Below are positions 1-38,843 of a DNA stretch of 38,843 bases, piece after piece (position 1 is the stretch's first letter; each line of letters opens with the position of its first letter). Below the pieces are notes generated by a model that made no database searches, was not told the origin of the DNA, and was given only the letters and a program-made list of their open reading frames with translations. The DNA is from Elusimicrobia bacterium HGW-Elusimicrobia-1 (GTDB lineage Bacteria; Elusimicrobiota; Endomicrobiia; PHAN01): NCBI GenBank assembly GCA_002841695.1, contig PHAN01000020.1, forward strand, positions 1 to 38,843, given 5' to 3'. A program made the translations under genes and the position numbers.

Positions 1-73
1 CCGATGAGTCCGAACACAAGTATTTATACAAAATAATTGTTACGAAGTTGTTACGAAAAGAAAAAACGTAAAT

Positions 74-154
74 CGTGAAACGTGAATGGTGAAGGGTTAA
101 AGGAAAACTACTCTTTCCGCTTCACTCTTCCCTCTTCCCGCTTCACGCTTCACG
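74..154. repeat. Head-to-head heptad repeats forming an imperfect inverted repeat
   Basis: The 161 bases left of the first gene hold no ORF. On the minus strand, 154 down to 113 reads as six consecutive 7-base units of the form CGTGAAG / CGGGAAG / AGTGAAG. On the plus strand, 74-101 carries four related units (CGTGAAA, CGTGAAT, GGTGAAG, GGTTAAA). The ends 74-86 and 142-154 match as an inverted repeat at 12 of 13 positions, so the region could fold into a long hairpin downstream of the addB-like gene. It could act as a terminator-like structure or simply be a dispersed minisatellite. The repeat structure is seen directly; the role is unknown. Confidence 0.7.
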
Positions 155-161
155 CATTATC

Positions 162-2867
162 TCACCTGCCGCACATTCCGGCGAAATCGCAGTACTGGCA
201 ATACGCTTCGTCATCGTCGTCGGCGGCGAACGGCGCGGCGGGGTCGTGAATTTCGGCGAGAAGATTTTTTAAGGACGGCAGAAAGATTTTCTCAAGCGCT
301 TCCGACGGCTCGGACTTATCAAACACCTCGTCTTCCTTTATATCTTTGAGCGAGTAGTATGCCGCGCGGGGAGGAGCGACATTTTTGGCTTTGGAATAAA
401 GCCACGAATACAGCGGAAGTTGAAACGACCTTATGAGTTTTTTCATTTCCTTGCGGGATTCAAGAGGCGATGAAAGTTTTTTCGACGGCACGGCGTAGGC
501 GCCGGTTTTATAGTCGATGAGCCACGTTTCGGCCCCCCGCGAATCGACGCGGTCGATGCGCCCGCCGATTTTTACTTTGCGGCCGGCGGAGCCGACAATC
601 AAATCTCCCGCGACTTTTTCCTCGGCGGCGATAATCTTAAAATCTTCGTCGCGACGGGATTCGGATTTAATCGCCTGATTAAGCCGATGTCTCGCCACTT
701 CGCGCACCAGATACGCCTCGCCGCGCGACGGGCCGAGATGTTCCGCCGCTTTCTCGTCGATAATTCTGTCGAGCGTTTCTTTGGCCGACGGCGAACCGAG
801 CGATTTTTTGTCGGGGAACATCCCGAAAAACTCTCTAAGGACTTCGTGCGCGAACTCGCCTATGCCGGCGGCTTCCAACTCGCCCGAAAAATCTTGAGTT
901 TCGCGCAAACGCAGAACCGACGCGAAGTAAAACGCCGAGGGGCAGCGCATATATCTGTCGATGGAACTGGGCGAAAATGTCATAGAGTCGAGTATCGACA
1001 GACATTTTTCGCTCTTGGGGACGGAGTTTTTAGGCGGAGGCGACGCCGACGCGTTCACGCTGACCGCCTCGACGATGTCCTTCTGCCCGACGGCCACCGC
1101 GCCCGCGCGCTCGCGTTCCCAAATTATTTCCTCGACGTAGCGGCTTCTGGATTCGCGGCCGCCCTCGCGGTAAACGAGGTGCGCCTCGCGGGCGGAGTTT
1201 ACGAGTGTCATAAAGTTTTTTCTTATCGTCTTTTCGCGGTCTCTGTACGTCGGAAGTCCCAGGGATTTTTTGAGCGGAGCGGGCAGCAGAGAATCGAATC
1301 TTGAAACACCCGGCAAAACGCCTTCGTTGACGTCGAGAACTATGATTTTTTCGAATTTAAGATTGCGCGCCTCGAGCATTCCCAGCAACTGAAGTCCTTT
1401 AAGAGGAACACCCGGAAAGGGAACCGTAGCCGCCCCTACGACGGAACGCAGCACATCGTAAAGAGAGGCGCGGGACATTTTCTCGGAGGCGGCGGCGGAA
1501 CGCGACACACCTTCCAATAAACGCTCGTATCCGACGAAGAACTCCGAAGCGAACGGATACGCGCGCGAGGCCGAAGTCGCCGCGAATATGTCGAGAAGCC
1601 GCAGAAATCCTCCGGAGATTTCGCCCGGCGTGGACGCCCGCTCGAACGGCGCCGCCAGCGCGGCGTGAGCGCGGCGAAGCGATTCACGGCGTGACGCGGG
1701 AGCGGCGGCCTCTATATCGGAAAGCGAGGCGTGATGAGTTTTTATGCGGGATTTTTTCGACGCGGACGAAACGGCGGCGTGCGTTTGCTCCGGAGATTCC
1801 CCGTCGAAAAACATGGCGCGCACGTAGGGGTGGGACATCAGCCGCCTGTATTCGGCCACAAGGTAACCGCCTTCGGAGGAACGCGTTTCCTGAACTCTTA
1901 TGACGAGATCGAAAAATGAATTGATGCCGGAGCGGGACAGCGGGTAACCCAGCGAGACGTTGTATTCCGCGTCGAATCTCCCCAGCGCTTCCGTCAACAG
2001 CGGCACAAGGGCTTCCGCGCGCGGAATGATGACGGCGGTGGAGCGCGCATCGAAACCGCGGGACAGTATTTCGGCGACTTTTTTAATCTGGGAATGAGTG
2101 TCGAAAGCGCGGTAAAGTTTGACGCCGGAGGAATTCCACGACGACGGCGGCTCGTAGGAGACCTCCACGACGCGCGCGCCGCCCGACGACAATCGCGCCA
2201 GAAGGCGGGTTTCCAAAACGGTAAGGTCGGAAAATCCGCAAACGTAAAAAACATCGACGCGCGGAAAATGTTTGGAGACGTCGAGGCCGCGCGACGAGGC
2301 GGCAAAGGCCATAGGGCGGGTCATAAGACCCAGCCGCGACAACTCGGCCGCGTAGGCGTCTCTTATCGACGGAAGACGGTCGACCACCTCGGCGAGATTT
2401 TGCGGCATACCTTCGGCGGACATCGACTTTACCCTCGATAAATCGAGCGCGGCCATATCGATTTCATCGACGGTCTCAAGCAGACGGCGGCCCCACGCGG
2501 CAAACTCTCCGAAATCGCGCGGAAAAATCTTTACGCCCGAGGAACCCGCCGCGCGAAACAGCGCGAAGATTCTGTCCAGATAGGAAGCCGGTGCGGCGCC
2601 CGGCAAAAGATTGACAGCCGCGCGATCGGCCAGATCGTTTATCGACAGAAGAACCGGCGGCGCGAACGGCGATTTGACTTCGGCGCGAAGCCGGTCTACA
2701 AGATAGTACAGCGGCCGGCGGTTCGGGAATATCACCGCGCTCGACGAGAAATCGCGCGGCGCGGCGGACCCTGAGCTATGTTTGTCGGCCAGAATCATTG
2801 CCGCCAAATCGTCGATGAGGTCGCCGCCCTGAGGAACGGTTATTCTTTCGGCGGATGATTTCTTCAT
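162..2867 (-). CDS. addB: AddB-like PD-(D/E)XK exonuclease with Fe-S cluster motif
   Basis: A 901-residue protein resembling the AddB subunit of AddAB, the double-strand-break end-processing helicase-nuclease. The N-terminal two thirds look like an inactivated helicase fold with no Walker A, as is usual for AddB. The C-terminal nuclease domain starts near residue 630. It has Cys642 (RCPSAF), His674 (FAHEVL), Asp772 in GRIDR, and Asp785/Lys787 in IDYKTG. Cys890, Cys893 and Cys899 close the protein. The four cysteines match the AddB 4Fe-4S arrangement that staples the nuclease domain, and Asp772/Asp785/Lys787 are the expected catalytic residues. The start ATG overlaps the stop of the priA-like gene in an ATGA. 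An addA partner would be expected to the left, beyond the window. It could instead be a stand-alone nuclease of the same family. Confidence 0.8.
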   Translation of the reverse strand: MKKSSAERITVPQGGDLIDDLAAMILADKHSSGSAAPRDFSSSAVIFPNRRPLYYLVDRLRAEVKSPFAPPVLLSINDLADRAAVNLLPGAAPASYLDRIFALFRAAGSSGVKIFPRDFGEFAAWGRRLLETVDEIDMAALDLSRVKSMSAEGMPQNLAEVVDRLPSIRDAYAAELSRLGLMTRPMAFAASSRGLDVSKHFPRVDVFYVCGFSDLTVLETRLLARLSSGGARVVEVSYEPPSSWNSSGVKLYRAFDTHSQIKKVAEILSRGFDARSTAVIIPRAEALVPLLTEALGRFDAEYNVSLGYPLSRSGINSFFDLVIRVQETRSSEGGYLVAEYRRLMSHPYVRAMFFDGESPEQTHAAVSSASKKSRIKTHHASLSDIEAAAPASRRESLRRAHAALAAPFERASTPGEISGGFLRLLDIFAATSASRAYPFASEFFVGYERLLEGVSRSAAASEKMSRASLYDVLRSVVGAATVPFPGVPLKGLQLLGMLEARNLKFEKIIVLDVNEGVLPGVSRFDSLLPAPLKKSLGLPTYRDREKTIRKNFMTLVNSAREAHLVYREGGRESRSRYVEEIIWERERAGAVAVGQKDIVEAVSVNASASPPPKNSVPKSEKCLSILDSMTFSPSSIDRYMRCPSAFYFASVLRLRETQDFSGELEAAGIGEFAHEVLREFFGMFPDKKSLGSPSAKETLDRIIDEKAAEHLGPSRGEAYLVREVARHRLNQAIKSESRRDEDFKIIAAEEKVAGDLIVGSAGRKVKIGGRIDRVDSRGAETWLIDYKTGAYAVPSKKLSSPLESRKEMKKLIRSFQLPLYSWLYSKAKNVAPPRAAYYSLKDIKEDEVFDKSEPSEALEKIFLPSLKNLLAEIHDPAAPFAADDDDEAYCQYCDFAGMCGR

Positions 2868-4741
2868 AGCACGGCCGCGTCCACGTTCGCGACAACCCCC
2901 GACGCCGCGCGGCCAGAAAGCAGATAATTTCTGAGCGCTGCCGACGGCGCGGAGTATTTTATCATTACCTTGTATATGTAATTGCCCCTGAGCCGTTTTC
3001 TTGGCCCCGGCGACGGTCCCAGCGCCTCGACGCCCTCGGCGGCAAGCGCGTTGAGACCTTCGACGGCCCTGACGGCCGCCGCGAAAACTTTCTTTTCATT
3101 TTTCCCCGCGAAGGTCATCGCCGCGAGGCCTCCGTAGGGCGGATATCCGAGTTCTTTTCTGGCGGAAAGTTCGGCGGCATAGAAATCGCCGAAACTTTTG
3201 GCAAAAATATCCCCCGCGCCGGCCAGACGGGACGCCGGAAAAACCGCCAAACGCGCTCCCCCCGCGAAATCAGCGTATTCGGCGGCGCGCAGGAAAGATC
3301 TCTCGGCGGCCGTAAACTCGGGATGCGCCATATCAAGACCGGCGTCGGTTATCGCCACGACAAGAGTTTTTTTCTTCGTCAGATAGGGCGGGATGGGCGA
3401 TGTTGTAACGATAAAATCCGCGTCCGCGACGTCATCGACATCGCTCGACAGCGATGAGACCGTCGCGACTTTGGCTGCGGGATAAAGCCGCTTAATCTCC
3501 GAGGCCATCCCGCCCGCGCCGAAAGACAGCGACTTGGCCTCCGACGAGCCGCACTTGGGGCAGCGCGGCGTCGCTCCGAAAGTTTTGGAGCAATACGGAC
3601 ATCTGAAATCCGCGACGCCGTTTGTTTCCACAAGAGACAAAGCCACGTCGCAGTCGGGACATTTGATTATGGCGGAACAAGCGCGGCAATAATAGCCGGA
3701 TAAAGTGCCTTTGCGACCGGAGTGAATTATGGCCGATGAACCCACCGCGTAAGCGGCGTCAAGCATCGATGAGAGACGTTCGGATACCTGCGACGGACGG
3801 GAGAAATCCGCCGGGCGCTCCGTCTCAAAAGGCGAGGCGGAATATTCGGCAGGCATATTGACGGGACGTTTTAGTGCTCCGGACGAGAGCATTTCGAATA
3901 TCTGCGACGAGAATACGAGGCCGCCGAACACGGCCTCTACGCCGTTTATGACGGAAGCGGCCGCCAGCGCGGCGTCGCGGGAAACGTAGTATGGCTTTCT
4001 GCCGTCTTTGTGGCCGTAATCGTAATCGCGCTCGATTATGATTTTTGAAAGTTTCGACGGGCGAAGGAAAACGGCCCGTCGCGCGCCGACGATAAAATGT
4101 CCGCCTCCCGAGGATATCTTCCCGAAAAAACTCTCAATGGCCGAAAGCGACGCCGCGGAGTTCCACTCTATCGGCGACAAATCGGCGAAACGAGCCAAGG
4201 CATAGCGCACGTCGGAAACGGCGGGCATAACCAGCAGCGCGCTTTCCCCCCGCGCCAGCGTTTCGGCGACGATTGCGCGATAGCTCTCGAAACGCTCCTC
4301 GAATTTCGCGCACACAACGGAAACCGGCGGGCGGTCTTTCTTCCGTGAAGCCGACCGCGAATGTTCAGCGCCCCGCGGCTCAAGCGCGGAAGAAAAAAGA
4401 GGGATCGTGATTCTTAAATCGGCCGGATACAGAAGGTCGCAGAAAACCGCCGGAGAGGCAAGGCAGCGTTCCGCCATATTTTCGGCGAAGCGAAGATTAT
4501 CCGCGTCCAGCACAGGTTTATCGTCGATAACCGACAAAACGCTTTTCAGGGCGGATTCCCCGAACGCGCTTTTTTGTTTTTCCTTTAACACGTAACCGCG
4601 GCGACGGGAACGGCCGAAAGGCGCTTCGACCCGTCTTCCGACTAACGATAAATCACCGGGGGTCTCTTTTGCGGAATCGGCTCCGACGATATAATCGAAA
4701 GGTCCGTAAGGCGGGGCGTTAAAAACCACTTCAATAATCAT
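2864..4741 (-). CDS. priA: PriA-like replication restart protein with degenerate helicase motifs
   Basis: A 625-residue homologue of primosomal protein N' (PriA is about 730 in E. coli). The architecture is recognisable: an N-terminal DNA-binding domain opening VVFNAPPYGPFDY, a central zinc-binding block with eight cysteines (352, 355, 361, 364, 381, 384, 394, 397), and a C-terminal region with ELGYPPYG (about 530-537). The ATPase signatures are not intact. No GxTGSGKT Walker A is found where expected (about 144-156). The DEEH box position reads IERDY (236-240). The GTQMxxKGxDF position reads VTTSPI, and the GRAGR arginine-finger motif reads DFAGGAR. By analogy with actinobacterial PriA-like proteins it may load or bridge at forks without unwinding. 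It starts 58 bp after the SpoIID-like gene and overlaps addB by 4 bp. The family call is secure; the loss of helicase activity is inferred. Confidence 0.85.
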   Translation of the reverse strand: MIIEVVFNAPPYGPFDYIVGADSAKETPGDLSLVGRRVEAPFGRSRRRGYVLKEKQKSAFGESALKSVLSVIDDKPVLDADNLRFAENMAERCLASPAVFCDLLYPADLRITIPLFSSALEPRGAEHSRSASRKKDRPPVSVVCAKFEERFESYRAIVAETLARGESALLVMPAVSDVRYALARFADLSPIEWNSAASLSAIESFFGKISSGGGHFIVGARRAVFLRPSKLSKIIIERDYDYGHKDGRKPYYVSRDAALAAASVINGVEAVFGGLVFSSQIFEMLSSGALKRPVNMPAEYSASPFETERPADFSRPSQVSERLSSMLDAAYAVGSSAIIHSGRKGTLSGYYCRACSAIIKCPDCDVALSLVETNGVADFRCPYCSKTFGATPRCPKCGSSEAKSLSFGAGGMASEIKRLYPAAKVATVSSLSSDVDDVADADFIVTTSPIPPYLTKKKTLVVAITDAGLDMAHPEFTAAERSFLRAAEYADFAGGARLAVFPASRLAGAGDIFAKSFGDFYAAELSARKELGYPPYGGLAAMTFAGKNEKKVFAAAVRAVEGLNALAAEGVEALGPSPGPRKRLRGNYIYKVMIKYSAPSAALRNYLLSGRAASGVVANVDAAVL

Positions 4742-4778
4742 AAATGCCGGCCGGAGTATGAAAAGTTTTTATTTGCGA

Positions 4779-4797
4779 CGCGGAAGAAAAGTCCGCG
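4779..4797 (-). other. Small hairpin between SpoIID-like gene and priA
   Basis: In the 58 bp gap, CGCGGA (4779-4784) and TCCGCG (4792-4797) form a perfect 6-bp stem with a 7-base loop. On the transcribed strand the T-rich stretch begins only some 10 bases later and is interrupted, so this is not a convincing terminator. It could stabilise or attenuate the transcript entering priA. Only the stem itself is seen. Confidence 0.35.
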
Positions 4798-4799
4798 CG

Positions 4800-5972
4800 T
4801 CAATCCACCACTTTTTTTATGTATGTGCCCGGATAGTAGAACCCGAGTATGTCGCGGTAATTCCTGCCGGAGTCGGCCATACCCTTGGCGCCCGCCTGGC
4901 ACATCCCGACACCGTGTCCCCAGCCCTGTCCGCGGAATTCGAAGGAGTCCCTTCCGCGCACAATGGCATCGAGCTTGGTGCTTTTCATTTTCCACGAGTC
5001 CACGGCCAGACGGAATTTTCCCGCTTTTACGACGAGCGACCCGCCGGAATGAATTACTTTGATGAAACGCGCGCGGCCGGATACGTTTCTGGATACCACT
5101 TCAAGCGAGCGGATTTTCCCTACTTTGTATCCCGCGGCATTCAGGCGGGTTCGTATGTACGCCTCATCTATAACTGAACTCCATTTGAAATGCCTGTACC
5201 ATCCGCAGTGAGGACATTTTTTGGCGATAAGATAAGTTATCGGAGAGCTTGAAACGTCCCAAACGTTGGACGGCTCCTCGGTATAGCCGCCGCAGGATGC
5301 GTGAAAAACAGTGTTGGCCGGTTCGCCCTTATCGTCCGCGAGAATCTCGCCCGCCGTCTCGACAACCGCCTTGTCCGTCGAGGAATGCTCGCCCGCCGCG
5401 CCGATGTAAACCTGGCAGTGCACCGTGGGGCACATATCGAATCCGTCTTTCGCGTGGCGGCCGGAATTCCGCCAGACAAATCCGCGGGCGGCGACCGCCT
5501 GGGCTTTGAGCGCTTCAAGCGGCCAGTCGTGACTCATTTCGGCCGCCAACACCCCTCTGACATAATTGTCTATGCCGAGTTCGTTTACGACCGTAAGACG
5601 CGAACCGGCGGCGGAAACTATTACGCTGTCGCGATAGTTTTTACCGTTTACTCTTACGAAACCATCGGACGAGGCGGGAGTAATTCTTAAGGGAGATGAA
5701 TACGACTTGCCGTCGATAACCACTCTGCCGCGAACAGCCGTGACAAAATAATCGTCGCCTTTTCTGAAACGCGCGCCGACGGGATTTTGCATTTCGTAGA
5801 GCTTGTAATCGTCGCCGGCAAGATTGAAGCTGTCGACTTTTACTATGAGGCCCACGCGCACTATATCGCGGGCTTCGGCCGCCGAAAAAACCGATATCGC
5901 CGATGATAAAAGAAACATCGCGGCGACAGATGAGCGAAAAATCCGCGGGCGGTTTTTTGTCGTCATGATCAT
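4800..5972 (-). CDS. SpoIID/LytB-domain peptidoglycan glycan-strand hydrolase
   Basis: About 390 residues, probably exported. An N-terminal basic stretch and hydrophobic segment (SSVAAMFLLSSAISVFSAA) ending near AEA-RD looks like a signal peptide. The SpoIID domain is clear: IDNYVRGVLAAEMSHDWP then EALKAQAVAAR, whose glutamate (Glu143 counted from the second Met) corresponds to the catalytic acid of SpoIID lytic transglycosylases. It also has CPTVHCQVY, FHASCGGYTE and the C-terminal GQGWGHGVGMCQAGA. The family cleaves or remodels glycan strands stripped of peptides. A longer arginine-rich reading upstream lacks family similarity. I chose ATG 5972 because it overlaps the queH stop as ATGA; a second ATG at 5966 is equally possible. 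SpoIID-domain proteins are common in non-sporulating bacteria, so this does not imply sporulation. Confidence 0.85.
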   Translation of the reverse strand: MIMTTKNRPRIFRSSVAAMFLLSSAISVFSAAEARDIVRVGLIVKVDSFNLAGDDYKLYEMQNPVGARFRKGDDYFVTAVRGRVVIDGKSYSSPLRITPASSDGFVRVNGKNYRDSVIVSAAGSRLTVVNELGIDNYVRGVLAAEMSHDWPLEALKAQAVAARGFVWRNSGRHAKDGFDMCPTVHCQVYIGAAGEHSSTDKAVVETAGEILADDKGEPANTVFHASCGGYTEEPSNVWDVSSSPITYLIAKKCPHCGWYRHFKWSSVIDEAYIRTRLNAAGYKVGKIRSLEVVSRNVSGRARFIKVIHSGGSLVVKAGKFRLAVDSWKMKSTKLDAIVRGRDSFEFRGQGWGHGVGMCQAGAKGMADSGRNYRDILGFYYPGTYIKKVVD

Positions 5973-6547
5973 TTTTTTGTCGATGGCCTCAACCGCGCTT
6001 CCGCGCGGGCGGCGAGTTCGGCGGCGCGTTCCGCGGCGCTGGCCGGACATCCGCAGTATTTCTGGGAGTAGAGACCTTTTTGCCGGGCCATATTCTTGCC
6101 CTGATAATAAGCCGGACGGGAATCCAGATATAGAAATTCCGCGCCGAATTTCTTCGCGGCTTCGCGCGCCGCGGAAACCGCAAGTTCATGTTCCTGATAA
6201 GGGCTGGCAAGGAGCGTCGTCGAAAATGCGTCAAAATTCATTTCCGAGGCGGTACGCGCGACCTCGGAGATTCTCTTTTCGTAGCAAACCGCGCATCTTG
6301 CGGGTTTCGGCGCGGCAAGCGCGGCGGCAAAATTGCGGGAATCGGCGTCGACGGGCGCGGCAATGGTATCGACACCCTTCATCTCGTTGAACTTTATCAG
6401 AGATTCCCTGCGAAGCGCGAGTTCCGCATCGGGACCGATATTGGGATTAAACCAAAAGCCGGTAACGTCGAAACCCGACGGTATTATTTCAAAAAATGAC
6501 GCGGAGCAAATGGCGCAGCACTGATGAACGAGTATCTTTCGGGTCAT
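5969..6547 (-). CDS. queH: Epoxyqueuosine reductase QueH
   Basis: A 192-residue QueH (former DUF208), the non-cobalamin enzyme that reduces epoxyqueuosine to queuosine in the tRNA wobble position. Visible motifs are VHQCCAICS (Cys10, Cys11, Cys14), FWFNPNI, RCAVCYEKR (Cys85, Cys88), TTLLASPYQ and YSQKYCGCP (Cys165, Cys167). These cysteines provide the 4Fe-4S and metal ligands of the family. The reading frame continues upstream for 45 codons, but that part runs through a dispersed repeat and has no family similarity. I therefore start at ATG 6547, immediately before the conserved beta-strand. No Shine-Dalgarno is visible upstream. The stop overlaps the SpoIID-like gene by 4 bp. No other queuosine gene lies in the window. 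Confidence 0.93.
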   Translation of the reverse strand: MTRKILVHQCCAICSASFFEIIPSGFDVTGFWFNPNIGPDAELALRRESLIKFNEMKGVDTIAAPVDADSRNFAAALAAPKPARCAVCYEKRISEVARTASEMNFDAFSTTLLASPYQEHELAVSAAREAAKKFGAEFLYLDSRPAYYQGKNMARQKGLYSQKYCGCPASAAERAAELAARAEARLRPSTKK

Positions 6548-6616
6548 TTTATTTGTAATTGTGTCATTTATCCACTCAGAACGTTTCCCATCCGGCGAGC
6601 CGCGGCATACCCGCCA

Positions 6617-6703
6617 TTTTGTAGCGGGCGCATTGCAATGCGCCTCAATCGCGGAGTTACCATCCGCCCTGCACGGCGGCATAGCAATGCCGCCGCTACA
6701 AAA
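6617..6703. repeat. Compound palindromic intergenic repeat (MITE-like or REP-like)
   Basis: An 87-bp element in the ruvB-queH gap has three nested symmetries. Outer arms TTTTGTAGCGG (6617-6627) and CCGCTACAAAA (6693-6703) are a perfect 11-bp inverted repeat. Inside lies a perfect 18-bp palindrome at 6627-6644 centred on TTGCAA. A 9-bp perfect stem with an AGCA loop lies at 6674-6695. It has no coding potential. A related motif (GTAGGGGCG plus palindrome) lies near the right end of the window at 38165-38188. This looks like a dispersed non-autonomous repeat; the symmetry is seen, the family assignment inferred. Confidence 0.8.
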
Positions 6704-6704
6704 A

Positions 6705-6730
6705 CTGAATCGCTTCGCCTCGCAATGACG
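6705..6730 (-). repeat. Short dispersed-repeat fragment (CGTCATTGCGAGGCGAAGCG)
   Basis: On the minus strand this reads CGTCATTGCGAGGCGAAGCG followed by ATTCAG. It resembles a 'cgtcattgcgaggcgaagcg' repeat that I recall from intergenic regions of many bacterial genomes. It abuts the 6617-6703 element, so the gap downstream of ruvB has collected more than one repeat. The family link is from memory and untested. Confidence 0.5.
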
Positions 6731-6751
6731 ATTTTTTTATTCCGGATATTT

Positions 6752-7786
6752 TCAGAAAAGTCCGTTTTTCCGTTCGGGAATTTGCAGCCCCAGATGGGCA
6801 TAGGCCTTGTCGGTGGCCACGCGACCGCGGGGAGTTCTGGCGAGATACCCCTCCTGTATGAGAAAGGGTTCGTACACGTCGGAAACCGTGTCGGCGTCCT
6901 CGGAGACGGCAATGGCGACCGACTCTATTCCGACGGGCCCGCCCGAAAATTTCTGGGCGAGCGCCGACAATATCTTTCTGTCGGTATCGTCGAGACCGGC
7001 GGAATCGACGCCCATTTTATCGAGCGCCATGCGCGCCGTTTCTATCCCTATGATTTTTTCGGATTTTACTTCCGCGAAATCTCTTATTCGTTTGAGCAGC
7101 CGGTTGGCTATGCGCGGCGTTCCGCGCGAACGCGAAGCCACTTCCGTGGCGGCTGCGTCGTCTATGGCGGCGCCCAGTATTCCGCCGGAACGGAGCACTA
7201 TCGCCTTGAGGTCTTCGGGAGTGTAGTATTCCAGATGCCCGACTATTCCAAAGCGTTCCCTCAGAGGTGTGCTCAGAAGTCCCGCGCGGGTGGTTGCCCC
7301 GACCAGAGTAAACCGCGGCACGGCCAGACGGAAAGTTCTTGCGCTGGGCCCCTGGCCGAGTATCACGTCGAGCTTAAAATCCTCCAGCACGGGATAGAGA
7401 GATTCTTCCACGAGATGCGTAAGGCGGTGTATCTCGTCGATAAAAAGCACGTCGCCTTCGGTCATATCGGAAAGTATGGCGGCCAAATCCCCCACCCTGG
7501 CCAGCACGGGACCGCTTGTGGAGCGAAGATTCACGCCCATTTCGCGGGAGATGATGTGAGCAAGCGTGGTCTTGCCGAGTCCGGGCGGAGAATAAAACAG
7601 ACAATGGTCGAGCGGCTCTTTTCTTTTATGGGCGGCGGCAAGATACACTCTTAAATTTTCCTTGAGAGCGTCCTGACCGACGAACTCGTCGAGAGTGGGC
7701 GGCCGCAGAGCGTTTTCGTAGAGGATTTCGGTCTCGGCTGCCGGCGTGTCGGAAGGGACATTCTTTTTGGGTTTGCCGTTTGTCAT
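6752..7786 (-). CDS. ruvB: Holliday junction branch migration ATPase RuvB
   Basis: A 344-residue RuvB, the hexameric AAA+ motor that drives branch migration on RuvA-bound Holliday junctions. It has the RuvB lead-in [12 protein letters not shown], Walker [12 protein letters not shown] (66-76), Walker B FIDEIHR (115-121), sensor GATTRAGLL, arginine finger region TPLRERFGI, and the winged-helix domain ending with [10 protein letters not shown]. The first Walker A residue is Ser where Gly is usual in RuvB; the DNA reads TCT clearly. A GGAG Shine-Dalgarno precedes the ATG. It lies 36 bp after ruvA and is the last gene of the yebC-ruvC-ruvA-ruvB run, followed by a repeat-rich gap. Confidence 0.97.
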
Positions 7787-7822
7787 AATATTGCTCCGTT
7801 GCGGCCGTGTTCGGCCTGAGCG

Positions 7823-8458
7823 TTAAAACAAAAATTTAAGAGCAGCGCGCACAAGACGCTGCGCGTCGGGAGATGACTCGTCGCCGGACGATATTATCGA
7901 CGATACGGCTTCGTCGAGCGCCAAGCGGGCCGCGCCCTCGCGGTATCCCAGGGCGATAAGAACGGCGAGCGCTTCCGAGCGGGCCGTAGCGCCGGCGAAA
8001 CCCGGAACATGCCCCGTCTGACGCCCGGCCCCGCCAATATCGAGCGACTCTATTTTTTGTTTCAGGGCGACTATCATTTTTTCGGCGGTGGGCTTTTTGA
8101 AACCGAAGATTGTCGTCAGCGCCGAAGAGTCCCTGCATTCGACAGCTTTTTTGAAATCGGCCGGAGATTTTTTTATTTTGTCGAGATATTCCAGCGCCTT
8201 TTTCGCCCCGGTTCCGGGAACGTCCCTCAGGAGCGAGAAGATGTCCTGTTCCGTCACGGAGGCGAATCCGTAAAGGGTTGTCCCCCCGCCGTACATCGCC
8301 GTGGATTCGCTTATGTAAAGCATGGCCTCGCCTCCGACGGCCGGCAGCTCGACGGCCGTCGACGGCGCGACGAATATCCGCCATCCTATGCCCGACGCTT
8401 CCAAAACGACCGAAGAGGACGTCTTTGCGATTATCCTTCCGTTTATGGACGCTATCAT
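7823..8458 (-). CDS. ruvA: Holliday junction binding protein RuvA
   Basis: A 211-residue RuvA, the tetrameric junction-binding partner of RuvB. The N-terminal OB domain (MIASINGRIIAKTSSSVVLEASGIGW), the YGFASVTEQDIFSLL segment and the helix-hairpin-helix region (DVPGTGAKKALEYL; FGFKKPTAEKMIVALKQK) are all visible. The C-terminal domain that contacts RuvB follows a linker after about residue 150 and carries ALGYREGAARLALDEA. The frame extends 10 codons further upstream. I chose the ATG at 8458 because it overlaps the ruvC stop (ATGA), has GAGAGG about 9 bases upstream, and matches the usual RuvA N-terminus. Confidence 0.95.
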   Translation of the reverse strand: MIASINGRIIAKTSSSVVLEASGIGWRIFVAPSTAVELPAVGGEAMLYISESTAMYGGGTTLYGFASVTEQDIFSLLRDVPGTGAKKALEYLDKIKKSPADFKKAVECRDSSALTTIFGFKKPTAEKMIVALKQKIESLDIGGAGRQTGHVPGFAGATARSEALAVLIALGYREGAARLALDEAVSSIISSGDESSPDAQRLVRAALKFLF

Positions 8459-8952
8459 CGGTATCTGCCTCTCGTATAGTAATGACACAGAGCGACGGCC
8501 GCCGCGTCGGCGGCGTCGTCGGGCGTGGGCGGCTTTGAAAGCCGCAAAATCGTTTTTATCATCGACTGCATCTGACTTTTCGACGCCGAGCCGTACCCCG
8601 TAAGTGTTTTTTTCACGCTTACGGGATTGTACTCAAAAACCTCTATCCCCCGCCCCGCGGCGACGGCTATCACGGCTCCGCGGGCCTGCGCCACCCGCAG
8701 CACCGACGCTGACTTCTTCATAAAGAAAAGTTCTTCGACGGCCATCGCCGTCGGGCGCCACGTGTTTATTTTACTTTTGATTCCGGCCGTCAGAGAAGCG
8801 AGCCGCGCGTCGAGCGCGTCGGAAGCGGGCGTCTCGATGACGCCCAACCCCAGACATTTCGGCGATTGCGACGGGGCGGCCGCTCCGTCGGGAACTTCAA
8901 GGGCGCACCAACCCGTCCGCGCCAGGCCGGGATCTATACCCAATATTATCAT
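8455..8952 (-). CDS. ruvC: Holliday junction resolvase RuvC
   Basis: A 165-residue RuvC, the endonuclease that resolves Holliday junctions by paired nicks. The family signature ILGIDPGLARTGW places Asp7. The acidic active site is completed by Glu73 (AVEELFF) and Asp146/Asp149 (PTPDDAADA). Length and residue spacing match the family. The gene starts 45 bp after yebC and overlaps ruvA by 4 bp, so the three resolvasome proteins are encoded in the order C-A-B. Confidence 0.96.
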   Translation of the reverse strand: MIILGIDPGLARTGWCALEVPDGAAAPSQSPKCLGLGVIETPASDALDARLASLTAGIKSKINTWRPTAMAVEELFFMKKSASVLRVAQARGAVIAVAAGRGIEVFEYNPVSVKKTLTGYGSASKSQMQSMIKTILRLSKPPTPDDAADAAAVALCHYYTRGRYR

Positions 8953-8997
8953 ACGCGCGACAACCTTCCCGATGTCTTTGCCCGGTGTCCGGAGACG

Positions 8998-9756
8998 TCA
9001 GCCCGCATCGGCGATTCTCCCCATATCCTCTTTTGAAATATCGAAGTTCGCGAAGACGGTTTTAGTGTCCTCGGAGTCCTCCAGTTCTTCCATCAGTTCC
9101 AGCATTTTTCTGACGTCGTCGCCGCGAAGTTTTATGAACGTGGACGGCTGCATCGAGACCTCGGCGGTCTCTACGGGTATTTTTTTCGCCTCGACGGCCG
9201 CTTTGACTTTTTCAAAACCGGCCGGCGCGGTGATTATTTCATAAACGTCGTCGTCTTCCGTGCGGACGTCGTCGGCGCCGGACTCAAGCGCCACGGAAAT
9301 TATTTCGTCTTCGGCGACTTTGCTTTTATCCACGGCGATATATCCTTTTTGGGAAAACATCCACGCCACGCATCCGTTCTCGCCGAGGTTGCCGCCGTGG
9401 CGGGCGAATATCCTTCTGAACTCCGAAGCCGTCCGGCTGCGGTTGTCGGTGGCGGCCTCGACGATGACGGCCACGCCGCCGGGTCCGTATCCCTCGTAGG
9501 ATATTTCATCGTAAGTCACGCCGGGCAGTTCGCCCGTGCCTCTCTGGACGGCTTTCTTGATATTGTCCAGCGGCATATTCGCGTCGCGAGCGTCGTCTAT
9601 GGCTTTTCTTAAGCGCGCGTTATGCTCCGGATTGCCTCCGCCCATTCGCGCCGCAATGGTTATTTCTTTTGTCACTCTGGTAAAAACCTTGCCGCGCTTC
9701 GCGTCGATAATCGCCTTCTTGTGTTTTATCCCTGCCCACTTGGAATGACCTGACAT
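8998..9756 (-). CDS. yebC: YebC/PmpR family protein
   Basis: A 252-residue protein with the canonical opening MSGHSKWAGIKHKKAIIDAKRG and internal YEGYGPGGVAVIVEAATDN and GENGCVAWMF. YebC/PmpR proteins have been described as DNA-binding regulators, and more recently as ribosome-associated factors that help at difficult proline stretches. The sequence cannot decide between these. Being directly upstream of ruvC is a common arrangement. A strong Shine-Dalgarno (AGAGAGGA) lies just upstream. The 47 bp before it includes the edge of a dispersed repeat, so transcription may or may not continue from the O-antigen-ligase gene. Confidence 0.95.
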   Translation of the reverse strand: MSGHSKWAGIKHKKAIIDAKRGKVFTRVTKEITIAARMGGGNPEHNARLRKAIDDARDANMPLDNIKKAVQRGTGELPGVTYDEISYEGYGPGGVAVIVEAATDNRSRTASEFRRIFARHGGNLGENGCVAWMFSQKGYIAVDKSKVAEDEIISVALESGADDVRTEDDDVYEIITAPAGFEKVKAAVEAKKIPVETAEVSMQPSTFIKLRGDDVRKMLELMEELEDSEDTKTVFANFDISKEDMGRIADAG

Positions 9757-9801
9757 AATGTCCTCTCTTTAATTTGAGTCAATTGAAAAACCCCCGTCAT
9801 T

Positions 9802-9966
9802 TGTCATTCTGAGTCCTTCGCGATGTCATTCTGAGCGAAGCGAAGAATCTCAGTTTTTCGCTCAGGATAAACTCCGCGAAGAATCTCGTTTCCCGACGAC
9901 AAACGAGACCCTTCACGGAGCATGCCCTGAGCCAAAGCGAGACCCTTCGTTTCACTCAGGGTGACA
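9802..9966. repeat. Dispersed inverted-repeat element overlapping a gene's 3' end
   Basis: The ends TGTCATTCTGAG (from 9802) and CTCAGGGTGACA (to 9966) are an inverted repeat at 10 of 12 positions. The interior contains further GAGACCCTTCG and CGAAGCGAAGAATCTC stretches in both orientations. Translated on the minus strand it gives VTLSETKG...LRFAQND, a string I recall as typical of translated intergenic repeats rather than of a protein domain. It provides the last 53 codons and the stop codon of the O-antigen-ligase gene. Structure is seen directly; mobility is inferred. Confidence 0.8.
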
Positions 9967-12314
9967 AAAGCGTATGATTCCGTCTTAAGTTTTTCCGCCG
10001 CCATGGCATTGGACGGGTCGCGTCTCAATATCTCGCGCCACTGCGCCGACGCATCCCGGACGCGCCCCTGTTTTTCGCAGGCGAGCGCAAGATTTATTCT
10101 GAGCGAAACATTGTCCGGACGGGCGGCCGACAATGTCTCGTAAATGCCCGACGCATCGGCATATTTTCCGGATACGTAATAAACGTTGGCAAGATAAAAT
10201 TTAGCCCTGAAACTTCCGGTGTGACGGCGCGTCAGTTCGAGCGCGGCTTCGAGCGCGTCGTCGTATCTGCCCGCCGAAGTCAACGATTCCACGCGGCGGA
10301 GTTTCGATTCAAAATCGTCGGCGGGAATTTTTATGCCCGACGTGCGCGACAGATTTTCGAGATTCCTTCGAGCCACGGCGAAGTCGGGGTCGATTGCCAA
10401 TGCCTCGGCATAATAGGACGCCGCCTTGCGGACATCGCCTGTTCTTGTGAGCAGATAACCGAGGTTATTCAATATGTCGACGGAGCCCGGGAAAAATTCC
10501 CGCGCGCGCCCGAAAAGCGCGGCGGCGGCGCGGATGTTCTCCGGAGTAAGATCCGCAAAATAAATACTGCCCAGCGCCGCGTAAGAATCCTGCGATTGCG
10601 GATTTATCGCCAGCGCTCTGGAATAATTCACAATGGCGTCCTGTCTGCGTCCCGCCTGATTGTACACGGTGGCCATATTGAAGAATATCTCGTCGTAACC
10701 GGCGTTGGCGCGTAACGCCTCTTCGTATGCCGAAAGCGCTTCTTGGCGCCTGCCGAGACGCGCGTAAACGTTGGCCAGTTCATAATTATTGTTGACCTCG
10801 AACCGCTGATAGCGGTGCGCCCGCTCAAGGTGCGGCAGCGCCGAGGCCACGTCGCCGCGCTTGGCGAATTTAAATCCCGAGAAGTAATTTATTTCCCCCT
10901 GAAAATTTCTGTAATACTTTACGACCGTAAGCGCGCCCGCCGCGATGAGAACCGCGACTATACCCTTGCGAACGGCTCCGGTCAGCGGAATCTGACGCCG
11001 CCGGATTCCGGCTTCGGCCGACAGCGAACCGACAACCCACCAGTAAAGAAACGCGGGCACGGCGAAATGAAGAGAAACGTTCATCAGATTGTCGACGAGC
11101 ATCCCGACAACTCCGGCCAGCATACCCGCCATCATAAGCCGTTTTGCCCCTTCGCGCGCGCGAACGGCCGCAAGACCCGCGGCGAAGACGGCGGTCAGCA
11201 TCCACAAATATATTCCGAATCCGACGATGCCGGTCTGCGAAAGTATTTCGAGTATTTCGTTGTGAGTGTTGTTGGCGTGCGTCCGCCAATTTCTGTACGT
11301 CTCAAGAAAAAGATACTTGCCTTGGTAATACGGATAGAAAAGCTCGAAAAGTCCCCACCCCCGTCCGAGTACGGGATTGTCCGACGCCATATGCCACGCG
11401 CACGACCATATCAACATTCGTTGATGAAGCGGCCCGTAAGTTGCGCCCGAGTGGGGTTTCATCTCGGCAAAACGCTCATAGACCGCCGGCACGTATTTTT
11501 CGGAACTCCTGGGATGAGGCCAGAAAAGCAGCGCAACCGCCGCAAAAGCGGCCAGCAGCGCAAGGCGTTTGCGCGAGCGCGCGTTAAAGACCATCCCTCC
11601 GCCGAGGACTAAAAATATTGCCAGCGCCGCTACGGCTCCCGTCCACGACGAGCGGGTAAGCGTGACTATAAGAGAAACCGAGTAGACGACTATGCAGACA
11701 AAATACGTCCGGGCGCCCGCTCCGTCTTCGGCCGAAAGGTAGCGGGCCATCGCCATAGGCAGAAGAACCACCAGAAACGACGACAGGAAGTTGGGATTGC
11801 CGAAACTCGAAACCGAACGTCCGCCGAAAGGATTGAGGGCCGTCGCCCATATCATCTCGAATCCCAGAAACTGCATTACGCCGTAAAGCGCCGCCACGAA
11901 ACCTACGAAAAAAAATACCGAGCGGAATCGCCGGGCGTTATTCTCGTCGATAAAATTGAGCGGGATGTAATAAACCAATACTACGTTCGTAAGCGCAAAG
12001 AGCCATCTCTTGAGACCTTCGGAGTAAGACGAGTACCACAGAAAGGCGTCGGAACGGACGGCGGCCAGATTGAAAAGCCATGTGAACGTCGCAAACGCGA
12101 AAAAAACGACAACCGGAATATCGAACGCTCCCGTCGTAAAAGTAATTTTGGAGTCCTTCAGCGAGCGGTAAAGAAAAAGCATCCAGAGTATTACCGTGGC
12201 GGCGTTCAAGAAAACTATCTGGAAATAATACGGATTGCGCGTCAGGTTCGTAAAAAACACCAGCGGCGAGACAATCAACATCAGATAGATAAGAATTTTT
12301 TCCGTTTTTGTCAT
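9804..12314 (-). CDS. O-antigen ligase/Wzy-type membrane protein with TPR domain (second of a pair)
   Basis: An 836-residue protein. Residues about 1-470 form a polytopic membrane domain with around a dozen hydrophobic segments. Its O-antigen ligase/polymerase (Wzy_C) signatures are SSFGNPNFLSSFL (169-181), RSSWTG (221-226), GRGWGLFELFYPYY (317-330) and THNEILEILSQTG (350-362). This family transfers or polymerises undecaprenyl-linked glycans on the outer face of the inner membrane, including protein O-glycosylation. Residues about 480-775 are tandem TPRs (for example YELANVYARLGRRQEA). Residues 784-836 derive from a repeat element (9802-9966), so the native C-terminus probably lay near residue 780. 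It follows its paralogue by 20 bp. The substrate is unknown. Confidence 0.85.
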   Translation of the reverse strand: MTKTEKILIYLMLIVSPLVFFTNLTRNPYYFQIVFLNAATVILWMLFLYRSLKDSKITFTTGAFDIPVVVFFAFATFTWLFNLAAVRSDAFLWYSSYSEGLKRWLFALTNVVLVYYIPLNFIDENNARRFRSVFFFVGFVAALYGVMQFLGFEMIWATALNPFGGRSVSSFGNPNFLSSFLVVLLPMAMARYLSAEDGAGARTYFVCIVVYSVSLIVTLTRSSWTGAVAALAIFLVLGGGMVFNARSRKRLALLAAFAAVALLFWPHPRSSEKYVPAVYERFAEMKPHSGATYGPLHQRMLIWSCAWHMASDNPVLGRGWGLFELFYPYYQGKYLFLETYRNWRTHANNTHNEILEILSQTGIVGFGIYLWMLTAVFAAGLAAVRAREGAKRLMMAGMLAGVVGMLVDNLMNVSLHFAVPAFLYWWVVGSLSAEAGIRRRQIPLTGAVRKGIVAVLIAAGALTVVKYYRNFQGEINYFSGFKFAKRGDVASALPHLERAHRYQRFEVNNNYELANVYARLGRRQEALSAYEEALRANAGYDEIFFNMATVYNQAGRRQDAIVNYSRALAINPQSQDSYAALGSIYFADLTPENIRAAAALFGRAREFFPGSVDILNNLGYLLTRTGDVRKAASYYAEALAIDPDFAVARRNLENLSRTSGIKIPADDFESKLRRVESLTSAGRYDDALEAALELTRRHTGSFRAKFYLANVYYVSGKYADASGIYETLSAARPDNVSLRINLALACEKQGRVRDASAQWREILRRDPSNAMAAEKLKTESYAFVTLSETKGLALAQGMLREGSRLSSGNEILRGVYPERKTEILRFAQNDIAKDSE

Positions 12315-12334
12315 AGTTCGTCAAAAAATAAACT

Positions 12335-14734
12335 CTATTGCCCTCCGACGGCCCGGACAGCGTCGGGATCGTTGGGCGACACATCGCGCACCTTGCGCCA
12401 CATACGGACGGCCTCCGACGGGCGTCCCTGCTGGGAGTACATCGAAGCCAGGTTTTTGAGCGCCTGCAAATTCTGCGGCCATATCGAAGCGGCGAGAGCG
12501 TAATACTCTTCGGCCTTGCGGAAATCGCGCGACAAATATTTAAGATTGCCCAGATTCATATAAGTTTCGCTGAACTCGGAGGCGCGGCGCCAGCTCCAGT
12601 CCTCGGGATACATCGAATGGTGAGTTCCCCTGTGGCTTACGCACCAGTCCGGCACAGTAATGGCGGGACGCCCCGTCTTTTTTGCGACCCATTCTTTTTC
12701 GTCGGAGCCCGGTATGAATATATCCTTGGCGGCATAGATATGTCGCCAGTATGTCTCTTCGGCTTTGTCAATTTCGCCCCTCTGAATATAAACCCAGGCC
12801 ATACGATAATAATTCTGGGCGAACACCGGATCTATGGCGTGATATCTCTCGAATTTGTATATGGCGCGATCCCATTCTTTGCGGGCGCGGGTCATATCGC
12901 CCGTCTGCCTGTAATAATCGCCGAGTTTCAGATGGACAAGACCGGCTTGATGATAGGACTGCACGTAATTGGGCGCCAGCGTCCAGACGTCTCCGTACTT
13001 GGAGATGGACCGTTCGGGATCCACTCTGCCTTTAATGCCGGACATTATTCCGCTCCACGGCTCGTCGGTTTCCACGTCTCCCCATTCGGGATGAAAATCG
13101 CGGTTGATGTTAAAGCGGTCGTTATAAACGTTGCCCATAAAATAGTGAGTCATTATGAAACCGAAATTATTGCGCGTGACCTTGTTGTAAAACGTGAGCG
13201 CCTCCGGCCAGCGTCCCTGTTTGGAAAACGATATGGCAATGTTGTGATAAATGTCCGCCGTGAAGAATCCGTAGAAAACGTTTATCGCCCAAATCGCCGG
13301 GACTATCAACAGAAGTTGTATCGCCCTTCGCATATTCAGCGCAATGGGATTGCCTTTCAATAACGGCGGCGGCGGATTGTCGGGCATGGGATTGTGAATT
13401 ATCAGCGCGCCTATCGAACCGATGATAAACCACAGCATTACGCCGCTGGACACAAATCTTAAACTCACGCACACGGCGTTGTGCGCGAGCATACCCGCAA
13501 GGGCCGAGAGCAATCCCCACATATAATATGCCCTGGCGTCGGGATTCTTAGAGCGGTCGTCCGCCCCCGAAAATATCCTCATCCCCTTGAAACCGCCTAT
13601 AATAAAAACCCCGAGCAGCCATAAGAAAATACCGAAACCCGCGATGCCTTCGTCGTACAAGATTTCAAGATATTCGTTTTCGGGATGATCGCTTTCCGTG
13701 TTGTGCTTGCCTTCGATGTAAAATATCTGAGGACGCCTGTACGACGGGTATGTGACGTAGAAAGACCCGATTCCGGTGCCGAGCGCCGGGTTTGTGTTTA
13801 TCATCTCCCAGCAGGAAAGCCAGGTGTAAACCCTGAACTTTATCGAATCGGTTCTGGCGATTGTCGCTTTGTACGTCATAAAACCGGTTATCAGCAGAAC
13901 CACCGACAAAACCAGCAGAATATTTTTCTTTATTCGCTCCTTATTGAAGTGCGCGAAATAGGTCAAGCCCAACAGACAAAACGCCGCAAAGCCGGCGGCG
14001 TAGCCGAGCCACGCGCCCTTGGAATACGTGACGATTACGTTGAACGTAATCATGAGCCAGAGTACCAGAAGATACGGCTTGCGCGTCTTGATGTAGAGCG
14101 CCAGCGTAAGAGGACTTGTCACGGCCAGGAAGTCGCCGAAGAAGTTGGGATTGCCGAAAGTGGAGAATATCCTGTAACTGAATGCCTGCCGCCAGATGAA
14201 CGGATCCAGTCCGGGCTCGGGATTCGGCGGAAAAAACTTGCCGTCGAGGAATTGCACGATGCCGTAAGCCGCCGATACAAACGCGGCGGCGAGCACCCAC
14301 TTAATAAGTTTGTCGACGGAACGGCGATCGGAGAAATCTTTCATTATTATCATCGCCAGCGCGAAATAGACGATGCGCCTTATGAGTTCGTTGCCGGACG
14401 CCCACGGAAACGGCGAGCGGAAATATGAAATCACCGCCGAGGCCATGAACATTGCGACGGGAAGAGTCAGAATATTGTTATCCGCAAAAAACTTCCAGGA
14501 GTTTTCCTCCAATATTTTTATGAGAAAAAAAGTCAGCAGGGCGGTGCCGCCGATCTGGGTGATGGTTATTTTTATCTGGGCGGAATCGTAAGTTTTCAGG
14601 TAAAACATTATCGCCACCAGAAAAAGAAAAACGGGCGTAAGGGTTACGATCGCTTTACCCAGCGAGTTTATAAGACCTGCCGACGGCGAACCGGCGTAAC
14701 CGTGCGAATTTTGCGATGTCGGTGTTTTAATCAT
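12335..14734 (-). CDS. O-antigen ligase/Wzy-type membrane protein with TPR domain (first of a pair)
   Basis: A 799-residue paralogue of the next gene with the same plan. The membrane domain spans about 25-490 and has STFGNPNFFGDFL (191-203), YSKGAWLGY, GTGIGSFYVTYPSY (319-332) and HPENEYLEILYDEGIAGFG (350-368). The TPR-like region at about 500-795 is richer in tryptophan and tyrosine than its partner's and carries a non-TPR insertion (about 535-580, DFHPEWGDVETDEPW). I start at ATG 14734, which overlaps the stop of the barrel gene as ATGA; the frame extends 19 codons further without support. Two divergent ligase-like proteins in tandem could be a polymerase plus a ligase, or two transferases with different acceptors. 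Which is which cannot be read from the sequence. Confidence 0.85.
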   Translation of the reverse strand: MIKTPTSQNSHGYAGSPSAGLINSLGKAIVTLTPVFLFLVAIMFYLKTYDSAQIKITITQIGGTALLTFFLIKILEENSWKFFADNNILTLPVAMFMASAVISYFRSPFPWASGNELIRRIVYFALAMIIMKDFSDRRSVDKLIKWVLAAAFVSAAYGIVQFLDGKFFPPNPEPGLDPFIWRQAFSYRIFSTFGNPNFFGDFLAVTSPLTLALYIKTRKPYLLVLWLMITFNVIVTYSKGAWLGYAAGFAAFCLLGLTYFAHFNKERIKKNILLVLSVVLLITGFMTYKATIARTDSIKFRVYTWLSCWEMINTNPALGTGIGSFYVTYPSYRRPQIFYIEGKHNTESDHPENEYLEILYDEGIAGFGIFLWLLGVFIIGGFKGMRIFSGADDRSKNPDARAYYMWGLLSALAGMLAHNAVCVSLRFVSSGVMLWFIIGSIGALIIHNPMPDNPPPPLLKGNPIALNMRRAIQLLLIVPAIWAINVFYGFFTADIYHNIAISFSKQGRWPEALTFYNKVTRNNFGFIMTHYFMGNVYNDRFNINRDFHPEWGDVETDEPWSGIMSGIKGRVDPERSISKYGDVWTLAPNYVQSYHQAGLVHLKLGDYYRQTGDMTRARKEWDRAIYKFERYHAIDPVFAQNYYRMAWVYIQRGEIDKAEETYWRHIYAAKDIFIPGSDEKEWVAKKTGRPAITVPDWCVSHRGTHHSMYPEDWSWRRASEFSETYMNLGNLKYLSRDFRKAEEYYALAASIWPQNLQALKNLASMYSQQGRPSEAVRMWRKVRDVSPNDPDAVRAVGGQ

Positions 14735-15660
14735 AGTTTCATCCTCACAGATGCCAGATGTGTCGAGCCCAATTCGCTGCGCGGCTGCCACGCGTAATCA
14801 AAATCGAAGCCGTTAAGACGCAACCCGAAGCCCGCCGATATTCCGGAGAGTAAATAATCTCCCGTGTCGTATTCGCGAAAAGAATGCCTGTATCCCGCGC
14901 GGACGTCGAAACTATCGACCACGGGGACTTCCAATCCGAGTTTGGCCTCGCCGAAACCCTGCAAATCGTATTCCCCCTCGACGGCAAACGCGACGCGGGA
15001 AGTTTTGGCGAGTATGGAAATATACGCGCTCGAAGGCAGCAAGTAGCCGCCCGAAAAAGCCGCGCCGACGTTGCGCGCGCCCAGAAAAAACATCGAGCGC
15101 GCGTCGATAATTTCCATCAGCGCCACGTCGGCGGCGACGCCGTAATAGGATTCGGAATATAATTTTTCTACGATAAGTTTGGACGAAACGCCGAAATACG
15201 TCGTGTCCTGAATATGTCCGGCGTAGAAGCCGCCGAAAGATCCGGAATAAGTGGCGAAATCGCCGTCGTCGGCGTACAGATAGCTTCCGGCGGAGGCCGG
15301 CGCCAGCGTGCGACGCTGCGAGGTCGTCAGCGTATTGAGGGCGAAACCCGCCGCCGAGCCCGAATTAGAATCCCGCAAAACGCCCGCGGCGGCGAATGTC
15401 GCCGCGGATCCGTCGAGACGGCTTGCTCCGGAAAAAGCCGCTTCTCGACGCTTGGAAAGAAACGCCAGCGATGGATTCTGGATTATACCCAGCGGCTCCG
15501 GATTAAAAAATGAATTGACCTCGCCCAAAGACACGTGACGGGGCGAGGCGGGACTCTTCAAAAATCTGAATATCGAAGTTTCGGCGGCGGAAACGCGGGC
15601 GGCAAGAAAGCCCGATAACAAAACCGCCGCGGCAAAAGAATACAATCCGGCACGCCTCAT
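14731..15660 (-). CDS. PorV/PorQ-family outer-membrane beta-barrel protein
   Basis: A 309-residue predicted outer-membrane protein. The first 27 or so residues ([27 protein letters not shown]) are a clear signal peptide. The mature start, with [20 protein letters not shown] followed by [11 protein letters not shown], matches the pattern of the PorV/PorQ (UPF0164-like) family: 'FL..P.(A)R...LGeA...NPA'. The rest alternates short amphipathic strands with glycine and aromatic residues, for example [13 protein letters not shown] and [15 protein letters not shown], and ends in a short hydrophobic strand. Members act as outer-membrane shuttles or scaffolds in some phyla, but function here is unknown. 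ATG 15660 overlaps the trpD stop (ATGA); an in-frame GTG lies 9 bases upstream. It is coupled to the ligase pair downstream, which suggests a surface role for this group. Confidence 0.75.
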
Positions 15661-16730
15661 TTTCTGCACATTTCCCTCAAGGATTCGAGTTTTCGCATCG
15701 CTCCGCCGGAATCTATGGATTGTTCCGCGAGTTTTACGCCGGAGGCAAAATCCGGCGCGCGTGACACCGCGACCAGAGCCGCCGAAGCATTTATGAGCAC
15801 TATGTCTCTTCGCGGGCCTTTTTCGCCTTTCAGCACGGCAAGTATTATCGAGGCGTTTTCCTCCGAATCGCCGCCCTTTATGTCTTCGGGGTTGGCGCGT
15901 TTCACGCCGAAATTATCGGGCGTGACCCTGTACGTCCTTACGCCGCCGCCGGAGAGTTCGGAAACTCTTGTGACGCCGGTTACGGAAATCTCGTCGGTGG
16001 AATCCATCCCGTGCACCACGAAAGCCCTGTGCGCGCCGAGTTTTCCGAGCACCATCGCCAGCTTTTCGGTCAATTCGGGAGCGTAAACTCCCAGAACCTG
16101 CACGTTTGCCGAAGCGGGGTTTGTAAGCGGCCCCAATATGTTGAAAATAGTTCTTATGCCTATCTGCCGTCTGGGGCCGGCGGCGTGCTTCATCGCCCCG
16201 TGCATTACGGGCGCGTAAAGAAATCCTATTCCGACGACACGAAGACATTCCTCGACTTTTTCCGGCGTGACGTCGAGATTCAATCCAAGTTTTTCCAGAA
16301 CATCGGCCGAACCGCAGGCCGATGACACCGCGCGGTTGCCGTGTTTTGCCACGGTTACTCCGGCGCCGGCCACAACGAATGCCGTGGCGGTGGAAACATT
16401 GAATGTCTTGGTCTTGTCCCCTCCGGTGCCGCAGGTATCCACAATGGTTTCGTCTTCGACGTTTATCTCGTCTCTGTCTATACCGACAGCGGTCGCTCCG
16501 TCGGAAACGGCATGGCGGCGCACTCTAATCTTTACGGCTTTTTCGCGCATGACGCGGGCGCAGCCGGTGATCTCGTCAACCGTTTCGCCTTTCATCCGCA
16601 GAGCCACCGCGAAAGCGGCTATTTGCGCGTCGGTGGCCTCCTGCGACATAATTTCACGCATAACGTCGGCGGCCTGCCGCTCGGTAAGGTCTTTTTTATC
16701 AACGAGAAGTTGTATGGCCTCTTTTATCAT
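15657..16730 (-). CDS. trpD: Anthranilate phosphoribosyltransferase TrpD
   Basis: A 357-residue TrpD, which joins anthranilate to PRPP in tryptophan synthesis. Diagnostic motifs are [18 protein letters not shown] (98-114; the glycine-rich PRPP loop), [32 protein letters not shown] and [10 protein letters not shown]. The glycine that usually follows GTGGD is Lys here. The linker between KIRVR and the CGTGG motif (about 71-92, [21 protein letters not shown]) may be somewhat longer than usual. The start overlaps the trpG stop by 4 bp. The gene is followed not by trpC but by a membrane-barrel gene, so trpCFBA must be elsewhere. Confidence 0.96.
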
Positions 16731-17338
16731 TTTGAAACCCCCGCACCCGGCACGGCGGCAAGAAAATTCCGCACGATTTTTTTACCGTCGACGGTAAGTA
16801 TCGACTCCGGATGAAACTGCACGCCTTCCAGACACGCGCGGCGCGACGGGCCGTAGAAACTTTTTTTAAGACGAAGCCCCATTATCTGGCCGTCGGGAGC
16901 CGTCGCCGAGATTTCAAAACAAGCGGGCAGAGTCCGTTTTTCCACCACAAGGGAGTGATATCTGGTGGCCTCGAACGGATTGGGAAGTCCACTGAAAATA
17001 GTTTTTCCGTCGTGCGAGATGGGCGACGTCTTTCCGTGCATAAGCTTCTTTGCCCTTATCACGCGGGCGCCGAACGCGGCGCCTATCGACTGATGCCCCA
17101 GACAAACCCCGAACAGCGGAACGCGGCCGGCAAAATGCTTTATTGCCTCCACGGAAATGCCCGCTTCGGCGGGCGTGCACGGACCGGGCGAGACCACGAT
17201 GGCCGCGGGCCGCAATTTTTCTATGTCTCCGACGGATACATCGTCGTTTCTGACGACTTTGACGCGAGGCGACATCTCGCTTATGTACTGCACGAGATTA
17301 TAAACGAAGGAATCGTAATTATCTATGACAAGTATCAT
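16727..17338 (-). CDS. trpG: Anthranilate synthase glutamine amidotransferase subunit TrpG
   Basis: A 203-residue class I glutamine amidotransferase that delivers ammonia to TrpE. It has the typical start [14 protein letters not shown], the oxyanion segment [11 protein letters not shown], the nucleophile Cys79 in GVCLGHQ, and the His-Glu of the triad in [10 protein letters not shown]. The frame is open for another 101 codons upstream, but that is an out-of-frame reading of trpE. ATG 17338 shares one base with the trpE stop (TAATG), the classic trpE-trpG coupling. TrpG-type amidotransferases can also serve p-aminobenzoate synthesis. Adjacency to trpE and trpD favours the tryptophan role. Confidence 0.95.
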
Positions 17339-18819
17339 TATCGGCTCCGCAGTCCGCGGGCAAGTTCCAGCGCTTTGAACAATGCCCGCGCCTTGTTCTG
17401 CGTCTCGCGCAGTTCTTTCGACGGCACGGAATCGGCGACTATTCCGGCGCCCGCCTGCACGTAGGAAACCCGCCCTTTTCTGATTATGGTTCTTATCGTT
17501 ATGGCGGTGTCCATATTGCCGTCGTAGGAAAAATATCCCACGGCTCCGGCGTAAGGGCCGCGGGCGGAGGGCTCGAGCTCGTCGATAATCTGCATTGCCC
17601 TCACCTTGGGCGCGCCGGTGACGGTTCCCGCCGGAAAGCACGCGCGGAAAAGGTCGAACGCGTCCGCCGAAGGTTTAAGTTCGCCGGTGACTGTCGAGAC
17701 CATATGCATAACGTGCGAATATTTTTCTATCTGCATCAACTCCGACGTCTTTACCGTCCCGGGTTTGCATACCCTGGACAGATCGTTTCTGCCGAGATCG
17801 ACGAGCATTATGTGTTCGGCGCGTTCCTTGGGGTCGCGCAGAAGTTCGGCTGCCAGCGCCGCGTCCCTCGCGGGATCCCCCGATCTGGGACGAGTTCCGG
17901 CTATGGGTTTGGTGATAGCGGCCGAACCCTCTTTTCTGACGAGGATTTCCGGCGAAGACCCTATGACGTAAAAATCGCCGAAGCGGAAAAAATACATGTA
18001 CGGCGACGGATTTATCATCCTGAGCGCGCGATAAACGTCGAACGGAGAAGCCGACGTATCGCTCTGAAAACGCTGCGAAAGGACGACCTGTATGACGTCG
18101 CCCGCCCTGATGTAGTTTTTAGCGCGCGCTACGGCGGCCATAAATTTCGCGGGAGACGTGTTCGACACTATCTTTTGCCGCGCGCGGCGGCGGTCAGACG
18201 CGAACGGGGTCTGAGAAAAAACGGACGGGGACTCGATTTTTTTTATCACGGCGTCTATGCGCCGGCAGGCCGAGGCGTATAGTTTTTTCGTCGGGCGGCG
18301 GCCGCCGCGAAGATCGACGCAGGCCACGACCTGGATACTGTGAAACAGATGGTCGAACACTATCATGCCGTCGGTAAGAAAGAATATCGCTTCCGGAAGT
18401 TTGAGGTCGTCGCGCGGACTGTCGGGCAGATTTTCAAACTGTCTTACGACGTCGTACGAGCAGTACCCGACGGCGCCGCCCCAGAACCTGGGCAAACCTT
18501 CGACACGCGCCGGTCTCACGGTTTCCAGACGGGCGCGCAGGGCATCCGTCACGCCGTCGAATTTTCCCCGGGTGATTATTTCGGACGGCTCCGGAATAAT
18601 GAACGAGTACCTTCCCCATCGCTCGCCGCCCTCTACGCTTTCAAGCAGGGCGCAGTGCCTGTGAGAATGCGCCGTTTTGGCAAAACAGGAAACCGGCGTC
18701 TCAAAATCTCCCACTATCTTCCGGTAGACCGGAATAAAATTCGATTTCCGCGATAATTTTTTCAATTCGGCGTATGTCGGGCTGTACTGTCCGCCATCGG
18801 CCGAAAATCTTTCCGTCAT
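17338..18819 (-). CDS. trpE: Anthranilate synthase component I TrpE
   Basis: A 493-residue chorismate-binding enzyme that makes anthranilate from chorismate and ammonia. The N-terminal [16 protein letters not shown] (58-73) carries the LLES motif that binds tryptophan for feedback inhibition, which distinguishes TrpE from PabB. The catalytic half shows [52 protein letters not shown] and [10 protein letters not shown], all canonical. The start overlaps hisI by 4 bp, an unusual direct coupling of histidine and tryptophan genes. No trp leader peptide or attenuator is possible at this junction, so any regulation would be shared with the his genes or act on the enzyme. Confidence 0.97.
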
Positions 18820-19184
18820 TTCTTGGCTCCGGCGGCGCCGGTTATGGCTCCGTTTTCAATCTTTCTGAAAAAGCACGAACGCTCCCCCGTATGGCACGCC
18901 GCTCCGCCGAGCTGCTCGATTTTAACAAGCAGACAATCGGCGTCGCAGTCGACCAGAATCTCTTTTACGCGCTGGAAGCAACCAGAAGTTTCTCCCTTAA
19001 TCCAGAGTTTCCCGCGCGAACGGCTCCAATAGGTGGCGTTGCCGGTTTTAAGCGTGGCCAACAGCGACTCGGCGTTCATATAGGCCACCATAAGGACGGT
19101 TCCGTCGGAAGCGTCCTGCGCGACCGCCGGTATAAGGCCGTCGGCGCCGAATTTCAGCAGGGATATCAATTCGTCTGTTTTCAT
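18816..19184 (-). CDS. hisI: Phosphoribosyl-AMP cyclohydrolase HisI (no HisE domain)
   Basis: A 122-residue stand-alone cyclohydrolase for the third step of histidine synthesis. It has [50 protein letters not shown] and [12 protein letters not shown], including the metal-binding Asp-Cys-Asp-Asp pattern and the two conserved cysteines near the C-terminus. The residues after ETSG are CFQRV, where N/H-x-Q is more common. The HisE pyrophosphohydrolase domain found in fused HisIE is absent and no hisE is in the window. ATG 19184 overlaps hisF (ATGA) and has GGAG upstream. Confidence 0.95.
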
Positions 19185-19975
19185 TTTTTCTCCGATTTGT
19201 AGATTGTCCCGACAGGTCGCACGGACACTCCGCGCACGGCAAGATATTTTTTAAGTTTGCCGATTTTTATTTCTCCGAAATGGAAAAGCGAGGCCGCCAG
19301 ACAGGCCGACGCGCCGCCCTTGCGAAACCCGTCGTAAAAATCTTTTTGGCAGCCGGCGCCGCCCGACGCTATCACGGGTATGCGCACCGCCCGGGAAACG
19401 GCCCCGGTAAGGTCGATGTCGTATCCGTCTTTTGTGCCGTCCCTGTCCATACTCGTCAGCAGTATTTCTCCCGCTCCGGATTTCTCGACGGAACGCGCCC
19501 AGCGAACGGCGTCTATGCCGGTCGGCGATCTTCCGCCGTGCGTGAAAACTTCCCATCCGTTTTTCGCGCCGCAGCGACGTTTCGCGTCGATGGCCGCCAC
19601 CACGCATTGAGAACCCACGGCGGCGGCTGCCGCCTTTAGAAGCCGGGGATTTTCAACGGCGGCCGTGTTTATGGATACTTTGTCGGCTCCGGCCAGAAGA
19701 AGTTCTCTGACGTCGGAAACCTTTCTTACTCCGCCCCCGACGGTAAGCGGTATGAAAACGCTTTCGGCGGTGCGGCGAACCACATCCAGAAGAATCTTTC
19801 TTTTCTCGTGCGAGGCGGTTATATCCAGGAATACGATTTCATCGGCGCCGCCGGCGTCGTAACGCGCCGCGCATTCCACCGGATCGCCGGCGTCCCGCAG
19901 GTTCAGAAACTTTACGCCTTTGACGACTCTGCCGGCATTGACGTCAAGACAGGGAATTATTCTTACCGCGAGCAA
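19181..19975 (-). CDS. hisF: Imidazole glycerol phosphate synthase cyclase subunit HisF
   Basis: A 264-residue TIM barrel that with HisH converts PRFAR to imidazole glycerol phosphate and AICAR. Catalytic Asp11 (IIPCLDV) and Asp130 (VVAAIDAKR) are in place. Phosphate-binding loops VGGGVR and ASGGAG are visible. The Thr/Ser region [13 protein letters not shown] is canonical. The start is a TTG at 19975 overlapping hisA by 13 bp. It is supported by a good Shine-Dalgarno seven bases upstream and by the lack of any ATG in frame before the conserved first strand. Length is slightly above the usual 250-255, with a small insertion around [12 protein letters not shown]. Confidence 0.96.
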
Positions 19976-20691
19976 GCCATCGCCTCCGCGAGAGTGAATT
20001 TTTTTTCGTACAGCGCCTTTCCGACGATTATGCCGGATATCCTCGGACTGTGCAGAGCGGTAATATTTTTAATGTCTTCAAGCGACGCCACGCCGCCCGA
20101 AACTATTATATCGACGGGCGACGACGCCGCCAGTTTCCGGTAGTACTCCGCGTCGACGCCTTCCAGCGTGCCGTCGCGCGAGACGTCGGTTACTATGGCT
20201 TCCCGAATGCCCATATCGAACGCGATTTTCAGATATTGCTCCACGGAAGAATCGACCGTCTTGCGCCATCCGTCGACGGCTATCCGTCCGCCGGACGTAT
20301 CGCACGCAGCCATTATTCTGCCCTGATTTTCCTTCGCGGCCAGGAGGACTTCGTTCGGGGCGTCGGACATAGCCGTACCCATAAGCACGTAATCGAATCC
20401 CGCCGCGACGAGTTGTCCGGCGCGGGCGGCGGTTCTGACTCCGCCGCCAATCTCTATGGGAATTTTTACAGCCGAGCGCACCGCCTCTACGGCACGGACA
20501 TTTCTTAGGGGTTCGCCGAAAGCGGCATCGAGATCCACCAGGTGTATTCTTCCCGCGCCGGACTTCTCCAGCGCGACGGCCACCGCCGACGGATCGTCGG
20601 AATAAAATACCGCGTCCTCGGCGCGGCCTTTTGTGAGCCGGACGCAGCGACCGTCTTTGACGTCGATAGCCGGTATTATCAAAATACCCAT
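19963..20691 (-). CDS. hisA: Phosphoribosylformimino-AICAR-phosphate isomerase HisA
   Basis: A 242-residue TIM-barrel isomerase (ProFAR to PRFAR). The start [19 protein letters not shown] contains catalytic Asp10. [39 protein letters not shown] (second catalytic Asp) and IVSGGVAS follow in order. I chose ATG 20691, four bases after the hisH stop, giving the usual length. An in-frame TTG 24 bases upstream would overlap hisH but adds residues not typical of the family. The phosphate-binding GGG and SGG loops show it is HisA and not the bifunctional PriA isomerase with certainty only by context; the separate absence of trpF in the window keeps that possibility open. Confidence 0.93.
19983..19987 (-). 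promoter_or_regulatory. Shine-Dalgarno deciding the TTG start of hisF
   Basis: GGAGG on the minus strand lies seven bases before TTG 19975 and inside the end of hisA. It explains how a rare TTG start can be used and supports the 13-bp overlap over any alternative start. Confidence 0.7.
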
Positions 20692-20695
20692 ACGG

Positions 20696-21349
20696 TCAGG
20701 ATATTCCCTCGACAAAGTTTTTGATTATCGCAAGACCGGCGTCGCCGCTTTTCTCCGGGTGAAACTGGCAGGCGAATGCCCTGCCAAAAGACACCGCCGA
20801 ACAGAATTCCGCGCCGTAATCGCTTGAAAGAGCGGAGACCGACGGTGGATACGCTTTTTTTCTTTTACCTTCAAAAGCGGGAGCGTAGTAAGAGTGCACG
20901 AAATAAAAATAGTCCTTGTCGCTCAGATTCTTTACAACGGGCGGAGTCGGCAGTCCCGCCGCCGGCCGCGTAGTATTCCACCCCATGTGCGGCACAGGCA
21001 GTTTTGCGGAACTCGGAAATCTGCGGACATTCCCCGCAAGAATTCCCAGACCGCGCTCTTTTCCCTCCTGACTGCCGTCGAAAAGCAGCTGCAGCCCGAG
21101 ACAAATGCCGAAAAACGGTTTACTGCCGATAAGCGTCGGCATCAATTTCCAAAGACCCTTGCGTTTCAGGTTGCCGACGGCGGCATCGAACGACCCCACA
21201 CCGGGAAGCACCACGGCGTCTGCCGAGAATATTTTATTTTTGTCGTCGGAAACAGTAACCGAGGCGCCCATTTTTTCAAACGCCTTGGAAACGCTCCGGA
21301 TATTGCCCATTCCGTAATCTATGACGCATACGCGCCGTTTTTTCTTCAC
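20696..21349 (-). CDS. hisH: Imidazole glycerol phosphate synthase glutaminase subunit HisH
   Basis: A 217-residue class I glutamine amidotransferase that supplies ammonia to HisF. Motifs are IDYGMGNIRSV, LPGVGSFDAA, the nucleophile Cys83 in GICLGLQLLF, PHMGWNT, YFVHSYY and the His-Glu pair in CQFHPEKSG. The start is GTG 21349, overlapping the hisB stop as GTGA. The stretch around AFEGKRKKAYPPSVSALS is a little longer than in common homologues. Confidence 0.95.
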   Translation of the reverse strand: MKKKRRVCVIDYGMGNIRSVSKAFEKMGASVTVSDDKNKIFSADAVVLPGVGSFDAAVGNLKRKGLWKLMPTLIGSKPFFGICLGLQLLFDGSQEGKERGLGILAGNVRRFPSSAKLPVPHMGWNTTRPAAGLPTPPVVKNLSDKDYFYFVHSYYAPAFEGKRKKAYPPSVSALSSDYGAEFCSAVSFGRAFACQFHPEKSGDAGLAIIKNFVEGIS

Positions 21350-21936
21350 AGTATTTTTTTTGTGGACGGCACGCCGCGGCGTCCGGGAATTCTTGCGGCC
21401 GCCTGAGCGAATGCCCTGGCGAAACCCTTAAAAACCGACTCGGCGATGTGATGATTCGTCTCGCCCGCCGCGTTTTTTATATGGAGCGTAATTCCCGACG
21501 ACGAGACGAGCGCCTTAAAAAATTCTTTTATCAGAGAGTAATCGAACTCGCGGCCGCCCGCCGACGGACGCAAAAACTTTACATCGAAAGAAAGATGCGG
21601 CCTTCCGCTGAGATCTACGGCCACGTAGCTTATGGCCTCGTCCATGGGCATAAGAAAATTGCCGTATCTGGCGATTCCCGCCTTTTTTCCCAACGCCTCT
21701 TTGATGGCCGAGCCGAGCGTTATGCCCGCGTCTTCGACGAGATGGTGCGCGTCCACTTCGATATCGCCGGACGCGGCGACTTTTAAATCCGACGAAGAAT
21801 GCTTCGAGAAAAGCGTAAGCATATGATCGAGAAAAGGCACCGACGTATCGACCGAGGATCTTCCGCGCCCGTCGATATCTATGGTTACGGTTATGCGTGT
21901 CTCGGCGGTATTTCTTCTTACTGTGGATTTTCTCAT
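21346..21936 (-). CDS. hisB: Imidazoleglycerol-phosphate dehydratase HisB (monofunctional)
   Basis: A 196-residue IGP dehydratase catalysing the sixth step of histidine synthesis. It has the paired di-histidine metal sites DAHHLVEDAGI and ETNHHIAESVFK, plus VPFLDHMLTLFSKH and MPMDEAISYVAVDLSGRP, all characteristic of the Mn-dependent enzyme. There is no N-terminal histidinol-phosphate phosphatase domain, so that step needs a separate gene not seen here. The start overlaps hisD by 4 bp. Confidence 0.97.
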   Translation of the reverse strand: MRKSTVRRNTAETRITVTIDIDGRGRSSVDTSVPFLDHMLTLFSKHSSSDLKVAASGDIEVDAHHLVEDAGITLGSAIKEALGKKAGIARYGNFLMPMDEAISYVAVDLSGRPHLSFDVKFLRPSAGGREFDYSLIKEFFKALVSSSGITLHIKNAAGETNHHIAESVFKGFARAFAQAAARIPGRRGVPSTKKIL

Positions 21937-23132
21937 TTTTTCATCCTTTGCGCGGCAGCTCTCATGGACAAACTCCGCTCATGCCACACAAGACCTTCCG
22001 ACGACGCCAAAATTCCGGCGGCGCGGTAAATCCTGCCGGCGGATTGCGACGGCGGCGCCTTCACGACGGACATTCTTTTAAGGAACGTGGCCGGCGAGAG
22101 CCCCGACGAGAATCTGGCCGAGGATGCCGTGGGCAGAACATGCGACGGCCCCGCGCAGTAGTCCCCGACGGCGGTCGGAGTGCCCGCGCCCAGAAATATC
22201 GCGCCGGCGTTCGAGATGGAATTCAGTAAAAGTGACGGTTTCGTAACCATAAGTTCGAGGTGCTCCGGAGCTATTTCGTCGACGAAACCGCAGGCCTTGC
22301 GGCCCGAAGCGACGCTGATTTTAACGCGGGAACGGTACTCCGACGGAATAAGCGCGCGGACGGCCGAAGCCAGACGCGACGTCGAAGCGAAGAGATATCC
22401 CACAGCCGACGGATCGTGCTCGACCTGCGCGCACAAATCGGCCGCGATCCACGAAGGCGGCGCCGAATCGTCGGCGATTATGGCCACTTCGCTGGGGCCG
22501 GCCAGCATATCTATGCCGACGTCGCCGAAGACCTGGCGCTTCGCCTCGGTGACAAAACTGTTGCCGGGACCCGCGATAATATCGGCGCGGGGGATGGTTT
22601 TTGTGCCGTATGCCGCGGCGGCTACCGCCTGCGCCCCGCCGGCCAGATAAATTTCGCTCACGCCCGAAACCCTGGCCGCGTAGAGCACCGCGGGCACGGC
22701 GTTGGGCGGCGGAGTGACGACATACACTCTTTCGACGCCGGCGGCCACCGCCGGCGCGGCGGTCATTATTACCGACGAAGGGTACGGATATCTTCCGCCC
22801 GGAACGTAGAGGGCGGCCGTTTTAACGGGTACAAACTTTTCAAAAATTTCGACCGCGGAACCGCGGCGACGGCCGGACGCGCGAGGCGCTTTTCTGATGC
22901 TTTCGGCGGCGCGGCGGGCGTACGCGCGCGCGTTCGACGCGGCGAAATCGATGGCTCTTTTAAGCTCCGGATCGAGTTTTGAGGCGGCTCCGTCGATGTC
23001 GGCGCGGCCGACGCGCATATCGGACGGGCTGAGCGAAATACCGTCGAACTTTTTTGTGTACGCGCACACGGCTTTGTCGCCGGAGGCGCGGACGTCCGAG
23101 ATAATGCGGGAAACAATTTTATGAATATCCAT
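21933..23132 (-). CDS. hisD: Histidinol dehydrogenase HisD
   Basis: A 399-residue NAD-dependent enzyme performing the last two oxidations to histidine. Visible motifs are TKKFDG, VPGGRYPYPSSVIMTAAPA, AGGAQAVAAAAYGT, IAGPGNSFVTEAKRQ, DMLAGPSEVAIIAD, AQVEHDP and the catalytic Glu-His in APEHLELM. It is about 25 residues shorter at the N-terminus than typical homologues. I chose ATG 23132; an in-frame TTG 30 bases upstream has no better support. No Shine-Dalgarno is seen before either start, and an extended -10 box sits immediately upstream, so the mRNA may be nearly leaderless. It opens the his run just after the murA terminator. Confidence 0.94.
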   Translation of the reverse strand: MDIHKIVSRIISDVRASGDKAVCAYTKKFDGISLSPSDMRVGRADIDGAASKLDPELKRAIDFAASNARAYARRAAESIRKAPRASGRRRGSAVEIFEKFVPVKTAALYVPGGRYPYPSSVIMTAAPAVAAGVERVYVVTPPPNAVPAVLYAARVSGVSEIYLAGGAQAVAAAAYGTKTIPRADIIAGPGNSFVTEAKRQVFGDVGIDMLAGPSEVAIIADDSAPPSWIAADLCAQVEHDPSAVGYLFASTSRLASAVRALIPSEYRSRVKISVASGRKACGFVDEIAPEHLELMVTKPSLLLNSISNAGAIFLGAGTPTAVGDYCAGPSHVLPTASSARFSSGLSPATFLKRMSVVKAPPSQSAGRIYRAAGILASSEGLVWHERSLSMRAAAQRMKK

Positions 23133-23140
23133 AGGCGGAT

Positions 23141-23149
23141 ATTTTATCA
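23141..23149 (-). promoter_or_regulatory. Candidate extended -10 promoter of hisD
   Basis: The minus strand reads TGATAAAAT, an extended -10 element (TGn + TAAAAT, five of six to consensus), just after the murA terminator. No good -35 is present. Transcription would begin around 23134-23135, only two or three bases before ATG 23132. Position between a terminator and the first gene of an operon supports it; the motif alone is weak. Confidence 0.35.
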
Positions 23150-23166
23150 AATTTTGTCGCAATGGC

Positions 23167-23197
23167 GGATAAAAGAAAACCGCCGCGAAAGCGGCGG
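23167..23197 (-). terminator. Intrinsic terminator after murA
   Basis: On the transcribed strand a perfect 7-bp stem CCGCCGC / GCGGCGG (23191-23197 and 23180-23186) with a 4-base loop is followed at once by TTTTCTTTTATC. It lies 41 bp past the murA stop and before hisD, closing the rho-rpmE-prfA-prmC-murA transcript. It is the only textbook terminator I see in the window. Confidence 0.85.
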
Positions 23198-23237
23198 ATT
23201 ATGCGGAAGTTTGTCCGCTGACCGGAAGGTGTTTAAA

Positions 23238-24494
23238 TCAGGCGTGAACGCGCTTTACGCGCGCGCCCAGAAGACGCAGTTTACCGACGAGGTTTTCGTA
23301 TCCCCTGTCGAGGTGGTATACGCGCAGAATTCTCGTGAGTCCTTTCGCGGCCAGACCCGCGAGCACGAGCGCGGCGCCGGCGCGCAAATCAGAGGCCATT
23401 ACCGGGGCTCCCGAAAGCCCCTCGACGCCGGTAATACGAACGGTGTTTCCCGCGATATTCAGCGCGGCGCCGAGACGACTTAGCTCCGCGACATGCAAAA
23501 ACCTGTTCTCGAAAACCGTCTCGGATATGCGCGAGGAACCCCGCGCCGCCGACATCAAAGCCATCCACTGCGCTTGAAGGTCCGTCGGAAAACCCGGATA
23601 AACCGCGGTTTTGACATCGACCGGTTTAAGATGCCGCTTTCCGGCGGCCGCCCTGATGAAATCCGCCCCCGTCGATATCTTCACGCCCGCGGCGGAAAGT
23701 TTTTTAAGAAACGCCGCCAGATGCGACGGATCGGCGCCCTGCGCCGTGACATCGCCGCCGGTTATGGCCGCGGCGGCCAGATACGTCGCCGCCTCGATTC
23801 TGTCGGGAATTACCCTGTGACGGACGCCGCCCAGACGTCGCACGCCGCGTATTTTTATTCTGCCGGACGCCGCGCCGGATATATCGGCGCCCATCGACGA
23901 GAGCATGGCGCACAAGTCACCTATTTCGGGCTCGCGGGCGGCGTTTTCCAGCACGGTTATGCCGTCGGCAAGAGTAGCGGCCATCACAAGATTTTCCGTG
24001 GCGCCCACGCTCGGATATCTCAGACGGATACGCGCGCCGCGAAGCCGTCGGGCGCTCATCTCGACATAGCCGCCCTTGAGATCTACGGCGGCTCCCATTT
24101 TTTTGAATCCTTCAAGGTGAATATCCACTGGCCGCGCGCCGATGGCGCACCCGCCGGGCAATGATATGCGGACTTTTTTATATCTGGCCAAAACGGGCCC
24201 CGCCATAAGAATACTGGCGCGCATCCGTCTTACGAGGTCATAAGGTATTTCGCCGCCGGTCAAATCGCCCGGAGTGATTGCGCACGAGCGCTTATCCCAT
24301 TTTACGCGCTTGCCGAAACGCTCCAGCAAAGACACCGAATCGAGCGTGTCATTAAGTCGCGGAAGATTTTCAAGAATGATTTTATCGTCGGTAAGAATAG
24401 AGGCGAAGAGTTCGGGCAGGGCCGCGTTCTTTGAACCCGAAACAGCGACTTTGCCCTTCAGTTTTTTACCGCCGTTAATGAGTATGGAATCCAT
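23238..24494 (-). CDS. murA: UDP-N-acetylglucosamine 1-carboxyvinyltransferase MurA
   Basis: A 418-residue EPSP-synthase-fold enzyme that transfers enolpyruvate from PEP to UDP-GlcNAc, the first committed step of peptidoglycan synthesis in the cytoplasm. Lys22 (SGSKNAAL), catalytic Cys116 in LPGGCAIGARPVDIHL, the RMRASILMAGPVLAR segment and YPGFPTDLQAQWMAL are all present. Retention of the cysteine implies a fosfomycin-sensitive type of active site. A GGGAG Shine-Dalgarno precedes ATG 24494. It is the last gene of the rho operon. Confidence 0.97.
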   Translation of the reverse strand: MDSILINGGKKLKGKVAVSGSKNAALPELFASILTDDKIILENLPRLNDTLDSVSLLERFGKRVKWDKRSCAITPGDLTGGEIPYDLVRRMRASILMAGPVLARYKKVRISLPGGCAIGARPVDIHLEGFKKMGAAVDLKGGYVEMSARRLRGARIRLRYPSVGATENLVMAATLADGITVLENAAREPEIGDLCAMLSSMGADISGAASGRIKIRGVRRLGGVRHRVIPDRIEAATYLAAAAITGGDVTAQGADPSHLAAFLKKLSAAGVKISTGADFIRAAAGKRHLKPVDVKTAVYPGFPTDLQAQWMALMSAARGSSRISETVFENRFLHVAELSRLGAALNIAGNTVRITGVEGLSGAPVMASDLRAGAALVLAGLAAKGLTRILRVYHLDRGYENLVGKLRLLGARVKRVHA

Positions 24495-24521
24495 TTTTTA
24501 CTCCCGCGAAAATCAGCATGT

Positions 24522-25406
24522 CTACGGACGGCGGGCGCAAATTACCCTGTCGACGCCGCCGTAATCCCTTTTTGCCGACACGTCCCGATAGTCGAATTCC
24601 GCCAAAATGGCGGACACCGGCTCTTTTTGTCCCGGACCTACTTCAAAAAAAACAACGCCGCCGCGAGACAGAAAAAATCCGGCGGCCGGAATAATCTTTC
24701 TGTAAAAATCAAGTCCGTCGCGACCGCCCGCAAGCGCGCCTCTGGGCTCGTATTCGGCGACTTCTTTCGATAAACCGTTTATTTCACCGTCGCATACGTA
24801 CGGCGGGTTCGATACGATGATATCGAAATATTCCAGAAATTTGCCGGTATTTTCAAACGGCGAAAAAATATCGCCGCTGTAAACGGCAAGCTTCTGATAT
24901 ACTCCGTTGGCAAGCGCGTTCTGACAGGTTTTGAGCACCGCGCCGTAGGAAATATCGACGGCGCTTACAATCGAGCGTTCCACGTTTTTAGCCACTGCCA
25001 CCGATATATTGCCGCAACCGCATCCGATATCCAGTATCCTCACGTCTCGCGAAGGCCGCGACGCCGCAAGAGCGTCGGCCGCCTTGATAACTTCTTCGAC
25101 AAGAATCTCCGTTTCGCGGCGCGGGATAAGACAGTTCTCGTCGACAAAAAACTCCATGCCGTAAAAATCCCTGCGGCCTGTCAGATACGACGAGGGCTTC
25201 CCTTTTCCCCTCTCGATTATCATGCCGCGCAGAATCGAAAGCGTCTTATCTCCGACGGGCTCGTCGCGTTTTGAAAGCATCGAGGTGTGGCCGAGCATCA
25301 GCACGCTCGACACTATGTACTCCGCCTCTATGGCGGCGTCGGCCACGCCGCGCTTTTGCAGGTATTCCGCGCCGAGACGCAGAATTTCGCCTAATGTTCT
25401 TTTCAT
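24522..25406 (-). CDS. prmC: Peptide chain release factor glutamine methyltransferase PrmC
   Basis: A 294-residue SAM-dependent methyltransferase that N5-methylates the GGQ glutamine of release factors. It has the helical N-terminal RF-binding domain, SSYLTGRRDFYGMEFFV, LIPRRETEILVEEV, the SAM motif ILDIGCGCGNISVAVA (124-139) and the NPPY catalytic motif (200-203). Its start overlaps the stop of its substrate gene prfA by 4 bp, the classical arrangement. Confidence 0.96.
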   Translation of the reverse strand: MKRTLGEILRLGAEYLQKRGVADAAIEAEYIVSSVLMLGHTSMLSKRDEPVGDKTLSILRGMIIERGKGKPSSYLTGRRDFYGMEFFVDENCLIPRRETEILVEEVIKAADALAASRPSRDVRILDIGCGCGNISVAVAKNVERSIVSAVDISYGAVLKTCQNALANGVYQKLAVYSGDIFSPFENTGKFLEYFDIIVSNPPYVCDGEINGLSKEVAEYEPRGALAGGRDGLDFYRKIIPAAGFFLSRGGVVFFEVGPGQKEPVSAILAEFDYRDVSAKRDYGGVDRVICARRP

Positions 25407-26530
25407 TTTTTTTCGCCGGAGGCGGGATTTTCAGCCGAAGATTCTTTCATATCCTCCGACAGACGGGCAAACGCTTTTTCGGACGCGGCTTCCGCGAGTT
25501 TAGTGACAAGTTCGTCGAGGCATCCTTCCATCACGTCGGGAAGATTGTGAACGCTGTAATTAATTCTGTGGTCGGTGAGACGGTTTTGCGGAAAATTGTA
25601 CGTCCGTATTTTTTCGGAGCGGTCGCCGGTGCCTATCTGTTTTTTTCTTAAATCGGCGCGGACGCTTTCCTGCCGCATCCTCTCGGCGTCCTGTATTCGC
25701 GCGCGCAAAAGTTTCATCGCCTTGGCTCTGTTTTTTATCTGAGAGCGGTCTTCCTGGGACGCCACGACGAGACCCGTGGGTATATGAGTTATACGAACCG
25801 CCGAGTCGGTTTTATTGACGTGCTGGCCGCCCGCGCCGGATGCTCTGTAGGTGTCTATTCTGAGATCTTTTTCGTCGATTTTGACGTCGACGTCGTCGGC
25901 TTCGGGCATCACGGCCACGCTTACCGCGGACGTGTGTATGCGTCCGGATGCTTCGGTCGCCGGCACCCTTTGAACACGATGCACCCCGCTCTCAAAACGC
26001 AGATATTTCCCCGCGCCGGCGCCTTTTACGGTAAAAATAATTTCCTTGAATCCGTGCAGGTCGGTGGGACTGGAATCGTAGATTTCTATTTCCATTCCGT
26101 GCGCGTCGGCAAAGCGGGAATACATCCTGAAAAGTTCTCCGGCAAAAATGGCGGCCTCTTCGCCGCCGGTTCCGGCGCGGATTTCTATAATTACGTTTTT
26201 GGATTCGGCAGGGTCGGGAGGGACAAGCGCGAGACGCAGGGATTTTTGGACTTTTGAGAGTTCGGATTCAAGCGAAGCGATTTCTTCTTTGGCCAGCTCG
26301 GCGAGATTGGGATCGCCCTTTTCGTGAGCTTCCGTTATAAGTGTTCGCGAGGAAGCCATATCGGCTTCCAGTGTTCTTGCGCGCCGCGCAAGCTCGACGG
26401 CGGGCTTTATTTCCGAGAGTTCTTTCACCGCGGCAAGGTAGGCCTCGCCGTCGGTGGACGTCGCCTCGCGGCAGAGACGTTCCTCTATCCGGTTATAACG
26501 CGCTTCGAGTTTATTGAGGTAGTCAAGCAT
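25403..26530 (-). CDS. prfA: Peptide chain release factor 1 PrfA
   Basis: A 375-residue class I release factor. The GGQ tripeptide lies at 234-236 in RASGAGGQHVNKTDSAVR. The codon-recognition loop reads PAT (190-192) before EASGRIHTS, the RF1 form that reads UAA and UAG, rather than the SPF of RF2. There is no sign of a programmed frameshift. The C-terminus carries a charged extension (MKESSAENPASGEKK) beyond the usual end. It lies 63 bp after rpmE and is translationally coupled to prmC. Confidence 0.97.
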   Translation of the reverse strand: MLDYLNKLEARYNRIEERLCREATSTDGEAYLAAVKELSEIKPAVELARRARTLEADMASSRTLITEAHEKGDPNLAELAKEEIASLESELSKVQKSLRLALVPPDPAESKNVIIEIRAGTGGEEAAIFAGELFRMYSRFADAHGMEIEIYDSSPTDLHGFKEIIFTVKGAGAGKYLRFESGVHRVQRVPATEASGRIHTSAVSVAVMPEADDVDVKIDEKDLRIDTYRASGAGGQHVNKTDSAVRITHIPTGLVVASQEDRSQIKNRAKAMKLLRARIQDAERMRQESVRADLRKKQIGTGDRSEKIRTYNFPQNRLTDHRINYSVHNLPDVMEGCLDELVTKLAEAASEKAFARLSEDMKESSAENPASGEKK

Positions 26531-26593
26531 GAACGTCGCGGACGGATTGCGCGAAAACCTGTTGCGGAGACGGACGAACGCGAGCCGGATTTA

Positions 26594-26938
26594 TTATTCT
26601 TTCGTCTTTTTTTTCTTGAGGGCGGCCGTGCGGTCTTTCGGAACGGACGTCGAAAGAATTTTAATCTTCTGCTTTTTGGCGGAAGGTTTCTTGACAACGG
26701 CGGACGTTCTGGCGACTTTTTTAAGTTTCTTTTCCTCGGACTTCTGCGAGGTCTTCTTCATAAATCTGTCGACGCGGCCGGCGGAGTCCACCAGTTTCTG
26801 TTTGCCCGTGAAGAACGGATGGCATTCGCTGCAAATGTCGAGTTTGATGTCGGAAATAGTGGAGCGCGTGCGGAAGACGTTGCCGCAGGCGCATTTTACC
26901 GTGGTGATTTCGTACTTCGGATGTATTCCTTCTTTCAT
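26594..26938 (-). CDS. rpmE: Ribosomal protein L31 with long basic C-terminal tail
   Basis: A 114-residue L31 of the zinc-binding type. Cys16, Cys18, Cys36 and Cys39 (CACG ... CSECHPF) are the metal ligands, and [16 protein letters not shown] and [20 protein letters not shown] are canonical. The core ends near residue 60. The remaining 50 residues are lysine- and serine-rich with little predicted order, whereas L31 is usually about 70 residues. The DNA of the tail has the same composition as its surroundings. ATG 26938 has a good Shine-Dalgarno (GGAGGA). The rho-rpmE-prfA order is common. Confidence 0.95.
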
Positions 26939-26965
26939 TATTATATCCTCCGATATTGAGCCGGT

Positions 26966-26971
26966 ATTATA
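26966..26971 (-). promoter_or_regulatory. Possible -10 box ahead of rpmE
   Basis: A perfect TATAAT stands in the 45-bp gap between rho and rpmE on the coding strand. The -35 position with 18-bp spacing reads TTCGGC, a poor match, and there is no TGn extension. It may provide extra transcription of rpmE-prfA-prmC-murA or be chance in an AT-rich gap. Confidence 0.3.
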
Positions 26972-26983
26972 CTAAATTATGCC

Positions 26984-28264
26984 TCACTCGCCGAAAGATT
27001 CGATGAGTTTAAGGAAGTCCTTGTTGTTCTTTGTCGCCGACAAACGCTCCAGCAACTGTTCCATCGCGTCCGTAGGATTGAGCGCCACCAGCGCCTTGCG
27101 AAGACCCCAGATTCTCTTAAGGTCGTCGTCGGCCACGAGCAATTCTTCCTTGCGCGTTCCGGAACGGTTTATATCGATGGACGGGAATATCCTGCGGTCC
27201 GCCAGACGTCTGTCGAGATAGACCTCCATGTTGCCGGTGCCCTTGAATTCTTCAAAGATAACGTCGTCCATACGCGAACCGGTTTCAATAAGAGACGTGG
27301 CGATTATGGTGAGCGAACCGCCTTCCTCTATGTTGCGCGCAGTGCCGAAAAATCTTTTCGGACGCTGAAGAGCGTTGGAATCAAGACCGCCCGAAAGCAC
27401 CCTGCCCGACGAAGGCGTCACCGTATTGAACGCTCTGGCCAGACGGGTTATGGAGTCCAGCAATATCACGACGTCGTTGCCGTGCTCGACGAGGCGTTTG
27501 GCCTTTTCAATTACCATTTCGGCTATCTGAATATGGCGTTCCGCGGGCTCGTCGAAGGTGGAAGCGATTACTTCCCCTTTTACCGAGCGTTGCATATCCG
27601 TGACTTCTTCGGGACGCTCGTCGATAAGAAGCACGATAAGCACTACGTCGGGGTGATTTGTCGTAAGCGAATTGGCTATTTTTTGCATCAACACCGTTTT
27701 GCCGGTGCGGGGCGCCGCGTTTATAAGCGCGCGCTGACCCATGCCGATGGGCGTGACAAGATCAAGCACGCGGGTGGCGAGTTCCGTTTTGGCAGTTTCC
27801 AGAATAAATCTTTTCTGAGGATAAAGCGGCGTGAGGTTGTCGAAGTACGGCCTTTCGCGGACTTTGGCAAGATCGGTATTGCCGTTGACGGAGTCGACCT
27901 GCAAAAGCGCGAAGTAGTGCTCGTTGGAATCCGGTTTCGGCGGACGGACTATGCCTCCGACGGTATCGCCTTTCCTCAGGCCGAACTTTTTTATCTGCGA
28001 GTGCGATATATAAATATCGTCGGGCCCCTGAAGGTAGTTATTGTTGGGGGAGCGCAAAAAGCCGTAGCCCTCCGGATGTATCTCAAGAACTCCTTCGTCG
28101 TAGACCGACTGGCTGGAACGGGTCTGCGCCTCGATAATTTTGGCGATGAGTTCCTGTTTTTTGAGAGTGGACGTGGAATCGAGTTTGAGTTCCCTGGCCA
28201 GATCCAAAAGCTCCGTGACTTTCTTTTTGCTTAAAGTCGTCGCGTCAAGCGGCTGTTGTGACAT
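26984..28264 (-). CDS. rho: Transcription termination factor Rho
   Basis: A 426-residue hexameric RNA helicase. It has an N-terminal Rho helix-bundle segment ([18 protein letters not shown]), the cold-shock-like RNA-binding domain with [13 protein letters not shown] and [19 protein letters not shown], and the P-loop [37 protein letters not shown] and the R-loop area [14 protein letters not shown] complete the fold. The P-loop has Ala-Pro-Arg-Thr where Pro-Pro-Lys-Ala is found in E. coli Rho. I chose ATG 28264 because GGAGGA lies nine bases upstream. An in-frame ATG at 28342 would add 26 Asn/His-rich residues but has no Shine-Dalgarno. It is the first gene of a five-gene transcript. Confidence 0.95.
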
Positions 28265-28273
28265 CTTGGGTGT

Positions 28274-28279
28274 TCCTCC
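28274..28279 (-). promoter_or_regulatory. Shine-Dalgarno deciding the rho start
   Basis: GGAGGA on the minus strand, nine bases before ATG 28264. It supports this start over the upstream in-frame ATG at 28342, before which no such motif is seen. Confidence 0.7.
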
Positions 28280-28496
28280 GTTGGAATGATGGTTATTATC
28301 GAAGTTACTGCGATGGTTATCGTCGCGAATAGTGTGCGGCATAGGCGGGGCGGTGTTTCTGCCTCAGGCAAAGAGAACTCGTTTTTGCACGGTTTGATTT
28401 ATAAGTTTTAAGGGTTATGGCGATCGGATGCCGCCGGAAAAGTTCTAAGTGATATGGGGGATTTGTATTGAAAGCCCTTCAAAAGGACGCTAAACG
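28280..28496 (-). promoter_or_regulatory. Long rho leader with C-rich, G-poor segment
   Basis: About 230 nt separate the inferred transcription start from ATG 28264, and the whole gap between the TPR gene and rho is 306 bp without another gene. The transcribed strand is C-rich and nearly free of G over about 28440-28475 (roughly eleven C to one G in 35 bases), the composition of a rut site. Rho autoregulates through its own leader in E. coli, so the same could hold here. A small TGCC-TGA-GGCA stem lies near 28361-28371. Confidence 0.4.
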
Positions 28497-28503
28497 ATGG
28501 TGA

Positions 28504-28533
28504 ATTATACATTTTTGGCCGAGAGTATGTCAA
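28504..28533 (-). promoter_or_regulatory. Consensus sigma-70 promoter of the rho operon
   Basis: Minus strand TTGACA (28528-28533), an 18-bp spacer, and TATAAT (28504-28509): both hexamers match consensus perfectly. It lies in the gap between the TPR gene and rho, pointing at rho, with the start of transcription expected near 28497. It is the strongest promoter in the window. Confidence 0.85.
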
Positions 28534-28570
28534 ATAATTTTTGTCGACGGAAAAATATATCGCGGCGGCG

Positions 28571-29659
28571 TCAGCCGAGCCATTTCGGCGCGGATACCGA
28601 CCGCGAAACGGCGGCACGGCCGCGGTGCGCCGAGATTCTTTTGAGGTATTTTCTCTCCTCGACGTACGGAGCGGAGGCGGCCAGACGAAAAGCGGCGGCG
28701 TATATTTTTTTGTCGAACGATTTACTGAGCATCTCCAGATAGAGAGACAGCAGCCCGCGCTCGTCACGCGCGCGGCGGAATAACACGGCGGCCCGTCCAT
28801 AGGAGGCCGCGCCTTTCCCCTTCCCCGAGAGCGTTTCCAGACATCCGCCGATGCCCTTATATACGAAGGCCAGCGACGAGAAGTCGCCGGTTCGCGCGTA
28901 AATCGCGGCGGAACGTTTATAAAGCGCAAGCGCCTCGCGGGAACGTCCGAGCGCCTTAAGCGCGTTGGCCGTGCCGCAAAGGGAATACGCTTTGCCGTAA
29001 GCGTCGCGGGTTCTTGCGAAAATGCGGCCCGCGGCGCGATAGCTTTCCAGAGAACGGCAAACGTCACCGCCTGCGCGAAGAGCCCCGCCAAGGCCGCACA
29101 GGGCGAAACCTTCGCCGTCGGAGCGTCGAAGGCGGGCGAATATTTTTTTTGACTCCCGCAGCGCTCCGGCCGCGGCCGGAAGGTCCCCCTTAAATCGTAA
29201 ACACATTCCGATGTGCCATAGTATGAAGCCCTCGGCTTCTTTGTCGCCTCGACGGCGCGCATCGCTCAAGAGCTTTTTGAGCTGCAACAGCGCGGCGGAA
29301 TATTTGCCGGCAGCTTTGTCGCAAAGCGCCGCGCCGGTGCGGGCGTCGTCGGCTAAACCGGCAGTGTCGTCGGCGGAAAGCCGTCGGCCGGACAAACTCC
29401 GACCCGACTTTGAAGTCGAGATTCTTCGGAGCGCGGAAAGATAGATTTTTTTTGCCGCGGAGATGTCGCCCGTAATTCTGAGGCAGTCGCCCACGGCGCA
29501 CATGGCGCGGAATTTGTAATTATCGGACGCGGCGGCGGCCAGGGCTATAGACCTGTAAGCGCGCGAAGCCGACGGATAATCGCCGGCGGCGCGCAGATTG
29601 TCGGCTCGAAGGAAAACCGCGTCGATTGATGAGTTTTTACGCTGTGCGGATGGTTTCAC
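28571..29659 (-). CDS. Tetratricopeptide repeat protein of unknown function
   Basis: A 362-residue soluble protein built almost wholly of helical TPR-type repeats between about residues 14 and 330. Units such as AMCAVGDCLRITGDISAAKKIY, ALCGLGGALRAGGDVCRSLESY, SLCGTANALKALGRSREALALY and VYKGIGGCLETLSGKGKGAASY recur about every 40 residues, close to the TPR/FlgK-like 40-mer spacing. No signal peptide, membrane segment or catalytic domain is seen. It has many Arg/Lys residues and a basic C-terminus. Start is GTG 29659, overlapping the proS stop (GTGA), so its expression is tied to proS. A scaffold or protein-interaction role is likely; I do not recognise a specific family. Confidence 0.8.
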   Translation of the reverse strand: MKPSAQRKNSSIDAVFLRADNLRAAGDYPSASRAYRSIALAAAASDNYKFRAMCAVGDCLRITGDISAAKKIYLSALRRISTSKSGRSLSGRRLSADDTAGLADDARTGAALCDKAAGKYSAALLQLKKLLSDARRRGDKEAEGFILWHIGMCLRFKGDLPAAAGALRESKKIFARLRRSDGEGFALCGLGGALRAGGDVCRSLESYRAAGRIFARTRDAYGKAYSLCGTANALKALGRSREALALYKRSAAIYARTGDFSSLAFVYKGIGGCLETLSGKGKGAASYGRAAVLFRRARDERGLLSLYLEMLSKSFDKKIYAAAFRLAASAPYVEERKYLKRISAHRGRAAVSRSVSAPKWLG

Positions 29660-31371
29660 TTTATTCCGATGGCCTTAATAGCGGTTTCGGCGGCTTCGGC
29701 GACGGTGACGTCGACGGATGTTTTTTCTTTGCGGAGGCGAAGTTCCACGAGGCCCTCGGCGAGTTTTTTGCCCACCGTCACCCGAACGGGAAATCCTATC
29801 AGGTCGGCGTCCTTGAACTTTACGCCGGGACGTTCGGCGCGGTCGTCGAGAACGGCTTCCACGTCCGCGGCGATGAGTTTGTCGTATATCGCTTCGGCGA
29901 CGGCCATTATTTTTTCGTCGCCGGTGTCGACGGGAACCACAACCGCCTGATACGGAGCTATCGGAACGGGCCAGATAATGCCGTCGGCGTCGTTGGACTG
30001 TTCTATCGCGGCGGCGACCATTCTTGAAACTCCGATACCGTAGCAGCCCATAATAAAATGAACCTGTTTGCCTTCGGCGTCCAAAAACACGGCGTTGAGC
30101 GCCTCGGAATACTTCTTCCCGAGCTTGAAGGTGTGACCCACTTCGATGCCGCGCGAGAAAGATAGTTTTTCGCGGCGGCAGCGCGGACAGACATCGCCTT
30201 CGGCGACGAGCGCCAGATCAAGAATGCCGTCGGGGGCGAAATCGCGGCCTATGTTGATGCCCGTGACGTGATAATCGGTTTTGTTGGCGCCAGAGACGCC
30301 GTTGACTATCGAGCGGACGGAGTTATCGGCCAGGAGCAGGTTTATCTTTTGATTTTTGGGGACGGGCCCGGCGAAACCGGCGGCGGCGCCGGTAATTTCG
30401 GCGACGGCCTCAGGCGCAGCGAGTTCGACTTCGGCGGCGCCGAGTCGTTCGGCGAGTTTGGCCTCGTTTATGCCGCGGTCGCCTCTTATCAAAACCATAA
30501 CGACTTTATCCTGCGCCCTGTAAATAAGTGTTTTTATAAATTTTTCCGGCGGTAACTTGAGGAATTCGCCGACTTGCCCGACGGAACGTTTGCCCGGAGT
30601 ATGGACTTCTTTAAGCGATTCCAAAGATTCGTCGGATGCCGCGGGAGCGTCTGCGGGCAGACATTCGGCTTTCTCGACATTCGCGCCGTAACCGCAGGAG
30701 CAATGCGCGATGAGTTCCTCGCCCGTCGACGCCAGCACCATAAATTCGTGGGAATGACGTCCGCCTATGGCTCCGGTCGCCGCCTCGACGGCGCGGTAAT
30801 CGAAGCCGCAGCGGTCGCAAATTCTCTTGTACGCGTCGAACACTTTTTCGTAATACTTTTCGGCGTCTTCCTCGGAGGCGTGGAAAGAGTACGCGTCTTT
30901 CATCAGAAATTCCCTGGCGCGCATCACGCCGAAACGCGGCCGTATTTCGTCGCGGAATTTCGTCCCGAACTGATAAAGCATAAGAGGCAATTCTTTGTAC
31001 GAGCGCACGTCTCTGCGCACTATGTCGGTTATGACTTCTTCGTGCGTCGGCCCGAGACAAAAATCGGAGTTCTTGCGATCTTTCAGACGGAAAAGTTCTT
31101 TTCCGTAAACACCCCAGCGTCCGGTTTCTTCCCAGAGTTCCCGCGGTTGAAGGATGGGCAGAGACACTTCCTGCCCGCCGGCGCGGTTCATTTCTTCCCT
31201 GATGATATTTTCGACTTTCTTCAACACTCTGAGTCCGACGGGCAGCCATTCATAGAGACCGCTTGAGAGTTTGCGGAGCATTCCCGCGCGCGACATCAGT
31301 TTTATGGAAACGTTGTCGGCGTCGGACGGCGGGTTTTTAAGAGTGGGAACGAATATTTGCGAGTATCTCAT
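29656..31371 (-). CDS. proS: Prolyl-tRNA synthetase, bacterial type
   Basis: A 571-residue class II aminoacyl-tRNA synthetase charging tRNA-Pro. Motif 1 region SGLYEWLPVGLRVLKKVENIIREEM, FCLGPTHEEVITDIV, motif 2 FRDEIRPRFGVMRAREFLMKDAYSFH, the editing insertion (about 225-400, with GVSGANKTDYHVTGIN), motif 3 YGIGVSRMVAAAIEQ and the C-terminal anticodon-binding domain are in order. The editing domain removes Ala-tRNA-Pro in this type. It begins 5 bp after greA and overlaps the TPR gene by 4 bp. Confidence 0.97.
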   Translation of the reverse strand: MRYSQIFVPTLKNPPSDADNVSIKLMSRAGMLRKLSSGLYEWLPVGLRVLKKVENIIREEMNRAGGQEVSLPILQPRELWEETGRWGVYGKELFRLKDRKNSDFCLGPTHEEVITDIVRRDVRSYKELPLMLYQFGTKFRDEIRPRFGVMRAREFLMKDAYSFHASEEDAEKYYEKVFDAYKRICDRCGFDYRAVEAATGAIGGRHSHEFMVLASTGEELIAHCSCGYGANVEKAECLPADAPAASDESLESLKEVHTPGKRSVGQVGEFLKLPPEKFIKTLIYRAQDKVVMVLIRGDRGINEAKLAERLGAAEVELAAPEAVAEITGAAAGFAGPVPKNQKINLLLADNSVRSIVNGVSGANKTDYHVTGINIGRDFAPDGILDLALVAEGDVCPRCRREKLSFSRGIEVGHTFKLGKKYSEALNAVFLDAEGKQVHFIMGCYGIGVSRMVAAAIEQSNDADGIIWPVPIAPYQAVVVPVDTGDEKIMAVAEAIYDKLIAADVEAVLDDRAERPGVKFKDADLIGFPVRVTVGKKLAEGLVELRLRKEKTSVDVTVAEAAETAIKAIGIK

Positions 31372-31376
31372 AACCT

Positions 31377-31844
31377 TTATGCCACCGCCATTATTTTAAA
31401 TTTGAGCACTCCGGCGGGAACCCGTATCTCGACGGTATCGCCCGCTTTTTTTTCAAGCAGACCGTCGCCTATGGGAGACATGGCCGATATTTTGCCGGCG
31501 TCTATGTCGATTTCTTCCGGATCCACCAGTTGATATTCTATTTCCGCTCCGCTGTCGATGTTTTTAAGTTTTACCGTCGAACCCAGAAATATTTTGCCGT
31601 CGGGCGACACCTTGCTTTTATCTATCACTCTGGCGCTGTTGAGTTTCGAGCCCAGATCGAATATTCTTCTGTCAAGTTTCGCCAGGGCCTCCTTAGTGGA
31701 GTGATATTCGGCGTTTTCCCTCAAATCCCCCATTTGACGCGCCTCTTCAAGATGCCTGACGAGTTGCGGACGGCGTTGCTTTAACTCTTCGTATTCCGCC
31801 GTCAGTTTAGCCAATCCTTCTTTTGTAAGATACGAGTGTCTCAT
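31377..31844 (-). CDS. greA: Transcription elongation factor GreA
   Basis: A 155-residue GreA, which inserts its coiled coil into the RNA polymerase secondary channel and stimulates cleavage of backtracked RNA. The coiled-coil tip GDLRENAEYHSTKEAL supplies the acidic residues. The C-terminal FKBP-like domain has LGSTVKLKN, ISAMSPIGDGLLEKKAGD and VPAGVLKFKI. Length is typical. It overlaps ispG by 4 bp and lies just before proS. Confidence 0.97.
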   Translation of the reverse strand: MRHSYLTKEGLAKLTAEYEELKQRRPQLVRHLEEARQMGDLRENAEYHSTKEALAKLDRRIFDLGSKLNSARVIDKSKVSPDGKIFLGSTVKLKNIDSGAEIEYQLVDPEEIDIDAGKISAMSPIGDGLLEKKAGDTVEIRVPAGVLKFKIMAVA

Positions 31845-32929
31845 TTTTTCCTTCCCGCAAGAACGGCCGCCTCAAGCGCCAGGGTTTTTATCCATCTTGA
31901 CGACGGAGACGGCGCTTTTCCGACGGGAACTCCTTTCTTGAAAATAATGCCCTCGCGGCCGGCGGCGGCTATGCCCACATCGGCTTCACGGGCCTCTCCG
32001 GGACCGTTGACGACGCAGCCCATAACGGCCACTTTTACCGTGGGAGCGTCGGGACGGAAACTGATTTTTTTCAGTTCGGCGGAGAGCGCGGCTGAAACCG
32101 CGGCGACATCGGCGACCGTGCGGCCGCAAGTGGGGCAGGAGATTATATCAAATCCGCCCCGCCTTAGTCCCAGCGAGCGCAGGATGGCGTAACCTTCATC
32201 GACCTCGTTTTCGGGCGGGGCACTCAGAGAAACCCGCAGAGTGTCGCCCAGTCGCAGATAAAGAAGTATGCCGATACCCACGGCGGATTTAATCGACCCG
32301 GGGCCCGGAGGGCCGGATTCCGTAATACCTATATGAAGAGGATAATCGGAACCTCGGGCGAATATTTTATACGCTTCCACCGTCGTAGGAACATCGGACG
32401 CTTTGAGAGACACGACTATGTCGCCGAAGTCCATATTTTCAAGAACCGCGCAATATTTCCGCGCGGCGGAGGCGACAGCCATGGCTTTTTTCTCGACGGA
32501 AAGCCCGCGACCCTGCGCGCTTTTGAGCGAACCGGTGTTAACGCCTATTCTTATGGGAATACCGGCGGACTTGGCCTCGTCGACAACCGCTTTAAGACGG
32601 TCTTTGGGCATATTGCCCGGGTTAATTCTTATCTTGTCGGCGCCGGATTTAATTGATTCTATCGCAAGAACCGCATCGAAATGGATGTCTGCGACAACGG
32701 GTATGGGCGAGGATTTTTTTATTCTTCTGATCGCGCGGGCGGCTTCGATATCGGGCACAGCCACGCGGATTATTTCGCAACCGGCATCGGCCAGCGAGCG
32801 TATTTGTTTTATCGTGGCCGCCGTGTCGCGCGTGTCGGTTTTGGTCATGCTCTGCACGCGCACGGGGGCGCCGCCGCCCAAAGTTACGCCGCCGACGGTA
32901 ACACGCCTGGTTTTATCTCTCGTAAACAT
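31841..32929 (-). CDS. ispG: 4-hydroxy-3-methylbut-2-enyl-diphosphate synthase IspG (GcpE)
   Basis: A 362-residue 4Fe-4S enzyme that reduces MEcPP to HMBPP in the MEP isoprenoid pathway. The TIM-barrel part has VRVQSMTKTDTRD, PVVADIHFD, KIRINPGNM and IRIGVNTGSL. The C-terminal cluster ligands are seen in ISCPTCGRT and VMGCVVNGPGEA, where the following Glu belongs to the active site. An in-frame GTG three bases upstream of ATG 32929 is an alternative start. Dxr and UppS for the same pathway and its product use are encoded nearby. Confidence 0.96.
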   Translation of the reverse strand: MFTRDKTRRVTVGGVTLGGGAPVRVQSMTKTDTRDTAATIKQIRSLADAGCEIIRVAVPDIEAARAIRRIKKSSPIPVVADIHFDAVLAIESIKSGADKIRINPGNMPKDRLKAVVDEAKSAGIPIRIGVNTGSLKSAQGRGLSVEKKAMAVASAARKYCAVLENMDFGDIVVSLKASDVPTTVEAYKIFARGSDYPLHIGITESGPPGPGSIKSAVGIGILLYLRLGDTLRVSLSAPPENEVDEGYAILRSLGLRRGGFDIISCPTCGRTVADVAAVSAALSAELKKISFRPDAPTVKVAVMGCVVNGPGEAREADVGIAAAGREGIIFKKGVPVGKAPSPSSRWIKTLALEAAVLAGRKK

Positions 32930-32971
32930 CACGTTTTTCCGCCTCTTTCCGCCGCCTCTTGACTCTTGCTT

Positions 32972-34027
32972 CTATCCTCTGTGCATCAGCCGCGCAATGT
33001 CGCCGTACGTAACGTACAAAAACAAAGATATGATGAATGCCAGGCCGACGGTGTTGATTCTGGCCATTATTTTTTCGTTCAGAGATTTTTTCGTGATGCC
33101 CTCAAAAAGAAAAAAAACGGAAAGTCCTCCGTCGAGCATGGGTATGGGAAGAAGATTAAACAGGGCCAGCGCGTTAGATATGAGGGCAATGTATGAAATA
33201 AAAACGGCGGTTCCGCGGGATGCGGCCTTTCCCAGTTCTCCGACGATACCTACGGGGCCCGAAAGTTCCGGCTTCTGCCAGTTTACCAGACGGTCCCAAA
33301 GATAGGCCAGCGTGATATAATTAAGAAACACCGACTGCTTTGCGCCCAGATAAACCGAGCGGAACAGTCCCGCCTTCTGCGTTGTCACCGACGGACTTAT
33401 GCCTATAAGTCCCACGCCTTTCGCGCGCTTTCCGTCAGTCACGAGCGACTTAAAAAATCTTTTGCCATCGCGCTCAACGCCGAGACGCACCGGCAAATCC
33501 GGACGCGCGTGTATCTCGGAGGCAAGGTCGCGCCATGTGGAGACATCTTTCCCTTCGACGGAAAATATCCTGTCGCCGGAAACCAGGCCGGCCGATGCGG
33601 CCGGCATATCGTCGGCCAGAACTCCGATGACGGGTTCCTCGGAAACTACGCCCACGCCGCCGGCGTATATCAACGCCGAGAAAAGCAGAACCGCAAAAAT
33701 CAGATTCATAGCGGCGCCCGAAACCGTAACGAATATTCTTTTATACCACGGCTGATAGAAGAATTCGCCGGGGGCCGCCTTCTCGCGCGATATTTCCTCG
33801 CCGGCGAGTTTTACCATTCCGCCCACGGGGAAAACACCCAGACCGTAGCGGGTGCCGCCGTATGTAAAACCCAGGAATTCCGGGCCCAGCCCCAGAAAAA
33901 ATTTCTCAACTTTGACGCCTATGCGCTTTGCGGCCAGAAAATGTCCGAGTTCGTGGACGAATATGACAACGCCCAAAGCGCCGACTATTTGATACACCTT
34001 TATGATAAAACCTATCGCCTTATGCAT
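32972..34027 (-). CDS. rseP: Site-2 membrane protease RseP/RasP
   Basis: A 351-residue polytopic zinc metalloprotease that cuts membrane-embedded anti-sigma factors or signal-peptide remnants. HELGH (25-29) in the first membrane helix gives the zinc-binding histidines and catalytic Glu. A single PDZ domain is centred near 120-200 (IGVLADDMPAASAGLVSGDRI). NLLPIPMLDGG in the third helix supplies the Asp ligand. One PDZ domain instead of the two of E. coli fits a shorter type. It overlaps the end of dxr by 16 bp; dxr-rseP next to cdsA and uppS is a common order. Confidence 0.95.
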   Translation of the reverse strand: MHKAIGFIIKVYQIVGALGVVIFVHELGHFLAAKRIGVKVEKFFLGLGPEFLGFTYGGTRYGLGVFPVGGMVKLAGEEISREKAAPGEFFYQPWYKRIFVTVSGAAMNLIFAVLLFSALIYAGGVGVVSEEPVIGVLADDMPAASAGLVSGDRIFSVEGKDVSTWRDLASEIHARPDLPVRLGVERDGKRFFKSLVTDGKRAKGVGLIGISPSVTTQKAGLFRSVYLGAKQSVFLNYITLAYLWDRLVNWQKPELSGPVGIVGELGKAASRGTAVFISYIALISNALALFNLLPIPMLDGGLSVFFLFEGITKKSLNEKIMARINTVGLAFIISLFLYVTYGDIARLMHRG

Positions 34028-35238
34028 TCTGATGCCCTTCCTCTGGCCGATTTATCGGCTTCTATGATTTCGTCCAGCGACGGATTCTTCGACCTGTTTG
34101 AATAGGCGCCCATCGTCTTGACTATGATTCCCGGTATGTCTCCGAAAGCCGCGCGGCCGGCAAGAAACGCGCCGACGGCAACTTCGTTGGCGGCATTCAT
34201 TACGGCGGGCATTATCCCCCCCGCGCAACCGGCCGAAATGGCTAAGTCGAAGCACGGAAAATCGGAAAAATCGGGTTTCTTAAAATCAAGCCGGCCCACG
34301 TTTCCCAGAGACAGCCGGCTCAGTCCGCTGGCCCGGCGGGCGGGATATGTAAGCGCGTATTGTATGGCATAGCGCATATCCGTAGGAGACATTTGGGCCA
34401 GGACGGATCCGTCGACGAATTCGACCATCGAATGAACTATCGACTGCGGATGAATTACCGTCGATATTTTGTCGTACGGCAGCCCGAAAAGATGGTGCGC
34501 CTCGATTACTTCGAGACCTTTGTTCATAAGGGTCGCCGAATCGACGGTTATTTTTTTTCCCATCTTCCACGTGGGATGTTTAAGAACTTCGGCGACGGAA
34601 ACTCCCGTTTTGTTTCTGCCGTAAAGCGACCCGCCGGAAGCGGTGATGATTATGCTCCTTACGTCTTCGGAGCGGCGTCCTTCGAGACACTGGAAAATCG
34701 CGGAATGCTCGGAATCCACGGGGATGATTCGGGGATACTCGCCTATGGCCAGCCCTCCGGACGCGCTCGCGGCGGACCGGCCTTTCCGACGCACATCCGC
34801 GGCGCGGCGCGACGGTATTTTGGTTTTGACGCGCTTCCTTATGTAATCGCCCGCGATTACCACGGATTCTTTGTTCGCCAGCGCCACGATCTTTCCGGCC
34901 GCCAGCGCCGAGGCCAAAGGATATATTCCCACCGCTCCCACGACGGCGTTAAAAACTATGTCGGACGACGGCATGGCCGCTATCGCCGCAAGGCCTTCGT
35001 TGCCGCTCAGGAATCTGAAACCCATTGCTTTGGCTTCGGCGGACGAAGGCGCTCCTTCGTCGGGCGAAGCCACACAGACAAAGCGCGGGCGGAACTCCCT
35101 TATCTGCCCCTTAAGAATCCGCGAATATTTGCCGGCGGCCAGAGCCGTTATGCGGAATTCGCCGGGGCGAGAGCGCGCGACACGCAGCACGTTTTTTCCT
35201 ATGGAACCGGTGGAACCCAGAAGCGCTATATTTTTCAT
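34012..35238 (-). CDS. dxr: 1-deoxy-D-xylulose 5-phosphate reductoisomerase Dxr
   Basis: A 408-residue NADPH enzyme, the second step of the MEP pathway and the target of fosmidomycin. It shows the NADPH loop LLGSTGSIGKNVL, ANKESVVIAGDYI, metal-binding IPVDSEHSAIFQCLEG (Asp175, Glu177), TASGGSL, HPTWKMGKKITVDSATLMNKGLEVIEAHHLF, HPQSIVHSMVEF and MNAANEVAV. Between ANKES and PVDSEH there are 47 residues where E. coli has 20, an arginine-rich extra piece at about 137-165. The frame is intact through it. ATG 35238 overlaps cdsA by 4 bp. Confidence 0.96.
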   Translation of the reverse strand: MKNIALLGSTGSIGKNVLRVARSRPGEFRITALAAGKYSRILKGQIREFRPRFVCVASPDEGAPSSAEAKAMGFRFLSGNEGLAAIAAMPSSDIVFNAVVGAVGIYPLASALAAGKIVALANKESVVIAGDYIRKRVKTKIPSRRAADVRRKGRSAASASGGLAIGEYPRIIPVDSEHSAIFQCLEGRRSEDVRSIIITASGGSLYGRNKTGVSVAEVLKHPTWKMGKKITVDSATLMNKGLEVIEAHHLFGLPYDKISTVIHPQSIVHSMVEFVDGSVLAQMSPTDMRYAIQYALTYPARRASGLSRLSLGNVGRLDFKKPDFSDFPCFDLAISAGCAGGIMPAVMNAANEVAVGAFLAGRAAFGDIPGIIVKTMGAYSNRSKNPSLDEIIEADKSARGRASECIRR

Positions 35239-36056
35239 TTGAACATTACCAGATAGTAATAAACGAGCGGCGCGGTGAAGATGAAGGAATCAAATCTGTC
35301 GAGCATTCCGCCGTGACCGGGCAATAGCGTGTCGGAATCTTTTATGTCGGCGTCGCGCTTGATGAGCGACTCGGACAAGTCGGAGAACTGTGAGAACACG
35401 GCTATGAAAAATCCCAGAACGGCCAGTTCCATCACCGTGACGTAGGCGCCCATAAGCATTTTTCCGGCCACGGCCGCGGATACCGCGCCGGCCGCAAGGG
35501 CGGCGATGAGACCTTCGACGGATTTTTTGGGGCTTATCGCCGAGGCGAGACGGTTCCTGCCGAATTTTACGCCGAAAAAATACGCTGCGGTGTCGAGTAT
35601 CCATATCACCGCAAACAGCAAAAGCACCCATTCCCTGCCGTACGGATTGATATCGCGCATTTTGCCCAGATGAGCCAGCGCCCAGGGCATCAGGAATATC
35701 CCGTAGAAAGTAACGCCGATTCTGCCGACGGCGCCCGAGACATCGCCGCGAAAAAGTTCTATGGCGTTAAGAGCCATCAGCACGACGGTAAGGGTTATGG
35801 CCGCCAGTTGATGGTCGGCCTTTTGGCTGAAAGCCGTGGAAGACGCGAACAGCGCGACGAAAACCAGGTATCCGCCCACTATTCCGGGAATTACCCGCGG
35901 AGCGTAACCGGCCTTGCGGGCAATCAGAAAAAATTCGTTAAGCGAAAAAAGCGTGATGCCGCTGACAAGTATAAAATACGGTATCCCGCCCCACCAAAGA
36001 GAGAGTATAATCAGGGGAATGCCGACGACGGCTGTAAGTATTCTGGGCAGTATCAT
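35235..36056 (-). CDS. cdsA: Phosphatidate cytidylyltransferase CdsA
   Basis: A 273-residue integral membrane enzyme that makes CDP-diacylglycerol for phospholipid synthesis. About eight hydrophobic segments are seen. The CdsA signature near the C-terminus is complete: SLIKRDADIKDSDTLLPGHGG then MLDRFDS. I start at ATG 36056, which has GGGAG seven bases upstream and opens MILPRILTAVVGIPLI as in homologues. The longer reading to 36155 only overlaps uppS out of frame. It lies 28 bp after uppS. Confidence 0.95.
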   Translation of the reverse strand: MILPRILTAVVGIPLIILSLWWGGIPYFILVSGITLFSLNEFFLIARKAGYAPRVIPGIVGGYLVFVALFASSTAFSQKADHQLAAITLTVVLMALNAIELFRGDVSGAVGRIGVTFYGIFLMPWALAHLGKMRDINPYGREWVLLLFAVIWILDTAAYFFGVKFGRNRLASAISPKKSVEGLIAALAAGAVSAAVAGKMLMGAYVTVMELAVLGFFIAVFSQFSDLSESLIKRDADIKDSDTLLPGHGGMLDRFDSFIFTAPLVYYYLVMFK

Positions 36057-36084
36057 TATTGTTCTCCCTCGGACGACGACGGAT

Positions 36085-36768
36085 TCAGATGCGCCCGTAG
36101 CGCCGCAAACGTCCGGAGAACTCCTTAATAGCCAGCAGGAGCTCGTCCTTATCAAAGTCAGGCCACAAAGTATCGGTCAAATAAAATTCCGAGTAGGCGA
36201 TTTGAAACAAAAGAAAATTTGAGATGCGCTGTTCGCCGGATGTCCTTATCACAAGGTCGGGATCGGGCATATCGCCCGTATAGAGGTAGCGGCGGAAGAT
36301 TTTTTCATCGACGTTTTTAACGCCGTCGGCCGCTATCGAATTGACCGCGCGGATTATTTCCTGACGGGAGCCGTAGTTAAGCGCTATATTGAAAATCAGC
36401 CCCGTGTTGGCCGCGGTATCGGAGGATATCTGCTCGGCGGCCTTGCGGGCGGCGGCGGGCAGGCGCGACAAATCGCCGATTATGTTGACTTTTACGTTGT
36501 TTGACGCTATGCGGCGGCCCTCTTTGCGCACGTACTCGCGCAGAAGAGACATCAAAGCGGAAACTTCGGCTCGGGGACGCTCCCAGTTTTCCGTGGAGAA
36601 AGAGTATACGGTCAGATATTTTATGCCTATTTCCGACGACGCCTCGACAATGGCCGTAAGCGCCTTCATGCCGGCGCGGTGTCCCAGAACCCGCGGCAAC
36701 CCGCGACGGGCGGCCCACCGGCCGTTGCCGTCCATTATTATGGCCACGTGAGACGGAATATTAGACAT
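36085..36768 (-). CDS. uppS: Undecaprenyl diphosphate synthase UppS
   Basis: A 227-residue cis-prenyltransferase that makes the C55 lipid carrier for cell-wall and O-antigen glycans. The start MSNIPSHVAIIMDGNGRWA has catalytic Asp13. HRAGMKAL, YSFSTENWERP, NIALNYGSRQEI and PDPDLVIRTSGEQRISNFLLFQIAYSEFYL are canonical. ATG 36768 gives the usual length; an in-frame TTG lies 42 bases upstream. No clear Shine-Dalgarno is visible. Its product would feed the O-antigen-ligase-type proteins in the same window. Confidence 0.96.
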   Translation of the reverse strand: MSNIPSHVAIIMDGNGRWAARRGLPRVLGHRAGMKALTAIVEASSEIGIKYLTVYSFSTENWERPRAEVSALMSLLREYVRKEGRRIASNNVKVNIIGDLSRLPAAARKAAEQISSDTAANTGLIFNIALNYGSRQEIIRAVNSIAADGVKNVDEKIFRRYLYTGDMPDPDLVIRTSGEQRISNFLLFQIAYSEFYLTDTLWPDFDKDELLLAIKEFSGRLRRYGRI

Positions 36769-36835
36769 TCGGGAAGTATCGGACGGCCGCAGCCGATTAT
36801 GTAAAACCAAAAAAAGCGGCGATGGGCCTGAGGGA

Positions 36836-37393
36836 CTATTCCTTGATTTCTTTTTCTTTGAGCGCCAGGAATTCGTCTATTTTTTTTATGTAGGCGTCGG
36901 TGAGCTTCTGCACGTCGGTGTCGAGTTTTTTTCTGGCGTCTTCGGACAGCGAACTTTCTTTCTCGAGTTTTTTCGATTTTTCAAGAGCGTCCCGCCGCTC
37001 ATTGCGCACGGCCACTCTGAAATCCTCGGCCAGTTTATGGGCGGACTTAACGAGTTCCCCCCGGCGCTCCTGCGTAAGAGGCGGAAGTCCCAGACGTATC
37101 GCTTTGCCGTCGTTTTGAGGCGTGATGCCGAGTTCGGATTTGAGTATCGCCTTTTCTATGGCGGGAAGCTGCGAAACATCCCACGGCCTTATCTCGATAG
37201 TTCGCGGCTCGGGCACGGAAATAGAGGCCAGCTGGTTAACGCTCATCATGGAACCGTATGACTCTACCTTTACGTTGTCGAGCAGCGAAGCGGTCGCGCG
37301 GCCGGTGCGCACGGACGCCAATTCGCCGCGAAACTTCTCCACGGTCTTTTTCATTAAATCTTCGCAAAAAGAAATTACCTGTTTGGGATCCAT
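36836..37393 (-). CDS. frr: Ribosome recycling factor Frr
   Basis: A 185-residue RRF that splits post-termination ribosomes with EF-G. It has the three-helix-bundle signatures LASVRTGRATASLLDNVKV, SISVPEPRTIEIRPWD, AILKSELGITPQNDGK and RLGLPPLTQERRGELVK, and ends with a lysine/glutamate-rich helix. GAGGA lies just upstream of ATG 37393, 12 bp after pyrH. The pyrH-frr-uppS-cdsA-dxr-rseP order is widely conserved. Confidence 0.97.
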   Translation of the reverse strand: MDPKQVISFCEDLMKKTVEKFRGELASVRTGRATASLLDNVKVESYGSMMSVNQLASISVPEPRTIEIRPWDVSQLPAIEKAILKSELGITPQNDGKAIRLGLPPLTQERRGELVKSAHKLAEDFRVAVRNERRDALEKSKKLEKESSLSEDARKKLDTDVQKLTDAYIKKIDEFLALKEKEIKE

Positions 37394-37405
37394 TGTTTTT
37401 TCCTC

Positions 37406-38110
37406 TTATTTCGGCGAAGCGGTCACGAGCGTGCCGATTTTTTTTCCTGCGACTATCTGCGAGAGACCGCCGCGGAGGGCGAAATCGTAAACAAGCACGG
37501 GCAGATTGCCTTCCCTGCACAGCGCGAAAGCCGCCGCGTCCATTATGCCCAGGCGCTTGGCTATGGCCTCGTCGAAAGTGACATTTTCGTATTTTTTTGC
37601 CGAAGGATTTTTGCGCGGGTCGGAATCGTAAACGCCGTCGACCTGAGTGGCCTTTACAAGCAAGTCGGCGCCTATTTCAAGAGCGCGCGAGGCGGCCGCG
37701 GTGTCGGTGGTAAAAAACGGACGTCCCGTGCCGCCGGCGAAAATCACGACTTTACCGCCGGAAAGAAGTCCGCGCACATTGTCGCAGGAATCCGCCTCAA
37801 GCGACGGGCCGTCGGACAGAGCCGAAACTACCGCCGACGGAACCTTGACGGCCGCAAGCGCTTCTTTTACGGCCAACGCGTTGACGACTGTGGCGTACAT
37901 TCCTATGTAATCCGCGGCGGCGCGCTCTATGGCCGTCTGCCTTCCGCCGCGCCAGATGTTTCCCCCGCCCACGACGACCGCTATTGCGGCGTTCGAGGCG
38001 GCATCCTTGATTTCGGAAGCCACAAGCGCCAGCGAGGCGGCGTCGAGCGGGCCGGACTCGCCGGATAATGTCTCTCCCGAAAGTTTAAGCAGGATGCGTT
38101 TAGGTTTCAT
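37406..38110 (-). CDS. pyrH: Uridylate kinase PyrH
   Basis: A 234-residue bacterial UMP kinase of the amino-acid-kinase fold, making UDP from UMP. LLKLSGETL, VVVGGGNIWRG, DYIGMYATVVNALAVKEAL, FAGGTGRPFFTTDTAAASRALEIGAD and KATQVDGVYDSDPRKNPSA cover the ATP- and UMP-binding loops. It starts 89 bp after tsf, the gap being occupied by palindromic sequence. Confidence 0.97.
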   Translation of the reverse strand: MKPKRILLKLSGETLSGESGPLDAASLALVASEIKDAASNAAIAVVVGGGNIWRGGRQTAIERAAADYIGMYATVVNALAVKEALAAVKVPSAVVSALSDGPSLEADSCDNVRGLLSGGKVVIFAGGTGRPFFTTDTAAASRALEIGADLLVKATQVDGVYDSDPRKNPSAKKYENVTFDEAIAKRLGIMDAAAFALCREGNLPVLVYDFALRGGLSQIVAGKKIGTLVTASPK

Positions 38111-38134
38111 TATTTTTTTAAGCGAGATTGCTTT

Positions 38135-38150
38135 CCCCGCTTGCGCGGGG
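38135..38150 (-). other. GC hairpin with GCAA tetraloop between tsf and pyrH
   Basis: On the transcribed strand CCCCGC and GCGGGG pair perfectly around GCAA, a GNRA loop. The following bases are A-rich, not a T-run, so it is not an intrinsic terminator. It may stabilise the processed transcript end or belong to the neighbouring repeat. Confidence 0.5.
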
Positions 38151-38164
38151 GCGGACTGTCAAGC

Positions 38165-38188
38165 AGGGGCGTATAATTATACGCCCCT
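38165..38188. repeat. Perfect 24-bp palindrome between tsf and pyrH
   Basis: The two 12-bp arms AGGGGCGTATAA and TTATACGCCCCT are exactly complementary with no loop. The flank reads CTACAAC on the plus strand, recalling the CGCTACAAAA end of the 6617-6703 element. It is therefore probably a second, simpler member of one dispersed repeat family. The palindrome includes TATAAT, but no -35 stands at a usable distance. Confidence 0.75.
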
Positions 38189-38199
38189 ACAACTCCGTC

Positions 38200-38799
38200 T
38201 CATTCCTCGCCCAGACGGAAACGGGCGAATTTCTTTACGACTATATTCTCGCCGATCTTTGAGACGGCGGCGGTTATTATGTCTTTAACTTTTGTTTTGC
38301 CCGAAGGTTCCCTCATATGGGGCTGCTCCAACAGGCAGACCTGCGCGTAAAACTTGTCGAGTTTGCCGGGCATTATCTTTTCTATAACGGCATCGGGCTT
38401 CTTTTCTTCTTTGAGCTGATGAGCGTATATTTCGCGCTCCTTTTCGACAACGTCGGCGGGCACGTCCTCTTTTTTTATCCAGAGGGGATTGGCGGCCGCT
38501 ATTTGCATGGCAATTTCCTTGACGAGCGCCTGAAACTCGGGCAGTCGGGCCACGAAGTCGGTTTCGCAGTTGACTTCGATCAAAACGCCCAGCTTGCCGC
38601 CTGCGTGTATGTAGGATTCTACCAAGCCCTGCCCCGTCGCGCGGGTCGATTTCTTCACGGCCATCGCAAGGCCTTTTTTTCTGAGCGCTTCTATGGCTTT
38701 GGTAATGTCTCCGCCCGATTCCTGAAGGGCTTTTTTGCAATCGACTATTCCGGCTCCCGTCATAGAGCGTAATTTTTGGATGTTTTCCACGGTAGGCAT
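38200..38799 (-). CDS. tsf: Elongation factor Ts
   Basis: A 199-residue short-form EF-Ts, the nucleotide exchange factor for EF-Tu. It has the UBA-like N-terminus (IQKLRSMTGAGIVDCKKAL), GLVESYIHAGGKLGVLIEVNCETDFVAR with the Asp81-Phe82 pair that contacts EF-Tu, and a C-terminal module VCLLEQPHMREPS...VKDIITAAVSKIGENI. E. coli EF-Ts is about 283 residues; the short form lacks the second subdomain and coiled coil, as in many other phyla. AAGGAG (38809-38814) stands nine bases before ATG 38799. rpsB is usually upstream and would lie past the window edge. Confidence 0.96.
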   Translation of the reverse strand: MPTVENIQKLRSMTGAGIVDCKKALQESGGDITKAIEALRKKGLAMAVKKSTRATGQGLVESYIHAGGKLGVLIEVNCETDFVARLPEFQALVKEIAMQIAAANPLWIKKEDVPADVVEKEREIYAHQLKEEKKPDAVIEKIMPGKLDKFYAQVCLLEQPHMREPSGKTKVKDIITAAVSKIGENIVVKKFARFRLGEE

Positions 38800-38843
38800 T
38801 TATATCATCTCCTTAATTTAAGATACGGCGGGCGAAACTTGAG

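Follow-up and report, generated by a model that had tools for sequence, protein, structure and literature searches.

Whether a PriA protein that has lost its helicase motor can still serve in replication restart is the question raised by one gene in the window, the whole stretch of 38,843 nucleotides that was analysed, which is a contig of Elusimicrobia bacterium HGW-Elusimicrobia-1 (class Endomicrobiia, phylum Elusimicrobiota). The motor motifs of PriA are conserved almost everywhere. The earlier note on this DNA had described a PriA homologue with degenerate helicase motifs at 2864-4741, and the gene, its parts and its two neighbours are listed below.

2864..4741 (read 4741..2864), minus strand: priA homologue, 625 aa, ATG start, degenerate helicase motifs
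4433..4732, minus strand: PriA 3' DNA-binding domain (3'BD), residues 4-103 (Pfam PF17764 PriA_3primeBD, 7.1e-17)
4277..4303, minus strand: Walker A (motif I) position, FEERFESYR, residues 147-155, with the lysine replaced by Arg150
4007..4042, minus strand: Walker B (motif II) position, IIIERDYDYGHK, residues 234-245, identical in the congener
3905..3928, minus strand: motif III position, FGGLVFSS, residues 272-279
3551..3688, minus strand: cysteine-rich zinc region, Cys 352, 355, 361, 364, 381, 384, 394 and 397
3380..3409, minus strand: motif V position, VTTSPIPPYL, residues 445-454
3248..3277, minus strand: motif VI position, YADFAGGARL, residues 489-498, GRxGR lost
2927..3139, minus strand: PriA C-terminal domain, residues 535-605 (Pfam PF18074 PriA_C, 6.9e-10)
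162..2867, minus strand: AddB-like/PD-(D/E)XK protein, downstream neighbour, same order in the congener
4800..6050, minus strand: SpoIID/LytB-domain protein, upstream neighbour, same order in the congener

The start of the AddB-like gene and the priA stop share 4 bases, and the rest of the surroundings consists of ordinary housekeeping genes (queH-like, ruvB, ruvA, ruvC and yebC). The AddB-like protein (162-2867) is itself divergent, with TIGR03623 and the addB models as its best NCBIfam matches, all of them far under cut-off, and its addA-type partner lies on a different contig (G000:C4, a frame of 1092 aa).

Homology to PriA extends over the length of the protein. In an hhalign comparison with five intact PriAs from its class, the probability was 100% (E 1.6e-49) over 613 columns at 25% identity, and a sequence search of the PDB gave PriA matches only (E 3e-20). 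The top NCBIfam matches are PriA models (in the 1e-47 range, under the model cut-offs), and in Pfam both PriA_3primeBD and PriA_C score above the gathering threshold. The PRK14873 models of NCBIfam, which we take to represent the PriA-like proteins of actinobacteria, match weakly and score under the ordinary PriA models, so these proteins are no close relatives of the one studied here. Actinobacterial PriA-like proteins are reported to have no detectable helicase motifs; no usable paper on this loss was found in the open-licence literature. Within the 3'BD, residues F15, D16, Y17, G43 and K66 correspond to F16, D17, Y18, G37 and K61 of E. coli PriA. The retention of the eight zinc cysteines and of ELGYPPYG, noticed earlier, was confirmed: all eight cysteines are present, and ELGYPPYGG stands at residues 530-538, leading into the C-terminal domain. 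The residues on which PriB docks in E. coli, D438 and H483, are absent, as they also are in intact relatives of the class. As to the further claim that the fold is kept, it is borne out at the level of the alignment, and an AlphaFold2 model computed from the protein and one relative was discarded as unusable (mean pLDDT 36). With full-length homology and domain order kept, the protein can be regarded from its sequence as a PriA orthologue, but not as a PriA helicase, because only 2 of the 15 catalytic residues checked in the alignment are kept.

All seven motif positions are changed relative to E. coli PriA, which agrees with the degeneration first described: VTGSGKTEVY has become AKFEERFESY at motif I (with arginine for K230), VPEIGLTPQ has become MPAVSDVRY at motif Ia, VIDEEHD has become IIERDYD at motif II, GSATPA has become GGLVFS at motif III, LNRRGFA has become SGRKGTL at motif IV, IGTQMLAKG has become VTTSPIPPY at motif V and VAGRAGRA has become YADFAGGA at motif VI. 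A Pfam scan of the protein and of its congener's counterpart found no DEAD, ResIII or Helicase_C domain, while the identical scan found all three in two intact relatives of the class. Intact Endomicrobiia PriAs (e.g. L010, L006 and L007) have the same domain order, the eight zinc cysteines and no E. coli winged-helix insert; unlike the protein studied here, they keep all the helicase motifs together with these Pfam matches. Strings of the GK[S/T] and DExH/DExD types are missing throughout the full sequence, so that a shifted P-loop, named beforehand as a refuting outcome, was not found. We infer that the binding and hydrolysis of ATP in the manner of PriA have been lost, in which case the protein could not unwind the lagging arm.

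The gene is the only one of its kind in the genome. The full-genome search for a second, intact priA, set beforehand as a refuting test, returned one PriA match in 2.06 Mb at 96.9% completeness and no second intact copy, the further matches to PriA models being mfd, recG and uvrB. Likewise, each degenerate-PriA genome of the class has one PriA, and a second, intact copy was found in none of them. With no second PriA and no displaced P-loop, the proposal that the protein is helicase-dead and still a functional restart factor is very likely to be right. The sole public relative recovered by a scan of genome contigs was the Endomicrobiia MAG Yes70-21, a genome of the same genus, whose PriA is 59% identical and has degenerate motif positions as well; the unbroken KLSKIIIERDYDYGHKDGR, which covers the altered motif II region, is identical in both. 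Between the two genes dN is 0.33 and dS is 1.55, the latter near saturation, giving a dN/dS of about 0.2, and the differences fall mostly at third codon positions. Because this ratio is accompanied by the same state in a congener of 59% identity, priA is maintained rather than decaying.

The distribution of constraint along the protein was also compared between intact and degenerate PriAs at matched rpoB identity. The helicase core was more conserved than the DNA-binding end domains in all 171 intact pairs, in contrast to just 11% of 120 degenerate pairs, and the 3'BD of degenerate PriAs was about equally conserved as that of intact PriAs at equal rpoB distance. As the pairs are non-independent, this reversal is a description and not a test, with a uniform direction; it is how a protein released from its motor and still selected for DNA binding should look in sequence. 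The lineage of the window's genus (f1) evolves fast overall, as its long rpoB branch indicates, which could exaggerate the apparent motif loss but would not explain a selective reversal of domain constraint.

A PriA without motor activity has a precedent. The PriA of Deinococcus radiodurans is a natural pseudohelicase, which has neither ATPase nor helicase activity and binds forks and DnaB (Lopper et al. 2015, PMC4504706), and in Deinococcus-Thermus PriAs the Walker A lysine is replaced by arginine and motifs I and II are poor (PMC4504706). Like the D. radiodurans protein, the homologue in the window, known here from its sequence, has arginine for the Walker A lysine and has lost Walker B. In contrast to the poor motifs I and II documented for Deinococcus-Thermus, the loss here extends to all seven motif positions; the protein also comes from another phylum, inside which the tree described below shows several losses. 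Thus, the kind of protein is already known, and by sequence the present example is more eroded and belongs to a new phylum.

Work on E. coli bears on the consequences. The K230R change abolishes the ATPase of E. coli PriA (cited in PMC4504706), and arginine is also the natural replacement of the Walker A lysine in the window's protein and in two further families, f2 and f5. E. coli PriA holds every arm of the fork, and the lagging-strand ssDNA threads a pore whose frame consists of the cysteine-rich region, helicase domain 2 and the C-terminal domain (PMC10175261). The earlier note had held that fork opening must then fall to another helicase; this does not follow, because E. coli PriA K230A, although ATPase-dead, loads DnaB onto forks in vitro with its partners (PMC10175261) and ATPase-dead priA alleles sustain viability and primosome assembly (reviewed in PMC4504706). 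The E. coli mutants differ from the present case in carrying a single engineered change and in working with PriB, DnaT and DnaC, whereas the genome studied here has DciA.

The genome encodes DnaB as well as DciA, the latter adjoining dnaN, and its SSB keeps the acidic tip (DEVPF). A full-length DnaC/DnaI-type loader was not found in it; across the genomes searched, full-length matches occurred in G002 and G038 only, and the remaining genomes gave weak partial AAA+ matches. Taken together, we favour the reading, at a probability of roughly 0.75, that the protein is a PriA pseudohelicase and the sole orthologue of its genome, acting as a fork-binding scaffold that brings in DnaB without unwinding, with DciA as the probable loader. 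Both the binding of forks and the recruitment of DnaB and DciA are what we infer for it. The protein would recognise forks and D-loops through the 3'BD, the zinc region and the C-terminal domain, would serve as a scaffold for the delivery of DnaB, with DciA predicted to take the loader's place, and would possibly dock on the SSB tail. A separate helicase would be required only on forks with a duplex lagging arm, and the extra PcrA-like helicase of the genus is a candidate for this step, although the other degenerate families are without it.

This extra helicase is also the candidate, in this genus, under a different view, in which the PriA motor is dead and restart forks are unwound by some other helicase. 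Besides PcrA and AddA, the genome and its congener encode a second UvrD/PcrA-type helicase (808 aa, G000:C4:101444-103870, L191:545-2971; best NCBIfam match pcrA), and RecG is present. However, the gene is missing from f2, f5 and most of the f4 genomes tested, so that it is no general substitute, and a helicase-dead PriA is enough when the lagging arm of the fork is single-stranded (PMC10175261); we therefore consider this view unlikely. Somewhat more doubtful is a PriA turned to a new use, which has given up replisome loading and performs another task at DNA ends, for example as a partner of the adjacent AddAB-type nuclease. The 4-base overlap with the addB-like gene and the adjacency of the two genes in both members of the genus would fit such a partnership, but in f2, f4 and f5, where the order is coaBC-uracil-DNA glycosylase-priA, the motor is lost too; moreover, the genome has no other PriA, and PriA-type restart is broadly conserved.

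The very low identity with intact PriAs (20-30%) and the fast evolution of the lineage in the rpoB tree might instead indicate a priA that is decaying on its way to loss while restart proceeds by another path. We regard this as very improbable: the reading frame is open in all 12 degenerate genomes of the class, except for one that is split across two contigs (G011), the dN/dS is about 0.21 with third-position changes dominating, the eight zinc cysteines are retained in most lineages, and the DNA-binding domains match those of intact PriAs in conservation when the rpoB distance is equal. That the protein is a divergent but active ATPase whose nucleotide site has shifted is scarcely credible, as nothing in the sequence of the protein was found to support it, GK[S/T] and DExx strings are absent throughout and the seven motifs are altered together.

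The pseudohelicase reading gains a wider setting from a survey of PriA in 96 genomes of the class and a 245-genome sample of the phylum, in which the scores form groups. The degenerate PriA is no isolated case: both members of the genus have it, and it turns up again across the phylum, the count being five families within the class and two beyond it. The 22 intact Elusimicrobiota PriAs examined (f3, f7-f10, f12, f14, f15 and f17-f25) hold 14-15 of the 15 catalytic residues and every sampled PriA of f1, f2, f4, f5, f6, f13 and f16 holds at most 11, a bimodal distribution. The PriAs of f2 and f5 have lost the motor and yet exceed the PriA cut-off of NCBIfam, and in the degenerate-PriA genomes homology-based annotation errs in assigning the label 'primosomal protein N' helicase'.

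On an rpoB tree of the phylum (45 genomes, G129 left out), the intact or degenerate label needs three changes, and the starred branches force three. The window's genus falls beside the intact Endomicrobiia group, separate from f2/f4/f5/f6, and a single clade of all degenerate members of the class was rejected (p-AU 0.017). Three losses are a working estimate, because f1 and f4 have long branches, the tree is based on a single gene and the outgroup did not fall cleanly to one side of the root. On balance we lean towards at least three independent losses of the PriA motor in Elusimicrobiota (in this genus, in f2/f4/f5/f6 and in f13/f16), sometimes beginning with motif VI and with the DNA-binding domains still constrained. 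The order of loss is suggested by G142 (f16, L098) and G166 (f13, L103), in which Walker A and B are intact and the second arginine of motif VI (GRxGR) is missing, so that motif VI may be the first step. Elsewhere in f13 GKT is often kept while Walker B is lost, and in f16 the lysine is lost.

These results suggest that restart in these bacteria works without the PriA motor. The recurrence of its loss within one phylum is the new part, of interest to specialists; the open-licence literature yielded no paper on repeated loss of this kind within a phylum and no usable paper on PriA in Endomicrobium. If the losses are real, helicase-independent, DciA-based restart would be an accessible and repeated evolutionary state and not an oddity of Deinococcus. 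In E. coli, loading can do without the ATPase, yet the motifs are near-universal, which raises the question of what purpose the motor serves; close relatives with and without it, together with the intermediates that lost motif VI first, offer a natural comparison of the consequences of its loss.

Several further features were observed in the survey. The eight zinc cysteines are kept in most lineages with degenerate PriA, but in the alignment four of the eight are also missing from the PriAs of f4 genomes G007, G013 and G016 (L042, L043 and L044) and of f13 genome G165 (L129). In f3, the reduced genomes G056 and G065 (0.4-0.5 Mb) have PriAs scoring 440 and 367 bits, clearly under the figure of about 575-600 for the rest of the family. 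In addition, the f4 genomes G004, G007, G010 and G016 (L178, L180-L186) carry two SSB-like genes, a typical copy without the acidic C-terminal tip and a divergent copy (MNLVIFSGNLAKDAK...) ending in EEVPF or DEVPF, and it seems, from these sequences, that the usual docking tail of SSB is now carried by the divergent copy instead of the typical one.
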